Assembly (NCBI RefSeq): GCF_000299935.1
Contig: NZ_AMRL01000002.1
Coordinates: 186,001 to 250,000, forward strand
DNA: 64,000 nt
Direction of reading: 5' to 3'
DNA from: Oceanibaculum indicum P24
GTDB lineage: Bacteria; Pseudomonadota; Alphaproteobacteria; Oceanibaculales; Oceanibaculaceae
Shown: in pieces, positions 1-64,000 of the stretch
Layout: each line of letters opens with the position of its first letter
Numbering within the stretch: position 1 is the stretch's first letter
Program-made: the position numbers and the translations under genes
Notes under the pieces: model-generated
The model's database searches: none
What the model was told of the DNA's origin: nothing
What the model saw: the letters and a program-made list of their open reading frames with translations, nothing else

Positions 1-289
1 CGAGACGGTAGAGACGGTCGCGGACATCCGGGTCCGTCCGGCGCAGGCGCTCGATCTGCAGGACGCCATGACGGACGGTCGTGTGGTCGCGGCCGCCGAA
101 GGCCGCGCCGAGATAGGGGTAGCTCCGGCCGGTCAGCTTACGGGCCAGCCAGTAAGCCTCTTGCCGCACCCGTGCGAGCGGCTGCTCTCGGCTTTCGCGC
201 AGCAGCTCCGCGATACGGATACCGGCCTGTCTCGCGACCAGGCGCTGCACGTCGAAGATGCGGATGCGCGACGGGTCCATGGCGGTCAT
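1..289 (-). CDS. DnaA domain-IV-like DNA-binding protein of the prophage (C-terminus outside the window)
   Basis: The 96 visible codons start with ATG at 289, overlapping the previous stop as ATGA. They contain the DnaA C-terminal helix-turn-helix signature: an AYWLARKLTGRSYPYLG stretch followed by AAFGGRDHTTVRHG and a basic tail with IERLRR. In DnaA this domain IV reads the 9-bp DnaA box. No AAA+ ATPase domain precedes it, so this is a stand-alone DNA-binding module. It is the last visible gene of the prophage early operon. A role in hijacking or competing with host replication initiation is inference. The end and any further domain lie beyond position 1. Confidence 0.75.
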   Translation of the reverse strand, partial: MTAMDPSRIRIFDVQRLVARQAGIRIAELLRESREQPLARVRQEAYWLARKLTGRSYPYLGAAFGGRDHTTVRHGVLQIERLRRTDPDVRDRLYRL

Positions 290-654
290 GACGCACCGCC
301 GCGCAACTGGTCGCTCATGGCGATCACAGCGATGGCCAGCTGCTGCAGCTGGGCGTTCACCGGCTGGCGGGTATCAAGGCCGCCGGCAACGCGATGGGCG
401 GTCAGTATCGCGGACGCCACGTCCACCGGTGGTGACGCCTGTGCGACTCCATCCGGCCGGATGGTGACCAGAACCGGAACGGAGGCCTGCCCCTCGCTGG
501 CACCCTCCGGCTGGCAATAGGTCAGCAGCCGGGCGTTCTCCAGCAGCCGGTAGCTGACGACGCGGCCCCAGCTCTTGCTGCCGAGCTGCACGCGCATACC
601 GAGCGGGCTGGTGTCCATCTGGACGGCTCCAGGGCTGTGTGCGGCGGCGCTCAT
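286..654 (-). CDS. hypothetical prophage protein
   Basis: A 122-residue protein with no domain I recognise. I chose the ATG at 654 because it overlaps the stop of the upstream gene (ATGA) and its own stop overlaps the next start in the same way, which is the spacing used throughout this operon. Longer in-frame extensions upstream run antisense-like through the neighbouring gene. The middle (SWGRVVSYRLLENARLL) is predicted to be folded; the C-terminal third is alanine/glutamine-rich helix. Its position in the early operon suggests an accessory early function, not a structural one. Confidence 0.6.
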   Translation of the reverse strand: MSAAAHSPGAVQMDTSPLGMRVQLGSKSWGRVVSYRLLENARLLTYCQPEGASEGQASVPVLVTIRPDGVAQASPPVDVASAILTAHRVAGGLDTRQPVNAQLQQLAIAVIAMSDQLRGGAS

Positions 655-1082
655 GCTGCGTCTCCGCCGTCCGTGGCCATGGGCCAGGTCGGATAGTGGA
701 TGACCGCAGACCGGCCGGGGAAGTCGATGACGATCAACTCGCCAGTACCGTCTTCGGCCGGGCGGCCGGGCAGACCCTTCAGCGCCAGGTCGGCGGCAGC
801 GCCCCATATGACCTGGGCGAGGAAGGACACGCCGCTGGGGGTAAGCCTCTGCCAATCGCCGCGACGGACACGCCCCTCAAGGCCTCCGGCCATGCGCCGC
901 AGATCACCGGCGGCACTTGGCGACACGCCGTCCACCTGGCCGGCCACGTCCTGCAGGATGGCCGCGATCTGCTCCTCCTGCTGGCGCACGGGCGCACCGC
1001 CGTCATGCAGCATCTGGTCGATGCCCCAGGCCAGCGCGATCAGCCGGCCGGTCGGATAACTCTGTGTGTGATCAACTGGCAT
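651..1082 (-). CDS. hypothetical prophage protein
   Basis: A 143-residue protein starting MPVDHTQSYPTGRL. It overlaps the 3' end of the upstream regulator gene by 11 bp and is translationally coupled to the next gene by ATGA. It has a helical N-terminal half with a glutamine-rich segment (VRQQEEQIAAILQDV) and a C-terminal half with short strand-like segments ending in an IVIDFPGRSAVIHYP stretch. I recognise no family. A much longer in-frame extension to about 1436 is rejected because it lies entirely over the neighbouring HTH gene in another frame. Confidence 0.6.
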   Translation of the reverse strand: MPVDHTQSYPTGRLIALAWGIDQMLHDGGAPVRQQEEQIAAILQDVAGQVDGVSPSAAGDLRRMAGGLEGRVRRGDWQRLTPSGVSFLAQVIWGAAADLALKGLPGRPAEDGTGELIVIDFPGRSAVIHYPTWPMATDGGDAA

Positions 1083-1464
1083 CGTTCTCCTCCTCGATGC
1101 GGCTGTGGGGACAACGCGGCCGGCCAATGCCCCGGCAGGCCCGCCACAAGGCAGGGCGGCCGGGCTGGGTGGCCCGCAATGGCTGGCGTTGTTCGGTGAT
1201 GCAGCGGGCGCGGCTGATCTCGCCCAGGATTGGGCATTCGACGACCAGGCCGGCGAAGGCGCCCAGCACGGCCTGTTCGACCGCGCGCAGATCGCCCTTG
1301 TACTTTCCGGCCAGCACCTGGCTGACCGCGCTGGCGCTGTAACCAAGCGCCTGCGCGACCTTCGACTGGCTGGTGCGGTCGGCCTCGCGGGCCAGCGTCT
1401 CGATCCAGGCCGGGATGCTTTCGCCCCAGGCGGCACGGGCGCGGTCGATGGCAGCGGCGTTCAT
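1072..1464 (-). CDS. small HTH transcriptional regulator of Mu-like phages
   Basis: A 130-residue protein with an N-terminal helix-turn-helix (SKVAQALGYSASAVSQVLAG, about residues 34-53). The C-terminal part has spaced cysteines (a CPILGEISRARC segment, then a C-x7-C near the end) that could bind zinc. This layout is shared by small regulators in many Mu-like prophages of proteobacteria. It overlaps the stop of the winged-helix gene upstream by ATGA and lies between MuB and the distal early genes, so it may regulate the early operon or the switch to late genes; that role is inference. Confidence 0.75.
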   Translation of the reverse strand: MNAAAIDRARAAWGESIPAWIETLAREADRTSQSKVAQALGYSASAVSQVLAGKYKGDLRAVEQAVLGAFAGLVVECPILGEISRARCITEQRQPLRATQPGRPALWRACRGIGRPRCPHSRIEEENDAS

Positions 1465-2015
1465 GCGTCACCGCCATTCTGCAGCGCGATCTCCTCGCTG
1501 GTGTTCGGGTCGTAGATCGTGCCGTAGCGCGCGCTCCAGCTCGGCGCCTGCGGCCCGGTATCGCGGACCAGCAGATAACGGGCGGGCGTCGGCCGCCGCA
1601 GTACGTGGACATAGCCGGCTTGGGCGAGGATCGAGAGATAGGCCTGCACCGCCGTCTCCGGCCGCTTCTCGGCCTTGGCAGCCAGCTCGACAATGTCTGC
1701 CAGCGTGCCCTTGCGGATTTTGCGCAGCACCCACCAGGTGCGGCCGCGCAGGCCACTTGCCGATGTCAGGCGGCGGCCCTGCGGCACACCTTTGCGCGGC
1801 CCGCTGCTGACCTCTGCGTCGCCCTGCCGCGCGGCATCCGTGGCGCGGTAGCAGGCGCGGCGTGGTGTGGTGGCCAAGCCGTTGCGGGTCAGCACGTCCA
1901 GCGAGTGCTTGACCTGCTTTGACGACAGGCCGGTGCTGGAGACGATCTGCGATGGCGTCACGCAATCGCCGGTCGCGATGATCTCCCGCAGCACCAGTTC
2001 CGCTGTCCGCGCCAT
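1461..2015 (-). CDS. winged-helix DNA-binding protein of the prophage
   Basis: A 184-residue protein with an N-terminal winged-helix-like segment (TPSQIVSSTGLSSKQVKHSL then DVLTRNGLATTP) and a second one in the C-terminal half (KGTLADIVELAAKAEKRPET then ILAQAGYVHVLRR). It looks like two tandem winged-helix units joined by a basic linker. It begins at the MuB stop with a one-base overlap and runs into the HTH regulator gene. Similar two-unit proteins sit after MuB in other Mu-like phages. The function is unproven; DNA binding is the safe statement. Confidence 0.65.
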   Translation of the reverse strand: MARTAELVLREIIATGDCVTPSQIVSSTGLSSKQVKHSLDVLTRNGLATTPRRACYRATDAARQGDAEVSSGPRKGVPQGRRLTSASGLRGRTWWVLRKIRKGTLADIVELAAKAEKRPETAVQAYLSILAQAGYVHVLRRPTPARYLLVRDTGPQAPSWSARYGTIYDPNTSEEIALQNGGDA

Positions 2016-2737
2016 TATGCGGCCCTCCGACGGAACACCGGGGCGTCATGGCAGAGCGGCAGGGCCGCCAGATCGGCGGCCGTCATCGGCCGGCCAAGCC
2101 TGCGCCCGGCGCGCTCGACCACAGCCAACGCCTTGATGACCTCGCGAATGCGGCCGTCAGCGGCCTTATGGATGGCTGCGACGGCATCCTCGGCAAGGTC
2201 GATGTCGATCAGCTCGTTGGCGCAGAGCCGCACGTCGTCGAGCGTCGCCGGCTGGAACTCGATCACGCTGCTGATCCGCGACCAGAGCTGCGGCTGCAGC
2301 TTCAGCTTGCCGGCGACATACTCCCGGCCCAGCAGGATCAGCGGCACCTCGACCATGTCGGTCAGGTCGCGCAGCGTCTCCAGCACCGTGATGTCGCGCA
2401 GCGTATGCTCGATCTCGTCCACCACGATGGGGCGCGGTTCCTTCGCCAGGATCGTCAGTGCCTGGCCGAAGAGCCTTTCCGTGGTGTTGCCGGGCTGGGT
2501 GCCGCCCAGCTCCGCCACCAGGTCACGCATCATCCAGTGCGGGGTGGTTGCGGCTTTTGTGCGCAGGAAGACCGCGTTCTCGGATGCGCCATACCACTGG
2601 CCTGTCTTGCTCTTGCCGTGCCCGGCATCGCCGGTCACCAGCATCAGGCAGGCTTCCGGCGCACCCCGATGCTCGACCGCATCGACACCGCCCAGGAACC
2701 GCCTGACATTGCTCGTCTGTACAAATCGCGCGCGCAT
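2015..2737 (-). CDS. MuB-like AAA+ ATPase, transposition target-selection protein
   Basis: A 240-residue AAA-type ATPase with Walker A GDAGHGKS (about residues 36-43), Walker B IVVDEIEH (about 104-111) and a downstream arginine-containing region. In phage Mu, MuB polymerises on target DNA, activates MuA and confers target immunity. The start at 2737 is chosen because it is preceded by a strong ribosome-binding site (AAAGGAGGAGAA in coding sense) and matches the family N-terminus; the longer in-frame extension overlaps MuA. It follows the transposase gene by 19 bp in the same operon. Confidence 0.9.
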   Translation of the reverse strand: MRARFVQTSNVRRFLGGVDAVEHRGAPEACLMLVTGDAGHGKSKTGQWYGASENAVFLRTKAATTPHWMMRDLVAELGGTQPGNTTERLFGQALTILAKEPRPIVVDEIEHTLRDITVLETLRDLTDMVEVPLILLGREYVAGKLKLQPQLWSRISSVIEFQPATLDDVRLCANELIDIDLAEDAVAAIHKAADGRIREVIKALAVVERAGRRLGRPMTAADLAALPLCHDAPVFRRRAA

Positions 2738-2756
2738 TTCTCCTCCTTTGCTCGCG

Positions 2757-5036
2757 TCAAGCCGTTTGTTTCGTGATCTCCCCACCGGTCGTGGGCATCT
2801 GCTCGGCCAGGGTTTCCACCAGCTGGCGGAAGCTCCGGCGGGCGAGCATTTCGGTAAGCGCCTGGCGCTGCTTCGGTGTGCCGCGCGCCTCGTCCTCAAG
2901 CATCCAGAGCGCCCAGGCCAAATCCTCGGTCTGCGCCAGTGAGAGGCCGGTAGGCACATAGCGGCGGTGGCCGGCATAGGCCGGCTCGGATGCAGTCGAT
3001 TGAACGGGGTTTGAAGCGGGTGTAATGGCCGGCGCGCTGTCGCTGCTGGAAGTGCTGCCGGCACGGCTTTCGATATCGTGGAAGCGCTTGGCCGCAGCCT
3101 CTTCCATGTCCGGCGTGAGATCGCGGATAACGATGGGGTCTGCCGGCGCCTGGCGCTCTGGCCCGGCGGCATTGGCGGCGGCTTCCAGCGCCGGTGTCGT
3201 GTAGGCGATGGGACCGGCGGGTGCGGTGCCCAGGAGTGCTGCCGCCATGTGGTGCGGCTGGAACTGCTTGCCGGCGCGAAGCAGCTCTGCCCGGCGTTCC
3301 TTTACCCAGGCCTTCTGCGCGGTCTTCGCCTGCACGGCGATCTGGCGGCGGTCGAGACCCAGCCGATCCGGGTCGATTGCCACGCAGACAAACTCCCAGG
3401 GCTCGGCGCGATAGACGTAGATGCGCCCCATATCCTCGGGGTCCAGTCGGATATCGAAGCGCTCGCCGGTGCCGACCCAGGGGATCAGGGCATCCGACCA
3501 GAACCAGGTGCCTTCGACCTTGATGCCCTTCTTGGTGACGGCGCGCTGGCCATCACCGGCCGGCGCAGGGGCCAGCAGCAGGTCAAGCGCGCGCTCATTG
3601 CCGATGCGTGGCAGGTCGCCCGTGTAGTGGGCCAGCTTCTCGGCAGGGCTTCGGCCTTCCAGCCCGCCATGCGGCCGGTGTTCGTACTGTGTGCCGGCCC
3701 AATAGTCGCAAACCTCCTGCAGCTCTTCGCCAGTCATGGAGACCTGCAGCAGCTTCTCCGGCGATTCGCCGAGGCGCTGCGCGAAGCTCCGGCGGCCCTC
3801 GATCTTCTTCCGGTCGGCGACCGAGTGGCCGACGAAGCCGGGCAGCATCGGCATCAGGTCGTGCTGCAGGAAGCCGATATGCCGCTCGACGAAGGCCTTA
3901 CGCTCCGGGCTGAACGGTGGCGCGGCGTCGTGCCTGATCTGCAGCAGGGCCAGCGCGCGGCGCATGATGGCGCTGGTGAAGTCGCTGCCCTGGTCAGTGC
4001 GGATCGTCTCCGGCACGCCCCAGGCCAGGATGGCGCGGCGTATCAGCAGCAGTGCCGCTTCGGTGCGCGGCGTCCGGCTGATATAGACCAGCAGCCGGCG
4101 GGTATAGACGTCGATGGCGACATAGATCGACCAGCGCCCATCGACGCAGATCATGTCGGCCGGGCTGGCGTCGATCTCCCACAGTTGATTCGGGCGGACG
4201 ATGCCCTCCGACGCGCTGCCGACCGCGACCATATGGTGATTCTTCCAGCCGTCCGGGTCGCTGACAGCGGCCAGCGCCTGGCTGTTCTGCTGCCGCCAGG
4301 CCGCTATCTCCCGCTGGATTTGCCGCAGCGAGGGCAAGGGCCGCTCTTCCGGCTGGCCGTCGATCTCGATCTGGATGGTCTCGCCGAAGCGCTGGCGCAG
4401 CTGGTCGCGCACCGTGCCGGCGGAAAGCATTGGCTGCTGCGCCAGGATGCCGCCCAGCGCGGCCTTGACCTCACTGGCCAGGCCGAGTGTGCTGCGCCCT
4501 GCCTGCCCTTTGTAGCGGCCGGCCAGCTGGTTGATGTTCCCTTCCTCGCGCCGGGCAATCCAGCGCCGCAGGGAGGCGAAGCTGATCGTGCGCTCGGTGT
4601 CGCGCACCCAGCCTTCAACGGCGATTTCAGTGGCGTTGTACAGTCCGACGAACTTGTGCTGGGCCTGCACCAGACCAAGCCCGCAGGGCGGCCAGAAGGC
4701 ATCCCAGGCGGCGAGGATTGCCAGCTTGGCATCCAGCCGCAGCTGGCCCTTGCCGGTCAGATAGCGCGGGTCCGGGCGGGCTGCTTTCGCGGGCGCCGGG
4801 GCCGGCAGGGCGGGCGCCTGCTTTGCAGCTTCTGCAGCGGCGCGTGCAGCCAGCACCTCTCGCGCTGGCTGAGGCAGGCTGGAGACGTGATACTCAATTC
4901 CACCGCCAGATGCCTTGCGCTCTCGGCTCCGCCAGTTTTCACGCTTAGCGCGCGAGGCGATATTCTGTCTTGTGCCCGGCAAACCCGGCAGCGCCAGGCG
5001 CGCCAGCTCGGCGGCTGTGAACCATTCCGCCTTCAT
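2757..5036 (-). CDS. MuA-like DDE transposase
   Basis: A 759-residue transposase with the Mu domain order. The N-terminal winged-helix begins MKAEWFTAAELA, where the first 30 residues include LPGLPGTRQNIASRA. A bipartite DNA-binding region follows, then an RNase-H-fold core with D289 (WEIDAS), D348 (RTDQGSDF) and E384 (AFVERH) forming the DDE triad. A Mu C-terminal beta-barrel follows, and the tail would contact MuB. The protein cuts and joins phage ends to target DNA for integration and replicative transposition. The ATG at 5036 overlaps the preceding stop (ATGA). All catalytic residues are intact, so it is probably active. Confidence 0.95.
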   Translation of the reverse strand: MKAEWFTAAELARLALPGLPGTRQNIASRAKRENWRSRERKASGGGIEYHVSSLPQPAREVLAARAAAEAAKQAPALPAPAPAKAARPDPRYLTGKGQLRLDAKLAILAAWDAFWPPCGLGLVQAQHKFVGLYNATEIAVEGWVRDTERTISFASLRRWIARREEGNINQLAGRYKGQAGRSTLGLASEVKAALGGILAQQPMLSAGTVRDQLRQRFGETIQIEIDGQPEERPLPSLRQIQREIAAWRQQNSQALAAVSDPDGWKNHHMVAVGSASEGIVRPNQLWEIDASPADMICVDGRWSIYVAIDVYTRRLLVYISRTPRTEAALLLIRRAILAWGVPETIRTDQGSDFTSAIMRRALALLQIRHDAAPPFSPERKAFVERHIGFLQHDLMPMLPGFVGHSVADRKKIEGRRSFAQRLGESPEKLLQVSMTGEELQEVCDYWAGTQYEHRPHGGLEGRSPAEKLAHYTGDLPRIGNERALDLLLAPAPAGDGQRAVTKKGIKVEGTWFWSDALIPWVGTGERFDIRLDPEDMGRIYVYRAEPWEFVCVAIDPDRLGLDRRQIAVQAKTAQKAWVKERRAELLRAGKQFQPHHMAAALLGTAPAGPIAYTTPALEAAANAAGPERQAPADPIVIRDLTPDMEEAAAKRFHDIESRAGSTSSSDSAPAITPASNPVQSTASEPAYAGHRRYVPTGLSLAQTEDLAWALWMLEDEARGTPKQRQALTEMLARRSFRQLVETLAEQMPTTGGEITKQTA

Positions 5037-5479
5037 CGGCCGGCCTCCCGGCGCAACCGACGTGACAGGTCCGCCAGCTCCTCCGCGCGCTCCGCCGCCA
5101 TTGTCGCCTCGACGATCTTCAGGTAGCGGCGGTCTACCACCGCCCATCCGAACTGGTCGGCCAGCAGGCTCAGCAGCCGCCGGTCGCCCGTCGCGTGGAC
5201 CAGGGCCAGATAGCGCGGCACGTTGATCTTGTGGGTTTCGCGGGCCTCGCTCGCATAGGCGTCGAGCATGTTCTTGCTGATCGGCTGACCGAGAAAGCGG
5301 CCCATTTCGTCGGCGATCTCTTCACGGCTCTTTTCCGATTCCGCCATGACCAGGCTGATGCCCTTCGCGATAGCCGCGTCCAGCGTGGCCGCTCGCACGT
5401 CGTCGAAGGTGAACCGCTGCTCCAGGGCCGGCGGCTCCCAGGCGAACAGGTCCAGCGTGCGGGCGTCCTTCGCCTTCAT
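5033..5479 (-). CDS. hypothetical early protein of Mu-like phages
   Basis: A 148-residue protein upstream of and translationally coupled to the transposase (ATGA). It has a charged helical middle (SEKSREEIADEMGRFLGQP) followed by SKNMLDAYASEARETHKINV, a pattern that looks like a helix-turn-helix-type segment, and then a region resembling a tryptophan-containing effector (LADQFGWAVVD). Proteins of this kind sit just before MuA in several Mu-like prophages but their function is not known to me. A DNA-binding or transposition-accessory role is likely from position only. Confidence 0.7.
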   Translation of the reverse strand: MKAKDARTLDLFAWEPPALEQRFTFDDVRAATLDAAIAKGISLVMAESEKSREEIADEMGRFLGQPISKNMLDAYASEARETHKINVPRYLALVHATGDRRLLSLLADQFGWAVVDRRYLKIVEATMAAERAEELADLSRRLRREAGR

Positions 5480-5656
5480 GCCACCGCCCCCGAAAAAAGG
5501 CGGCCGGACGCCGAAGCTACGGACGAAGCGCCCGGCCAGTCAGGGAGGAGAACGGATCGCGGAATTGCGGGCCGGACAGTTGTCGAAGGGGCATCAAAGA
5601 CAACCGCCCGGCCTTGCCCTACACTCGGAGCTTCCACACAGCCGAGGAGGGATTCG

Positions 5657-5974
5657 ATGGACCTTATGCCTGTTTTGGAAGCGATGAGGGCTGAAATGGA
5701 CGGTGCTGCCGCGCGGACCTTGGCGCACAAGCTGCTGATCAATCGGCTTATCGCAATGGTCGTTCTGGATACGAACGATCCGATCTCGACTATAGAAGCC
5801 CTGGAACAGGATATGGCCGCAGATTTACAAGCGCTCATCCTGGGTGAAGACGACGCCACCGCCATGATGCTTCGGTCAAAGGCGCGAGACGAAATCATCG
5901 CCGCCTGCCGTGTAGTTCACGCCGGGATTTCAGAACACTTGCGGCAAGGCCCGAAGCGTCCGCCTTCAACGTGA
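5657..5974 (+). CDS. hypothetical protein in opposite orientation inside the prophage early operon
   Basis: A 105-residue, mostly helical acidic protein. The ATG at 5657 follows a good ribosome-binding site (GAGGAGGG, five bases of spacing). It faces opposite to all surrounding early genes and interrupts the operon, and its base composition looks less GC-rich than its neighbours, which suggests a separately acquired cassette. Its 3' end overlaps the 3' end of a small minus-strand reading frame (5895-6095). I see no conserved motif. It could be an accessory (moron-type) gene expressed in the lysogen. Confidence 0.6.
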   Translation: MDLMPVLEAMRAEMDGAAARTLAHKLLINRLIAMVVLDTNDPISTIEALEQDMAADLQALILGEDDATAMMLRSKARDEIIAACRVVHAGISEHLRQGPKRPPST

Positions 5975-6095
5975 AGCGAGCTGGCAACTGGCCTAGTGGC
6001 CGCTCCTCTCGATAGGTCTCCACCCCAGCCGCCCGCAGGCACGCCCTGGCGATGGAAACCAGCAGCCGCTGGCGGAGGCGCATGGCGCTGTTCAT
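5895..6095 (-). CDS. possible small early phage protein
   Basis: A 66-residue, strongly basic reading frame whose ATG overlaps the stop of the Ner-like gene (ATGA), the spacing used by real genes in this operon. The N-terminal half (MRLRQRLLVSIARACLRAAG) looks like an amphipathic helix; the C-terminal third lies antisense to the end of the plus-strand gene at 5657-5974. It could be real, shorter than drawn, or spurious. No family recognised. Confidence 0.35.
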   Translation of the reverse strand: MNSAMRLRQRLLVSIARACLRAAGVETYREERPLGQLPARFTLKADASGLAASVLKSRRELHGRRR

Positions 6096-6415
6096 GCCGC
6101 CTCTCCTGTTTTGACATTGTCGGGGTTGGCCCGCGTGTTACGCTCCGGGGATCGTGTCCGGTGCAGTCGCCGGCCGGTGGTGTCGAAGCGCTCGGGGAAC
6201 AGCTCCTGCGCGGTCAGGCCAATCGCCTCGGCGATGATTTCCTCAAGGTGCGAGGAGGGCATCAGCAGGGCATTACTGATGGCCTGGCGGGACACGCCGG
6301 AATCGCGGGCGAGCGAGCCGAAGCTCAGGCCCCGGATGCGAAGCTGATAGACGACCCAGGCCCGCCGGATGGCGGGTTCTTTCGGGATGTCAACGGTTGA
6401 TGATGTGATGGACAT
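6092..6415 (-). CDS. Ner-like HTH regulator (Nlp/Ner family)
   Basis: A 107-residue protein with the Ner-type helix-turn-helix: LSFGSLARDSGVSRQAISNA, then EEIIAEAIGLTAQELFPERF, which matches the typical Ner ending of recognition helix, IAEAIG and (W/F)P-(S/E)-R(Y/F). In Mu, Ner binds between the early and repressor promoters and turns both down during lytic growth. I chose the ATG at 6415 because the in-frame extension to 6469 enters the putative operator DNA. It is the first gene of the leftward early operon and is divergent from the c repressor. Confidence 0.8.
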   Translation of the reverse strand: MSITSSTVDIPKEPAIRRAWVVYQLRIRGLSFGSLARDSGVSRQAISNALLMPSSHLEEIIAEAIGLTAQELFPERFDTTGRRLHRTRSPERNTRANPDNVKTGEAA

Positions 6416-6433
6416 GACATGAAGATAATCACA

Positions 6434-6601
6434 AACGTACGAAATGAGAACCGGAAAACGTACGTTCATGCTGATTTTTTGAACATCAGCACGCGAAGAG
6501 CATTTAATATATTGTTTTTAATAGATTTAATCCGTTCTTCGTACACCTGCAATCAGGATGCACCTAGCCATGCACCCTGATCAAAACAGCATGAACGTAC
6601 G
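6434..6601. promoter_or_regulatory. early/repressor switch region with repeated AACGTACG operator candidate
   Basis: The 8-mer AACGTACG occurs at 6434-6441, 6457-6464 and 6594-6601; the middle copy extends to the full palindrome AACGTACGTT. The first two are 23 bp apart, about two helical turns. The region between the divergent Ner-like and c-repressor genes is also strikingly AT-rich (6495-6535), as expected for overlapping promoters, and has a small dyad GCTGAT/ATCAGC at 6470-6490. Binding by the repressor and/or Ner is inferred. If the repressor starts at 6558, the third copy lies inside its coding sequence, hinting at autoregulation or a later start. Confidence 0.55.
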
Positions 6602-7280
6602 ATCTGATGATGGCTTCACCGCACGGATGGACGAGCTGGTCCGCAAATCCGGCAGTATTTCCCGGCTAGCAGACGCAGCTGGATTATCGGAGGGGGTTAT
6701 CCGTAAGTATTTGCGCGGGGCCTCAGACCCTTCTCGCGAACGGCTTGTCGCCCTTGCTCGCGCAGTTGATGTAAGCCTAAAGTGGCTTGCAACTGGGGAG
6801 GGCCAAATGCTTGAAAGCCAAACTGCGCAGAAGCAGATGATCACGGCGACAGCCGAGCTGGATGGCTACGTCCAGGTTCCGCGCTACGAAGTGCGGGCAT
6901 CCGCCGGGGCGGGCGCGCTCGTTCATTCCGAGCAGATCGTTGATTACATTGCGTTTCGTGAGGATTGGGTACGCCGCACGCTGCGGCGAAGCCCGCGCGA
7001 TATCTGCGTGATCGAAGCCCAGGGCGATTCGATGGAGCCGACGATCAGCAACGGCGATCTGCTGATCGTGGACATGTCGATTGGCACGATCCGCGACGCC
7101 GCGATCTATGTGATCAGCTGGCGCGGCGTGCTCCTGGTGAAGCGCATTTCGCCGAAGCTGACCGGCGAGCTGCTGATCTTCTCCGACAACCCGCGCTATT
7201 CAGGGGACACGCTGACCGCCGACCAGGCCGCCGAGCTGCACGTCATCGGCCATGTCATCTGGCACGGCGGGCTTTTCTAG
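6558..7280 (+). CDS. phage c repressor, HTH plus LexA/S24 peptidase domain
   Basis: A 240-residue protein with an N-terminal XRE-type helix-turn-helix (SISRLADAAGLSEGVIRKYL, about residues 33-52) and a C-terminal LexA-like signal-peptidase fold with catalytic S158 (GDSMEPTISNGD) and K195 (LLVKRI). A likely self-cleavage region is the ASAGAGAL segment near residues 114-121. Such repressors maintain lysogeny and are inactivated by RecA-stimulated autocleavage after DNA damage. No start has a convincing ribosome-binding site; methionines at 6570, 6591 and 6627 are alternatives, the one at 6591 fitting the HTH best. Confidence 0.88.
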   Translation: MHLAMHPDQNSMNVRSDDGFTARMDELVRKSGSISRLADAAGLSEGVIRKYLRGASDPSRERLVALARAVDVSLKWLATGEGQMLESQTAQKQMITATAELDGYVQVPRYEVRASAGAGALVHSEQIVDYIAFREDWVRRTLRRSPRDICVIEAQGDSMEPTISNGDLLIVDMSIGTIRDAAIYVISWRGVLLVKRISPKLTGELLIFSDNPRYSGDTLTADQAAELHVIGHVIWHGGLF

Positions 7281-7290
7281 GGAGGTTGCG

Positions 7291-7830
7291 ATGGAAGGGT
7301 CCGGTCATCCCGATTCCGTGCTGCACGGCGAGAAGAACCGAAAGCGACGTGAGCGGGAAAACAGCCCTTGGTATCAGAAGGGTAAGAAAGGCTTCTGGCC
7401 GCTCATCATCGTACTGGCAGTGGTTGGACTTTATGCTGGGAACAGCAGGGATAATAAGCTTCCGCGCGTCGATCCCGCGAAGGTCGATCCTGCCAGGGAA
7501 GAAGCCCGCCTGGAACAGGTGCGCCGCGACCTGGCGGCGAAGGAGCAGTACGCAGCGGACACAGCGGCTCTGGAAGCCGCGAAGCCGGACATCCTAAAGG
7601 CCGTCATGGGCATGCAGCTCGTGAAGGATGCCGCCTGGGCGCAGAGCGGCTTTCTCTACGTCGGCGTCATCGACAACGGCAAATCCCGCGACATGCTAGC
7701 CTGGCAGGCCTGCAACAATGTCCTGAACCACTACCAGGGCAGCAGGGAGGTGACGGTGGTTGTGGTCGACATCGCCAAGATGCTGGCCCGGGGCAGCTTC
7801 GACGAGATCGGCAGGGCTTACTGCAAGTGA
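7291..7830 (+). CDS. single-span membrane protein between repressor and phage end, function unknown
   Basis: A 179-residue protein with a basic cytoplasmic N-terminus (KNRKRRERE), one membrane segment (WPLIIVLAVVGLYAG, about residues 36-50), a charged coiled-coil-like stretch, and a C-terminal folded domain with a cysteine pair. The ATG at 7291 follows GGGAGG and begins 10 bp after the repressor stop, so the two are probably co-transcribed in the lysogen. A gene in this place is a candidate for lysogenic conversion or superinfection exclusion, but nothing in the sequence names the function. Confidence 0.7.
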   Translation: MEGSGHPDSVLHGEKNRKRRERENSPWYQKGKKGFWPLIIVLAVVGLYAGNSRDNKLPRVDPAKVDPAREEARLEQVRRDLAAKEQYAADTAALEAAKPDILKAVMGMQLVKDAAWAQSGFLYVGVIDNGKSRDMLAWQACNNVLNHYQGSREVTVVVVDIAKMLARGSFDEIGRAYCK

Positions 7831-7843
7831 TCAAATCAGGCGT

Positions 7844-7881
7844 CGCGACACTTTCAGTTTCATGTCGCGCGCCAATTTTTT
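7844..7881 (+). terminator. possible terminator after the repressor-linked membrane gene
   Basis: A perfect 7-bp stem (CGCGACA/TGTCGCG) with a 12-nt loop is followed, after six bases, by six T residues (7876-7881). The T tract is a little far from the stem for a classical intrinsic terminator. Confidence 0.4.
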
Positions 7882-7927
7882 GAGGGTGACCTAAACACCC
7901 GTTCAAACCCGCAGGAAACCGCGGCCC

Positions 7928-7962
7928 GTCCCACATTATGCCGGGTTGTCCCGCCTTATCCC
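7928..7962. repeat. tandem 15-bp direct repeats, candidate transposase-binding sites at the phage left end
   Basis: GTCCCACATTATGCC (7928-7942) and GTCCCGCCTTATCCC (7948-7962) match at 12 of 15 positions and start 20 bp apart. They lie between the last phage-side gene and the chromosomal REP-like element, where MuA end-binding sites would be expected. This is position-based inference; the partner end is outside the window. Confidence 0.4.
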
Positions 7963-7991
7963 GGATTACTCAAACCATCTGTCGGGTTACA

Positions 7992-8091
7992 GTCACCCCC
8001 GGTCTTGTACCGGGGGTCCATGTCTCCGCTCGCTGGATAGCGGTCGAGAAAGCTGAACCCTGGATTCCCGGGACAAGCCCGGGAATGACGG
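7992..8091. repeat. pair of inverted REP-like palindromic units
   Basis: Two copies of an approximately 30-bp unit, GTCA-YY-CCCGG-n-CTTGT-n-CCGGG-n-TCCA, lie in opposite orientation: one at 7992-8020 (stem CCCCCGGT/ACCGGGGG) and one at 8062-8091 (stem ATTCCCGGG/CCCGGGAAT). Similar palindromes are scattered between genes in many Alphaproteobacteria. Here the pair occupies the gap after the mutS stop codon and may form a 3' mRNA hairpin. Confidence 0.7.
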
Positions 8092-8107
8092 TTTGGAGTA
8101 GGGCGGC

Positions 8108-10828
8108 CTACGCCCCCGCCAGACCTTTCAGCCGGTAGAGCGCGTCAAGCGCTTGGCGCGGCGTCAGCTCGTCTGGATTGATGTCGGCCAGCGCCGCCTC
8201 GGCGGGTGAGGGGCCGGTCGGCTGTGCCGGCGCCGCAACCGGGCGCTGCACCATGGCGGCGAAGAGCGGCAGATCCTCGGAAATGCGGGCCGAGGTCGCG
8301 CCTGTCTCGCCTTCCTCCAGCTTCTTCAGCACGGATTCGGCGCGCGCCACCACCGGGGCCGGCAGCCCGGCCAGCTTGGCGACATGGATGCCGTAGGAGC
8401 GGTCGGCAGCGCCTGCCGCGACCTCGTGCAGGAAGACGATCTCGTCCTGCCATTCCTTCACCCGCATGGTGTGGCAGGCGAGGTTTTCCAGCTTCTCGGC
8501 CAGCTGCGTCAGCTCGTGATAATGGGTGGCGAACAGCGTGCGGCAGCGGTTCACCGCATGCAGATGCTCGACCGTTGCCCAGGCGATGGAGAGCCCGTCA
8601 TAGGTCGCCGTGCCGCGGCCGATCTCGTCCAGAATGACCAGCGAGCGCGGACCGGCCTGGTTCAGGATCGCCGCCGTCTCCACCATCTCCACCATGAAGG
8701 TGGAGCGCCCGCGCGCCAGATCGTCCGCCGCACCGACGCGGCTGAACAGCCGGTCCACCACGCCGATCCGCGCGCTTCCTGCCGGCACAAAGCCGCCGAT
8801 CTGCGCCAGAATGGCGATCAGCGCGTTCTGCCGCAGGAAGGTCGATTTGCCGGCCATGTTCGGGCCGGTCAGCAGCCACAGCCGCTTTCCGCCCTCCAGC
8901 ACGCAATCATTGCCGACGAAACGCTCGCCCGCCGCCTGCAGGGCTGCCTCCACCACCGGATGGCGGCCACCGGCGATGGCGAATTCCGTGCCCTCGGTCG
9001 TTTCCGGGCGGACATAGCGGTTGTCCGTCGCCAGCTCGGCCAGCGCCGAGGCAACATCCAGCCGGGCGATGGCATTGGCAGCCAGCGCGATGGCATCGGC
9101 ATGGGCCGTCACCTCGCCGACCAGATCGCGGAACAGCGCCAGCTCCACTGCCAGCGCCTTGTCGGCGGCGCTGGAGAGTTTCTGTTCCAGCTCGCCCAGC
9201 TCCACCGTGGTGAAGCGCACCGCGCTGGCCATGGTCTGGCGGTGGATGAAATCCTCATGCGCCAGCAGCTTGTCGCCGTGACTGGTCGAGACCTCGATGA
9301 AATAGCCCAGCACGTTGTTGTGCTTGATCTTCAGGCTGGAAACGCCGGTTTCCTGCTGGTAGCGCGCCTGCAGCCCGGCGATCAGCCGCCGGCTTTCGTC
9401 GCGCAGCATGCGCAGCTGGTCCAGTTCCGGCGCATAGCCTGGCGCAATGAAGCCGCCATCGCGGGTCAGCACCGGCAGGTCCGGCGCCAGAGCGCGGCCG
9501 AGCCGGTCCACCAGCGCGCCATGCCGGCCAAGATCGTCGAGCGCCTGGGAAATCCCCTTCGGCAGCGGCGCCAGCGAGGGCGCGCCGGCCAGATCGCGTA
9601 GCACCGCACTTTCCGCCAGCGCGTCGCGGATCGCCGCCAGGTCGCGCGGGCCGCCGCGATCCAGCGTCAGCCGGGTCAGCGCGCGCTCCACATCCGGGCA
9701 GCGCCTCAGCGTCTCGCGCAGCTTCCCGCGCAAGCCCTCCTGATCGAAGAAGAACTGCACCCGGTCCAGCCGGTCCTCGATGGCCGGCACGTCGGTCAGC
9801 GGTGCCGACAGCCAGGCCGCCAGCAGCCGCGCGCCGGCCCCCGTCACCGTACGGTCGATGACGGAGAGCAGGCTGCCCTTGCGCTCCCCCGTCTGGGTGC
9901 GGGTCAGCTCCAGCGAGCGGCGTGTGGCGGCATCGATCTCCATGACCGCGCCGGCCTGCAGGCGGCGCGGGGCGGAGAGGCGGGGCAGCTTACCCTTCTG
10001 CGTCAGCTCGACATAGTCCACCAGCGCGCCGGCAGCGGCCAGTTCCGCCCGCTCGAAGCTGCCGAAACTGTCCAGCGCCTGCACCTCGTACAGCGCCATC
10101 AGCCGCTTCTCGCCGGCCACGCTGTCGAAGCGGGAACCGGGCTGCGGCGTCATCACCTGCTTCCAGTCGGCGAAGGCCTCGAACAGCGCCTCGCGCTGCA
10201 GCAGCCGGTCGGGCAGCAGCAATTCCTGCGGATCGAGCCGGGCGAGCACAGCGGCCACCGACTTCTCCTCCAGCGGCTGCACCTGGAACTCGCCGGTGGA
10301 CATATCGACCCAGGCGATGCCCAGCTTGCCCTGCGCATCGGCCAGGCAGACCAGATGGTTGTGCCGGCGCGCATCCAGCAGCGTGTCCTCGGTCACCGTG
10401 CCCGGCGTGACGATGCGCACCACTTCGCGCCGCACCAGCGACTTGCCGCCACGCTTCTTCGCTTCCGCCGGGTCCTCCACCTGCTCGCAGATCGCTACCT
10501 TGTAGCCCTGCCGGACAAGGCGGGAGAGATAGGCGTCATAGGCATGCACCGGCACGCCGCACATCGGCACGTCCTGGCCGGCCTGCTGACCGCGCTTGGT
10601 CAGCGTGATGTCCAGCGCGGCGGCGGCGGTGACCGCATCGTCCAGGAACAGCTCGTAGAAATCGCCCATGCGATAGAACAGCAGGCAGTCCGGGTGTGCC
10701 CGCTTGGTCTCGATGTAATGCGCCAGCATCGGCGTCGTGGCGGCCGGCTCCTGGGGAGTTTCCGGAGAAATATCTGTCTGGGCGTTCAAGGCGGCATCGC
10801 ACGGGTTTCGGTGACGGTGGCCGACCAT
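8108..10828 (-). CDS. mutS: DNA mismatch repair protein MutS
   Basis: MutS recognises base mismatches and small loops after replication and recruits MutL. The mismatch-reading Phe-x-Glu motif is present (MGDFYELF), followed by connector, core/lever and clamp domains, then the ATPase with Walker [10 protein letters not shown], the STFMVEM loop, Walker [11 protein letters not shown] and the conserved [10 protein letters not shown]. The C-terminal tail ([20 protein letters not shown]) is the tetramerisation/beta-clamp region. The start is uncertain: ATG 10828 gives 906 residues, but the family-conserved part begins near the ATG at 10729 (TPMLAHYIE); no clear ribosome-binding site decides. It is divergent from maeB. 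Confidence 0.95.
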
Positions 10829-10995
10829 AGCATTTCGCGTCCGCTGCCCGGAAGGCCGCAAGCCCCTCCCCATGCGCCTCCCCAGGCCGCTCTGGTGAAA
10901 GAGCCACTGGTAATGCCACTTTCGCCCAAGTAGCTTAAAAGGCGAAAAAGAAAGGCGCCCCGACCGGCGCCGGAGGAAACCCAAGGATTCCGTCA

Positions 10996-13269
<2,274 letters not shown>

Positions 13270-13297
13270 CCTTACTCCAGCCAGGCTGAATCAACTC

Positions 13298-13342
13298 AAA
13301 AAGGGCAAGGGGTTGTGAGACCTCTTGCCCTTTTCTGTTTTT
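13298..13342 (+). terminator. intrinsic terminator after maeB
   Basis: A stem of AAAAAGGGCAAG pairing with CTTGCCCTTTT around a loop of about 14 nt, followed by CTGTTTTT. This is a strong rho-independent terminator, separating maeB from the TRAP operon. Confidence 0.9.
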
Positions 13343-13434
13343 CCGACTTAGGCTGCACGCATAAAAACTAATGACTAATGATCGTACGGCCAGATTCAAC
13401 TGCGCCTCGAAAAAGGGAAAGGGAGGAAACCAAA

Positions 13435-14409
13435 ATGAAAAGACTCGTATTGTCTCTTGCCGCCGCCGCCATAGTTGGCGCCGCTGGTCTCGGTGCTGCC
13501 CAGGCTGCCGAGAAGCTGAAATTCGCCCATGTCTATGAGACCACCGAGCCCTATCACAAGCGGGCGCTGGAAGCGGCCGAGGAAATCAAGAAGCAGACCA
13601 ATGGCCGCTACGAGATCGAGGTCTTCCCGGCCTCGTCGCTCGGCAAGGAATCCGACATCAATGAGGGCCTCGGCCTCGGCACGGTGGACATCATCTATAC
13701 CGGCGCCCTGTTCGCCGGTCGCTTCTATGGGCCAATCGCGATTTCCGGAGCCCCCTTCATGTTCCGCGATCTCGATCACTGGAAGTCCTACGCCGCCAGC
13801 GACCTGTTCGGTGAGCTGTCCGCGGGCTATCGCAAGAAGACCGGCCATCAGGTGCTGGCACTGACCTATTACGGCCAGCGCCATGTCACCTCGAACAAGC
13901 CGATCCTGAAGCCCGAGGACATGAAGAATCTGAAGATCCGCGTGCCGGACGCGCCGCTCTACCGGATGTTCCCGGAAGCGGTCGGCGCCAACCCGACGCC
14001 AATTGCCTTCGCCGAGGTCTATCTCGCCCTGCAGCAGGGCGTGGCCGACGCGCAGGAGAACCCGCTGCCGACCATCCAGGCCAAGAAGTTCTATGAGGTG
14101 CAGAAGCACATCAACCTGACCGGCCATATCACCGACGCCCTGCTGACCATCGTCAGCGGCATGCGCTGGGACGGCATGAAGCCGGAGGATCAGAAGATCT
14201 TCGCCAGCGTGCTGAAGGAGGCTGCCGCCAAGGCGACCGCCGATATCGTCGAGTCGGAGCAGAAGCTGGCCGACTGGTTCGTGAAGGAAGGCGTCACCGT
14301 GAACAAGGTGGATCGCGGCCCGTTCCGCGAGGCCGTGGTGAAGCTGCATAACGGCCCGTCCGCGACCTGGGACAAGGCGACCTACGACAAGCTGCAGGCG
14401 CTGAAGTAA
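13435..14409 (+). CDS. dctP: TRAP transporter solute-binding protein (DctP family)
   Basis: A 324-residue periplasmic binding protein. The signal peptide MKRLVLSLAAAAIVGAAGLG ends near AQA-A (residue 23/24). The mature part has DctP features, including LKFAHVYE, the ESDINEGLGLGTVDI region and the NPTPIAFAEVYLALQQGVADAQENP segment, which contains the carboxylate-binding and hinge residues. The start follows GGGAGGAAA. It captures an organic or sugar acid and hands it to the membrane pair encoded next. The direct neighbour UxaA-type dehydratase suggests a sugar-acid substrate. Confidence 0.93.
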   Translation: MKRLVLSLAAAAIVGAAGLGAAQAAEKLKFAHVYETTEPYHKRALEAAEEIKKQTNGRYEIEVFPASSLGKESDINEGLGLGTVDIIYTGALFAGRFYGPIAISGAPFMFRDLDHWKSYAASDLFGELSAGYRKKTGHQVLALTYYGQRHVTSNKPILKPEDMKNLKIRVPDAPLYRMFPEAVGANPTPIAFAEVYLALQQGVADAQENPLPTIQAKKFYEVQKHINLTGHITDALLTIVSGMRWDGMKPEDQKIFASVLKEAAAKATADIVESEQKLADWFVKEGVTVNKVDRGPFREAVVKLHNGPSATWDKATYDKLQALK

Positions 14410-14456
14410 GCGACCCGCGACGCCGGTCCGCCCCACCCAGACACGGAAGCCTTGCA

Positions 14457-15011
14457 ATGAGCGACGATTCCGCGAAAACCCAGCTGTTTCCCGAGGACGA
14501 ACCCGATTCGGCGGTCGATCTTTCCGACTTCCGGCCGGAAGATATCCTCAACCTGCTGGTGTTCTGGGCGCTGGCCGGCGTCGTGTTCCTGCAGTTCTTC
14601 ACGCGTTACGCGCTGAACAATTCCATCGGCTGGACCGAGGAAATCGCCCGCTATCTGCTGATTGGCGTCGGTTTCCTCGGCTCCATCATCGCGACGCGCA
14701 AGAACACCCATATCGCGGTGCAGTTCTTCTACCGCTACCTGTCGGTCAATGTCGGACGGGGGCTGTCCACGCTGGTCGATCTCGGCAACATCGCCTTCTA
14801 TGCCGCCGCCACCTGGATTTGCATCAAGCTGGCGATGCGCACGCGGCAGTACATGGCCGTGGTCGATCTGCCGAAATCCATCGTCTACTGGGTCGTGGTG
14901 GCCGGTTTCGCCGGCATGACGATCTATTCCGTCCTCGTCGCGCTGAAGCACTGGCGCCAGGGCTATAGCGACCTGACCCGGCCGACCGGCGACATCAAGA
15001 CGACGGACTGA
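14457..15011 (+). CDS. dctQ: TRAP transporter small membrane subunit (DctQ family)
   Basis: A 184-residue integral membrane protein with four predicted helices (starting about residues 32, 70, 108 and 140), the normal size and topology of DctQ. The FTRYALNNSIGWTEEIARYL segment is the family's conserved stretch between helices one and two. The long charged N-terminus before helix one is typical of this subgroup. It starts 47 bp after dctP and 43 bp before dctM, in the same operon, and forms the membrane complex with DctM. Confidence 0.92.
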   Translation: MSDDSAKTQLFPEDEPDSAVDLSDFRPEDILNLLVFWALAGVVFLQFFTRYALNNSIGWTEEIARYLLIGVGFLGSIIATRKNTHIAVQFFYRYLSVNVGRGLSTLVDLGNIAFYAAATWICIKLAMRTRQYMAVVDLPKSIVYWVVVAGFAGMTIYSVLVALKHWRQGYSDLTRPTGDIKTTD

Positions 15012-15054
15012 CGCCCGCTTCTCCTTATTTTCCCCTCAGTCGGAGGCTGCGACC

Positions 15055-16335
15055 GTGCTGCTGACCCTGCTGTTCGTGATGTTGTTCGGCATGCTCGTGA
15101 TGGGCGTTCCTGTCGCCATCGCCCTGTCCGCCTCCTCGCTGATCTATATCCTGCTGGCGGGGACCGTGCCGGACGTGGTGGTGCTGCACCGGATGGTGAA
15201 TGGCGTGGACAGTTTCCCGCTGCTGGCCATTCCGTTCTTCATCCTGGCCGGCAATCTGATGAATTCCGCCGGCATCACCAACCGGATCTTCGACTTCGCC
15301 AAGGCCTGTGTTGGCTGGGCGCGCGGCGGCCTTGGCCATGTGAATATCGGCGCCAGCGTGATCTTCGCCGGCATGTCCGGTGCGGCAGTGGCCGATGCCG
15401 GCGGCCTTGGCACCATCGAGATCAAGGCGATGCGCGATGCCGGCTATGATGATGAATTCGCGGTCGGCGTCACCGCAGCCTCCTCCACCATCGGGCCGAT
15501 CATCCCGCCCTCGCTGCCCATCGTGATCTATGGCGTGATGGCGAATGCCTCTATTGGTCAGCTGTTCGCCGCCGGCTTCATCCCCGGCCTGATGATGGCC
15601 GGGGCGCTGGCGGTCATGGTGTTCTGGTACTCGCACAAGCGCGGCTATCCGCGCGATTCGGCGTTCTCCGCACGGCGCCTGGTGATGAGCTTCTTCTATG
15701 CCATCCCCTCGCTGATGACGCCGGTCATCATCATCGGCGGCATCCTGTTCGGTCTGTTCACCCCGACCGAAGCCGCCATCGCCGCCGTGTTCTATGCGCT
15801 GCTGCTGGGGGTGCTGGTCTATCGCACGCTGGGCTGGCGGCGCATCGTGCGGGTCACCATGGACACGGTCGAGACCACGGCGATCATCCTGCTGATCGTT
15901 GCCGGCGCTTCCATCTTCTCCTGGATCCTGACCAGCACGCGGGCGACCGAGCATTTCGCCGATATCGTCCTGCATGTCACCGAAAATCCGATCCTGATCC
16001 TGCTGCTGATCAACCTGATCCTGATCGTCGTCGGCTGCTTCATGGAGACCATCGCCGCCATCACCATCCTGGTGCCGGTGCTGCTGCCGGTGGTGGAGAA
16101 GCTGGGCATCGACCCGGTGCATTTCGGCGTCGTCATGGTGCTGAACCTGATGATCGGCTTGCTGACGCCGCCGGTCGGCATGGTGCTCTATGTGCTGTCG
16201 CGGGTATCTGGCGTATCCTTCGAGCGATGCGTGGCCGCGACGGCGCCGTTCCTGATCCCGCTTGTAACGGTGCTGCTGCTGATCACCTTCATACCGCAGC
16301 TCTCATTGTGGCTGCCGACCCTGATCTATCGCTAA
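15055..16335 (+). CDS. dctM: TRAP transporter large membrane subunit (DctM family)
   Basis: A 426-residue, about 12-helix permease beginning at GTG 15055, preceded by TCGGAGG. Family motifs include the early GVPVAIALS, AGNLMNSAGI, the glycine-rich IFAGMSGAAVADAGG, a TIGPIIPPSLPIVIYG segment and NLMIGLLTPPVG near the C-terminus. This subunit couples substrate movement to the sodium gradient. It sits between dctQ and the dehydratase gene with short spacings, so uptake and first catabolic step are co-expressed. Confidence 0.94.
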   Translation: MLLTLLFVMLFGMLVMGVPVAIALSASSLIYILLAGTVPDVVVLHRMVNGVDSFPLLAIPFFILAGNLMNSAGITNRIFDFAKACVGWARGGLGHVNIGASVIFAGMSGAAVADAGGLGTIEIKAMRDAGYDDEFAVGVTAASSTIGPIIPPSLPIVIYGVMANASIGQLFAAGFIPGLMMAGALAVMVFWYSHKRGYPRDSAFSARRLVMSFFYAIPSLMTPVIIIGGILFGLFTPTEAAIAAVFYALLLGVLVYRTLGWRRIVRVTMDTVETTAIILLIVAGASIFSWILTSTRATEHFADIVLHVTENPILILLLINLILIVVGCFMETIAAITILVPVLLPVVEKLGIDPVHFGVVMVLNLMIGLLTPPVGMVLYVLSRVSGVSFERCVAATAPFLIPLVTVLLLITFIPQLSLWLPTLIYR

Positions 16336-16377
16336 TCCCCCTGCGCTGGGGGCGCCCTGTAGGAGGGGCATGAGCCA

Positions 16378-17907
16378 ATGTCCGGAACCGAGAGCCTCAG
16401 CATCCGCCTGCATCCGGCGGACAATGTCGTGGTTGCCCGCCTGGCGCTGATGCCGGGCACCGCCCTGCCGGCGGAGAAACTGACGGTCAACGGCTCCATC
16501 CCCGCCGGCCACAAGGTGGCCACAGCGCCGATCCGGGCCGGCGAGCCGATCCGCAAATACGACCAGATCATCGGCTTCGCGACCGACGACATCGCGATCG
16601 GCGATCACGTCCATGTGCAGAATGTCGAGATGCGCGATTTCGAGCGCGACTATGCCTTTTCCAGTGCCGCGAAGCCAACCGCCTATGTACCGGAGGCGGA
16701 GCGCGCGACCTTCCAGGGCTTCCTGCGCCCGACCGGAATGGCCGGCACCCGCAACTATATCGGCATCCTGACCTCGGTGAACTGCTCGGCCACGGTGGCG
16801 AAATACATCGCCGCCGCGATCACGCCGGACATTCTGGCGCAGTACCCGAATGTCGATGGGGTGGTGGCGCTGGTGCATTCCACCGGCTGCGGCATGGCAG
16901 ATTCGGGGGAGGGCTACGCCAATCTGCAGCGCACCTTGTGGGGCCATGCCCGGCACCCGAACTTCGCCGGCATACTGATGGTCGGCCTCGGCTGCGAGGT
17001 CAATCAGATCGACTTCCTGCTGGAGGCCTACGGGCTGGAGCGCGGCCCGCGCTTCCAGACCATGACGATCCAGGACATTGGCGGCACCCGCAAGACCGTG
17101 GACCGCGGCGTCGAGATCGTGAAATCCATGCTGCCGGCCGCGAACGAGGCGCGCCGCACCAGCGTGCCGGCCAGCCACCTGACGCTGGCGCTGCAATGCG
17201 GCGGTTCCGACGCCTATTCCGGCATTACCGCCAACCCGGCGCTGGGCGCGGCCGCTGACCTGCTGGTCCGGCATGGCGGCACGGCGATCCTCTCTGAAAC
17301 GCCGGAAATCTATGGCGCCGAGCATCTGCTGACCCGGCGCGCCATCGACCGCAAGACCGGCGAGAAGCTGATCGAGCGCATCCGCTGGTGGGAGGAATAC
17401 ACCAGCCGCAATGGCGGGGAGATGAATAACAACCCCTCGCCCGGCAACAAGGCCGGCGGCCTGACCACCATCCTGGAAAAGTCGCTGGGTGCCGCTGCCA
17501 AGGGCGGCACGACAAACCTGACCGGCGTGTTCAAATATGCCGAACCGATCAACACCAAGGGCTTCGTGTTCATGGATTCGCCGGGCTATGACCCCTGTTC
17601 GGTGACCGGGCAGGTGGCCAGCGGCGCCAACATCGTGTGCTTCACCACCGGGCGCGGCTCGGTGTTCGGCAACAAGCCCTCGCCCTCGCTGAAGCTTGCC
17701 ACCAACTCCGCCATGTACCGCAAGCTGGAGGAGGATATGGATGTGAATTGCGGCGCCGTGCTGGATGAGGGCATCTCGATCCAGGATATGGGCCAGCGCA
17801 TCTTCGACCTCATCCTGCGCGTGGCCTCTGGCGAGAAATCCAAGAGCGAGGCCCAGGGTTTCGGCGATGCGGAATTCATCCCCTGGCAGGTTGGCGCCGT
17901 AATGTAA
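16378..17907 (+). CDS. UxaA-family sugar-acid dehydratase (altronate/galactarate dehydratase-like)
   Basis: A 509-residue protein with an N-terminal SAF domain (about residues 8-80) and a UxaA/GarD C-terminal domain containing VHSTGCGM, LQCGGSDAYSG, the GNKAGGLTT region and MDSPGYDPCSVTG with cysteines that coordinate the catalytic iron in the family. It dehydrates an aldonic or aldaric acid to a keto-deoxy product. It starts 42 bp after dctM with GGAGGGG upstream. Whether the substrate is altronate, galactarate or another acid cannot be read from sequence alone. Confidence 0.88.
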   Translation: MSGTESLSIRLHPADNVVVARLALMPGTALPAEKLTVNGSIPAGHKVATAPIRAGEPIRKYDQIIGFATDDIAIGDHVHVQNVEMRDFERDYAFSSAAKPTAYVPEAERATFQGFLRPTGMAGTRNYIGILTSVNCSATVAKYIAAAITPDILAQYPNVDGVVALVHSTGCGMADSGEGYANLQRTLWGHARHPNFAGILMVGLGCEVNQIDFLLEAYGLERGPRFQTMTIQDIGGTRKTVDRGVEIVKSMLPAANEARRTSVPASHLTLALQCGGSDAYSGITANPALGAAADLLVRHGGTAILSETPEIYGAEHLLTRRAIDRKTGEKLIERIRWWEEYTSRNGGEMNNNPSPGNKAGGLTTILEKSLGAAAKGGTTNLTGVFKYAEPINTKGFVFMDSPGYDPCSVTGQVASGANIVCFTTGRGSVFGNKPSPSLKLATNSAMYRKLEEDMDVNCGAVLDEGISIQDMGQRIFDLILRVASGEKSKSEAQGFGDAEFIPWQVGAVM

Positions 17908-17987
17908 CGATATGGCGGTTGACCGGCGGCATCCCTGCCGGCCTATGCTGTAGGTTCCGTTAAGCCTTCCGCCAGCCCGAGGCCCCC

Positions 17988-19367
17988 ATGCCCGCAACCC
18001 GACTGTCGCGCTCCGCGATCGTCAAGACCAGCCTGCTGCTGTCCCTGCCTGTCGGGCTGGTGCTGCTGGTGCTGGTCGCCGGCGGCCAGCTGAATGGCTG
18101 GCCCGCCCTGCTGGGCTGGGCGATTTCTCCCGGCATCTTCGCGTTGCTGGTGCAGCGTCATTTTCAGCGCATTGCCCGGCTGGAAGCGGCGGTTGAGGGC
18201 GGTTCGGCGGAGATCGAGCCGAACAGCCCGCTCGCCCCGTTGGCCGGCCGCATCGAATCGCTGCATCGCGTGCAGGCGGAAAATCTGGGCGCCCTGCGGC
18301 AGCGCCTCCATGCCGCCCATGTCGCGCTGGAATCGCTGCCCGACCCGCTGCTGCTAATCGATGCCGAGGCAACCATCGTGGCCACCAACCGGGCCGCCCG
18401 CGAGATCTTCGGCGAGGCGCTGGCGGGCAGGGCGGTCGCCAGCAATCTGCGCCATCCGGAGGTGCTGAAGGCGGTGGAGACGGCCCTTGAACAGGGGCAG
18501 GGCCGCACTGTCGAGATGACCATGCTGGTGCCCATCGAGCGCAGTTTCGCCGTCAGTGTCGAACCGTTGCGCGAACCGGGGCCGGATGACAGCCGGGCGC
18601 TGATCCTGATGCACGAGCTGACGGCGATGAAGCGCACGGAGCAGATGCGCGCCGATTTCGTTGCCAATGCGAGCCATGAGCTGCGCACGCCGCTCTCCAC
18701 GCTGGTCGGCTTCATCGAGACGCTGCGCGGCCCGGCCAAGGACGATCCGGAAGCGCATGAGCGGTTCCTGGAAATCATGCATGAGCAGAGCCTGCGCATG
18801 TCGCGGCTGGTGAACGACTTGCTGTCGCTTTCGCGGATCGAGCTGAACGAGCATACGCCGCCGCGCGGGCTGGCCGACCTGTCGCGCATTCTTTCCAGCG
18901 TGAAGGCGACGCTGGACATGCAGGCGGCGACCAAGGACATGGACATCCAGCTCGATATCGAGGACGGGCTGCCGCCGGTCACCGGCGACGAGGACGAGCT
19001 GGCGCAGGTGGCGCAGAACCTGATCGACAATGCGACCAAATATGGCCGGCCCGGCACACCGATCCGGGTAACGGCCCGGCGCGCCGACAGCGTGCCGGCA
19101 GCCTTCCCCAAGGCACCGCATGGCGCGGTCCTGATCCGTGTTCAGGACCAGGGCGAGGGCATCCCGCGCGAGCATATTCCGCGCCTGACCGAACGGTTCT
19201 ACCGGGTCGACAAGGCGCGCAGCCGCGATCTTGGCGGCACCGGTCTTGGCCTTGCCATCGTGAAGCACATCGTCAGCCGCCACCGGGGGGCGCTTTCCGT
19301 CGACAGCCAGGTCGGCAAGGGCAGCGCCTTCACCGTCTATCTGCCGGTCGCCGCATCCGCGGGCTGA
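17988..19367 (+). CDS. phoR: phosphate-responsive sensor histidine kinase PhoR
   Basis: A 459-residue kinase with two N-terminal membrane helices (about residues 15-35 and 38-56), a PAS domain (about 110-210), a HisKA domain with phospho-acceptor H230 (ASHELRTPL), and an HATPase domain with N box NLIDNATKYG, G1 DQGEGIP and G2 GGTGLGLAIVKHI. It phosphorylates PhoB when phosphate is scarce. PhoU and PhoB follow in the same direction, but the pstSCAB transporter genes that often lie between PhoR and PhoU in Alphaproteobacteria are absent. Confidence 0.92.
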   Translation: MPATRLSRSAIVKTSLLLSLPVGLVLLVLVAGGQLNGWPALLGWAISPGIFALLVQRHFQRIARLEAAVEGGSAEIEPNSPLAPLAGRIESLHRVQAENLGALRQRLHAAHVALESLPDPLLLIDAEATIVATNRAAREIFGEALAGRAVASNLRHPEVLKAVETALEQGQGRTVEMTMLVPIERSFAVSVEPLREPGPDDSRALILMHELTAMKRTEQMRADFVANASHELRTPLSTLVGFIETLRGPAKDDPEAHERFLEIMHEQSLRMSRLVNDLLSLSRIELNEHTPPRGLADLSRILSSVKATLDMQAATKDMDIQLDIEDGLPPVTGDEDELAQVAQNLIDNATKYGRPGTPIRVTARRADSVPAAFPKAPHGAVLIRVQDQGEGIPREHIPRLTERFYRVDKARSRDLGGTGLGLAIVKHIVSRHRGALSVDSQVGKGSAFTVYLPVAASAG

Positions 19368-19400
19368 ACGGCCGCCGCGAAAACCCCCGATTCGATGTCG

Positions 19401-19431
19401 ATGTAATAAAAGCGTCATCGAAACGTAGTAT
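19401..19431 (+). promoter_or_regulatory. Pho-box candidate with -10 element upstream of phoU
   Basis: ATGTAAT-AAAA-GCGTCAT (19401-19418) matches the two CTGTCAT repeats of the Pho box at 5 of 7 bases each, with the correct 4-bp AT spacer. A -10-like TAGTAT (19426-19431) follows 7 bp later. PhoB would replace the -35 contact, giving autoregulated transcription of phoU-phoB. Confidence 0.55.
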
Positions 19432-19507
19432 TTATGCCGTGCAAGCCCGTTATTGATAGCGCAGGCGCACGGTCCGCCATCGATCATGCCCTTGGAAAGG
19501 AAGCCTC

Positions 19508-20218
19508 ATGCCCACCCATACCGTGAAATCCTTCGACGAGGAATTGAAGCGGCTGATGAATCTCATCTCGCAGATGGGCGGGCTGGTGGAGACGCAGGTG
19601 CAGGACTGCATCCAGTCCCTGGCGAAGCGCGACAGCACCATCGCCGAGCGGGTGATCCAGGGCGATCTGAAGATCGACAGCCTGGAGCATGATGTCAACG
19701 ATCTGACGGTTCGCATGCTGGCACTGCGCCAGCCGCTGGCCGAGGATCTGCGCCGCGTTGTTGGCGCGCTGAAGATTTCCGCCGATCTGGAACGCATTGG
19801 CGACTACGCCGCGAACATCTCCAAGCGGTCAGTGGCCCTGAACCAGGTACCGCCGGCACGGCCCGCGACCGGTATACCGCGCATGGGCCGGATGGTGCAG
19901 CAGATCCTGAAGGAAGTGCTGGACGCCTATGTCGAACAGGATGCCGAAAAGGCCCTGCTGGTCTGGCGCCGGGACGAGGAGGTGGACGAGATGTACACCA
20001 GCCTGTTCCGCGAGCTGCTGACCTACATGATGGAAGACCCGCGCAACATCACGCCCTGCACGCATCTTCTGTTCATGGCGAAGAATATCGAGCGCATCGG
20101 CGACCATGCCACCAATATCGCCGAGACGCTGTACTACCAGGTAACCGGCCGGCCGCTGACCGCCGAGCGGCCGAAGGGCGACACCAGCGCGTTCACCGTC
20201 GTCGAGCCGGAGAACTGA
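19508..20218 (+). CDS. phoU: phosphate signalling protein PhoU
   Basis: A 236-residue all-helical protein with the PhoU repeat: two three-helix bundles, each bearing an E(R)IGD(Y/H)A metal-binding motif (LERIGDYAANI about residue 99 and IERIGDHATNI about 198). PhoU links the Pst transporter to PhoR and damps the phosphate-starvation signal. The ATG follows AAAGGAAG. It lies downstream of a Pho-box candidate and 64 bp before phoB, so the two are likely one operon. Confidence 0.94.
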   Translation: MPTHTVKSFDEELKRLMNLISQMGGLVETQVQDCIQSLAKRDSTIAERVIQGDLKIDSLEHDVNDLTVRMLALRQPLAEDLRRVVGALKISADLERIGDYAANISKRSVALNQVPPARPATGIPRMGRMVQQILKEVLDAYVEQDAEKALLVWRRDEEVDEMYTSLFRELLTYMMEDPRNITPCTHLLFMAKNIERIGDHATNIAETLYYQVTGRPLTAERPKGDTSAFTVVEPEN

Positions 20219-20282
20219 CCTACGGTTTGAAACATTTCCACTGGCCTTTTTCCCTTGAGGCCTGCCGAGATTGGACCACACG

Positions 20283-20984
20283 ATGAAGCCGCTGATCCTG
20301 ATTGTCGAAGACGAAGCCGCGATCGTCACGCTGCTCAGCTACAATTTGGAGCGCGAGGGCTTCCAGGTCCTCGAAGCGCGCGACGGCGAGGAAGGGCTGC
20401 TGCTGGCCACCGAGCGCCGGCCCGACCTGATCCTGCTGGACTGGATGCTGCCGCTGTTGTCCGGCATCGAGGTCTGCCGCCGGCTGCGCCGCACCCCGCA
20501 GACCCGCAGCATCCCGATCATCATGCTGACGGCCCGCGGCGAGGAAGGCGACCGGGTACGAGGCCTGAATGCCGGCGCCGACGATTACGTCACCAAGCCC
20601 TTCAGCCCCAGCGAACTGCTGGCCCGCGTCCGCGCCGTCATGCGCCGCGCCCGGCCTGCCGCCGATGCCGAGACGCTACGCTGCGGCGACATCGTCATGG
20701 ACATTGCCGCCCACAAGGTGAAGCGCGGCGACCGCGATGTGCATCTTGGGCCGACCGAATTCCGCCTGCTGCGCCATTTCCTGGAGCATCAGGGCCGTGT
20801 CTTCTCCCGCGAACAACTGCTGGATTCGGTCTGGGGGGCGGATGTCTATGTCGAGCCGCGCACCGTGGATGTGCATATCCGCCGGCTGCGCAAGGCGCTG
20901 AACGAGGATGCCGAGGGCGACCCGATCCGCACCGTCCGGTCGGCCGGCTATGCGCTGGATGCCGTCGCGCCGCAATTCGCTTGA
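20283..20984 (+). CDS. phoB: response regulator PhoB
   Basis: A 233-residue protein with a receiver domain (acidic pair E9/D10, phosphorylation site D53 in LLDWMLP, T/K signature LTARGEE and DDYVTKPF) and an OmpR/PhoB-type winged helix with ending RTVRSAGYALD. It activates phosphate-starvation genes at Pho boxes. ATG 20283 is preferred over a TTG four codons upstream. It is downstream of phoR and phoU, which identifies it as PhoB and not another OmpR-family regulator. Confidence 0.92.
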   Translation: MKPLILIVEDEAAIVTLLSYNLEREGFQVLEARDGEEGLLLATERRPDLILLDWMLPLLSGIEVCRRLRRTPQTRSIPIIMLTARGEEGDRVRGLNAGADDYVTKPFSPSELLARVRAVMRRARPAADAETLRCGDIVMDIAAHKVKRGDRDVHLGPTEFRLLRHFLEHQGRVFSREQLLDSVWGADVYVEPRTVDVHIRRLRKALNEDAEGDPIRTVRSAGYALDAVAPQFA

Positions 20985-21056
20985 CACTCCATCAGTGCGT
21001 CGACTCTATATAAGAAATTAATGTAAAATATTATTTTATTCCCGTTTATCGCCCTG

Positions 21057-21425
21057 TCATTCCGGCTTTTTCGGCGAGTCTTCGAGCTGGCTCAAGAGCG
21101 CCGCGAGCCTCTCCTCGTCCAGGATCCCGATCTTCCGCGCCAGCTGGTGCGCCAGCCTGGTGGCGCTTGGCGACAGGCCGGCCGTGTCGATGGTGACGCG
21201 CGGATGGGATATCTCCGCCAGCCGATTCAGCGCTTCCGCATCGTCCCAGATGAGCCCAAAATAACCGCAGATCTGATGGATCAGCCCGTCGGTGGGCCGG
21301 CCGCGATGGCCATGCTCCAGCGCCGAGAGATAGGCCGAGGAGACCTGCAGCGCAGCCGCCATCTCCTTCAGTGTAACGCCACGCGCGGCACGCAGCGCCC
21401 GCAGCCTTTCCCCGAATGGCGTCAT
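21057..21425 (-). CDS. XRE-family helix-turn-helix regulator
   Basis: A 122-residue protein with an N-terminal XRE helix-turn-helix (VTLKEMAAALQVSSAYLSAL, about residues 17-36) followed by a helical C-terminal region carrying PSATRLAHQLARKIGIL. It overlaps the stop of the Smr-domain gene by ATGA, so both are translated from one message. Genes of this type accompany smr and mltA near the origin in many Alphaproteobacteria. The target is unknown; autoregulation of its own operon is possible. Confidence 0.85.
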   Translation of the reverse strand: MTPFGERLRALRAARGVTLKEMAAALQVSSAYLSALEHGHRGRPTDGLIHQICGYFGLIWDDAEALNRLAEISHPRVTIDTAGLSPSATRLAHQLARKIGILDEERLAALLSQLEDSPKKPE

Positions 21426-22042
21426 GCCTCCTCCCGCACCCGACGCAGCAGCACATAGAGCGCACCGCCGCCGCCATCCTTTGGCTGGGCATGGACGAAG
21501 GCCAGCACCTTCTCGCGGTTGCCGCCCTCATTCAGCCAGCGCGGCACCTCGCGCTTCAGCACGCCAGCCTCATAGCGGCCGAATTCGTCACGCCGCGTCC
21601 CCTTGCCGGTGATCACCAGCACGCAGCGCAGGCCGCGCGCCTGCGACCGGGCGATGAATCCGTTCAGTGCCACATGGGCGGCATCCTGCGTCATCCCATG
21701 CAGATCGATGCGCGCCTCAATGGCGACCTGGCCGCGTTTCAGGCGCATCTGGCTGCGCTTGTCGAGCCCTGGCGCGCTATCATGCTTCAGGGCCGGCAGG
21801 ATGACCGGCGCCTTGACCGGCTGTGCGACCGGCTGAGGAAGTGGCTCGTCCTTTGGCACCCGGCCGCGCTTGCGGCTGGCCGGCGCCATGCCTTCGGCCT
21901 CGGGGGGGGCGGGAACCGGTTCCGGCGGCAGCTCATCCAGCCTGCCCAACCGCAGGCGCTTATCCTGCGGCAGCGGCTTGGCATCCTTCACGACCTGGCG
22001 GAAAAGCTCAGCCTCGTCCTTGCTGGCGCGCCGCCGGGCCAT
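21422..22042 (-). CDS. Smr-domain nuclease-like protein
   Basis: A 206-residue protein with a proline-rich N-terminal linker and a C-terminal Smr domain starting at IEARIDLHGMTQDAAHVALN, then LRCVLVITGKGT and a closing ALYVLLRR. Smr domains in MutS2-type and stand-alone proteins nick or bind branched DNA or act on stalled ribosomal mRNA, so either a DNA- or RNA-level role is possible. It is coupled to the XRE gene (ATGA) and lies close after lutC. Smr, MltA and Tim44-like genes are usually adjacent in related genomes; here the lut genes split them. Confidence 0.88.
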   Translation of the reverse strand: MARRRASKDEAELFRQVVKDAKPLPQDKRLRLGRLDELPPEPVPAPPEAEGMAPASRKRGRVPKDEPLPQPVAQPVKAPVILPALKHDSAPGLDKRSQMRLKRGQVAIEARIDLHGMTQDAAHVALNGFIARSQARGLRCVLVITGKGTRRDEFGRYEAGVLKREVPRWLNEGGNREKVLAFVHAQPKDGGGGALYVLLRRVREEA

Positions 22043-22044
22043 GC

Positions 22045-22728
22045 CTAGCCGTCGATCAGGACAATGTGCAGCCGGCGCGGTCCGTGGGCGCCCATCAGGA
22101 TCTTCTGCTCGATATCGCCGGTGCGCGACGGGCCGGTGATGAAATTCACCGTGCGCGGCATGGAATCCTTCGCCTGCGCATCGCGCAGCCGCGCCCAGCC
22201 ATCCTCGTAGGAACCAACGATCTGGCTCTTCTTCAGCACCACGATATGGGTCTCGGGCAGCAGGTTCAGTGTGGTCGGGCTGTGCGGGCCGGAGGTCAGC
22301 ATCAGCGTGCCGGTCTCGGCAATGCCGGCAAAGGCCGGGGTCACGCTGGCCGTATCCGGCTCCTCCGCCTTGCCGGTTTTGATAGTCAGGGTCGGGCGCT
22401 TGTCCCAGGGAAGGCCGGACAGCCAGGCATCCGGCGCCACGCGCAATTCGGCCGGCAGATTATGCTGCGCCAGATAGTCGGCGATGGCGTCAGGGACCTC
22501 TGCGGCATCCGCGACCTGGCTGATGGTGGCCTGCACGCCTTCAGCCATCTCGACGAACAGGGTGACCTGCTGGTCGTGCGGCAGCTGCGCCCGCTGCGGG
22601 ATCAGGTTCGGCCTGTGCTCCGCGATCCGCTGTTCCAGCTGCGCCGCCGGCTCGCCGTCCAGCGCACTGCGGCCAAGCGACCGGCGGATGCCGGCCAGGA
22701 TCTGATCGCGCGGGGACATGTCGGGCAT
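22045..22728 (-). CDS. lutC: lactate utilization protein C (LUD domain)
   Basis: A 227-residue LUD/YkgG-type protein. The conserved tail has GIAETGTLMLTSG and TLLPE-like (NLLPETHIVVL), then GPSRTGDIEQKILMGAHGP, the family signature. With LutA and LutB it forms an iron-sulfur complex that oxidises L-lactate to pyruvate. Its ATG overlaps the lutB stop by one base, so translation is coupled. It is the third gene of a lutA-lutB-lutC operon on the minus strand. Confidence 0.92.
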   Translation of the reverse strand: MPDMSPRDQILAGIRRSLGRSALDGEPAAQLEQRIAEHRPNLIPQRAQLPHDQQVTLFVEMAEGVQATISQVADAAEVPDAIADYLAQHNLPAELRVAPDAWLSGLPWDKRPTLTIKTGKAEEPDTASVTPAFAGIAETGTLMLTSGPHSPTTLNLLPETHIVVLKKSQIVGSYEDGWARLRDAQAKDSMPRTVNFITGPSRTGDIEQKILMGAHGPRRLHIVLIDG

Positions 22729-24149
22729 CAGGCGGCCCCCTTCTTTTCGCGGTAAAGCTCCTGGAAGGTGCGACCCTGCGGGGCGGGCATGTCGCGCACC
22801 GAAGTCCAGCCCCCGGCCAGCGGCAGCGACCGGAACCGCCCCTTATCCCGGCCGAACCGGCCAAGCAGCTTCATGGCAATGCCGGTCAGGCGCTGATAGA
22901 GCGCCGGCCGCTTGGCGAAGAACGCCCAGAGGGCGAGGCCCGAGCGGTAGGGGGCCGGCGACAGCTTGCGTTCATATTCCCGCTTGCGCCAATGCCGCAT
23001 CATCTTCGGCAGCGGAATACGCATCGGGCATACACTCTCGCAGCGTCCGCAGAAGGTGGAGGCGTTCGGCAGGTGCCCGGCCTCCTCGACACCGACCAGG
23101 GTCGGGGTCAGCACCGCGCCCATCGGCCCGGGATAGACCCAGCCATAGGCATGGCCGCCAACCACGCTGTACACCGGGCAGTGATTCATGCAGGCCGAGC
23201 AGCGGATACAGCGCAGCATCTCCTGGAATTCGGTGCCCAGCATCGCGCTGCGGCCATTATCCAGCAGCACGACATGGAACTGCTCCGGCCCATCCAGATC
23301 CTCCGGCCGCCGCGGCCCGGTGGAGAAGGTGGTATAGACCGACATTTCCTGCCCGGTGGCCGAGCGGGCCAGCAGGCGCATGATCGTGGCCGCATCCTCC
23401 AGCGTCGGCACAGTCTTTTCCAGGCTGGCCAGCACGATATGGATCCGGGGGAGGGTCTGGGTCAGATCGCCATTGCCCTCATTGGTCACGATGACGGTCG
23501 AGCCGGTCTCGGCGATCAGGAAGTTGGCCCCGGTAATACCGACATCGGCCTTGATGAACCTGTTCCGTAGTTTCGCGCGTGCCTCGTCGAGCAGCTGGCG
23601 CGGCTCCGACAGCGGCCGGTCGGCTGGCAGGTCGGTGTGGATCTTGCGGAAGCTTTCCTCGACATCCGACTGGTTCAGATGCACCGCCGGCGCGATGATA
23701 TGGCTGGGCGGTTCCTTGCGGATCTGGATGATATATTCGCCCAGATCGGTCTCGATCGGCTCGATCCCGCTTTCTTCCAGGAAATCGTTCAGCGCGATTT
23801 CCTCGGCGATCATCGACTTACCCTTGGTGACGGTCTTCGCCTCCACCGAGCGGCAGATTTCCAGGATTTTCTCGCGTGCTTCCTGCGGCGTGCGCGCCCA
23901 GTGGACATGCCCGCCATTCTCGGTCACCCGGCGCTCAAAGCGCTCCAGGTAATAATCGAGATGGGCCAGCGTGTGGTTCTTGATATCGCGGCCCTGGTCG
24001 CGCAGCGCCTCGAACTCCGGCAGCTTGTCGATGGCCGCACGGCGCTTGTCCTGGAAGCCGGCGCGCATGTTGCCGAGCGCGCGCTGCAGTCGCTCGTCAT
24101 GCAGCGCGGTGTGAGCGTTTTCCTTGAAGGAATGGCTGGTAGGCTGCAT
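22728..24149 (-). CDS. lutB: lactate utilization iron-sulfur protein B
   Basis: A 473-residue protein with an N-terminal LUD domain (signature TGANFLIAETGSTVIVTNEGN, about residues 206-226) and a C-terminal ferredoxin domain with two 4Fe-4S cysteine sets, C314/C317/C320/C324 (CIRCSACMNHCP) and C367/C370/C374 (CGRCESVCP). It would pass electrons from lactate oxidation toward the quinone pool. The spacing to lutA is 4 bp. The length and motif order are normal for LutB (YkgF). Confidence 0.95.
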   Translation of the reverse strand: MQPTSHSFKENAHTALHDERLQRALGNMRAGFQDKRRAAIDKLPEFEALRDQGRDIKNHTLAHLDYYLERFERRVTENGGHVHWARTPQEAREKILEICRSVEAKTVTKGKSMIAEEIALNDFLEESGIEPIETDLGEYIIQIRKEPPSHIIAPAVHLNQSDVEESFRKIHTDLPADRPLSEPRQLLDEARAKLRNRFIKADVGITGANFLIAETGSTVIVTNEGNGDLTQTLPRIHIVLASLEKTVPTLEDAATIMRLLARSATGQEMSVYTTFSTGPRRPEDLDGPEQFHVVLLDNGRSAMLGTEFQEMLRCIRCSACMNHCPVYSVVGGHAYGWVYPGPMGAVLTPTLVGVEEAGHLPNASTFCGRCESVCPMRIPLPKMMRHWRKREYERKLSPAPYRSGLALWAFFAKRPALYQRLTGIAMKLLGRFGRDKGRFRSLPLAGGWTSVRDMPAPQGRTFQELYREKKGAA

Positions 24150-24153
24150 GGCG

Positions 24154-24939
24154 TCAGCTCCCGCGTCCGGGTTCGCCGATGGCCGGCTGATCGGTCATAC
24201 CGGCCAGCACCTCGGCAACATGGCGGACCTGCACTTTCTCGCCGCGCCGCTTCAGCTTGCCAGCCATGTTCAGCAGGCAGCCGAGATCGCCGGCCAGCAG
24301 GGTCTCGGCGCCGGTCTTCACGATGTCGTCGGCCTTGTCGGAGACCATGCGGTCGGAAATGTCAGGGTACTTGATGCAGAAGGTGCCGCCGAACCCGCAG
24401 CAGGTTTCCGCACCCGGCAGCTCCTTCAGCTTCAGCCCCTCGACTGAGCCGAGCAGGCTGCGCGGCTGCTGCTTCACGCCCAGCTCGCGCAGGCCGGAAC
24501 AGCTGTCGTGATAGGTCACCGTACCGTCGAAATGCGCCTCGACGCCCTTCATCCCCATCACATCGACCAGGAAAGAGACCAGCTCATAGGTGCGGTGGCC
24601 GACATGATGGGCGCGTGGCCCCCATTCGGCATCCTCCTTGAACAATTCGGCATAATGCTCGCGCAGCATCCCGGCACAGGAGCCGGAAGGGGCGACCACG
24701 TAATCGAATCCCTCAAAGGCGCGGATGGTGTTGCGCGCGATGTCCTTCGTGTCGGCGAAATCGCCCGAATTATAGGCCGGCTGGCCGCAGCAGGTCTGCG
24801 CCTCCGGCACCTCCACCGTGCAGCCTGCCTGCTCAAGCAGCCGGATCGCGGCAAAACCGACGGACGGGCGGAACAGATCGACGAGACAGGTGACGAACAG
24901 CCCGACCCGGGGCTTCTTCTGCGGCGCTTCCTCAACCAT
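24154..24939 (-). CDS. lutA: lactate utilization (Fe-S)-binding protein A
   Basis: A 261-residue protein with two CCG (cysteine-rich) domains: TCCGQPAYNSG near residue 60 and ETCCGFGGTF near 190, which bind iron-sulfur or act in electron transfer in LutA/GlpC-like proteins. The ATG at 24939 is preferred because it has AGGAAGAG upstream and removes an unconserved 23-residue extension reaching 25008. It begins the lutABC operon. The operon sits between mltA and smr, which are usually adjacent in related genomes. Confidence 0.92.
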   Translation of the reverse strand: MVEEAPQKKPRVGLFVTCLVDLFRPSVGFAAIRLLEQAGCTVEVPEAQTCCGQPAYNSGDFADTKDIARNTIRAFEGFDYVVAPSGSCAGMLREHYAELFKEDAEWGPRAHHVGHRTYELVSFLVDVMGMKGVEAHFDGTVTYHDSCSGLRELGVKQQPRSLLGSVEGLKLKELPGAETCCGFGGTFCIKYPDISDRMVSDKADDIVKTGAETLLAGDLGCLLNMAGKLKRRGEKVQVRHVAEVLAGMTDQPAIGEPGRGS

Positions 24940-25027
24940 TGCGGGCTCTTCCTGCCGTGGCATTTCTTGCTTCGCCGCTAAGATGACGGTTGCCGGGTTG
25001 CTTGACAAGCCGGACCGGTATTACCAG

Positions 25028-26227
25028 TCAGGAAGCCGGCGCCAGACCCTTGGGCAGCAACAGATAATACTGGCCGCTGGACTTCATCCGTCCGGCCCGG
25101 TCGGCGGCGGCGTCGCCATGCCCCCAGAACAGGTCGCCGCGCACCGGGCCGCGGATCGCCCCGCCGACATCTTGTGCCACGACCAGCCGACGCAACCGCT
25201 CGGCACCAGCATCCGGATGCTGGGCGTCCAGCCAGACCGGCGTGCCCAGCGGCACGAAGCGGCGGTCCACCGCCAGGCTGCGCAACGGCGTCAGAGCGGC
25301 CCCCTGTGCACCCAGCGGCCCGTCGCCGGGCAGTTCGCGGAAGAAGACGTAGGACGGGTTGGTGTTCATCAGCGCCGCCGCCTCGCCCGGATTGGCCGCC
25401 AGCCAGGCGCGGATCGACTGCATGGAGACATTTTCGCGGGTCAGCGCGCCACGGGCAATCAGCTCCCGCCCGATGGCGACATAGGGGTGGCCGTTCTGCC
25501 CGGCATAGCCCAGGCGCATCACCCTTCCATCCTCCAGCGTCACCCGGCCGGAGCCCTGAATCTGCAGGAAGAAGGCATCGACCGGGTCGTCCACCCAGAC
25601 GATCTCCAGCTTGCGGGGATCAAGGGCACCCTCGACGATGGCCTTGCGGTCCTCATAGGGTTTTAGATTGCCGCCCACCACACGGCCGGCGATGCGCTGG
25701 CCCTTCAGCTCGTCGCGGAACTGGCCGAGATCGACCATGACAAGATCGTCCGGCCGGCGATGCAGCGGCACCGGATAGCGCGCCGAGCGCTGCAAGGCGC
25801 CACGCAGCTCCGCCTCGTAATAGCCGGTGAACAGCCCCTCCGGCGCGCCGTTGTTGCCGGCGCGATAGGGGCGGAAGTTCGATTCAAAGAAGGTACGGAC
25901 GGCGGTCGCGTCACCCGCCGGCACAGCACGTGCCGTCTCGCAGACCGGCAGCCAGTCGCCGATGGTACCGAAGCGCTCGTCCGGTCCGAAATTGCGGGCA
26001 GGCGGCTGCGGCTTCAGCCGATCGCAGGATTTCAGCAGGGCCGGCATGACCTCGGCGAGGGAATCTGCCTGCCATCCCGGCAGATCGGCATAGCCGACCG
26101 GTTTCAGGGTCAGCTGATCCGGCTTTTCCGTTACCGGTGCGCAGGCTGCCACGACCAGCAGGAACAGGCCTGCCGTCAGGGCAAGAAAATGATCCGGGAG
26201 CCGGTTGAGGCCTGAGCGGGCAACCAT
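25028..26227 (-). CDS. mltA: membrane-bound lytic murein transglycosylase A
   Basis: A 399-residue lipoprotein with lipobox LVVAAC (C29 lipidated) after a hydrophobic signal, an MltA beta-barrel domain (FTGYYEAEL then VDAFFLQIQGSGRV), and a 3D domain ending in VVAQDVGGAIRGPVRGDLFWG, which contains the catalytic aspartate and partner residues. It cleaves glycan strands to anhydromuropeptides at the outer membrane inner face. It lies 6 bp downstream of the Tim44-like gene, in the conserved tim44-mltA pair. Confidence 0.94.
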   Translation of the reverse strand: MVARSGLNRLPDHFLALTAGLFLLVVAACAPVTEKPDQLTLKPVGYADLPGWQADSLAEVMPALLKSCDRLKPQPPARNFGPDERFGTIGDWLPVCETARAVPAGDATAVRTFFESNFRPYRAGNNGAPEGLFTGYYEAELRGALQRSARYPVPLHRRPDDLVMVDLGQFRDELKGQRIAGRVVGGNLKPYEDRKAIVEGALDPRKLEIVWVDDPVDAFFLQIQGSGRVTLEDGRVMRLGYAGQNGHPYVAIGRELIARGALTRENVSMQSIRAWLAANPGEAAALMNTNPSYVFFRELPGDGPLGAQGAALTPLRSLAVDRRFVPLGTPVWLDAQHPDAGAERLRRLVVAQDVGGAIRGPVRGDLFWGHGDAAADRAGRMKSSGQYYLLLPKGLAPAS

Positions 26228-26233
26228 GAACCG

Positions 26234-26908
26234 TCAGCTGGGCGTGCGGGTCGCGGACAGAAGCCAGTTCGGATCGTCCGACCGCGTGTCGCGCCGGAAG
26301 GTCCAGATATCCACGACGCTCTCGATCCCGTCGGGGTCACCGTCGATCACCTCGCCTTCCGCATTGCGGGTCAGATTGACCTGCTCGCTGACGAATTCGA
26401 CGGTCACTTCGGCGACCGATCCCTTCATCTGCGCCTCCGTGATATCGGCGGCATTCAGCGACAGAAGGCGGGTCTCCAGCGTCTCCTTGCGGGCCTCACG
26501 GGCATCGATGGCGCCAACGAAACGGTCATAGACATCGTTGGCGAGCAGCGGGCGCAGCGTGTCCTTGTCGCCATTGGCGAAGGCCTGGACGATCATCTCG
26601 AAGGCGGCACGCGCGCCGTTGGCGAACTGCTTTTCCTCGAAGCTGCCATCGGCCAGCTTGATCTGGGTCAGGCCTGCCGCGACCGAACCGGGAGGGGCGT
26701 TCTCCAGCTCGGCGGCCAGCTTCGCGCGCTGCGGCAAGGCCACGACATTGTCCGCATCACTCTCGGCTTCCGGCTTCGGGCTGAACGGATCAGGCCGGTC
26801 GCGCTCGTTACCGGTACGGCGGCCAAGCACGCTGCGCAGGCGCAGAATGAGGAAAGCCGCCACCATGGCGAAAAAAATGATGTCCAGAAATGGTAGTCCG
26901 TCGCCCAT
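26234..26908 (-). CDS. Tim44-like (TimA) domain membrane-associated protein
   Basis: A 224-residue protein with one N-terminal membrane helix (LDIIFFAMVAAFLILRLRS, about residues 8-26), a flexible acidic linker and a Tim44/TIM44-like lipid-binding domain at the C-terminus (from AARAAFEMIVQAFANGDKDT to VVDIWTFRRDTRSDDPNW). Bacterial TimA is the relative of the mitochondrial import motor subunit Tim44 and is found in Alphaproteobacteria. It is divergent from fxsA and upstream of mltA, as in Caulobacter-type genomes. A role at the inner membrane in protein handling is inferred. Confidence 0.9.
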   Translation of the reverse strand: MGDGLPFLDIIFFAMVAAFLILRLRSVLGRRTGNERDRPDPFSPKPEAESDADNVVALPQRAKLAAELENAPPGSVAAGLTQIKLADGSFEEKQFANGARAAFEMIVQAFANGDKDTLRPLLANDVYDRFVGAIDAREARKETLETRLLSLNAADITEAQMKGSVAEVTVEFVSEQVNLTRNAEGEVIDGDPDGIESVVDIWTFRRDTRSDDPNWLLSATRTPS

Positions 26909-27055
26909 CTAGTTACATCGGGCCGGACCAAACTGGACCGTCACCCGCCCTTTGCGCTAAGTAAAATCACGTCTGTCAGCCATGACAGCATGATGCGTGC
27001 TGTTTCAATAGACGAATCAATCCCTAAATAGGGGCGAACAGATGAAAGAGCAAGC

Positions 27056-27604
27056 ATGCCCCTCCTGATACTCGCCCTGCTGATCGGTATCCCGCTGGTC
27101 GAAATCGCCCTGTTTATCGAGATTGGCGAGGAGATCGGCGTCTGGCCCACCATCGGCCTTTGCATTGCCACCGCGCTGGCCGGCAGCCTGATGCTGCGTG
27201 TCCAGGGCCTGTCGACGCTGACGCGGGCCCGCACCGCCATGGCACGCGACGAGATGCCGGTGCGCGAAATGCTGGACGGTATCGGTCTCGCCATTGCCGG
27301 CGCGATGCTGCTGACCCCCGGTTTTGCCACAGACACCGTCGGGCTGCTGTTGTTCATACCGGCCATCCGGCGCGGCATCGGCCGCTGGCTATGGCGTAGC
27401 CTTGTGAAGAGCGGCCGCTTTCATGTGGTCGGCACGCCGTTCCCCGGTGGCCCGCGCCGGGGTGGACCGATCATCGATGGCGACTATCGCGACATCACCG
27501 AGACCGAAGGCGGCCAGCCGGGCAATCCCGACTCACCCTGGCGCCAGCTGCCCGACGCCAACGCGCCCGACACCCCCTCCGACAAGACGGATAAACAGCC
27601 ATGA
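27056..27604 (+). CDS. fxsA: FxsA-family membrane protein
   Basis: A 182-residue FxsA protein: three to four membrane segments in the first 115 residues (LLILALLIGIPLVEIALF, then VWPTIGLCIATALAGSLM, then LAIAGAMLLTPGFATDTVGL), the classical FxsA pattern with the conserved TPGFATD stretch. The tail is cytoplasmic, proline/aspartate-rich and disordered. In E. coli overproduced FxsA blocks F-exclusion of phage T7, but its normal job is unclear. It overlaps the start of the phosphatase gene by 4 bp. Confidence 0.93.
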   Translation: MPLLILALLIGIPLVEIALFIEIGEEIGVWPTIGLCIATALAGSLMLRVQGLSTLTRARTAMARDEMPVREMLDGIGLAIAGAMLLTPGFATDTVGLLLFIPAIRRGIGRWLWRSLVKSGRFHVVGTPFPGGPRRGGPIIDGDYRDITETEGGQPGNPDSPWRQLPDANAPDTPSDKTDKQP

Positions 27605-28155
27605 TTCTGGTCCGCCACGGCCAGTCCGAATTCAATGTGCATTTCGCCAAGACCCGGGTCGATCCCGGCATTGTCGATCCGGCCCTGACCGAAGAGGGGC
27701 GACGGCAGGCACAGGCCGCCGCCGAGATACTACGCGAGCATGAGATCGAACGGCTGCTGGCCAGCCCCTTCACCCGCACCTTGCAGACCGCGGAGATCAT
27801 CGCCGATACGCTGAAGCTGCCGGTCGAGATCGAACCGCTGGTGCATGAGCATGCCGCCTTCGTCTGTGACATCGGCACCTCGGCGCGCGACCTGGCGAAA
27901 CGCTGGCCGGACTGGCGCTTCGACCACCTGCCGGATCGCTGGTGGCCGGAGGCGGAGGAGGAAGAGCAGCTGCACGCGCGCTGCCAGCGTTTCTGGGGCC
28001 TGATCGAACCGCACGAGGCAAGGCCGCGTACGCTGGTCGTCACTCATTGGGGCTTCATCCGGGCACTGACCGGCCTGCGTGTCGGCAACGGCCATCTGGT
28101 GCGCTTTACGGCACCGGGCGCGGCTGAACTGCTGCACCCACGCGAGATGGCCTGA
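27601..28155 (+). CDS. histidine phosphatase (phosphoglycerate mutase-like) family protein
   Basis: A 184-residue histidine phosphatase with the phosphohistidine motif VRHGQSEF near the N-terminus, a second catalytic arginine in SPFTRTLQTAEI, and a third catalytic histidine in VTHWGFIRALTG. The substrate is not predictable; close relatives are small-molecule or phosphoprotein phosphatases. It is translationally coupled to fxsA (ATGA overlap) and lies upstream of secB. Confidence 0.88.
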   Translation: MILVRHGQSEFNVHFAKTRVDPGIVDPALTEEGRRQAQAAAEILREHEIERLLASPFTRTLQTAEIIADTLKLPVEIEPLVHEHAAFVCDIGTSARDLAKRWPDWRFDHLPDRWWPEAEEEEQLHARCQRFWGLIEPHEARPRTLVVTHWGFIRALTGLRVGNGHLVRFTAPGAAELLHPREMA

Positions 28156-28170
28156 ACCACCCATTTTCCT

Positions 28171-28196
28171 GCGGCCCAACGGTTTCTTCGGGCCGC
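28171..28196 (+). terminator. possible hairpin between phosphatase gene and secB
   Basis: Perfect 7-bp stem GCGGCCC/GGGCCGC with a 12-nt loop, but only a weak T-rich tail (GCTTGTT). It may be an attenuated or factor-dependent stop, or an mRNA 3' structure. Confidence 0.3.
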
Positions 28197-28262
28197 GCTT
28201 GTTCCGCCGGCTGATCCGTGATAGCGAGCCGGCCAGTTACCGAACCGAGAGGCGATAGCGAT

Positions 28263-28775
28263 ATGACCGACACGACGGCGAGCAACGGGCAGGATCAGGC
28301 GACACAGGCAGGCGGGCTGCCGCTGGTCGTGCATGCGCAGTACATCAAGGATTTCTCCTTCGAGAACCCCAACGCGCCTATGAGCCTGCAGCCGACCGGC
28401 AAGCAGCCCGATGTCGAGGTTGGTGTCGATGTGCAGGCGCGCCGGATGCGAGAGGACGATCCCGTCTTCGAGGTCCTGCTGACGATCCGCGCCCAGACCA
28501 AGAACGAGGAGCAGCAGCTGTTCCTGCTGGAGCTGACCTATGGCGGCGTGTTCAGCCTGCGCGGCGCGCCGGAGGAGCATCTGCACCCGATGGTGATGAT
28601 CGAGTGCCCGCGCCTGCTGTTCCCCTATGCCCGCGCCATCGTTTCCGAAACCACGCGTGACGGCGGCTACCCGCCGCCGATGCTGCAGCCCATCGATTTC
28701 GTGGAGCTGTACCGACGTCGCCTGGCCCAGCAGGGCGATTCGCTAGCCAACAGCGAGGCCGAAGGCACCGCCTGA
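28263..28775 (+). CDS. secB: protein-export chaperone SecB
   Basis: A 170-residue SecB: LVVHAQYIKDFSFENPNAP near residue 20, then the LRGAPEEHLHPMVMIECPRL and FPYARAIVSETTRDGGYPP motifs that form the tetramer core, and PMLQPIDFVELYRRR at the end. SecB keeps precursor proteins unfolded and delivers them to SecA. The ATG at 28263 matches the family start; an in-frame extension to 28218 has no support. It is convergent with dnaQ, as in related origins. Confidence 0.97.
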   Translation: MTDTTASNGQDQATQAGGLPLVVHAQYIKDFSFENPNAPMSLQPTGKQPDVEVGVDVQARRMREDDPVFEVLLTIRAQTKNEEQQLFLLELTYGGVFSLRGAPEEHLHPMVMIECPRLLFPYARAIVSETTRDGGYPPPMLQPIDFVELYRRRLAQQGDSLANSEAEGTA

Positions 28776-28802
28776 GGCGCCGGCGCTAGAAGAGCCCTGA
28801 TT

Positions 28803-29498
28803 TCAGCCCTCTTTCAGCCAGATCGGGTTCTTCAGCTTCTCCAGCATGCGTGCATGCGCCTCCAACTCCGCCGGGCTGGGGGCATGCGCGCGCACCGGGC
28901 GCTTCTGCTCGGCACCGGGCGGCACGACCAGGACTGTGTCGGCCACCTGCTTTTCCTCGCCCGTCCCGGCCAGCAGAAGGCCCGGCTCCCGGCCGCCGAT
29001 GAGTTCCAGATAGACCGCGGCCAGCAGGTCGGCATCGACCAGCGCGCCATGCAGGTCGCGATGGCTGTTATCGATGCCAAAACGCCGGCATAGCGCATCG
29101 AGGCTGCTCTGTGCGCCCGGGAATTTCCGGCGGGCGATGGCCAGCGTATCGACCGCGCGGTCCTTCGGCAGGGCGGGATGGCCGAGTTGCGTCAGTTCCG
29201 CATTCAGGAACCGCATATCGAACTCGGCATTGTGGATCACCAGCCGGGCATCGCCGATAAAATCCAGGAAGTCCTGTGCGATTGCGGAAAATACCGGATA
29301 GCCGGCAAGGAAGTCGGCAGACAGGCCGTGAACCTTGAACGCCTCTTCCGGCATGTCCCGTTCGGGATTGATATATTGCTGATAGGTACGGCCCGTCGGC
29401 AGGAAATTATCCAGCTCGACACAGGCGATTTCGACGATGCGATGGCCCGCCTTGGGGTCAAGGCCCGTGGTCTCCGTGTCGAGCGCGATCTCACGCAT
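28803..29498 (-). CDS. dnaQ: DNA polymerase III epsilon subunit (proofreading exonuclease)
   Basis: A 231-residue DEDDh exonuclease: Exo[11 protein letters not shown] (residues about 6-15), Exo[13 protein letters not shown] and Exo[18 protein letters not shown] with the catalytic His and Asp. It is the 3'-5' proofreading partner of the polymerase alpha subunit. The C-terminal tail carries the linker used to bind alpha. It overlaps coaE by 8 bp, giving a coupled maf-coaE-dnaQ block next to the replication origin. Confidence 0.96.
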
Positions 29499-30117
29499 GC
29501 TGTCTCCGTCGGCGGCGGTAAAGGTCCGGGTTCTCCCGGATGAGTCTGACGATGCGTTTCAGCTGCCGCAAGCTTCTATCGTGGCCGAGGCCGGTGGTGA
29601 CGACGAAATCCGCGCGCCGGCGCTTCTCGGCATCCGGCGTTTGCTGCCGCAGGATCTGCGCGAACTTTTCCGGCGTCATGCCCGGACGGGCGAGGACACG
29701 CCGCGCTTGCAGCAAGGCGGGGGCGGAAACCACGACAACCGCATCCATCCGGGCGGCGCCCCCGGTCTCGTACAGCAGAGGGATATCCAGAACCACGAGC
29801 GGCTGGCGGCGGCGGCGCATCCGCTTCAGAAAGGTGCGCTCCGCTTCGCGGACCATCGGATGCAGGACGGCTTCCAGCTGGCGCAAGGCGGCCGGATCGG
29901 CGAACACGATCCCGCCGAGGGTGCGCCGATTGACGGCCCCATTCTCGACCGCCCGGGGAAAAAGCCGCTGGATCGCCGGAACCGCCTTGCCGCCGGCTCC
30001 CAACAAGCGATGCACGGTGGCATCGGCATCGTGAACGGGTACTCCGAGCCGGCGCAATGACCGGGCGGCACTGGTCTTGCCCATGCCAATCGAGCCGGTG
30101 AGGCCGAGGATGATCAT
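29491..30117 (-). CDS. coaE: dephospho-CoA kinase
   Basis: A 208-residue CoaE with P-loop [11 protein letters not shown] (residues about 8-18), [12 protein letters not shown], and a lid region with [14 protein letters not shown]. It phosphorylates dephospho-CoA in the last CoA biosynthesis step. Its ATG shares one base with the maf stop. The aroE gene that commonly stands between maf and coaE in Alphaproteobacteria is missing. Confidence 0.95.
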
Positions 30118-30770
30118 CAGCGTTTCAGGAGGCCGTGCTGGCGCAGGAAATCCAGCAAAGGCAGCAGGGGCAGACCCAGGATGGTAAAATAATCGCCCTC
30201 GATACGGCTGAACAGCTGTGCACCAAGTCCTTCTAGCTGATAGGCGCCAACCGAACTCTGCACGGCATCGCCGGCCGCATCGAGATAGGCTTCGATGAAT
30301 TCCTCGCTCAGGGGCCGCATCGTCAGGCGCGCGGTCGACAGCTCATGCCAGATGCGCTGCCCGTCCCGGGCGACGACGATGCCGCTGGACAGCGTGTGGG
30401 CGCGGCCCCGCAAGGCCTGCAGATGGGCGCGGGCATGATCGCGGTCGCCGGGCTTTTCGAACCAGACATTGTTGCAATCGAGCATCTGGTCGCAGCCGAT
30501 GACCAGCGCACCGGGGCGCTTGCGGGACACCCGCAGGGCCTTCGCCTCAGCCAGGGCGACAGCGGTATCGCCGGCGCTGGCACCCTCGGCCTGCAGGGCA
30601 ATACGGATTTCCGCCTCATCGACCGGCGCCGTCTCGACGATGAAATCCAGCCCGGCGCCGCGCAGAAGCTGCGCGCGGATGGTGCTGCCGGAGGCCAGGA
30701 TCAGTGTGGTGTCGCTGGCGGCGTCCCCTGCCAGGAGGGTCGTCCCGCTCTTAGTCCCGGTCGATGTCAC
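30117..30770 (-). CDS. Maf-family nucleotide pyrophosphatase
   Basis: A 217-residue Maf protein with ILASGSTIRAQLL (substrate loop), IGCDQMLDCNNVWFEKP and GAYQLEGLGAQLFSRIEGDYF, the diagnostic dTTP/UTP-pyrophosphatase-type segments. It cleanses modified or non-canonical nucleoside triphosphates and is linked to septum formation in Bacillus. It overlaps the PPDK-regulator gene's 3' end by 20 bp. The N-terminus before TTLILASGST is longer than in most relatives and the true start may lie further in. Confidence 0.9.
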   Translation of the reverse strand: MTSTGTKSGTTLLAGDAASDTTLILASGSTIRAQLLRGAGLDFIVETAPVDEAEIRIALQAEGASAGDTAVALAEAKALRVSRKRPGALVIGCDQMLDCNNVWFEKPGDRDHARAHLQALRGRAHTLSSGIVVARDGQRIWHELSTARLTMRPLSEEFIEAYLDAAGDAVQSSVGAYQLEGLGAQLFSRIEGDYFTILGLPLLPLLDFLRQHGLLKR

Positions 30771-31590
30771 TGTCTTTACGGTCCTGATAAATCTGCAGAA
30801 TTTCGGTCGCGGTTTCTTCGATGGAGCGCCGGGTCACATCGATGACCGGCCAGCCCTGGCGTTCGAACAGGCGGCGGGCTTCCGTGACCTCGCGGCGAAC
30901 TTCGTCGAGATTGATATAATCGCTCTCGGAGCCCTGATTGAGCATCAGCAGCCGGTTGCGCCTGATCTGCACCAACCGGTTCGGATCATTGGTCAGCCCG
31001 ACGATCAGCGGGTGCGTGGCCGTGGTCAGCTCGCGCGGCAGGCTGATGCCCGGCACCAGCGGCACGTTGGCGACCTTGAAGCCGCGATTGGCGATATAGA
31101 GACAGGTCGGCGTCTTGGAGGTGCGGGACACACCGACAAGCACGATATCGGCATGGTCGATATCGTGCAGATGCTGCCCATCATCATGCATCAGGGTGAA
31201 CTGCATCGCCTCGATGCGGCTGAAATAGGCCGCATCCATTTCATGCTGCCGGCCGGGGCGGCCACGTGCCTTTTTCCCCAGATAATGATGCAGCGCGCCC
31301 AGAACTGGATCGAGGACCGAGATCACCGGCACCTTCAAGGCGCGGCCAGCCGCTTCCAGCTTGCTGTAGAGATGCGGGTCCACCAGTGTCACGAGGACCG
31401 GGCCGGGATGCGCTTCGATGCCGGCAATGACCTTGTCCACATGGGCCGCCGTGCGGACCAGGAACCAGGTGTGCTCGATGGCCTTGACCCCCTCGAACTG
31501 GACAAGGCAAGCGCGGGCCACCTGATGGATTGTCTCGCCCGTAGAGTCCGAGACGAGATGCAGATGGACCGGCCCCTCAGTGGCCATCAT
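30751..31590 (-). CDS. pyruvate, phosphate dikinase/PEP synthase regulatory protein (DUF299)
   Basis: A 279-residue bifunctional kinase/pyrophosphorylase family protein with VHLHLVSDSTGETI at the N-terminus and a P-loop-like LVGVSRTSKTPTCLYIAN at about residue 150. It would regulate PPDK or PEP synthase by ADP-dependent phosphorylation and Pi-dependent dephosphorylation of a threonine next to the catalytic histidine. This gene is the traditional left neighbour of the replication origin in Alphaproteobacteria (RP001/CC0001 group). It begins 437 bp from hemE in the opposite direction. Confidence 0.94.
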   Translation of the reverse strand: MMATEGPVHLHLVSDSTGETIHQVARACLVQFEGVKAIEHTWFLVRTAAHVDKVIAGIEAHPGPVLVTLVDPHLYSKLEAAGRALKVPVISVLDPVLGALHHYLGKKARGRPGRQHEMDAAYFSRIEAMQFTLMHDDGQHLHDIDHADIVLVGVSRTSKTPTCLYIANRGFKVANVPLVPGISLPRELTTATHPLIVGLTNDPNRLVQIRRNRLLMLNQGSESDYINLDEVRREVTEARRLFERQGWPVIDVTRRSIEETATEILQIYQDRKDSDIDRD

Positions 31591-31611
31591 GCCGCGAGCC
31601 CCGGATCAGCC

Positions 31612-31620
31612 TGTGAATAA
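31612..31620 (-). promoter_or_regulatory. DnaA box, perfect consensus (TTATTCACA on minus strand)
   Basis: TGTGAATAA on the plus strand is the exact reverse complement of TTATTCACA, which fits the TTATNCACA DnaA-box consensus. It lies at the PPDK-regulator end of the candidate origin. Confidence 0.65.
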
Positions 31621-31630
31621 TCGTGAATCC

Positions 31631-31656
31631 GGGGGATAAAGGCCGACTTATCCCCC
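31631..31656. repeat. perfect 9-bp inverted repeat in the candidate origin
   Basis: GGGGGATAA (31631-31639) and TTATCCCCC (31648-31656) flank an 8-bp spacer. Each arm resembles a DnaA box (TTATCCMCM, 7 of 9), so it may be a pair of weak facing DnaA sites or an initiator-protein dyad. Confidence 0.6.
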
Positions 31657-31698
31657 CCGCGGCCAGGACGATCCCGGTACCGGGTTTTCCCCACGGTC

Positions 31699-31720
31699 AT
31701 TTGTCCTGCCCGGGACAAAT
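31699..31720. repeat. perfect 8-bp inverted repeat in the candidate origin
   Basis: ATTTGTCC and GGACAAAT surround a 6-nt spacer. It lies between divergent genes, so a terminator role is unlikely; a binding site for an origin or promoter protein is more plausible. Confidence 0.5.
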
Positions 31721-32027
31721 ATCCGGGGGAATGCGGGAAAAAGGTCCTATCCAAGCGAGATTCCAATTTCATCCCCATGATTCAGCTTTTCAGCGAAGCC
31801 CGGTCGAATGGCCAGCATGGCTTGGAGAATGCCGCTTACAGCCGATGAAATCCACAGTGGCGCCGACGGCATAAGGCAATGTGACCAAGCCTGTGGAGAA
31901 AGCCGGCGATCCGAATAATCCCCGATCCTCGCCCCCATACACTACCGCTACCACTATATTTTAGAGTCTAGTTTAGGTAAGGGAATACAGGCCTTAGCGC
32001 TATCGGCCCCGCCTTCAGGAGACGAAA

Positions 32028-33068
32028 ATGGCTGCCAAACCCGCAAAACGGATGCTACGTGCCCTGAGCGGAGAGCGGCTTGATAAGCCCCCCTTCTGGC
32101 TCATGCGTCAGGCCGGGCGTTACCTGCCGGAATATCGGGAAGTGCGCAGTCAGGCGGGCGGCTTCCTCGATCTCTGCTATTCGCCAAAGCTTGCCTGCGA
32201 GGTGACGCTGCAACCCATCCGCCGCTATGGCATGGATGCCGCCATCCTGTTCTCCGACATCCTCGTCGTTCCCCACGGGCTGGCGCAGCAGGTTGCTTTC
32301 AAGGAAGGCGAAGGCCCTGTTCTCGACCCCATCCGCAACGCCAGTGAGCTTAAGCGCCTGTCCTTAGATGGTTTTCACGAACGCGTGGCCCCGGTCTATG
32401 AGACAGTTTCCCGCCTCGCCGAGGCCCTGCCCAAGGAAACCACGCTGATTGGCTTCGCCGGATCGCCCTGGACGGTCGCGACCTATATGGCCGAAGGCGG
32501 CGGCAGCAAGGAATTCGTTGCCGTAAAACGCTGGGCCTATGGCGATCCAGAAGGTTTCGCACAGCTCATCGATCTGCTGGTCGAGGCCACCATCGCCTAT
32601 CTGAAGCGCCAGGCCGAGGCCGGTGCCGAGGTGCTTCAGCTGTTCGACAGCTGGGCTGGCGTGCTGCCGGAGCCGGCCTTCCGGCGCTGGTGCATCGAGC
32701 CGACCCGAAAGATTATTGCCGCGCTGAAGGGGAGTCATCCCGATATCCCGATCATCGGTTTTCCACGCGGGGCAGGCACGCTGTGCCATGATTATGCGAT
32801 GGAGACCGGTGTGGATGCGGTCTCGCTGGATACGTCCATGGAGATCAGCTGGGCGGCCAGGACGCTGCAGCCGAAACTGCCGGTGCAGGGCAATCTCGAC
32901 CCGATCCTGCTGGTTGCCGGCGGCGAAGCCCTCGACCGCGAGGCGGACCGTATCCTCGAGGGATTTTCGGGCGGCGCGCACATCTTCAATCTCGGCCATG
33001 GCGTGACTCAGACGACACCGCCGGAGAATGTCGAGCGGCTGGCGCGGCGTTTGCGCGCAGATGGCTAG
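32028..33068 (+). CDS. hemE: uroporphyrinogen decarboxylase
   Basis: A 346-residue HemE with [11 protein letters not shown] near residue 27 (substrate binding), the FSDILVVP motif, [24 protein letters not shown] and a closing [16 protein letters not shown]. It decarboxylates the four acetate side chains of uroporphyrinogen III. It is the first gene right of the candidate origin and starts the hemE-hemH-hemJ haem block. The ATG follows CAGGAGACGAAA. Confidence 0.97.
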
Positions 33069-33110
33069 GATCGGGCTGGAAAGTGCGGACAGGAGTACCA
33101 CTTCTTCGCC

Positions 33111-34142
33111 ATGACAAAGACAGCCATTATCCTCTTCAATCTTGGCGGCCCGGACCGGCCGGAATCGGTTGAGCCCTTCCTGTTCAACCTGTTCAACGAT
33201 CCGGCGATCATTTCCCTGCCGAATCCATTCCGGTTTCTGGTTGCCAAGCTGATCTCGCGCAAGCGCGCGCCGATTGCCCGCGAGATATACGATCATCTGG
33301 GCGGCGGTTCGCCGCTGCTGCCCAATACGCAGGCCCAGGCCAGTGCCCTCGATGCTGCTCTTTCGGACATCGGCGAAGTGAAGAGCTTCATCGCCATGCG
33401 CTACTGGCATCCGATGACGGCCGAGACGGTCCAGGCGGTGAAGGCTTTCGCGCCGGACCGCATCGTCCTGCTGCCGCTTTATCCGCAATATTCGACGACC
33501 ACGACAGCGTCTTCATTACGTTTATGGAATAAAGAAGCGGAGAAGGCAGGTCTTTCTGTCCCGACGCATGTTATCGGCTGTTATGCAAGGTCTTCCGGCT
33601 ATATCCGCTCCGTCGCCGAACTGGTGCGCAAGGCCTATGACGGCATGAATGGGCCCAGGCGGGTGCTGTTTTCTGCCCATGGCCTGCCAAAGAAGGTCGT
33701 GGACAAGGGCGATCCCTATCAGTGGCAGGTAGAACGCAGCGCCGAGGAGGTCGTGAAGGCGCTGAATATCCCGGATCTGGACTGGATCGTCTGTTATCAG
33801 AGCCGTGTCGGCCCGCTGGAATGGATCGGTCCCTCAACCGATGCGGAGATCCAGAGGGCAGGCAATGACGGTGTTGGCGTTATCGTTTGTCCTATTGCTT
33901 TTGTTTCAGAACACTCTGAAACTCTTGTAGAAATCGAAATGGAATATCGGGAGCTGGCAGAGGAATCGGGCGTGCCGGCCTTCGCCAGGGTGCCGACGCC
34001 TGGTGACCATCCGTTGTTCATCGACGCGCTGGCCAAGCTGGTGCGCGAGGCGGTTCTCCGGCCGGTGGGGGTGGATTGCGGTGAGGGAACGCGAATCTGC
34101 CCGGCGCAGTTTGGAAAATGCGCCTGTCGGCAGGTTGCCTGA
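33111..34142 (+). CDS. hemH: ferrochelatase, with a C-terminal four-cysteine cluster
   Basis: A 343-residue ferrochelatase inserting Fe2+ into protoporphyrin IX. Visible are LFNLGGPDRPESVEPFL at the N-terminus, LPLYPQYSTTTTAS, the active-site histidine region LFSAHGLPKK and catalytic FVSEHSETLVEIEMEY. Four cysteines lie in the last 21 residues (C323, C330, C337, C339), a candidate [2Fe-2S] set, as reported for some bacterial and animal ferrochelatases; spacing should be compared before assuming it. It is 42 bp after hemE and 42 bp before hemJ. Confidence 0.96.
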   Translation: MTKTAIILFNLGGPDRPESVEPFLFNLFNDPAIISLPNPFRFLVAKLISRKRAPIAREIYDHLGGGSPLLPNTQAQASALDAALSDIGEVKSFIAMRYWHPMTAETVQAVKAFAPDRIVLLPLYPQYSTTTTASSLRLWNKEAEKAGLSVPTHVIGCYARSSGYIRSVAELVRKAYDGMNGPRRVLFSAHGLPKKVVDKGDPYQWQVERSAEEVVKALNIPDLDWIVCYQSRVGPLEWIGPSTDAEIQRAGNDGVGVIVCPIAFVSEHSETLVEIEMEYRELAEESGVPAFARVPTPGDHPLFIDALAKLVREAVLRPVGVDCGEGTRICPAQFGKCACRQVA

Positions 34143-34184
34143 GGATCGGTCAGTACAGGATTTCGTGAGTCGAGAGGGTTAGGG

Positions 34185-34622
34185 ATGGGCGATCTCTATT
34201 CTTGGATCAAGGCGCTGCATGTGATCAGCGTGATCGCCTGGATGGCGGGCATGTTCTACCTGCCGCGGCTTTATATCTATCATGTGGCGGCACCGGTCGG
34301 CTCACCGCAGTCCGAGACCTTCAAGGTAATGGAACGCCGGCTGCTGCGGGCGATCATCAATCCGGCGATGTTTGCCACCTTCATCTTCGGCATCTGGATG
34401 CTGGTCCTGCTCGGCCCCTCCGTCTGGTCAGAGGGCTGGTGGCATGTGAAGCTGACGATGGTCATCCTGATGGGCGCCTATCACATGTTCCTCTCGCGCT
34501 GGCGGCGTGACTTCGAAGCCGACCGCAATCAGCGCTCGGCGAAATTCTATCGATTTGCCAATGAAGTACCGACGGTGCTGATGATCGTGATCGTCATCAT
34601 GGTTATTGTGAAACCCTTCTGA
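34185..34622 (+). CDS. hemJ: protoporphyrinogen oxidase HemJ
   Basis: A 145-residue four-helix membrane protein of the CopD-like HemJ family, which oxidises protoporphyrinogen IX in bacteria without HemG or HemY. Diagnostic residues are H12 (IKALHVISVIAWMAGMFYLP) and K89 (WWHVKLTMV), both needed for activity in studied homologues. Other helices start near residues 60 and 128. It completes the last three haem steps with hemE and hemH on one strand. Confidence 0.94.
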   Translation: MGDLYSWIKALHVISVIAWMAGMFYLPRLYIYHVAAPVGSPQSETFKVMERRLLRAIINPAMFATFIFGIWMLVLLGPSVWSEGWWHVKLTMVILMGAYHMFLSRWRRDFEADRNQRSAKFYRFANEVPTVLMIVIVIMVIVKPF

Positions 34623-34669
34623 TCCGGGGCAAAACGAAAGAAACGTCAGAGGCGTGGTGCGATGGCGGA

Positions 34670-34698
34670 TTGACTTGCTGCTTAGGACGCACTATTTG
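34670..34698 (+). promoter_or_regulatory. sigma-70-type promoter candidate for rho
   Basis: TTGACT, 17 bp, TATTTG, about 150 bp before rho. The -35 element is 5 of 6 and the -10 element only 3 of 6, so this is a moderate match. A leader of about 145 nt would precede rho, long enough for autogenous Rho-dependent attenuation. Confidence 0.35.
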
Positions 34699-34849
34699 TC
34701 TGAAAAATATGGCGTTCGCTCGCCATCAATATCATTCCCAAAAAAAACCGCCCGCTTCCACCGGCTTTCATGCCGATCGTCCTTCCACAAGGACCGTTCG
34801 TTGGAACGCGCTTCTGGTTTCCCCACCACCTGAAAATTAAGAAACATCC

Positions 34850-36106
34850 ATGCATTTGCAGGAACTCAAATCCAAATCGCCTTCCGAGCTGCTGGCCTTT
34901 GCCGAGGAACTGGAGGTGGAGAACGCCAGCACCCTGCGCAAGCAGGATATGATGTTCGCCATTCTGAAAAGACTGGCGGAAAAGGACATTCCGATCTTCG
35001 GGGAAGGTGTGCTGGAGACCCTGCAGGACGGGTTTGGATTCCTGCGCTCGCCGGAATCGAACTATCTGCCGGGCCCGGATGACATTTATGTCTCGCCCAG
35101 CCAGGTGCGCCGTTTCGGCCTGCGGACCGGCGATACGGTGTCAGGTCAGATTCGGGCGCCGAAGGATGGCGAACGTTATTTCGCGCTGCTGAAGGTCAAC
35201 GAGATCAATTTCGAGCCCCCGGAGGCTGTGCGTCATCGCATCAATTTCGACAATCTGACGCCGCTCTATCCGGACGAGAAGCTGAAGTTCGAGATCGACG
35301 ATCCGACGGCCAAGGACCCGACGACGCGCGTCATCGATTTGATTTCGCCGATGGGCAAGGGGCAGCGCGCGTTGGTGGTGGCGCCGCCGCGCACCGGTAA
35401 GACGGTGATGCTGCAGAACATCGCCCATGCGATTGCCGCCAATCATCCGGAAGTCTATCTGATCGTCCTGCTGATCGACGAGCGGCCGGAAGAAGTGACG
35501 GACATGGACCGCTCGGTTAAGGGCGAGGTCATCAGCTCGACCTTCGACGAACCGGCCAGCCGCCATGTCCAGGTCACCGAGATGGTGCTGGAAAAGGCCA
35601 AGCGCCTTGTCGAGCACAAGCGCGACGTTGTCATCCTGCTGGATTCGATAACCCGCCTGGCTCGTGCCTACAACACCGTCGTGCCGTCCTCCGGCAAGGT
35701 GTTGACCGGCGGTGTCGATGCCAATGCGCTGCAGCGCCCGAAGCGCTTCTTCGGTGCTGCGCGTAACATCGAGGAAGGCGGCTCGCTGACCATCATCGCC
35801 ACCGCGCTGGTCGATACCGGGAGCCGCATGGACGAAGTGATCTTCGAAGAGTTCAAGGGTACGGGCAATTCAGAACTGATCCTGGATCGCAAGCTGGCTG
35901 ACAAGCGCAGCTTCCCGGCCATCGACATCACCAAGTCTGGCACCCGTAAGGAAGAGCTGCTGGTCGATAAGGGCACGCTGTCCAAGATGTGGGTGCTGCG
36001 CCGCGTGCTGATGCCCATGGGCACCGTCGATGCGATGGAGTTCTTGCTCGACAAGCTGAAATACTCCAAGACCAACTCGGACTTCTTCGATTCGATGAAC
36101 ACCTGA
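34850..36106 (+). CDS. rho: transcription termination factor Rho
   Basis: A 418-residue hexameric RNA helicase. The N-terminal primary RNA-binding (OB) domain has GFGFLRSP (residues about 61-68) and the ATPase domain has Walker [11 protein letters not shown] (about 178-187), Walker [16 protein letters not shown], the Q-loop and R-loop region, and the secondary site. It ends factor-dependent transcripts. It has its own strong terminator and a parS site follows within 10 bp of that. Confidence 0.98.
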
Positions 36107-36134
36107 TCGGGCATCGGTAGGGCCGGGTATGAAA

Positions 36135-36165
36135 AAAGGGCGGGAGAATTCTCCCGCCCTTTCTG
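36135..36165 (+). terminator. intrinsic terminator after rho
   Basis: A perfect 14-bp dyad, AAAGGGCGGGAGAA with TTCTCCCGCCCTTT, followed by CTGT. It would also act on the convergent quinone reductase transcript only weakly, since the tail there is A-rich on that side. Confidence 0.8.
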
Positions 36166-36172
36166 TATCGGC

Positions 36173-36188
36173 TGTTTCACGTGAAACA
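36173..36188. promoter_or_regulatory. parS site, perfect 16-bp match
   Basis: TGTTTCACGTGAAACA matches the ParB-binding consensus exactly. It lies between the rho terminator and the quinone reductase, outside any gene. ParB (46060-47100) would load here and spread, linking the origin region to ParA-driven segregation. Confidence 0.95.
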
Positions 36189-36213
36189 GAGTCGTACCAG
36201 GCTAGGGGCCCGG

Positions 36214-37188
36214 TTACGGCAGGAAGACCGTCGAGCCAGTGGTCTTGCGGGCTTCCAGGTCCTGATGCGCCTTCACGACATCCTTCATCGGGTAGGTCTG
36301 GTTGATGTCGATCTTCACCTTGCCGGATTTCACGATGTCGAACAGTTCCGCCGACATGGCCAGCAGATCTTCCCGCTTGGCGGTATAGGTCATCATTGTC
36401 GGCCGGGTAAGGAACAGCGATCCCTTCGCGGAGAGCACGCCCAGCTCAAGCGGCGGCACATTGCCCGAGGACTGGCCGAAGGCCACCATCAGGCCCAGCG
36501 GGGACAGGCAGTCCAGCGACTTCATGAAAGTGTCCTTGCCGACACCGTCATAGACCACCGGCACGCCCTTGCCACCGGTGATCTCCTTCACCCGTTCGAC
36601 AAAATCCTCCTGCTTGTACAGGATGGTGTGGTGACAGCCATGAGCTTTTGCCAGCTCGGCTTTCTTCTCGTCGCCGACCGTACCGATGACGGTGGCCCCC
36701 AGTGCAGCGGCCCACTGGCAGAGGATGAGGCCGACACCGCCGGCGGCGGCATGCATCAGGATCGTGTCGCCTTGCTTCACCTTGTAGGTGCGGCGAATGA
36801 GATACTGGGTGGTCAGGCCCTTCAGCATCATGGCTGCGGCCTGCTGATCGCTGATGCCCTCGGGGATCTTGACCAGACGGTCAGCGGCGATGATGCGGGC
36901 TTCGGAATAGCTGCCGGGAGGGCCGGCGGCATAGGCAACGCGGTCGCCTTCCACCAGATCCTTCACGTCAGGCCCGACAGCCTCGACGATGCCGGCACCT
37001 TCCATGCCAATGCCTGAGGGCAGAGGCAGGGCGTAGAGGCCACTGCGGTGATAGGTGTCGATATAGTTGAGGCCGACCGCGGTGTGGCGGACACGGGCCT
37101 GGCCGGGGCCGGGAGCAGGCAGGTCAACTTCCTGCCATTGCATCGCTTCCGGACCACCGGGCTGTTGAATACGGATCGCTTGGACCAT
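36214..37188 (-). CDS. NADPH:quinone reductase, zinc-free alcohol dehydrogenase-like (QOR)
   Basis: A 324-residue MDR-family quinone oxidoreductase: GLNYIDTYHRSGLY, PSGIGMEGAGIVEAVG and DRVAYAAGPPGSYSE in the substrate domain, and a Rossmann NADPH site AAAGGVGLILCQWAAALGA. No catalytic zinc cysteine/histidine set is seen, consistent with QOR. It is 11 bp after the dienelactone hydrolase start on the same strand, so the two may share transcription. Confidence 0.92.
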   Translation of the reverse strand: MVQAIRIQQPGGPEAMQWQEVDLPAPGPGQARVRHTAVGLNYIDTYHRSGLYALPLPSGIGMEGAGIVEAVGPDVKDLVEGDRVAYAAGPPGSYSEARIIAADRLVKIPEGISDQQAAAMMLKGLTTQYLIRRTYKVKQGDTILMHAAAGGVGLILCQWAAALGATVIGTVGDEKKAELAKAHGCHHTILYKQEDFVERVKEITGGKGVPVVYDGVGKDTFMKSLDCLSPLGLMVAFGQSSGNVPPLELGVLSAKGSLFLTRPTMMTYTAKREDLLAMSAELFDIVKSGKVKIDINQTYPMKDVVKAHQDLEARKTTGSTVFLP

Positions 37189-37199
37189 GGGTTATTTCC

Positions 37200-37895
37200 T
37201 CAGGACAGGTTGTTTTTCAGGAAGGCAGCTGTGCGCTGATGCGCCAGCGTGGCAGCTTCCTTGTTGTAATGCTCGCCACCGATGCGGGCGAAGGCGTGAT
37301 CGACCCCCGGATAGGCATGGGCCTCGACCTGAGGATGATCCTTCAGGCCGGCCAGGATCTTCTCCTGCGCCTCTTTCGGCACGAACTTGTCGAGGGCAGC
37401 AATGTGCATCAGCAGGGGGTTCTTGATCTTTGCGGATTCGCCCAGCAGATCCTGAATGCCGACGCCGTAATAGCTGACATTGCAGTCGGCATCGGAGCGG
37501 GTGGCCATCAGATAGGCCATCTTGCCGCCGAGGCAGAAGCCCATCGTACCGACCTTGCCGTTGCTGCCATCGATGCTGCGGGCGGCCTTGATGGTCTCCA
37601 CCAGATCGGAGACGCCTTTCTCGACATCGAAGCCGTTGAACAGCTCGAAGGCGCGTGCCCATTCGGCTTCGCTCTGGTCGGTTATCTGGATGCCGGGTTC
37701 CTGGCGCCAGAACAGGTCCGGGCAGATTGTGATGAAGCCATCGCTGGCAAGGTCATTGCAGATATCCCGCATCACCTCATTGACGCCGAAAATCTCCTGG
37801 ATCACCACGATGACCGGGGCAGGGGTCGCCTTGGGCTTGGCGACATAGGCCATGAAAGAGCCGCCATCGGCGGCCTTGATATTTATCTCGGGCAT
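37200..37895 (-). CDS. dienelactone hydrolase family protein
   Basis: A 231-residue alpha/beta hydrolase of the dienelactone hydrolase type, with a cysteine nucleophile C121 in GFCLGGK, E34 (QEIFG), catalytic D169 (ALDKFVP) and H200 (PGVDHAF). In aromatic degradation it opens dienelactones; outside such clusters the substrate is often unknown. It precedes the quinone reductase by 11 bp. No neighbouring aromatic genes are seen. Confidence 0.92.
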   Translation of the reverse strand: MPEINIKAADGGSFMAYVAKPKATPAPVIVVIQEIFGVNEVMRDICNDLASDGFITICPDLFWRQEPGIQITDQSEAEWARAFELFNGFDVEKGVSDLVETIKAARSIDGSNGKVGTMGFCLGGKMAYLMATRSDADCNVSYYGVGIQDLLGESAKIKNPLLMHIAALDKFVPKEAQEKILAGLKDHPQVEAHAYPGVDHAFARIGGEHYNKEAATLAHQRTAAFLKNNLS

Positions 37896-37960
37896 TTGTT
37901 CCTCCGAGTGTGCACAGATGGGGAGATCATGGCGGCTTGAGGCAAAGATTCAAGCCGCTC

Positions 37961-38443
37961 CTACAATCCAGCCAGAAGCGGGAGCGTTGGCGCTTCATGA
38001 TCCAGCAGTCGGGCCTTGGTTTTCTTGCCATCGCCGCCGCTGAAACCCACCAGAGTGCCGTCCTTGCCGATCACCCGGTGGCAAGGAACGATCAGCGGAA
38101 TGGGATTGGCACCACAGGCAGTGCCGACGGCGCGGGGATTGGAGCCAATGCGCTGCGCGATATCGCCATAGGTCAGTGTCTCGCCATAGGGGATGGTCAG
38201 CATTTCCTGCCAGACGGCAAGATTGTGATCCGATCCACGCAGGTTGAGCGGGAGATCGAATTGCTTCAGCTCTCGTGCGAAATAGCTGAATATCTGTTTG
38301 GCTGCTTCCTGCAGGACAGGATTGTCGCTGTTATCCGGGCCGCTTTGCGCGAATCGCACCGCACAGATTGCGCCATCCTGCGCCGTCAGGGTCAGGGGAC
38401 CAACGGGACTGTTCAGGGTGAGGCGGGCGAGAGGCGCGTTCAT
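37961..38443 (-). CDS. ogt: methylated-DNA-protein cysteine methyltransferase
   Basis: A 160-residue Ogt/MGMT. The active-site motif is IVPCHRVIG with acceptor C121, and helix-turn-helix elements AVWQEMLTIPYGETLTY and RAVGTACGANP. It transfers alkyl groups from O6-alkylguanine onto itself. The ATG at 38443 overlaps the stop of the DUF255 gene (ATGA), giving translational coupling. No Ada regulatory domain is attached. Confidence 0.95.
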   Translation of the reverse strand: MNAPLARLTLNSPVGPLTLTAQDGAICAVRFAQSGPDNSDNPVLQEAAKQIFSYFARELKQFDLPLNLRGSDHNLAVWQEMLTIPYGETLTYGDIAQRIGSNPRAVGTACGANPIPLIVPCHRVIGKDGTLVGFSGGDGKKTKARLLDHEAPTLPLLAGL

Positions 38444-40482
38444 GCATCGCTCCGGGCGGCCAGCAGGGCCTCGCTGAGCGCCTTTGGCTCCCGCAGGGGC
38501 AGGGAACAGCGCTGGCCGACGCACAGGTACGCAGCGCTCTGCAAAGTGCCTTCCAGCGCAGTGCTGGCCGGGTGGTTCGAGGGCAGGGCGCCCTTCTGCC
38601 CCAGCTGGTGCAGGATCAGGCCCGGCGCGGAGACGTCGGCGATGGCGCGCAGCAAGCCAACATAGGTCGGCGTTGTCGGATCGCCCGTGAGAGTAATCTG
38701 CAGCGGCCGTTGGGCGATGTCGCAGCCATTGAGGAAGGTCGCCAGCGGGAAGAAATTGCGTCCGATCTCGCCGGCAAAGCGCGGAATCAGGAGATCGGCC
38801 TTGCCGCGGTAGCTGTCGTCACCGGTCAAGTGATAAAGCGTTGTCAACACCTGCAGCATGGTCCCGTTTCCGGCCGGGACAGCATTGTCCTGAGCATTTT
38901 TGGCGCGCAGCACGACATCATTTGTGTCGTCGGCGGTAGTGAAATAGCCGCCGCCCTCATGATCCCAATAGTGCCGGTCCAGCACATCCACCCAGGCGAT
39001 GGCCTGGCCAAGGAAACGCTGATGACGGGTGATCTGGAACAGCGCCAGCGCGGCGGAGGCCATGTTGGCATAATCCTCCAGCGTTGCCGGGTGGCGTAGG
39101 ATATCGCCACGCCGGCTGTGCCGCAGCCTTCCATCGAGGGTCATCTTCTCGACAACATAATCGAAGGCCCGGATGGCTGCGCGGAGCCAGTCAGCATGGG
39201 CAAAGGCAAAGCTGGCTTGAGCGAGGGCGCGGATCATCAGCCCGTTCCAGTCGGCCAGCACCTTGTCGTCCCAGCCGGGCCTTTCCCGCTGCTCACGATG
39301 TTCGAAAAGAAGCTGCCGGACCTGTGCGAGCTGGCTCTCCGCCGCACCATTCCCGAGATCGGGCCGGCGGTTTCGATGCAGGATGGTCACACCTTCCCAG
39401 TTGCCCTCCGGCGTCACGTCATAGGCGCGCTTGAAGCTCTCCAGGGCCTCGCCCGGCAGGTGAGCAAGCAACTGGTCAATCTCAGCCTCGCGCCAGACAT
39501 AAAATTTGCCTTCCTCGCCTTCGCTGTCGGCATCCAGCGAACTGGCGAAACCACCTTCATCGGTGATCATCTCGCGGAGAACCCACCCGATCGTTTCCTC
39601 CAGGCGCTGGCGGAACAATGGCCGGCCGGTTTCCAGCGCCGCATGGGTCAGCATCTCGATCAGCTGGGCATTGTCGTACAGCATCTTCTCGAAATGCGGC
39701 GCCAGCCACTGCGCATCGGTCGAATAGCGGGCAAAACCGCCGCCCAGATGATCGTAGATGCCGCCCTGGCACATGCGTTCGAGCGTCAGCAGCACATAAT
39801 CGCGAGAGTCCTGATTGCCGCTGCGCAGCCAGTGCCGCCACAGCAGCATCAGCATGCCAGGCTGGGGAAATTTCGGCGCGCCGCCGATGCCGCCATGGAT
39901 CGGATCGATCTCCCGGTGCAGTCGCTCGGCGATACGGTCCAGCAGGGCCGGTTCGATATTCTCACCCGCCGCTGGCTCGGCCAGTTGCCGCAGCGCCTGG
40001 CGCAGGGCGCTGGCATTGCGCGACACCTTGTCGGAACCCTCGGCATGAGCATCCGCGATGGCCTGCAGCACCGCCTTGAAGCCAGGCCGACCGTAGCGGG
40101 CTTCCTTTGGAAAATAGGTGCCGCCCCAGAACGGATCGCCATCAGGCGTCAGGAACATGGTCAGCGGCCAGCCGCCCTGTTCGCCCAGAATGGCAAGGGC
40201 GGACTGGTAGATGTGATCGATGTCGGGGCGTTCCTCACGGTCCACCTTCACATTGACGAACAGCCGGTTCATCAGCGCAGCTGTCTCGTCATCCTCGAAG
40301 CTCTCATGGGCCATGACGTGGCACCAGTGACAGGCGGCATAGCCGACGGACAACAGGATCGGCTTGCCCTCGGCTCGGGCGCGGTCCAGCGCCTCGCGGC
40401 CCCAGGACATCCAGTGAACGGGATTATCCTTGTGCTGCAGGAGATAGGGGCTGGCTTCTTGTGCCAGGAGGTTGCCGCTCAT
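38440..40482 (-). CDS. DUF255 thioredoxin-fold protein (YyaL/spermatogenesis-associated 20 family)
   Basis: A 680-residue protein with an N-terminal thioredoxin-like domain containing CHWCHVM (C51, C54) and a C-terminal (alpha/alpha)6-barrel glycosidase-like domain (YDHLGGGFARYSTDAQW, HFEKMLYDNAQL, WNGLMIRALAQAS). The family is widespread and its biochemical role is not settled. The ATG at 40482 fits the family start (MSGNLLAQEASPYLLQH). It is coupled to ogt downstream. Confidence 0.9.
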   Translation of the reverse strand: MSGNLLAQEASPYLLQHKDNPVHWMSWGREALDRARAEGKPILLSVGYAACHWCHVMAHESFEDDETAALMNRLFVNVKVDREERPDIDHIYQSALAILGEQGGWPLTMFLTPDGDPFWGGTYFPKEARYGRPGFKAVLQAIADAHAEGSDKVSRNASALRQALRQLAEPAAGENIEPALLDRIAERLHREIDPIHGGIGGAPKFPQPGMLMLLWRHWLRSGNQDSRDYVLLTLERMCQGGIYDHLGGGFARYSTDAQWLAPHFEKMLYDNAQLIEMLTHAALETGRPLFRQRLEETIGWVLREMITDEGGFASSLDADSEGEEGKFYVWREAEIDQLLAHLPGEALESFKRAYDVTPEGNWEGVTILHRNRRPDLGNGAAESQLAQVRQLLFEHREQRERPGWDDKVLADWNGLMIRALAQASFAFAHADWLRAAIRAFDYVVEKMTLDGRLRHSRRGDILRHPATLEDYANMASAALALFQITRHQRFLGQAIAWVDVLDRHYWDHEGGGYFTTADDTNDVVLRAKNAQDNAVPAGNGTMLQVLTTLYHLTGDDSYRGKADLLIPRFAGEIGRNFFPLATFLNGCDIAQRPLQITLTGDPTTPTYVGLLRAIADVSAPGLILHQLGQKGALPSNHPASTALEGTLQSAAYLCVGQRCSLPLREPKALSEALLAARSDA

Positions 40483-40651
40483 CTGTGCCTTTCCCGCCTG
40501 CTGTGCCCGGTATAGGGTTGATTTCGGCTTGGCTGTGCCAGTCTTAATGGTTGGCAATCCTGCGCTTGACTTCAAGTCTGCGGACGGTCTGGACGTCGAT
40601 CAGGATCGTCAGGGCCGGAAAATCGTTACGCAAGCGGTATATGAGGTGTCC

Positions 40652-40915
40652 ATGAAGATCACGGTCAATATCGATTGCACGCCGGAAGAGGCCCGACGCT
40701 TCTTCGGATTGCCCGATGTCCAGCCGATGCAGGAGGCCGTGATGGCCGAATTGCAGGAAAGGCTGCTTGGTGGCATCAAGCAGATGGATCCGGACACCAT
40801 GCTGAAGAACTGGTTCCAGGGAGTGCCCAGTGGTATGGCCTCGATGGAAGCGCTTCAGAAGATGTTCTGGAGCCAGTTCGGCGACGCCGGAAACAAGGGA
40901 GAAAAGACAGAGTGA
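40652..40915 (+). CDS. DUF6489-type small protein
   Basis: An 87-residue acidic protein (MKITVNIDCTPEEARRFFGL, then helices rich in Met and Gln). It resembles small alphaproteobacterial proteins linked to the ferredoxin gene; I recall DUF6489 but cannot confirm by alignment. The start ATG at 40652 has GAGG upstream. It overlaps the next start (GTGA). Confidence 0.7.
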   Translation: MKITVNIDCTPEEARRFFGLPDVQPMQEAVMAELQERLLGGIKQMDPDTMLKNWFQGVPSGMASMEALQKMFWSQFGDAGNKGEKTE

Positions 40916-41295
40916 CCGATATCTCGACCGGAATTGCCGATATGAATCAAGAGGACTTCGAGCAGTACTACCGAAGCCATGTGTTTTGCTGTACGAACCG
41001 CCGGCCTGATGGACACAAGCGCGGTTCCTGTGCCGAACGGGGCGCGGAGCCGCTTCGCGCCTACATGAAGGCCCGTGCGAAGGAGCTGGCGCTTCCCGGT
41101 GTCCGCATCAATATGGCTGGTTGTCTCGACCGCTGTGAGCTTGGCCCTGTGCTGGTCATTTACCCGGAAGGCGTCTGGTACACCTATCAGAGCCAGGCCG
41201 ATATCGATGAAATTCTGACCGTGCATTTGCGTGACGGCGGCCGGGTCGAGCGGCTGCTGCTGCGCCCCGAGGACGGGCCGGACAAAGCCGGCTGA
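40912..41295 (+). CDS. thioredoxin-like [2Fe-2S] ferredoxin
   Basis: A 127-residue thioredoxin-fold 2Fe-2S protein. Cysteines sit in FCCTNRRPDGHKRGSC and NMAGCLDRCELGP, the pattern of small ferredoxins related to the NuoE/Shethna-type fold. GTG 40912, preceded by AAGGGAG and overlapping the upstream stop, is preferred to ATG 40942. It is upstream of mnmE with 23 bp of spacing and may donate electrons for an unknown partner. Confidence 0.82.
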   Translation: MTDISTGIADMNQEDFEQYYRSHVFCCTNRRPDGHKRGSCAERGAEPLRAYMKARAKELALPGVRINMAGCLDRCELGPVLVIYPEGVWYTYQSQADIDEILTVHLRDGGRVERLLLRPEDGPDKAG

Positions 41296-41318
41296 CACTC
41301 TCCGTTTCAGGCAGCGGG

Positions 41319-42656
41319 ATGACATCTCCAGGGACCATCTTTGCGCTTGCGACGCCTCAGGGCCGCTCCGGCGTTGCTGTCGTGCGGCTGTCGGGCCCAT
41401 CTGCCGGTGCGGTTTTGCAGAAGATAACGGACGGACGCTTGCCGCCGGGCCGGAAGGTCGTGCTCCGGTCCGTGCGGGACCCGGAGACAGGACAGGTACT
41501 GGATTCGGCGCTGATTCTCTGGTTTCCCGCACCTGCCAGCTTCACCGGCGAGGATGTGGCGGAGCTGCATCTGCATGGCGGCCGTGCGGTTATCGCCGCC
41601 GTGATGCAGGTCCTGTCGCGCCAGCCTGGCTTGCGTTTGGCCGAACCTGGCGAATTCACGCGCCGCGCCTTTCTGGCGGGCAAGATGGACCTGACCTCGG
41701 TCGAAGGGCTGGCTGATCTGATCGATGCGGAGACCGAAGCGCAGCGGCGCCAGGCTCTGCGCCAGATGGGCGGGGCCCTGTCGGCGCTCTATGAGGGCTG
41801 GCGCGCCCGGCTGTTGCGGGTTCTGGCGCATGCGGAGGCGATCATCGATTTTCCGGATGAGGATCTGCCGGAAGAAACCAATGCACATCTACGGGCCGAG
41901 GTGACGGCACTGCTGGAAGAAATCGATGCGCACCTTGCGGATTCAAGGCGTGGAGAGAGGCTGCGCGAAGGTATCCGTGTGGCGATCATCGGGCCGGCCA
42001 ATGCCGGGAAATCGAGTCTGCTGAACTGGCTGGCCGGGCGTGATGCGGCCATTGTTTCTGCCACCGCGGGAACCACGCGCGATGTCATCGAGGTTCATCT
42101 GGACCTAGGCGGCTATCCGGTTTTGTTGGCCGACACGGCTGGCTTGCGGGAGACCGCGGATGCGCTAGAAGAAGAGGGAATACGGCGTGCTCGACGTTGG
42201 GCACGGGAAGCGGACTACCGTATTTTGCTGCTCGATGGTGCAGTGTACGATGAACGGCAGACTGCGGAATTCACGAGCCAAGAAAACCCATCTCTTGTGG
42301 TTGTAAACAAGTCAGACCTCATGATGTCGTGGCCTACCAGCGCTACTGTGGTAGGTGAGGCCCTGTCTGTTTCGGTGAAGTCAGGGCAGGGGATGGCCGG
42401 TTTTCTGGCGCGGCTAGAGCAGGAGGTAGCGCGCCTGGCGGCTCCCGGAGAGGCACCGGCGCTGACGCGGATTCGCCACCGTATGGCCCTGGAGTCTGCG
42501 CGGGAATCGCTGATGCGCTTTCTTCAGGCACCGTCGCCTGATCTGGCAGCCGAGGATTTGCGGTTGGCTGTGCGGGAGATCGGGCGGATTACCGGCCGCG
42601 TGGATGTCGAGGATCTGTTGGACGTCATCTTCCGAGATTTCTGCCTCGGGAAATGA
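41319..42656 (+). CDS. mnmE: tRNA modification GTPase MnmE
   Basis: A 445-residue GTPase: N-terminal tetrahydrofolate-binding domain (IFALATPQGRSGVAVVR), helical domain with inserted G domain (GPANAGKSSLLN near residue 226, DTAG, NKSD), and the C-terminal FCLGK with the catalytic cysteine. With MnmG it adds the carboxymethylaminomethyl group to U34 of certain tRNAs. A parS site lies in the 75-bp gap to mnmG. Confidence 0.97.
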   Translation: MTSPGTIFALATPQGRSGVAVVRLSGPSAGAVLQKITDGRLPPGRKVVLRSVRDPETGQVLDSALILWFPAPASFTGEDVAELHLHGGRAVIAAVMQVLSRQPGLRLAEPGEFTRRAFLAGKMDLTSVEGLADLIDAETEAQRRQALRQMGGALSALYEGWRARLLRVLAHAEAIIDFPDEDLPEETNAHLRAEVTALLEEIDAHLADSRRGERLREGIRVAIIGPANAGKSSLLNWLAGRDAAIVSATAGTTRDVIEVHLDLGGYPVLLADTAGLRETADALEEEGIRRARRWAREADYRILLLDGAVYDERQTAEFTSQENPSLVVVNKSDLMMSWPTSATVVGEALSVSVKSGQGMAGFLARLEQEVARLAAPGEAPALTRIRHRMALESARESLMRFLQAPSPDLAAEDLRLAVREIGRITGRVDVEDLLDVIFRDFCLGK

Positions 42657-42676
42657 CGGGGTGATAGTTGCTGGCA

Positions 42677-42692
42677 TGTTTCACGTGAAACA
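42677..42692. promoter_or_regulatory. parS site, perfect 16-bp match
   Basis: TGTTTCACGTGAAACA in the mnmE-mnmG intergenic gap. Second of three identical sites in the window. Confidence 0.95.
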
Positions 42693-42731
42693 CCGCTTTA
42701 TGATCGGCGCCTGACTCGCTAAAGTCCGGCC

Positions 42732-44618
42732 ATGCAAAGCTTTGATGTGATCATTGTTGGCGGCGGGCATGCCGGATGCGAAGCGGCGGTGGCTTCGGCG
42801 CGCCTTGGCGCACGCACGCTGCTGCTGACCCATCGGCGCGACACAATCGGTGCGATGTCTTGCAATCCGGCCATCGGCGGATTGGGCAAGGGCCATCTGG
42901 TACGGGAGATCGATGCGCTGGATGGCGTGATGGCCCGCGCCATTGACCGCGCCGGCATCCAGTTCCGGCTGTTGAACCGCAGCAAGGGTGCCGCGGTACG
43001 CGGGCCTCGTGCCCAGGCTGATCGCCGCCTCTACAAGGAGGCAATGCAGAGTTTGCTGGCGGAACAGCCGGGCCTGTCGATTCAGGAAGGGGCGGTCGAG
43101 GATTTGCGCCTTGGTGCCGACGGGAAGGTAGCAGGTGTTATCCTGGCCAGCGGCGACGAAATCGCGGCTGCTGCTGTGGTGGTCACGACGGGCACTTTCC
43201 TGCGCGGGATCATTCATCGCGGCGAGGAGCAAATTCCGGCGGGCCGCGTTGGCGAAGCGCCGGCTGTCGGCCTGGCGCGGACGCTGGAACGCGCCGGCTT
43301 TGCCATGGGGCGGCTGAAGACGGGCACGCCGCCTCGGCTGGACGGCAAGAGCATCGATTGGAAAGCACTTGAAGTTCAGCCAGGCGATGAGCCACCGGTG
43401 CCATTTTCCTTTCTCACCGACAGGATCACCACGCCACAGATCGTCTGCCATATCACGGAGACGCGGCCGGAAACCCATGAGATCATCCGCGCCAATCTTC
43501 ATCGCTCAGCCGTTTATTCCGGACAGATCGAAGGAACCGGGCCGCGCTATTGTCCGTCCATCGAGGACAAGGTTGTGCGCTTCGCAGAGAAGGAGCGGCA
43601 TCAGATCTTTCTGGAGCCGGAAGGGCTGGACGACGACACGGTTTATCCCAACGGCATCTCCACCTCTCTGCCGGTTGAGGTGCAGGAGGCGCTGATCGCG
43701 ACAATGCCGGGTCTTGCGCGGGCGCGTATCCTGCAGCCGGGCTATGCCATCGAATATGATTTCATTGACCCGCGAGAATTGACACCAAGCCTGGAGACGC
43801 GGCGTCTGCCTGGCTTGTTTCTCGCCGGCCAGATCAATGGCACCACCGGGTATGAAGAGGCGGCGGGGCAGGGGCTGGTCGCCGGTATTAATGCGGCCTT
43901 GCTTGCGGGCGGCGCATCGGAGCCCTTCATGCTGGATCGCGCCGAGGCCTATATCGGCGTGATGATCGACGACCTGGTGACGCGCGGCGCGGACGAACCC
44001 TATCGGATGTTTACCTCCCGCGCCGAGTATCGCCTGCTGTTGCGCGCCGACAATGCCGACCAGCGGTTGACCGAAAAGGGGATGGCGCTCGGTGTCGTTG
44101 GGGGCGAACGGGCACGAGCCTTCTCGGAGAAGAAAGCTGCTTTGTCTGAAGCGCGGACTCTGCTGGAGGGTCTGCGGGCAACGCCGACGACGCTGGCCCG
44201 GCAGGGCATTGCGATTAATCAGGACGGCGTGATCCGTTCGGCGGCAGAACTTCTCTCCCATCCTGAGATCAGCCTGTCACGCCTGGCGGAGATTTGGCCG
44301 GAGCTTTCGTCAATTCCAATGCCGATTGCCGAACAGCTTGAAATTGACGGGACCTATGCGGGCTATCTGAAGCGGCAGCAGGCCGATGTCGATGCCTATC
44401 GCCGCGATGAATCCCTGCTGCTGCCCGACGGGCTCGATTATGGGTCGGTTGGTGGGCTGTCGACGGAAATCCGCGACAAGCTGAATCGCTCACGCCCAGC
44501 CACCCTGGGTGCTGCAGCCCGTATCCCCGGCGTGACCCCAGCGGCATTGACAGCTCTGTTGCGCCATGTGCGGAACCGCTCTTCGGCCGCGAAAGACGAG
44601 GTTGATCTTGCCGGGTGA
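42732..44618 (+). CDS. mnmG: tRNA modification FAD enzyme MnmG (GidA)
   Basis: A 628-residue flavoprotein with FAD dinucleotide-binding [10 protein letters not shown] (residues 10-19), the [15 protein letters not shown] motif, the [16 protein letters not shown] region, and a C-terminal helical MnmE-binding domain ([15 protein letters not shown]). It is the MnmE partner in U34 modification. It follows the conserved mnmE-mnmG-rsmG-parA-parB order of origin-proximal DNA. Confidence 0.98.
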
Positions 44619-44655
44619 GGCGTCATTGGCGCCTTTGACGCCGGGAGACGTCCAG

Positions 44656-45232
44656 ATGGCCACGAATGTTTCACGTGAAACACTGGAGCGTCTGGAGGCC
44701 TATGTGGCGTTGCTGGCCAAATGGCAAAAAGCAGTCAACCTGGTCGGTCCTCGTACGCTAAAAGATGTTTGGCGTCGCCATATTCTCGATTCCCTTCAGC
44801 TAATGCCGTATAGTCCCAAAGAAACCGCTTCTGCGCTCGACTTTGGAAGTGGCGCCGGCCTGCCGGGACTGGTCCTGGCAATCGCGGGGGTTAGGGGGAT
44901 GGTTCTGGTCGAATCGGATGCACGCAAGGCGGCCTTTCTTCGGGAGGCGGCGCGGGTGACCGAGACGGAGCTGGAGGTCTTTCATGGCCGGATCGAGATG
45001 CTTCCGGCCAGGAAGGCCGATCTGATCACCGCCCGGGCACTGACAAATGTGGCCGGACTCCTTGGCTATACTTGGCCATACCTGAAGCCGGAGGGCCGGT
45101 GCCTTTTCCTCAAGGGCAAGGGTGTCGATGAGGAGCTAAAAGAGGCGGAATCGCTTTGGGAAATGCGGGTCACCAAATATCCCAGCCGCACGGCGCCGGA
45201 CGGGGTGATCCTTCAACTGGAGGGCATACGTC

Positions 45233-45249
<17 letters not shown>
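44656..45249 (+). CDS. rsmG: 16S rRNA (guanine-527-N7) methyltransferase RsmG
   Basis: A 197-residue SAM-dependent methyltransferase with LDFGSGAGLPGLVLAI (SAM-binding loop, residues about 67-82) and the DSLQLMPY segment before it. It methylates G527 of 16S rRNA; loss often gives streptomycin resistance. A parS site is embedded in codons 4-9 (NVSRET), so the protein start is constrained by the ParB site. It overlaps parA by 17 bp. Confidence 0.95.
44667..44682. promoter_or_regulatory. parS site inside rsmG, perfect 16-bp match
   Basis: TGTTTCACGTGAAACA lies within the coding sequence of rsmG codons 4 to 9 (NVSRET). Third identical copy in the window. Confidence 0.95.
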
Positions 45250-46059
<810 letters not shown>

Positions 46060-46060
<1 letters not shown>

Positions 46061-47100
46061 TGGCACGCGAAAAGAGACAGAATCTGGGGCGCGGCCTCGA
46101 TGCCCTGCTGGGCGAGGACAGCGAGGATTACGCCGAACTCGACAAGCTGCGCCAGGGCAAGACAGCGCCGATTGAGTATCTGGAGCCCGGCCCATTCCAG
46201 CCGCGCCGGCTGTTCGCCGCCGAGGATATGGAATCGCTGATCGATTCGATCCGCGACAAGGGCGTGCTACAGCCCATTCTTGTGCGCCGGCATCCGGCAG
46301 ACCCCACGCGCTACCAGATCATTGCCGGCGAGCGCCGCTGGCGTGCGGCCCAGGCGGCGCAATTGCATGAAGTGCCTGTCGTCATCCGCGAGTTCGACGA
46401 CCGGGCGGCGCTGGAAGTCGCGCTGGTCGAGAATATCCAGCGCCAGGATCTGACCCCCATCGAAGAGGCTGAGGGCTACCGCCGCCTGATGGAGGAGTTC
46501 GGTCATACCCAGGAGGCGCTGGCCCAGGTCATCGGCAAGAGCCGCAGCCATATCGCCAATATGCTGCGCCTTCTGGCTCTGCCGGATTACGTGCGCGATG
46601 CCGTGGAAGAGGGCAAGATCAGCGCCGGTCATGCCCGCGCGCTGCTGGTCGTACCGAACAGCGAGAGCCTGCTCGGACAGGTCATCGCCAAGGGGCTCAG
46701 CGTCCGCGACACGGAAAAGCTGGTTCAGCGCGCCAAGGCGCCCGAATCGGGCAATGATGACGGTGCGGCATCGGCCGGCACCGGGAAACGCCGGCGTTCG
46801 TCCGGACGGGAAAAAGACACCGATACGCTGGCTCTCGAACGCGACCTTTCCGCGCTGCTCGGGCTGACCGTTAGCATCGATTTCAAGCCGGGGCAAGGCG
46901 GCGTGCTGTCCATCGAATACCGCACGCTGGAGCAGCTCGACGATGTGCTGTCGCGGCTCAGCCGGGGCGGGCGTCAGCCCCTGGACGGAGAAGAGGAAAC
47001 GCACGAAAGCTTCTCTGAAGATACAGCGATGGCAGACTTCGACCCGGAAGACCCGCTGATTCCAGACGCGGATGACGGGCTGGAAGAGCCGAAAGACTGA
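46060..47100 (+). CDS. parB: chromosome partitioning protein ParB (CTPase)
   Basis: A 346-residue ParB with the Spo0J-type N-terminal NTPase region including GERRWRAAQ (residues about 90-98), ENIQRQDL, a helix-turn-helix [20 protein letters not shown], and a C-terminal dimerisation domain around 285-315 ([20 protein letters not shown]). It binds parS and clamps onto flanking DNA using CTP. Three parS sites lie within 11 kb to the left. It is convergent with holA. Confidence 0.97.
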
Positions 47101-47112
47101 GCCTGTCCGGCC

Positions 47113-48162
47113 CTAGGGCCGGGCGCTGCCGGCGCGCGACCGGTTCCGCGCGGACAGGGCGATCCCAAGCAGAGTCTGCCCAGTAATGGCGTCCGCGGGC
47201 AGACCGGTGGTCTTGCACTGCATTTCCGCTTCCACCAGCCGGTTCATTGCCTCGGCCAGCCGGTTAGCCGGCCAGCCGCGCAGCTGGCGGCCCAGCCGGT
47301 CGGAGACTTTCCAAAGCGCCCCCCGAAAGCCGGCAGCCTTGAAGGCGGCGTCGATGGACTGGCCGCCTGCCACCAGATTTCCGGCCAGATGCAGGACGCG
47401 CAGATGCTGCTGCGCGGCCCGCAGCACCGGCTGGAAATTCATCCCTTCGGCACGGGCGCGGGTGAGGGCGCGATCCAGCGACTCCGGATCGCCCTCGGCC
47501 ATGGCGAAGACGATATCGTCGAGCCGGAGTGCTGCATTGTCGCCGATGGCCTGGCGCGCCTCGTCCAGGGAGATGGTGCCGCCTTCGCCGACATAGAGGA
47601 TCAGTTTGTCCAGCTCCATCCGGGTCAGCATACGGTCGGCGCCCAGGTGATCGGCCAGGAAGGCGATGACGTCGTCGCTGCAGCGGATATTGGCCTGCTG
47701 CAGATGGCTGCGGACAAGCCCGCGCAGATCGCGTTCTTCGTCAGCGTAGCAAGCGATGATGGCAGCGTTGCGCGCACCTTCGAAAAGTTTCCGCAATTTG
47801 GAGCCGGCGGCCAGTGATCCCGCTTCGGCGACGACAAGGAAATCGCCCTGTATCGTCTCCAGCATATTCTGGAAAATCTCGGTATTGCCGTCACCGGCAT
47901 CGCGTACGCGGATCAGCCGCCGACCGCCGGTCAGGGAGAGCGCGGCCGCCTCGTCGGCCAGGCGGGCCGGATCGTCGCGCAGCTGTGCGCCCGTGAGATC
48001 GGCCAGACGAAACGGATCATCGAAGCCGGGCAGCACGGTATGGCCGAGCCTGTCGGCAAATTCCTTTATCTTTCCGGTATCTGGCCCGAAAAGCAGCACC
48101 GCTCGTATGGCCGGGTCGGGTGCTTTGAGAAAACCCTCGATCTGGCGGTCGCTGATCTTCAT
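47113..48162 (-). CDS. holA: DNA polymerase III delta subunit
   Basis: A 349-residue clamp-loader delta subunit with the family N-terminus (FLLFGPDTGKIKEFADR-like, here LLFGPDTGKIKEFADRL), a deviated P-loop, and the C-terminal VLRAAQQHLRVLHLAGNLV collar region. Delta opens the beta clamp. It is read from the right side and forms a minus-strand group with lptE and leuS, the usual leuS-lptE-holA order. Confidence 0.92.
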   Translation of the reverse strand: MKISDRQIEGFLKAPDPAIRAVLLFGPDTGKIKEFADRLGHTVLPGFDDPFRLADLTGAQLRDDPARLADEAAALSLTGGRRLIRVRDAGDGNTEIFQNMLETIQGDFLVVAEAGSLAAGSKLRKLFEGARNAAIIACYADEERDLRGLVRSHLQQANIRCSDDVIAFLADHLGADRMLTRMELDKLILYVGEGGTISLDEARQAIGDNAALRLDDIVFAMAEGDPESLDRALTRARAEGMNFQPVLRAAQQHLRVLHLAGNLVAGGQSIDAAFKAAGFRGALWKVSDRLGRQLRGWPANRLAEAMNRLVEAEMQCKTTGLPADAITGQTLLGIALSARNRSRAGSARP

Positions 48163-48176
48163 CCGCCGTTCCGCCC

Positions 48177-48707
48177 CTAGTTCGCGGACTTCGCCTGGCG
48201 GTCGAAATAAATGCCGAGGCGGACCCGCATATCGTCACTGATCGCCTCGACAGCGCGGTTTCTCGCATCATCTTCCGCGACCAGATTGGCGAATTGCGAG
48301 CGCACGAGGTTGTAGCTGGCCGTAAACCGACTCTGCCCGCTGTAGAGCACGGCATTGGTCGCCGCATCCTGCAGCGTGTAATTCGCGATCAGCTGAAGGT
48401 TCGCCAGCGTCGCCGAGGCATCGTCACGAATCGCCAGGTCAGTTCGGATCTCGTTGAGCCGCGTAGCGAGCCGATACTTTGTAGTGGCGGCACCGCCACG
48501 CGGATTCAGCCGCACCCGCAGCTGGTTTTGCAGCTCCTGCCCGACGCGGTCCGGAATCGGCACGATCTCGATGGCCGCCATATGCTGAACCGCGGAGGCA
48601 CTGTGCGCCCGTTCGCCATAGAGCGGACGGAACCCGCACGCGGTCAGCAGCAGCGCCGCAGCGAGCAGGGACAGCGCGGCTATGCCGTTGGTTCTACGCG
48701 ACAACAT
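48177..48707 (-). CDS. lptE: LPS-assembly lipoprotein LptE
   Basis: A 176-residue lipoprotein with signal peptide and lipobox LLTAC (C24 predicted lipidated). The mature part has LptE-type strands and helix ([44 protein letters not shown]-like tail). It plugs LptD in the outer membrane. It overlaps the 3' end of leuS by 14 bp, the classical leuS-lptE-holA order. Confidence 0.88.
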
Positions 48708-51252
48708 TGACGATACGGTTGGGCACGACGATCACCTTGCGCGGGGGCTTCCCTTCAAGCTGCTGCAGGACGGCCGGAAGCGCAAGGGCGGCGGTCTCCG
48801 CCGCTTGCTTGTCTACATCGCGCGGCAGCTCGATGGTGCCGCGCAGCTTGCCATTCACCTGAACGGCGATGGTCACGCTGTCATCGACCAGCATTGCCGG
48901 ATCGGCCTCGGGCCAGGCGGTCTCCGCCAGCAGCGTGCTGTGGCCCAGCAGGCCCCAGAGTTCCTCCGCCAGATGTGGCGTCATCGGGCCGATCAGCTGC
49001 ACCAGCACTTCCAGCCCGCGCCGCTTCATCCAGCGGCTGCCTTCATCCTGCCCGTCCAGATCTTCCAGCTGATTGCTGAATTCGCGGATGCGCGCGACGG
49101 CCTTGTTGAAGTGGAACTTGTCGAGATCGTCGGAAACGCCGGCGATGGTCTTGTGCATCGCCTTTTCGGCAGCTGCCGCCTTGCCCTCAACCGCTGCCGA
49201 CCGGGCGGTACCAGCGGGTGCCAGCGCCACCAGCCCATCCTCGATCAGCCGGTGCAGGCGATTCAGATAGCGCCAGGCGCCATCGATGCCGGCATCCGTC
49301 CAGTCGAGGTCGCGTTCCGGCGGGCTGTCGGACAGCATGAAGAGCCGGGCGGTGTCGGCGCCATAGCTGTCGATAATATGAACCGGATCGACGACATTCT
49401 TGCGCGACTTGCTCATCTTTTCGGAGCGACCGACGGTAACCGGACGACCGCCTTCGACCGTCACGACGCTCCCGTCGGCTGCCTTCATGACCTGCGAGGG
49501 GAACAGCCACTTGCCATTCTCGTCCTTGTAGGTCTCGTGGCAGACCATGCCCTGGGTCAGCAGGCCGGCGAAGGGCTCTTCCACGTCGGTATAGCCGCAC
49601 TTTTTCAGCGCCCGCATGAAGAAGCGCGAATAGAGCAGGTGCAGCACGGCATGTTCGATGCCGCCGATATACTGGTCGACCGAAAGCCAGTAGCCTGCCT
49701 TGTCGCGGTCAAAGGCCTTTTCCCCGCGAGCATCGGCGAAGCGAGCGAAATACCAGGAGGATTCGAAGAAGGTGTCGAAGGTGTCGGTCTCGCGGTGCGC
49801 GGGCTTGCCGCAGGACGGGCAATCGACATGCTTCCAGGTCGGATGGCGATCCAGCGGATTGCCGGGCGCATCGAAGGTGACATCCTCCGGCAGGGTCACC
49901 GGCAGCTGGTCTTCCGGCACCGGCACGATGCCGCAATCGGCGCAATGGATGAAGGGGATCGGGCAACCCCAGTAGCGCTGGCGCGATACGCCCCAGTCGC
50001 GCAGGCGATAGCTGACCGTGGCCTGGCCGGCGCCGCTCTGTTCCAGCGTCTCCGCGATGCGCTTCTTCGCCTCCTCGACCGGCAGCCCGTCCAGGAAGCG
50101 GGAGTTGAATAGCACGCCCTCGCCGGGAAAGGCAGTATTGCCAATCTCTACGGTTTCCGCATCGGCCGGACGCACGACGGGGATGACCGGCAGGTCATAC
50201 TTCCGGGCGAAATCCAGGTCGCGCTGATCATGCGCGGGACAGCCGAAGATCGCGCCGGTGCCATATTCCATCAGCACGAAATTGGCGACATAGATCGGCA
50301 CCTGCCAGGACGGGTCGAGCGGGTGGACTGCCTTCAGCCCAGTGTCGAAACCCTTCTTTTCCGCCGTTTCGATGGCCGCCTCGCTGGTGCCGATGCGGCT
50401 GCACTCGGCGATGAAGTCGGCCAGCGCGGCATTCTTCGCAGCCAGCTCGCCGGCCAGCGGATGATTGGGCGAAATCGCGCAGAAGGAGGCGCCGAACAGC
50501 GTATCCGGGCGGGTGGTGAAGACTTCCAGCTTCTCGTCCCGCCCCGCAATCGGGAAAAAGACGCGCGCACCTTCCGACCGGCCGATCCAGTTGTGCTGCA
50601 TCAGCCGCACGCGGTCCGGCCAGCGCTCCAGGGTCCGGATCGCCTGCAGCAAATCCTCGGCATAGTCGGTGATCTTCAGGAACCACTGCGACAGCCGCTT
50701 CTTCTCGACCGGCGCGCCGGAGCGCCAGCCCTTGCCGTCGATCACCTGTTCGTTGGCCAGAACGGTATTCTCGACGGGGTCCCAATTGACCCAGCTTTCC
50801 TTGCGATAGGCGAGACCCGCCTTGTGGAAGTCGAGAAACATCTTCTGCTCATGCCGGTAATAATCCGGATGGCAGGTCGCGATCTCGCGCTCCCAGTCAT
50901 AGGACAGGCCCATGCCCTGCAGCTGGGTACGCATCGAGGCGATGTTCTCGTAGGTCCATTTGGCGGGATGGACCTTGTTTTCGATGGCGGCATTCTCCGC
51001 CGGCAGGCCGAAGGCGTCCCAGCCCATCGGGTGCAGCACATTAAAGCCGCGCGCCTTCTTGTAGCGCGCGACTACATCGCCCAGCGTGTAGTTGCGGACA
51101 TGGCCCATATGGATGCGCCCCGACGGGTAGGGGAACATCTCCAGCACGTAATATTTCGGCCGGGAAGCGTCTTCCGTGACATTGAAGCAGCGCTTCTCCG
51201 TCCAGATACGCTGCCACTTCGCCTCGGTTTCCTTGAAATTATAGCGTGCCAT
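48694..51252 (-). CDS. leuS: leucyl-tRNA synthetase
   Basis: An 852-residue class I synthetase with HIGH variant HMGH (residues 48-51), CP1 editing domain including the [10 protein letters not shown] stretch, KMSKS ([12 protein letters not shown] near residue 610) and an anticodon-binding C-terminal domain ending in RIVNVVA. It charges tRNA-Leu and edits mischarged products. It is the first gene of the leuS-lptE-holA group. Confidence 0.97.
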
Positions 51253-51365
51253 CTCGCTCGGCCTGATAAGTCGCGGGTCCGCGTCGCGCGGTTTCGGCCG
51301 GGATTATTCGCCCAACAGCGGGGGCAAAGGCAAGCCGTTCGATGGTTTCTCGGCGGTCAGGCCCT

Positions 51366-51920
51366 CTAGCGCTGGGCGCTGGAAACCCGAAGCTGCCGCG
51401 CCCGGGTCAGGACAGTGTTCTCAAGCTCGGTGCCGACCGAGGGCTCCACGGCGGCATCCTGCCACTGGCCAGTGGCCGTGCGCTGCTGCCGGAAGATCGC
51501 GGCGCGGATGCCGTCCGCCCGCAAGGCGCGGTCCAGAATGAACAGGTTAACCTTGAAGCGCTCGGCAGGGTTTTCCGGCGCGGAATACCAGTCGGTGATG
51601 ATGACGCCGCCGAACGGATCGGCCGAAGCGATCGGCATGAAGGACAGCGTATCCAGCGAGGCACGCCACAGATAGGCATTCACACCGATGCCGGTACCGC
51701 CGGCCGGCGCTTCCTCCTCGCTGCCAAACAGGCTGAGGCCGCCCGGCCCCAGAATGCTGCCATTGTCTTCCTTGCCATAGATGCTGGGGTTGGTATCGCC
51801 CGGACGCATCGTCGGATATTCGTATGCGGTCTCGCCGCAGCCGGTGAGAAGGGCGGCCAGCAGACCGGCGATAAGGAAGCTTTTGGTGTAACCTGGGGCG
51901 AAATCTGTGATGCGGGCCAC
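51366..51920 (-). CDS. DUF3576 lipoprotein
   Basis: A 184-residue lipoprotein with lipobox LLTGC preceded by a hydrophobic stretch (FLIAGLLAALL). The start could be TTG 51956 (giving 196 residues) but GTG 51920 gives a more compact signal peptide (MARITDFAPGYTKSF). The mature part has GVNAYLWRASLDTLSFMPIASADPFGGVIITDWY, the hallmark of DUF3576, found in Alphaproteobacteria with unknown function. It is separated from leuS by 113 bp and probably expressed with it. Confidence 0.88.
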   Translation of the reverse strand: MARITDFAPGYTKSFLIAGLLAALLTGCGETAYEYPTMRPGDTNPSIYGKEDNGSILGPGGLSLFGSEEEAPAGGTGIGVNAYLWRASLDTLSFMPIASADPFGGVIITDWYSAPENPAERFKVNLFILDRALRADGIRAAIFRQQRTATGQWQDAAVEPSVGTELENTVLTRARQLRVSSAQR

Positions 51921-51956
51921 GGTCGATCCAATCCTGTTCCTACAAATTGCCAGCAA

Positions 51957-52280
51957 GCGCTATTCTAATGCCACGAACCGGTCAAGAGTAAGGCAAAAAC
52001 GACGGCGTCCTTTAGGCTATCTATAAGCTCTTCGGGTGTAAGCATCTGGATATGAAGGACATATGAAAGCGCCAAAATGTGTCATTGCTGCAACATGTGT
52101 GCACAATTATCACGCGCCAAAGCCGAGTTTGGTTGACTAACGCCCTTGCTTGGATAGCCTTCACCCAGTCCGAACGGGCTGGCACGGCTTTTGTCGTCAG
52201 AACCGGGGGGATAGCGGCTGTCGGGTAACCCGCCCGATGGTCATATGTGAGGCAAACCTTATTTTAGTAGGGGGCATACA
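51957..52280 (+). other. porin upstream region, no gene seen
   Basis: A 324-bp stretch with no credible coding sequence. It contains a Shine-Dalgarno TAGGGGG just before the porin ATG, a short dyad CGGGTAACCCG (52222-52232) and a TTGACT at about 52133 without a clear -10. It probably carries regulated porin promoter(s) and divergent lipoprotein signals, but I cannot assign exact elements. Confidence 0.4.
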
Positions 52281-53363
52281 ATGAAGAAGGTTCTTCTCGG
52301 CACGACCGCTCTGGTCGCCGCGGGCCTGCTGGCTCAGCCGGCTCTGGCGTCCGATCCGATCAAGCTGCAGGTGAAGGGTTACTACCAGAACCTCGTCACC
52401 TTCTCGGACGTTGACGCGCCGGCCGGTTCCACCGCGAACTACAAGGACGCTCAGTTCCGTCACGAAGGCGAAGTGCACTTCAAGGGCGAGACCAAGCTGG
52501 ACAACGGCCTGACCGTCGGCTTCGACGCCCAGCTGGAAATCGTCAACGTCGGCCTGTCGGGCGGTCAGCCGCGCGACATGGACGAGACCTACATGTATTT
52601 CTCGGGCGGCTTCGGTAAGCTGCAGCTCGGTGCCGAGAACGGCGCTGCCTACCTGCTGCACACCGGCATCCCGTCGGTTGGTCTGGGCTTCGACGACCGC
52701 AACTTCGGCCCGGTCGTCTCCAACACCGGCCACAACCGTCCGAACATCTCGGGCGACACCGCCAAGGGCACCTACTTCACCCCGAAGATGGGCGGCTTCC
52801 AGGCTGGTATCAGCTACAGCCCGAACGTTGACCACCAGGCCCTGAGCGGCAATGGCTTCGGTGTGATGACCGTCGCCACCGGTGACGTCGAGGACGTGAT
52901 CGGCGTCGGCGCCAACTACACCGCCAAGTTCGGTGAAGCCATGGTCGACCTGTCGGCTGCCTATGAGTCCGGCGATGTCGTCGGTGCCGGTGGCAACGAT
53001 CCGGAGATCTGGGCCCTGGGCCTGAACGTCGGCTTCGGCGGCTTCACCGTCGGCGCTTCGTACGGCGACAGCGAGAACTACACCAGCGGCGGCGGCGTCG
53101 TTGCCGGCCTCGACTCCACTGTCTGGGCTCTGGGTGTGGCTTACAAGACCGGCCCGTGGGGCGTGTCTGCCAACTACCAGACCAGCGACAACGAGATCGG
53201 TGGCGCGACCAGCAGCGGCTCGGGTGACGAGTACGAGCTGGCTGCCAGCTACCAGCTCGGCGCTGGCGTCCAGCTGCGCGGCGGTCTGCTCCATGCCGAC
53301 ATGGACCTGAACAGCCAGGCTGACACCACCACCCTGTTCATCGGCACCTTCCTGACCTTCTAA
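52281..53363 (+). CDS. Gram-negative outer membrane porin (Porin_4 type)
   Basis: A 360-residue beta-barrel porin. The signal peptide MKKVLLGTTALVAAGLLAQP ends at ALA-S (residue 23/24). The mature protein has repeated amphipathic strands (for example LQLGAENGAAYLL and FQAGISYSPNV) and ends in an aromatic-Phe TFLTF, the BamA recognition signal. The low-rare-codon, strong terminator and leader suggest high expression. It likely gives general diffusion of small solutes. Confidence 0.92.
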   Translation: MKKVLLGTTALVAAGLLAQPALASDPIKLQVKGYYQNLVTFSDVDAPAGSTANYKDAQFRHEGEVHFKGETKLDNGLTVGFDAQLEIVNVGLSGGQPRDMDETYMYFSGGFGKLQLGAENGAAYLLHTGIPSVGLGFDDRNFGPVVSNTGHNRPNISGDTAKGTYFTPKMGGFQAGISYSPNVDHQALSGNGFGVMTVATGDVEDVIGVGANYTAKFGEAMVDLSAAYESGDVVGAGGNDPEIWALGLNVGFGGFTVGASYGDSENYTSGGGVVAGLDSTVWALGVAYKTGPWGVSANYQTSDNEIGGATSSGSGDEYELAASYQLGAGVQLRGGLLHADMDLNSQADTTTLFIGTFLTF

Positions 53364-53394
53364 GGTCTGGTCGGTCCGAAAGGATCTGGGGGAA

Positions 53395-53426
53395 GGGCGC
53401 GGCTTCGGCCGCGCCCTTTTCTTTTT
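53395..53426 (+). terminator. strong intrinsic terminator after porin gene
   Basis: A 9-bp GC stem GGGCGCGGC/GCCGCGCCC with a TTCG loop followed by TTTTCTTTTT. One of the clearest terminators in the window. Confidence 0.95.
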
Positions 53427-53467
53427 GCCCACTTTTCTTTCGTGTCTCTTCGGGCAAGGATGCGCGC

Positions 53468-54316
53468 ATGGGACGTCTGATCTGGCTCGCCTCCTATCCT
53501 AAATCCGGCAATACCTGGATGCGGGCTTTCCTGCACAATCTCTTCCGCAATCCGCCAAAGCCCGCCGGCATCAACGAACTGGACCAGTTCTGCCTCAGCG
53601 AATCCAAGCCGCACTGGTATCTGCCCTATACGGGCGGCCAGCCGACTGAAAGCCTGTCCCTGGCGGAGATCATGGCGATCCGGCCGCGCGCCCAGCAGGA
53701 TATGACGCGCGCCTTTCCCGATTCGGTCTTCGTGAAGACCCATAACTTCCTCGGCGAGTCGCACGGCCATCCGCTGGTGAATCAGGGGGTGACGGCGGGG
53801 GCGATCTATATCGTGCGCAACCCGCTCGACGTGACCCTGTCGGCGGCGGACCATTTCGGCCTGACCATCGACCAGGCGGTGGATTTCATGGCGACGGAAG
53901 GGGCGGCGACTCTGAACAGCGCCAGCAATGTGCCGGAAGTCCTCAGTTCCTGGTCATCACATGTGAAAAGCTGGACACAGAACCCGCATCCGGCGCTGCT
54001 GGTGCTGCGCTATGAGGATATGCTGGAACGCCCGAAGGAGGCGTTCAGCAGGGTCGTTTCCTTTCTGCGGCTGCCGCCCAGCCCGCAACGGCTGGACAAG
54101 GCACTGCGCTTCTCCTCCTTCAAGGAGCTGAGCAAGCAGGAAAAGAAGGGCGGCTTCCGGGAGCGCAGCCAGAATTCGCAGAGCTTCTTCCGGGTCGGGC
54201 AGCGCGACCAGTGGCGCGAGCTGCTGACAGAGGATCAGATCGCGCGCATCGTCACGCTCCACCGGGAGCAGATGCAGCGTTTCGGCTATATTCCGGAAGA
54301 GTTGCAGGCCGACTAA
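53468..54316 (+). CDS. sulfotransferase domain protein
   Basis: A 282-residue PAPS-dependent sulfotransferase-like protein. The 5'-phosphosulfate loop is SYPKSGNTWMRAF (residues about 9-21) and the 3'-phosphate-binding IYIVRNPLDVTLS lies near residue 115. A transferase of this type moves sulfate from PAPS to a hydroxyl of an unknown acceptor. It follows the porin terminator by 42 bp and overlaps the 3' end of the opposing hydroxylase gene by four bases. Confidence 0.88.
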   Translation: MGRLIWLASYPKSGNTWMRAFLHNLFRNPPKPAGINELDQFCLSESKPHWYLPYTGGQPTESLSLAEIMAIRPRAQQDMTRAFPDSVFVKTHNFLGESHGHPLVNQGVTAGAIYIVRNPLDVTLSAADHFGLTIDQAVDFMATEGAATLNSASNVPEVLSSWSSHVKSWTQNPHPALLVLRYEDMLERPKEAFSRVVSFLRLPPSPQRLDKALRFSSFKELSKQEKKGGFRERSQNSQSFFRVGQRDQWRELLTEDQIARIVTLHREQMQRFGYIPEELQAD

Positions 54317-54978
54317 TTATCGGTCCACATGCGCATGGCGTTCTGGTGGATGCGCCCGAACCGCTCCAGATAGGGGCTGCCGGGCATCTCTGCTGCCAGG
54401 TCGCGGCGCAGCCTGTCCATCTCATAGGCCATTTCGCGCTGCAGCGGGTCGCGGATGAAGGATTGCGCCCAGCCGATAGCGGCCAGCCGTGTGCCCTTGC
54501 GCACCGGCTCCACCCGGTGCAGCACCAGCGACGGATAGATCACGACGGTGCCTGCCGGCTCCTTGCAGAAATGCTCGCCATAGGGTGTGACCATGACCAG
54601 CTCGCCGCCCTCATAGCTCGCCGGATCGCTGAGGAACAGCGTGAAGGATACGTCGGAGCGCACGGCCTTGTCCTGCGACGGGCCAATCAGCGCCGCGTCG
54701 ATATGCTCGCCATAATGCATGCCGACATCGTAGCGGTTGAAGACGATGTGCAGCTTGCGCGGCAGGGCGTACATAGTAAAGCCGTCGGCGCCGAGCAGGG
54801 CGTTGGTGATGGTCTGCAGCAGTTGCGGCAGCTGCTGCGAGGACTGGTCGCTCTGCAGATTCTGCTTCAGCCCCTTCTTGCCGGTGACGGTGCCATCCTG
54901 GAACTGTGTGCGGTTCAGCTCCATGCGCAGCTTGGCCAGCTGCTCGCGGGACAGGATGTCGGGAATCTTCAGCAGCAT
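54313..54978 (-). CDS. PKHD-type Fe(II)/2-oxoglutarate hydroxylase (PiuC-like)
   Basis: A 221-residue dioxygenase with HxD H92/D94 (YGEHIDAA), H154 (LVLHRVEP) and R164 for 2-oxoglutarate, the PiuC/YbiX arrangement. In other bacteria such genes follow TonB-dependent iron uptake genes and hydroxylate unknown targets. The ATG at 54978 fits the family start; no TonB receptor is adjacent here. It is convergent with the sulfotransferase. Confidence 0.92.
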   Translation of the reverse strand: MLLKIPDILSREQLAKLRMELNRTQFQDGTVTGKKGLKQNLQSDQSSQQLPQLLQTITNALLGADGFTMYALPRKLHIVFNRYDVGMHYGEHIDAALIGPSQDKAVRSDVSFTLFLSDPASYEGGELVMVTPYGEHFCKEPAGTVVIYPSLVLHRVEPVRKGTRLAAIGWAQSFIRDPLQREMAYEMDRLRRDLAAEMPGSPYLERFGRIHQNAMRMWTDN

Positions 54979-55104
54979 GGTCGCCCTTTCTCCGCTTGCA
55001 GGGGCGGGGAAGACCGGTTTTCTTCCCCGCCGCTTCTTGGCATGCTGGCGAAAGCTAACGCCGTTTTGCCCCACAACTCAACATCCCGCATCTTTGGAGC
55101 GCCC

Positions 55105-55821
55105 ATGTCCGCCGCCGACCCTGAAGCCAATCTCGAAAAGGCGATATCCGGCAATATCGACGCGATCCGCAAGCGCATTGCCAAGGCCGCTGTGGCGGCG
55201 CGGCGAGATCCGGCCGATATCCGCCTGATCGCAGTGTCCAAGGCGCAGCCGGCGGACCGCATTCAGGCGGCGCTGGGCGCGGGGCAGCGGCTGTTCGGCG
55301 AGAACCGGGTGCAGGAAGCGCAGGCGCGCTGGCCTGACTTGCGTGCGGCCTATCCCGATCTTGACATCCACCTGATCGGCCCGTTGCAGACCAACAAAGT
55401 GAAAGAGGCGGTGGCGCTGTTCGATGCTATCCAGACATTGGATCGCCCGAAGCTGGCGCAGGCGCTGGCGGCGGAGATGCAGAAGACCGGCCGGTACCTG
55501 CCCTGCTATGTGCAGGTGAATACCGGGGAGGAGGAACAGAAGGCCGGTGTCCTGCCGGAGCAGGCGGATGGTTTCATCTCGGAGTGCCGGGCGCTGGGTC
55601 TCGAAATCGTCGGCCTGATGTGCATCCCGCCGGCCGAGGAAGAGCCGGGGGTGCATTTCGCGCTGCTGCGGGAGATTGCCCGGCGCAACGGGATCGAACG
55701 GCTGTCGATGGGGATGAGCGCCGATTACGAGATCGCCATTCCCTTCGGCGCGACGGAGGTGCGTGTCGGCACCGCGATCTTCGGTGACCGTGGGGACTGG
55801 AAGCAGCTGGTCGGCCGTTAG
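55105..55821 (+). CDS. PLP homeostasis protein (YggS/PROSC family)
   Basis: A 238-residue TIM-barrel PLP-binding protein. K46 in LIAVSKAQPAD forms the Schiff base with PLP; further signature pieces are LFGENRVQEAQ, IDIHLIGPLQTNK-like (DIHLIGPLQTNK) and SMGMSADYEIAI. It controls free PLP and amino-acid pools. The ATG at 55105 has TGGAG upstream. It overlaps by 4 bp the opposing L,D-transpeptidase gene's end. Confidence 0.95.
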   Translation: MSAADPEANLEKAISGNIDAIRKRIAKAAVAARRDPADIRLIAVSKAQPADRIQAALGAGQRLFGENRVQEAQARWPDLRAAYPDLDIHLIGPLQTNKVKEAVALFDAIQTLDRPKLAQALAAEMQKTGRYLPCYVQVNTGEEEQKAGVLPEQADGFISECRALGLEIVGLMCIPPAEEEPGVHFALLREIARRNGIERLSMGMSADYEIAIPFGATEVRVGTAIFGDRGDWKQLVGR

Positions 55822-56348
55822 ATCAGTTCTACCCGCAGGAGGGTCTGGGGTCCGCACCGGGCCAGGAGCCGGCGTAGATCAGGTTCCGACAGCGCGACGC
55901 AGCCTTCGGTGGGCGCGTAATCGGGGCGGGCGATATGCAGGAAGATGGCACTGCCCTTGCCCGGCACCACGGGATCGTCGTTATAGCCCAGCTCGACGAC
56001 CAGATCGTAGAGCCCGTCCTCGCGCCACATGGTTTCATGGCTGGCGGGGTAAGGCAGGCGCACCGGACGGTTATAGGCGGGGTCGGCGGGGTCGTCGCAC
56101 CAGCCATCCAGCCGGTCGATGGCGAGGCTCGGCAGGCCGGTCAGCGGTGCACCGCCTCTGTCGGCGCGGTAGTGCAGCTTTCGCAGAGGCCAGTCGCCAA
56201 GCGGCGTTCCGCCATCACCTTCCTGCTTGTCCGGGACCGGGCCGCCCTTGCCAAGGGTGCATTTCAGGCTCAACCCTTCGGCCTCCAGCCGGCCCTGCCG
56301 GGCGCCGGGTGAGGCGAGCACGCGAATTAGGGTAAGCAAGCCAGACAT
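55818..56348 (-). CDS. L,D-transpeptidase catalytic-domain (YkuD-type) protein
   Basis: A 176-residue protein with the YkuD fold. The catalytic motif HIARPDYAPTEGCVAL has H138 and nucleophile C150. There is no clear signal peptide or LysM domain, so if periplasmic export occurs it uses a non-obvious route; it may be a cytoplasmic-type or misannotated start. L,D-transpeptidases make 3-3 peptidoglycan cross-links or attach lipoproteins. Confidence 0.9.
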   Translation of the reverse strand: MSGLLTLIRVLASPGARQGRLEAEGLSLKCTLGKGGPVPDKQEGDGGTPLGDWPLRKLHYRADRGGAPLTGLPSLAIDRLDGWCDDPADPAYNRPVRLPYPASHETMWREDGLYDLVVELGYNDDPVVPGKGSAIFLHIARPDYAPTEGCVALSEPDLRRLLARCGPQTLLRVELI

Positions 56349-56390
56349 TTAGCGATCATGCCGGATGGGTCGACGGCGGTCCAGACCTGC

Positions 56391-57224
56391 TTATTGCGGG
56401 GCCTCGCCGCGCTGCCGCGCGCGCATCAGCGCCTCGTACTTCTGCAGCGCATCCTGCATCATCGACGGTACGCCGCCCTTCTGTGTGACAGGGACATTGG
56501 CGTTGGCAGAGGCTGCCGCCGCTTCCTCCCGCTCCGGCTTGGCCGCATTCGCCTGTGGCGGCACCTGGAAGCGGGCGATCACCCGGGCGCCTTCGCCTTC
56601 CTTCTGGCGGTTACTGGCGGCAATCAGCGCATCCAGCCCATTCGCCTGGGCGCTGTTCAGGGCCACTCTCTCCGGCTGGACAGCTTTGTCAGGTGTTGTC
56701 GCTTGCATCGTGACCGGCTCTGGTGCCGGTGCCTTGGGCTGCGCCGCCGGTTCGGCTGCGGCCATGCGTTGCGCGTCGGCTGGGGCGCCGAAGCTGACCT
56801 GGGCCAGCATTTCCTCGCCAGCGCCACGGCCATTCTCCGCCGCGAAAATGGCATTCGCACCGGCTGCCAGCAGCCCAAGCGGGCCGCCCAGCAGGCCGGC
56901 GCCAGCCATCTGCATTTCCGGGCGGATCGTATCGCCGGTCAGCTGCCGGTAGATGCTGGAGACGACGGGGATGTGCTGCAGCGGGTTGATGAGGTCCAGG
57001 AAATCAAAGAAGGACAGGGACTCCGACTCGCCGGCATCCGGGCCTTCGCCGACCTCGGCATTGTTGAAAGAAGACGGGGCGACGCGCTCAACCGGCTCGG
57101 GGGCAGGGGCTGGGATGGTCAGGCGCATCGCCCCGCTGGACGCTCCCTGAGTGGTCGCACCCCGCTGGGAGGGGGGCAGGGATGGCGGCTGGGAGGCCAT
57201 GATCTGTGAGGCAGTAACGGACAT
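56391..57224 (-). CDS. uncharacterised alanine/proline-rich protein
   Basis: A 277-residue protein that I do not recognise. The N-terminal 60 residues are low-complexity (proline/serine-rich); the middle has FFDFLDLINPLQHIPVVSSI (about residues 72-91), then a glycine-rich hydrophobic GAGLLGGPLGLLAAGANAIF which may be membrane-associated, and the C-terminal half is alanine- and glutamine-rich with a predicted coiled coil. A taxon-restricted structural or envelope protein is possible. There is no helpful neighbour. Confidence 0.75.
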   Translation of the reverse strand: MSVTASQIMASQPPSLPPSQRGATTQGASSGAMRLTIPAPAPEPVERVAPSSFNNAEVGEGPDAGESESLSFFDFLDLINPLQHIPVVSSIYRQLTGDTIRPEMQMAGAGLLGGPLGLLAAGANAIFAAENGRGAGEEMLAQVSFGAPADAQRMAAAEPAAQPKAPAPEPVTMQATTPDKAVQPERVALNSAQANGLDALIAASNRQKEGEGARVIARFQVPPQANAAKPEREEAAAASANANVPVTQKGGVPSMMQDALQKYEALMRARQRGEAPQ

Positions 57225-57327
57225 CGGTTTCCTCTTTTCATCCAGCTTTGCTTACGCAAGCGGGATGCCAGAAGAAAATCCCTGTAAACTCAATGTTCTA
57301 AAGAAAGCGGCCGTGACGACACCTAGC

Positions 57328-57352
57328 CAGGCCGGCAGGATTCGCCGGCCTG
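57328..57352. terminator. strong hairpin between ribA and the upstream gene
   Basis: A perfect 9-bp dyad CAGGCCGGC/GCCGGCCTG with a 7-nt loop and no T tract. It lies just after the ribA stop on the minus strand, so could stabilise or stop that transcript with Rho. Confidence 0.4.
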
Positions 57353-57387
57353 TGTGGCGCGGGGGCGGCAGAATCTGCCCGGCATGC

Positions 57388-58563
57388 TCAGAACATATGG
57401 CCGGAGCGTTTCGCCTTGGTCTTCAGATAGGCCTCGTTGTGGCTGTTCGACGGGAAGGCATGGGCAACGCGCTCCGCCACCTCGATGCCGTGCCGGGACA
57501 AGCCCTCGACCTTTTCGGGATTGTTGGTCATCAGCCGCACCCGGGTTGCTCCCAGCTGATGCAGCATCTCCGCCGCCGGCGCGAAGGCGCGCTCATCGGC
57601 ATCGAAGCCCAGATGCTCGTTGGCATCGACCGTGTCGAGGCCGAGATCCTGCAGCTGATAGGCCCGCAACTTGTTCACTAGGCCGATATCGCGGCCTTCC
57701 TGCGCCAGATAGAGCAGGATGCCGGTGCCCTGTTCCGCGATCGCACGAATGGCGCCCCGCAGCTGATCGCCGCAATCGCAGCGCAGGCTGCCCAGCAGAT
57801 CGCCAGTGAAGCATTGCGAATGCAGCCGGATCAGCACAGGCCGGCCGGCGGCAATCTCCGCTTCCGGTTGGCCAATCAGGATGGCGATATGTTCGACACC
57901 GCCGTCCGGCGGCCGGAAGGCAACCAGCCGCGCATCCTCGATATCGGCCAGCGGCACCCGTGCCTCGGCGGCCAGTGTCAGCCGTGCGGCAGCCAGCGCC
58001 GGATAGGCGGCAATCTCCTCTGCCTCGATCAGCACCAGGTCCGCGTCCCTTGCGGCAGCGGCAACGCCCTCCGAGTCGGTATGGGCCAGCCGCGCCAGCA
58101 GGGCGGCGGGGATGAGGCGCGCCTGTTTCACAAGCGCCAGCGCCGAGGCGGCGAGCCCATCCTCCGGCTCCGGCAGGATTGCCACCGCTTTCGACAGGGC
58201 AGGCGCCGGGCCGGCGGTCGGGTCGGCGAGCCGGCGCACGAAATCCGGGTCTGCCTTGGCCGGAAGCGCCAGCGATTCGACACTGCTGATGGGCTGCCCC
58301 GGTTTCAGGGCTGCCGCACGGCGGGCGGTCAGCACCAGCGTGGGCCGGGACCCGGCGGCGCGGGTCAGGCCCGGCAGGCTGGACGGCGTCACCATTTCGG
58401 CGGCCATCAGGATGCCGGCGCTTTCCCGCTCCCGGTTGCGGACCAGCACCTGGCCGCCGCGCCGCAGTTCCGCAATGGCGCGCTCGACGCGTTTGACCGT
58501 GGCGGCGCGCAAGGCTGCCGGAGAGGCGGAATCGCTTTTGGCGGGCGGGGCGGCGGAAGACAT
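57388..58563 (-). CDS. ribA: GTP cyclohydrolase II with degenerate RibB-like N-terminal domain
   Basis: A 391-residue protein. The C-terminal part (from about residue 195) is GTP cyclohydrolase II with zinc cysteines C251, C262, C264 (HSQCFTGDLLGSLRCDCG), LAQEGRDIGLVNKLRAY and MTNNPEKVEGL, which starts riboflavin synthesis. The first about 190 residues resemble RibB (IAELRRGGQVLV, MVTPSSL), but the acid-rich catalytic RENEGDL motif is replaced by RESAGIL, so DHBP synthase activity is probably lost. The ATG at 58563 is chosen as the second methionine with better fit. Confidence 0.92.
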   Translation of the reverse strand: MSSAAPPAKSDSASPAALRAATVKRVERAIAELRRGGQVLVRNRERESAGILMAAEMVTPSSLPGLTRAAGSRPTLVLTARRAAALKPGQPISSVESLALPAKADPDFVRRLADPTAGPAPALSKAVAILPEPEDGLAASALALVKQARLIPAALLARLAHTDSEGVAAAARDADLVLIEAEEIAAYPALAAARLTLAAEARVPLADIEDARLVAFRPPDGGVEHIAILIGQPEAEIAAGRPVLIRLHSQCFTGDLLGSLRCDCGDQLRGAIRAIAEQGTGILLYLAQEGRDIGLVNKLRAYQLQDLGLDTVDANEHLGFDADERAFAPAAEMLHQLGATRVRLMTNNPEKVEGLSRHGIEVAERVAHAFPSNSHNEAYLKTKAKRSGHMF

Positions 58564-58684
58564 GGACAGGCGCCTTGCGGATCGGGACACTGCAACTCTA
58601 GAACTCTGGCCAATCTAGGCACTGTGCCGGCCCATGAAAAGGCCGGCGGCCATATTGCCCGATAGGGGGCAGGGAGAGGGGCTC

Positions 58685-59554
58685 TTGCGGTACCGCGATT
58701 ACGACCAGGCCGGGCTGGACGCCCAGTACAACAACCGGGCGCTGGTGCCGGAGCATCCGGCATTCATCGAGGCCTGGGAAAAGCGCAGTGCCGAGGCGCG
58801 TCGGCATCTCTCCGTCGATCTCGACCTCGCCTATGGTGACGATCCGCGGCAGCGGCTGGATTTCTTTCCGGCTCCGCAACGGGACGCGCCGGTACTGGCC
58901 TTCATCCATGGCGGCTACTGGCAGGCGCTGGACAAGGCGCATTTCAGCCATATCGCCCCGCTCTTCGTTGCCGCCGGCATCGCGGTCGCGGTGCTGGGCT
59001 ATCGGCTGGCGCCGGCGCAGCGGATGACGGAAATCGCGGCGGATATCTGCGCGGCACTCGCCTGGCTGTATCGTGAATTGCCGGCGCTCGGCGGTGACCG
59101 GTCGCGGATTCATCTGGCCGGCCATTCGGCGGGCGGGCATCTGGTATCGTTGGCGGCAACGACCGACTGGCCCAGCATTGCCCCGGAGCTGCCGCCGGGT
59201 CTGGTGCGCGGCGTCTGTTCGATCAGCGGGCTCTACGATCTGGAGCCGATCCGCCTTAGCTATCTGAACGCGGCGCTGGCGCTGGACGAACCGGAAGCTG
59301 CGGCACTCAGCCCAATGGCGACTCTCCCGGCCAAACCCAGCGGGCCGCAGCTGCTGGCCGTAGGCGGGCTGGAAAGCGCGGAATATCACCGCCAGCAGGC
59401 GGATTATGCTGCCCGGCTGCGCGCGGCGAGGCATCCGGTGCAGGCAATCGTTCTGGAAGGCCGCCATCATTTCAGCGCGGTCGATGCGCTGGCCGAACCG
59501 GATTCGCCCCTGTTCGAAGGGGTATTGCGGCAGATCCTGGCGCCGCGATTCTGA
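58685..59554 (+). CDS. alpha/beta hydrolase (kynurenine formamidase/esterase-like)
   Basis: A 289-residue esterase with HGGYW (oxyanion hole), the nucleophile GHSAGGHL and a catalytic histidine in EGRHHFSAVDAL. It belongs to the HSL-like, AFMID-type group (start LRYRDYDQAGLDAQYNNRAL). The TTG at 58685 follows AGGGAGAGG and fits the family start; ATG 58634 is a longer alternative without a ribosome-binding site. It could hydrolyse N-formylkynurenine or a short ester, but no tryptophan-pathway genes are adjacent. Confidence 0.88.
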   Translation: MRYRDYDQAGLDAQYNNRALVPEHPAFIEAWEKRSAEARRHLSVDLDLAYGDDPRQRLDFFPAPQRDAPVLAFIHGGYWQALDKAHFSHIAPLFVAAGIAVAVLGYRLAPAQRMTEIAADICAALAWLYRELPALGGDRSRIHLAGHSAGGHLVSLAATTDWPSIAPELPPGLVRGVCSISGLYDLEPIRLSYLNAALALDEPEAAALSPMATLPAKPSGPQLLAVGGLESAEYHRQQADYAARLRAARHPVQAIVLEGRHHFSAVDALAEPDSPLFEGVLRQILAPRF

Positions 59555-59643
59555 CAATTTTCTGTGATCAACCGGCTTCGGCTTACCCGGTTCCGATGTT
59601 CTGCGATATGGTTACGTCACTGATGCAAAGCCGTGGAGAGGCG

Positions 59644-60333
59644 ATGAGCAACGGCAAGAAGATTCTCCTGGTCGAGGACGAGGAATTGCTGCGCCAGTCC
59701 CTGGCCGAGCAACTCCAGCTCCACGAGGAGTTCACCACGGTGGAGGCGGCCGACGGGGCCGAGGCCCTGACCAAGGCGAAGGCCGAGCAGTTCGACCTCG
59801 TCCTGCTCGATGTCGGCCTGCCGGACATGGATGGGCGGGAAGTCTGCCGGCTGTTGCGACGCGGCGGGCTGAAATCGCCGATCATCATGCTGACCGGCGC
59901 GGTATCGGATGCCGACACGATCCTCGGCCTCGATTCCGGCGCCAATGACTATGTAACCAAGCCGTTCCGGCTGAATGTGCTGCTGGCCCGCATTCGCGCG
60001 CAGCTGCGCCAGCATGAGCAGAGCGACGATGCGCTGTTCACCATCGGACCCTACAGCTTCACGCCCAGCCTGAAGCTGCTGGTCGATGGCGCGAAGAACC
60101 GCAAGATCCGCCTGACCGAGAAGGAAACGGCGATCCTGAAATATCTCTACCGCACCGGCAACCGCACGGTCAGCCGTGATGTGCTGCTGAACGAGGTTTG
60201 GGGTTATAACGCTGGCGTAACGACCCATACGCTGGAAACCCATGTCTATCGGCTGCGGCAGAAAATCGAGACCGATCCGGCCAATGCCGCGATCCTGGTG
60301 ACGGAGCCGGGCGGCTATCGCCTGGTGCCCTGA
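59644..60333 (+). CDS. OmpR/PhoB-type response regulator (CenR-like)
   Basis: A 229-residue regulator: receiver domain with D56 (LLDVGLPDMDG), T/S and K signatures (MLTGAVSDADT and NDYVTKPF), and a winged helix with EVWGYNAGVTTHTLETHVYRL. The closing region resembles CenR of the CenKR system in Alphaproteobacteria, but no kinase gene is next to it. It is an orphan by position. The MBL gene begins 3 bp after its stop, so they form one transcript. Confidence 0.88.
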   Translation: MSNGKKILLVEDEELLRQSLAEQLQLHEEFTTVEAADGAEALTKAKAEQFDLVLLDVGLPDMDGREVCRLLRRGGLKSPIIMLTGAVSDADTILGLDSGANDYVTKPFRLNVLLARIRAQLRQHEQSDDALFTIGPYSFTPSLKLLVDGAKNRKIRLTEKETAILKYLYRTGNRTVSRDVLLNEVWGYNAGVTTHTLETHVYRLRQKIETDPANAAILVTEPGGYRLVP

Positions 60334-60336
60334 CCC

Positions 60337-61194
60337 TTGGCCGGGGCGGTGGCGGGCGCCGGCCTGACCGTCCGATTCTGGGGCGTGCGCGGCAGCATCG
60401 CCTGTGCCGATCCGGCAATGATGCGCTATGGCGGCAATACATCCTGCGTGGAGGTCCGCTGCGGCGACCGGCTCATCATCCTTGATGCCGGTACCGGGCT
60501 GAAGCCGCTGGGCGAGGCGCTGACCGCCACGGGGGCGGCCTCCTGCAGGCCGGTCGAGGCCGATCTGCTGCTGAGCCATACCCACCATGACCATGTCACC
60601 GGCCTGCCCTTCTTCCGTCCGGCCTTTGACCCTGGAAACCGCCTTCGCCTGTGGGCGGGCCACCTCTATCCGACGCGGCGGCTGCGTGAGGTGCTGGCCG
60701 GGCTGATGGCGCCGCCTTTGTTCCCGGTGCCGCTGGATATCTTCCGTGCCATCATCGCCTATGAGGATTTCCGCGCTGGCGAGGACGTGCCGCTGGGCGA
60801 TGGGATTTCGGTGCGGACCGCGCCGCTGAACCATCCGAACGGCGCGACCGGCTACCGCATTGCCTATGGCGGCCGCTCGGTCTGCTACGTGACCGACACC
60901 GAACACCGGGAGGGCCAGCGCGACCCCGCGATTCTGGGGCTGGTGGCGGGTGCCGATCTGATGATCTATGACAGCACCTATACCGACGCGGAATATCCCC
61001 GTTATCGCGGCTGGGGCCATTCCACCTGGGAGGAAGGGGTGCGTCTGGCGGAGGCCGCGGGGGTCGGGCGGCTGGCGATCTTTCACCACGACCCGAATCA
61101 CGATGATGACTTCATGGACGGCATCGCGGTGGCGGCGGAACAGGCGCGGCCGGGCACCATCGTGGCACGGGAAGGGCTGGAACTGGCGTTGTAA
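60337..61194 (+). CDS. metallo-beta-lactamase fold hydrolase
   Basis: A 285-residue MBL-fold enzyme with the metal motif HTHHDH (H81-H86, with D85), FWGVRGSIACADP and YGGNTSCVEV at the N-terminus, and further histidines at NHPNGATGY, TDTEHREGQ and AIFHHDPNHDDDF. This subset includes cyclic-nucleotide phosphodiesterase-like and RNase Z-like proteins, so cAMP/cGMP hydrolysis is possible. The TTG at 60337 or GTG at 60349 is the start. It lies immediately after the response regulator and before a cyclase. Confidence 0.85.
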   Translation: MAGAVAGAGLTVRFWGVRGSIACADPAMMRYGGNTSCVEVRCGDRLIILDAGTGLKPLGEALTATGAASCRPVEADLLLSHTHHDHVTGLPFFRPAFDPGNRLRLWAGHLYPTRRLREVLAGLMAPPLFPVPLDIFRAIIAYEDFRAGEDVPLGDGISVRTAPLNHPNGATGYRIAYGGRSVCYVTDTEHREGQRDPAILGLVAGADLMIYDSTYTDAEYPRYRGWGHSTWEEGVRLAEAAGVGRLAIFHHDPNHDDDFMDGIAVAAEQARPGTIVAREGLELAL

Positions 61195-61278
61195 CGCCGG
61201 CTTCACGACCTCCTGAAGCCGCGTGAGGAGCTGGCGGTGCCATGCTACGACGGCCGGCATCTGGAGAGGTGAGGGGGC

Positions 61279-62682
61279 ATGCGCAACCAGAAGGCTGACC
61301 TTATCACCCCGCTGCGGGGCTGGCTGACAGGCCTGCCGCACCTTCTGCCGGGCCTTCCAGCAGCTGGACCCAAGAGGCTTTTGCTGCCGGCGCGGCTGCG
61401 CGAGGCCATCGCGCGGCAGCAGGAAAACAGCGAGATCCTGATCGGCTGGATCCAGCTGGGCGTCGTGATCACCTTTGCCGTGCTCTATACGCTGGCGCCC
61501 AAGACCTTCCACCCCGATGTGATGTTCGAGCCGGTGCCACTGGTGCTGGCCGCCTATGCAGTATTCACCCTGTTGCGGCTGGTGCTGGCGCACCGTAGGG
61601 CACTACCGGAATGGCTGCTCTACGTCTCCATCGTCGCCGACATGGCACTGCTGATGGTGGCAATCTGGAGCTTTCACCTGCAGTACCAGCAGCCGCCTTC
61701 CTTCTATCTGAAGGCGCCGACCCTGCTCTATGTGTTCATCTTCATCGCCCTTCGGGCGTTGCGCTTCGAGGCGCGCTTCGTGCTGCTGGCAGGCGCGACG
61801 GCGGCGCTGGGCTGGCTTGGCCTGGTCGGTTACGCCACCCTGTCCCGGCCGGACGACACCATGATCACCCGGAACTATGTCGAATATCTCACCTCCAACA
61901 GCGTGCTGCTGGGCGCGGAGTTCGACAAGATCATCTCCATCATCATGGTCACTGTGATTCTGGGGCTTGCCATCCTGCGGGCGCGGGGATTGCTGGTCCG
62001 TGCCGTGGTGGAGGGGCAGGCGGCGCGCGATCTGTCGCGCTTTTTCGCGCCGGAAGTGGCCGCGAAGATCACACGCACCGACCGCCAGATCCGCGCCGGC
62101 GAGGGGGAAGTGCGCCAGGCCGCCATCCTTACGCTGGATCTCCGTGGTTTCACCGCTTTGTCGATGGCGCTGCCGGCGCCGCAGGTGCTGGCCTTGCTGG
62201 CGGGGTATCAGGCGCGGGTCGTACCGGTAATCCAGGCGCATGGCGGCTCCATCGACAAGTTCCTGGGCGACGGCATCATGGCGACTTTCGGGGCGGCGCT
62301 GCCCACTGGCCGCCATGCCGCCGACGCTCTGCGGGCCGTGGCTGCGATTGCCGAGACGGTCGATGCCTGGAATGCCGAGCGCGCGGCGGCGGGTCAGTCG
62401 CCGATTCGTGTTGGCGCGGCGGTCAGCGCCGGGCCGGTGCTGTTCGGCGCGGTCGGCGACGAGACGCGGCTGGAATATACGGTGATCGGCGAGGCGGTGA
62501 ATCTGGCCGCGAAGCTGGAGAAGCACACCAAGGCGGAAGGGGTGCGGGCGCTTTCCACCCGGATGGCGCTGGAACTGGCCGAACAGCAGGGCTATCGCGC
62601 AGCGCAGCCACACCGACCGTTGGCCGGCTGCACCGTCGAGGGTGTCAGCGGTCCGCTCGATCTCGTTGTGCTGGTGGAATAG
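61279..62682 (+). CDS. membrane class III adenylate/guanylate cyclase
   Basis: A 467-residue protein with about six membrane helices in its first 240 residues (for example IQLGVVITFAVLYTLAP and KIISIIMVTVILGLAIL), then a class III cyclase domain with metal aspartates D287 (LTLDLRGF) and D331 (SIDKFLGDGIMATFG), and a C-terminal NLAAKLEKHTKAEGVR with transition-state region. Substrate choice (ATP or GTP) is not certain from the visible residues. The MBL enzyme just upstream may act on the product. Confidence 0.9.
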   Translation: MRNQKADLITPLRGWLTGLPHLLPGLPAAGPKRLLLPARLREAIARQQENSEILIGWIQLGVVITFAVLYTLAPKTFHPDVMFEPVPLVLAAYAVFTLLRLVLAHRRALPEWLLYVSIVADMALLMVAIWSFHLQYQQPPSFYLKAPTLLYVFIFIALRALRFEARFVLLAGATAALGWLGLVGYATLSRPDDTMITRNYVEYLTSNSVLLGAEFDKIISIIMVTVILGLAILRARGLLVRAVVEGQAARDLSRFFAPEVAAKITRTDRQIRAGEGEVRQAAILTLDLRGFTALSMALPAPQVLALLAGYQARVVPVIQAHGGSIDKFLGDGIMATFGAALPTGRHAADALRAVAAIAETVDAWNAERAAAGQSPIRVGAAVSAGPVLFGAVGDETRLEYTVIGEAVNLAAKLEKHTKAEGVRALSTRMALELAEQQGYRAAQPHRPLAGCTVEGVSGPLDLVVLVE

Positions 62683-62704
62683 CCCGCCAGGGCCGCTCAG
62701 AAGC

Positions 62705-62778
62705 TGGCTGGGGCGCCAGGATTCGAACCTGGGATCACGAGACCAAAACCCGTTGCCTTACCGCTTGGCCACGCCCCA
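62705..62778 (-). tRNA. tRNA-Gln (anticodon TTG)
   Basis: A complete cloverleaf reads on the minus strand: acceptor TGGGGCG/CGCCCCA, D-arm, anticodon stem ACGGG/CTCGT with loop TTTTGGT containing TTG, and T-arm CCAGG TTCGAAT CCTGG. The CCA end is encoded (62705-62707). The U1-A72 pair is typical of tRNA-Gln. Confidence 0.97.
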
Positions 62779-62931
62779 TCGCCGCCTGCCCTGACCGGGC
62801 GGCGCGCAAGATAGGCGCAAATCCGGCGCCGCGCAACCTGTGGCGAGTCGCGGCGGCTTAACAGAACCGGCATTCTTTGTTATGGGTTGGTAGTGCCGCT
62901 TGTCGCGGCGCCCTCCAGTCGGGAGATCGGC

Positions 62932-63405
62932 TTGGCACAGGCAAAGCCCAAAGCGAAGACCGCCGAGAAGAAGGCCACATCCAGGCGCAACATGCCCTGG
63001 AGCATCAAGGGCGTTTCGCCGGAAGCGCGCGAGGCGGCCCGCAAGGCTGTCGAATCCGGCGACATGACGATGGGCGAATGGCTGAGCGAGGCGATCCGGG
63101 CCGTGGCGGCCGAGGAGCGCGGCGTCGCTTCGGCACCGGAACCGGCTGCCGCACAGACTGAGGTCACCGAGGACAGGCTGGAGCCGCTGGCCGAGCGCAT
63201 CGCCGCCGCCGAGCGCCGCACTGCGCTTATGGTAGCGCCGCTGCATGAATTGCTGGAAACCATCGCGCGGCGGCTGGAGGGGCTGGAAAACCGCCTGCCT
63301 TCTGCCCCGGCACCGACCAGCGCTCCGCAGCCTGAGAGTCCCCCCGCCGCTGATATGGCTGACACAGGTAACACCGAGCCTACGCCGCCCGAGGGTCGGC
63401 CCTGA
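62932..63405 (+). CDS. small coiled-coil protein with PodJ-like N-terminal motif (paralogue 1)
   Basis: A 157-residue protein. The region MPWSIKGVSPEAREAARKAV then MTMGEWLSEAIR (about residues 20-57) matches the conserved N-terminal motif of localisation factor PodJ and related alphaproteobacterial proteins; the rest is a predicted coiled coil followed by a proline-rich tail. The TTG at 62932, preceded by GGGAGA, aligns with the start of its paralogue next door. The function is not known; polar or envelope targeting is inference. Confidence 0.72.
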   Translation: MAQAKPKAKTAEKKATSRRNMPWSIKGVSPEAREAARKAVESGDMTMGEWLSEAIRAVAAEERGVASAPEPAAAQTEVTEDRLEPLAERIAAAERRTALMVAPLHELLETIARRLEGLENRLPSAPAPTSAPQPESPPAADMADTGNTEPTPPEGRP

Positions 63406-63485
63406 CTGCCATCGCCGGGCGGGTTGGTATTCCGCTGTTTTTTCGGACATACTGACATACGTACGGTTCCTATTCGGGGGCAGGC

Positions 63486-63998
63486 ATGGCGCAGATATCG
63501 CCCTGGAGTGTGAAGGGGGTTTCCCCCGAAGACCGCGAGGCGGCAAAGCGGGCCGCGCGCCAGGCCGGGCTGCCGGTGGGTGCCTGGCTCAGCCAGGCCA
63601 TCCGCCATGCCGGCCAGGAGCCGACCAACAGACCGGTCGGCGGTCCTGCGAGCGGAACGCCCACGCCCGATCCTGATCAGGCGGCGGAGATCATCGCATT
63701 GCACGGCGACGTCGCAATCCTGACCGCCCGGCTGGATGCGTTGAGCGATACCGTGGCCCGGCTGAAGGGCGATCTGGCGGCACTGGCCGACGAAAGCAGC
63801 GCGCAGGCAGCCGCACGGAACAGCGCGCCCGGCACGGAACCAGGAGAGATACCGCTGGATGTCCAGGCCGCGCAGGCGGCGCTGGAGCGGGCGGTTCTGC
63901 GCCTGTCCGACCGGCTGCGGGTGCTGGAGGAAGAAACCGAGCAGGTGCGGAGCCGAAAGTCAGCGGGGCTCCTGAGGCGGCTTTTCGGCGGTCGCTGA
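63486..63998 (+). CDS. small coiled-coil protein with PodJ-like N-terminal motif (paralogue 2)
   Basis: A 170-residue paralogue of the gene before it: SPWSVKGVSPEDREAAKRAA then LPVGAWLSQAIR (about residues 5-40). A longer coiled coil (AIIALHGDVAILTARLDALS-type region and LERAVLRLSDRLRVLEEE) follows, ending with a basic RRLFGGR tail. The two copies arose by tandem duplication and diverged. A role as a partner or scaffold at a cell pole is possible but not shown. Confidence 0.72.
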   Translation: MAQISPWSVKGVSPEDREAAKRAARQAGLPVGAWLSQAIRHAGQEPTNRPVGGPASGTPTPDPDQAAEIIALHGDVAILTARLDALSDTVARLKGDLAALADESSAQAAARNSAPGTEPGEIPLDVQAAQAALERAVLRLSDRLRVLEEETEQVRSRKSAGLLRRLFGGR

Positions 63999-64000
63999 CA

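Follow-up and report, generated by a model that had tools for sequence, protein, structure and literature searches.

A likely chromosomal replication origin between a PPDK-regulator gene and hemE in Oceanibaculum indicum P24

Does the 437-bp stretch that separates hemE from a PPDK/PEP synthase regulator gene in Oceanibaculum indicum P24 serve as the replication origin of the chromosome? We consider it very probable that this gap is the chromosomal origin of this Oceanibaculum strain, the place from which replication would fire. The reading as a likely oriC, made originally from the sequence alone, is supported by GC skew, by a cluster of parS sites, by a sequence profile built with the genus left out, and by the persistence of the module in genomes that lack hemE. 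The origin is an ordinary one for its class, and what is added here is a mapped core, the parS cluster, a profile that is independent of hemE, and a question about the middle base of its triplets.

The window is the whole stretch of 64,000 nucleotides that was analysed (C2:186001-250000, from a 3.95-Mb draft genome of 71 contigs), and positions refer to it unless a contig is named. Three further Oceanibaculum genomes (G001, G002 and G003), O. pacificum among them, were compared as congeners. The features are collected in the table.

Table. Features of the proposed origin and its surroundings (window positions)
Feature	Position	Strand	Remark
PPDK/PEP synthase regulator (COG1806/DUF299)	30751..31590	-	left boundary gene
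Proposed oriC, intergenic	31591..32027	.	437 bp; C2:217,591-218,027
DnaA box TTATTCACA	31612..31620	-	
GANTC (CcrM) site	31625..31629	.	
Inverted pair of box-like TTATCCCCC (GGGGGATAA / TTATCCCCC)	31631..31656	.	perfect 9-bp arms, 8-bp spacer
GANTC site	31759..31763	.	
Box-like TCATCCCCA	31769..31777	+	overlaps IHF-consensus site; TCCCC here invariant in four species
GANTC site	31779..31783	.	
DnaA box TTCTCCACA, 1 mismatch	31892..31900	-	identical in G001
Conserved core of the origin, from the outer box through inner-box position and triplet array into the AT-rich stretch	31916..31961	+	model R1, PWM
Outer DnaA-like box TAATCCCCG	31916..31924	+	TAATCCCCA in three congeners; AATCCCC invariant in four Oceanibaculum species
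Inner DnaA box position, degenerate here: ATCCTCGCC	31925..31933	+	TTATCCACA in many relatives; ungapped register with relatives
Triplet array CTA CCG CTA CCA CTA	31942..31956	+	lower strand 3'-GAT GGC GAT GGT GAT-5', DnaA-trio-like
AT-rich stretch after array	31957..31977	.	proposed start of unwinding element
GANTC site beside AT-rich stretch	31964..31968	.	shared by the four species, give or take a few bases
hemE	32028..33068	+	right boundary gene
Perfect parS TGTTTCACGTGAAACA	36173..36188	.	
Perfect parS	42677..42692	.	
Perfect parS	44667..44682	.	
parA	45233..46060	+	
parB	46060..47100	+	

Location, GC skew and parS

The gap is devoid of genes, as had been proposed: both flanking genes were placed, an Rfam search found no RNA family within it, and the sole long ORF that reaches into it is an antisense overlap with the regulator gene. 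The proposed neighbours are likewise all present, with maf, coaE, dnaQ and secB on the left and hemE, rho, mnmE, mnmG, rsmG, parA and parB on the right, where hemH and hemJ follow hemE as well. The regulator protein shows 85% identity to that of O. pacificum, the closest named relative among the genomes searched, and a search for loci related to its gene returned four loci. Between rho and mnmE, a zinc alcohol dehydrogenase and a DUF255 protein are encoded on the minus strand (36214-40575), head-on to the proposed direction of the fork.

Flanking orthologues of hemE and COG1806 mark the location of Cori-type origins. An origin has been mapped experimentally at this site in Caulobacter and the same location has been predicted for Rickettsia (PMC1914354), so that the assignment of the gap to the alphaproteobacterial oriC location stands. 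A search for the same gap in relatives, suggested with the original prediction, found it in 25 further alphaproteobacterial families, where hemE is likewise one border and COG1806 (or maf) the other. Apart from the boundary genes, the gap resembles Caulobacter crescentus Cori and the Rickettsia origin in length (404 bp in Caulobacter, PMC1914354) and in the possession of DnaA boxes, an AT-rich part, a possible IHF-like site, a skew switch and parS/ParAB nearby. It has a GC content of 56% against about 65% for the contig, and is thus richer in AT than average; the AT-rich end that had been noted reaches 65% AT at 31951-31990, compared with 44% for the whole gap. Unlike Caulobacter Cori with its five CtrA sites, the gap contains no TTAA-N7-TTAA site, in strict or loose form. 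CtrA sites are accessory and not universal in Cori-type origins, being absent in E. ruminantium (PMC1914354). Two further differences from Cori-type origins are the very small number of strong DnaA boxes and the distance to dnaA, which lies about 80-110 kb away in the Oceanibaculum congeners.

GC skew had been named as a test of the proposal, and its outcome is favourable. In this draft the skew was read per contig. Along the full 303-kb contig that carries the gap, cumulative skew is lowest at C2:214,997, which is 2.6 kb away from the gap; the skew is mostly negative to the left and mostly positive to the right. The same switch occurs in two congeners: the sign changes at hemE in G001, and within about 30 kb before hemE in G002 (hemE at 534 kb, samples at 505 kb and beyond positive or zero). 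Genome-wide, it is seen in the relative G012 only, a closed genome from another family whose skew minimum coincides with the sampled interval that holds hemE (permutation p < 1/5000), the maximum lying roughly opposite; a second closed relative, G015, has no clear minimum (permutation p 0.13).

Perfect parS sites, which did not figure in the original prediction, number exactly three in the 3.95-Mb genome, and all of them lie past hemE and beside parAB, at a distance of 4-13 kb, forming a clustered ParABS centromere near the origin together with both parA and parB.

DnaA boxes and the conserved core

The perfect DnaA box at 31612, the one-mismatch box at 31892 and the four GANTC sites on which the proposal drew are all present, but its stress on consensus DnaA boxes is its weakest part. 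Seven boxes with at most one mismatch occur in the 64-kb window, where 6.4 would be expected by chance; two of the seven are inside the 437-bp gap (P about 0.001, a binomial estimate), so that the enrichment of DnaA boxes typical of Cori-type origins is present weakly, and the consensus box TTATCCACA is missing from the gap. The exact sequence TTATYCACA has 10 copies genome-wide versus 11 for a reversed control, and because exact copies are at chance level, DnaA boxes alone are weak evidence for an origin. Canonical boxes would be expected here, since domain IV of the host DnaA has the canonical signature. An alignment of the gap from the four species shows that the box at 31612 is lost in G002 and G003. 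The inverted pair at 31631-31656 is largely kept in G001 and its GGGGATAA arm is kept in G002 and G003, so that one arm is found in all four species; it may bind a DnaA dimer or a regulator. The IHF consensus has one match (31770-31782, minus strand), which is also found in G001 only. A CcrM-type RAMA-domain protein (L093), which matches the GANTC sites of the gap, is encoded at C2:265403-265693, 47 kb from the origin.

The part of the gap that is conserved is another stretch, 31916-31963, and this core with its triplet array had been missed. Among the four species, an invariant AATCCCC is followed after 16-17 bp by the triplet array and by the AT-rich stretch with a GANTC site, while the inner box is degenerate in all four. 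In 25 other families the hemE-proximal part of the gap can be approximated, with its orientation unchanged, as ATCCCCG-TTATCCACA-GG-NAT-CCACTACTACTAC-CTTTT, and ATCCCCG is a class-wide motif at the outer box. A position weight matrix trained on these other alphaproteobacterial families only, with no Oceanibaculum included, has its best match on both strands of the 303-kb contig at 31918-31960 (21.9 bits, the next being 14.3). The calibrated model R1, in which the members L016, L019 and L026 were anchored by hand, yields a single match at E<=10 in the strain's own genome, at 31916-31961; its E value of 0.017 suggests modest strength, and weaker sites may have been missed, because 150 of 399 first-look candidates were scored. 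In each of the three congeners the top R1 match is the homologous place. In all 30 of the 30 best R1 loci hemE is directly downstream in the same orientation. Matches were obtained in 187 of 290 genomes of the class, so that the profile (outer box, inner box, (CNA)n and AT-rich stretch) covers about two thirds of the sampled alphaproteobacterial genomes, some of them without hemE. The origin of one Oceanibaculum genome is thereby narrowed to a few dozen bases.

The triplet array compared with the Bacillus system

The core is reminiscent of the basal unwinding system (BUS) of Bacillus subtilis, which is made up of DnaA boxes and DnaA-trios. Bacillus DnaA, bound to a pair of boxes that share one orientation, spreads from there onto the trios (3'-GAT-5'), and the G and A of every trio are captured (PMC8287927, PMC10721633); the middle adenine is read by Asn187 of B. 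subtilis DnaA. The order of parts is identical in both systems, running from the outer box over the inner-box position, the spacer and the triplet repeat to the AT-rich stretch, and the 3'-GAT-5' of Bacillus accounts for three of the five triplets in the window. The differences are that the outer box in Oceanibaculum has 3 mismatches, the inner box is degenerate and the spacer is 17, that the middle base in the class is A, C or T (upper strand) and thus not fixed, and that position 187 of DnaA is aromatic and not Asn. Loss of the inner box would fit, since the upstream box alone was found necessary for opening in the Bacillus work.

The strict published BUS rule calls for a box that has no more than two mismatches and is at most 16 bp away from the trios, and for at least three consecutive trios with a middle adenine (3'-NAN-5'). 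The Oceanibaculum box has 3 mismatches to TTATCCACA (2 in the congeners) at a spacer of 17, and a middle A is found in 3 of the 5 in-register triplets, non-consecutively. By that rule the core module is outside formal BUS membership, yet it looks BUS-like and probably works similarly, as its anatomy suggests. The lenient version of the published rule was dropped as evidence: the window passes via an unrelated weak site, the base rate is 5-12%, and 18 of 29 gaps pass.

Across 29 gaps of the class, read on the upper strand, the array takes the form (C-N-A)n, with C in 25-28 and A in 19-22 of the 29 and with a middle A, C or T but almost never G. The same pattern was seen again in 21 further loci, some of them from the same families. 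As the middle column is mixed while the C and A columns are kept, the base equivalent to the middle adenine of Bacillus is free in the class. A repeat read from the upper strand instead (5'-NAC-3', with the middle A kept) is the less likely alternative, because the polarity of DnaA relative to the boxes would be reversed.

From the anatomy of the gap and the Bacillus model we infer how the origin may work. DnaA would bind the outer box, which points toward hemE, as well as the boxes scattered over the gap, most of them of low affinity, and its filament would extend to the lower strand of the array, where bases would be captured triplet by triplet. The AT-rich stretch would then be opened from about 31957 for helicase loading. 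The GANTC sites would provide CcrM-linked control, and the nearby parS/ParAB would bring about segregation of the new origins.

Alternative explanations and the middle base

One alternative sees in the gap a long 5' regulatory region of the ordinary kind, serving hemE and the divergent regulator, with the boxes and the conserved block being promoter or leader elements. The block does lie upstream of hemE in nearly every genome and is always hemE-oriented. We nevertheless regard this explanation as very improbable. The block persists in two genomes that have no URO-D gene, next to rho in both: in G041 it lies between maf and rho (L220, 3373-3711) and in G112 between PPSR and rho (L230, 2479-3067), and because they retain the module it is not a hemE promoter element. 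Where hemE lies away from PPSR/maf, the three such genes with readable upstream DNA (L030, L033 and L035) have no block in the upstream 175 bases, as judged by eye. A sigma-70-like promoter was looked for and none was found, and hemE regulation leaves the skew and the parS sites unexplained. It is scarcely credible, too, that the true origin is elsewhere, for example at dnaA, and that the gap is left over from an ancestral origin at this place. The dnaA gene sits on another contig, C23, with two exact DnaA boxes 15-18 kb from it, but the skew of C23 is one-sided, mostly positive and without a switch, and the profile has no match on that contig. Furthermore, dnaA of G001 is 110 kb from hemE within a stretch of positive skew, and parS sites are found at hemE while there are none near dnaA.

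If the gap is the origin, its triplet array could still be a coincidence of base composition, with the true unwinding site elsewhere in the gap. The departures from the strict BUS rule are compatible with this, as is the unconserved middle base. We consider such a coincidence unlikely. The array matches (CTA)5 in 12 of 15 letters in the window and in 14 of 15 in G001, and in neither case did any of 200 dinucleotide shuffles reach the array score. Over the 29 gaps (CNA)n scores 234, compared with a shuffle mean of 170 (sd 4.7) when the same maximisation is applied to the shuffles. The A-C-N-A pattern also emerges in columns anchored on the box and not on the array, namely A in 21, C in 25, a mixed column and A in 22 of 28 (four of the 28 anchors are apparently misplaced).

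Within the preferred reading of the gap as the origin and the array as its opening site, the free middle base directs attention to the initiator. The residue equivalent to Asn187 is Tyr in Oceanibaculum DnaA, and it is Tyr, Phe, His or Trp in all 37 alphaproteobacterial DnaA proteins aligned, whereas 19 of 19 other Pseudomonadota have Asn, Ala, Thr or Gln and none an aromatic residue (L164-L219 for the two groups together). Among classes beyond the Alphaproteobacteria, Asn at 187 is also missing in others. Triplet arrays near dnaA in other classes were tried as a control for the middle base and proved uninformative. We tentatively propose, with less than even confidence, that alphaproteobacterial origins open at a modified DnaA-trio, 3'-G-N-T-5', whose middle base is free (though rarely C on the lower strand), and that this trio is read by a DnaA in whose base-capture pocket Tyr, Phe, His or Trp, all of them aromatic, takes the place of Asn187. 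The link between residue 187 and the free middle base is put forward as a hypothesis built on aligned sequences, a correlation at one phylogenetic level and effectively a single comparison, and the newness of a relaxed middle base is uncertain. The question raised is whether the class has loosened its demand on the very base for which the Bacillus initiator is strictest, and has changed the residue that reads this base along with it.

The dnaA gene itself is found about 110 kb from hemE in both G001 (C1) and G002 (C12), on opposite sides of hemE and yet on the same absolute strand, so that its placement is not that of a simple origin-symmetric inversion. In the strain studied here, a small ORF 31 kb from the origin (17-274, minus strand; C2:186017-186274) encodes DnaA domain IV alone (Bac_DnaA_C, 69.9 bits; DnaA signature FGGRDHTTV), and such stand-alone pieces of domain IV are also present in several other alphaproteobacterial genomes.
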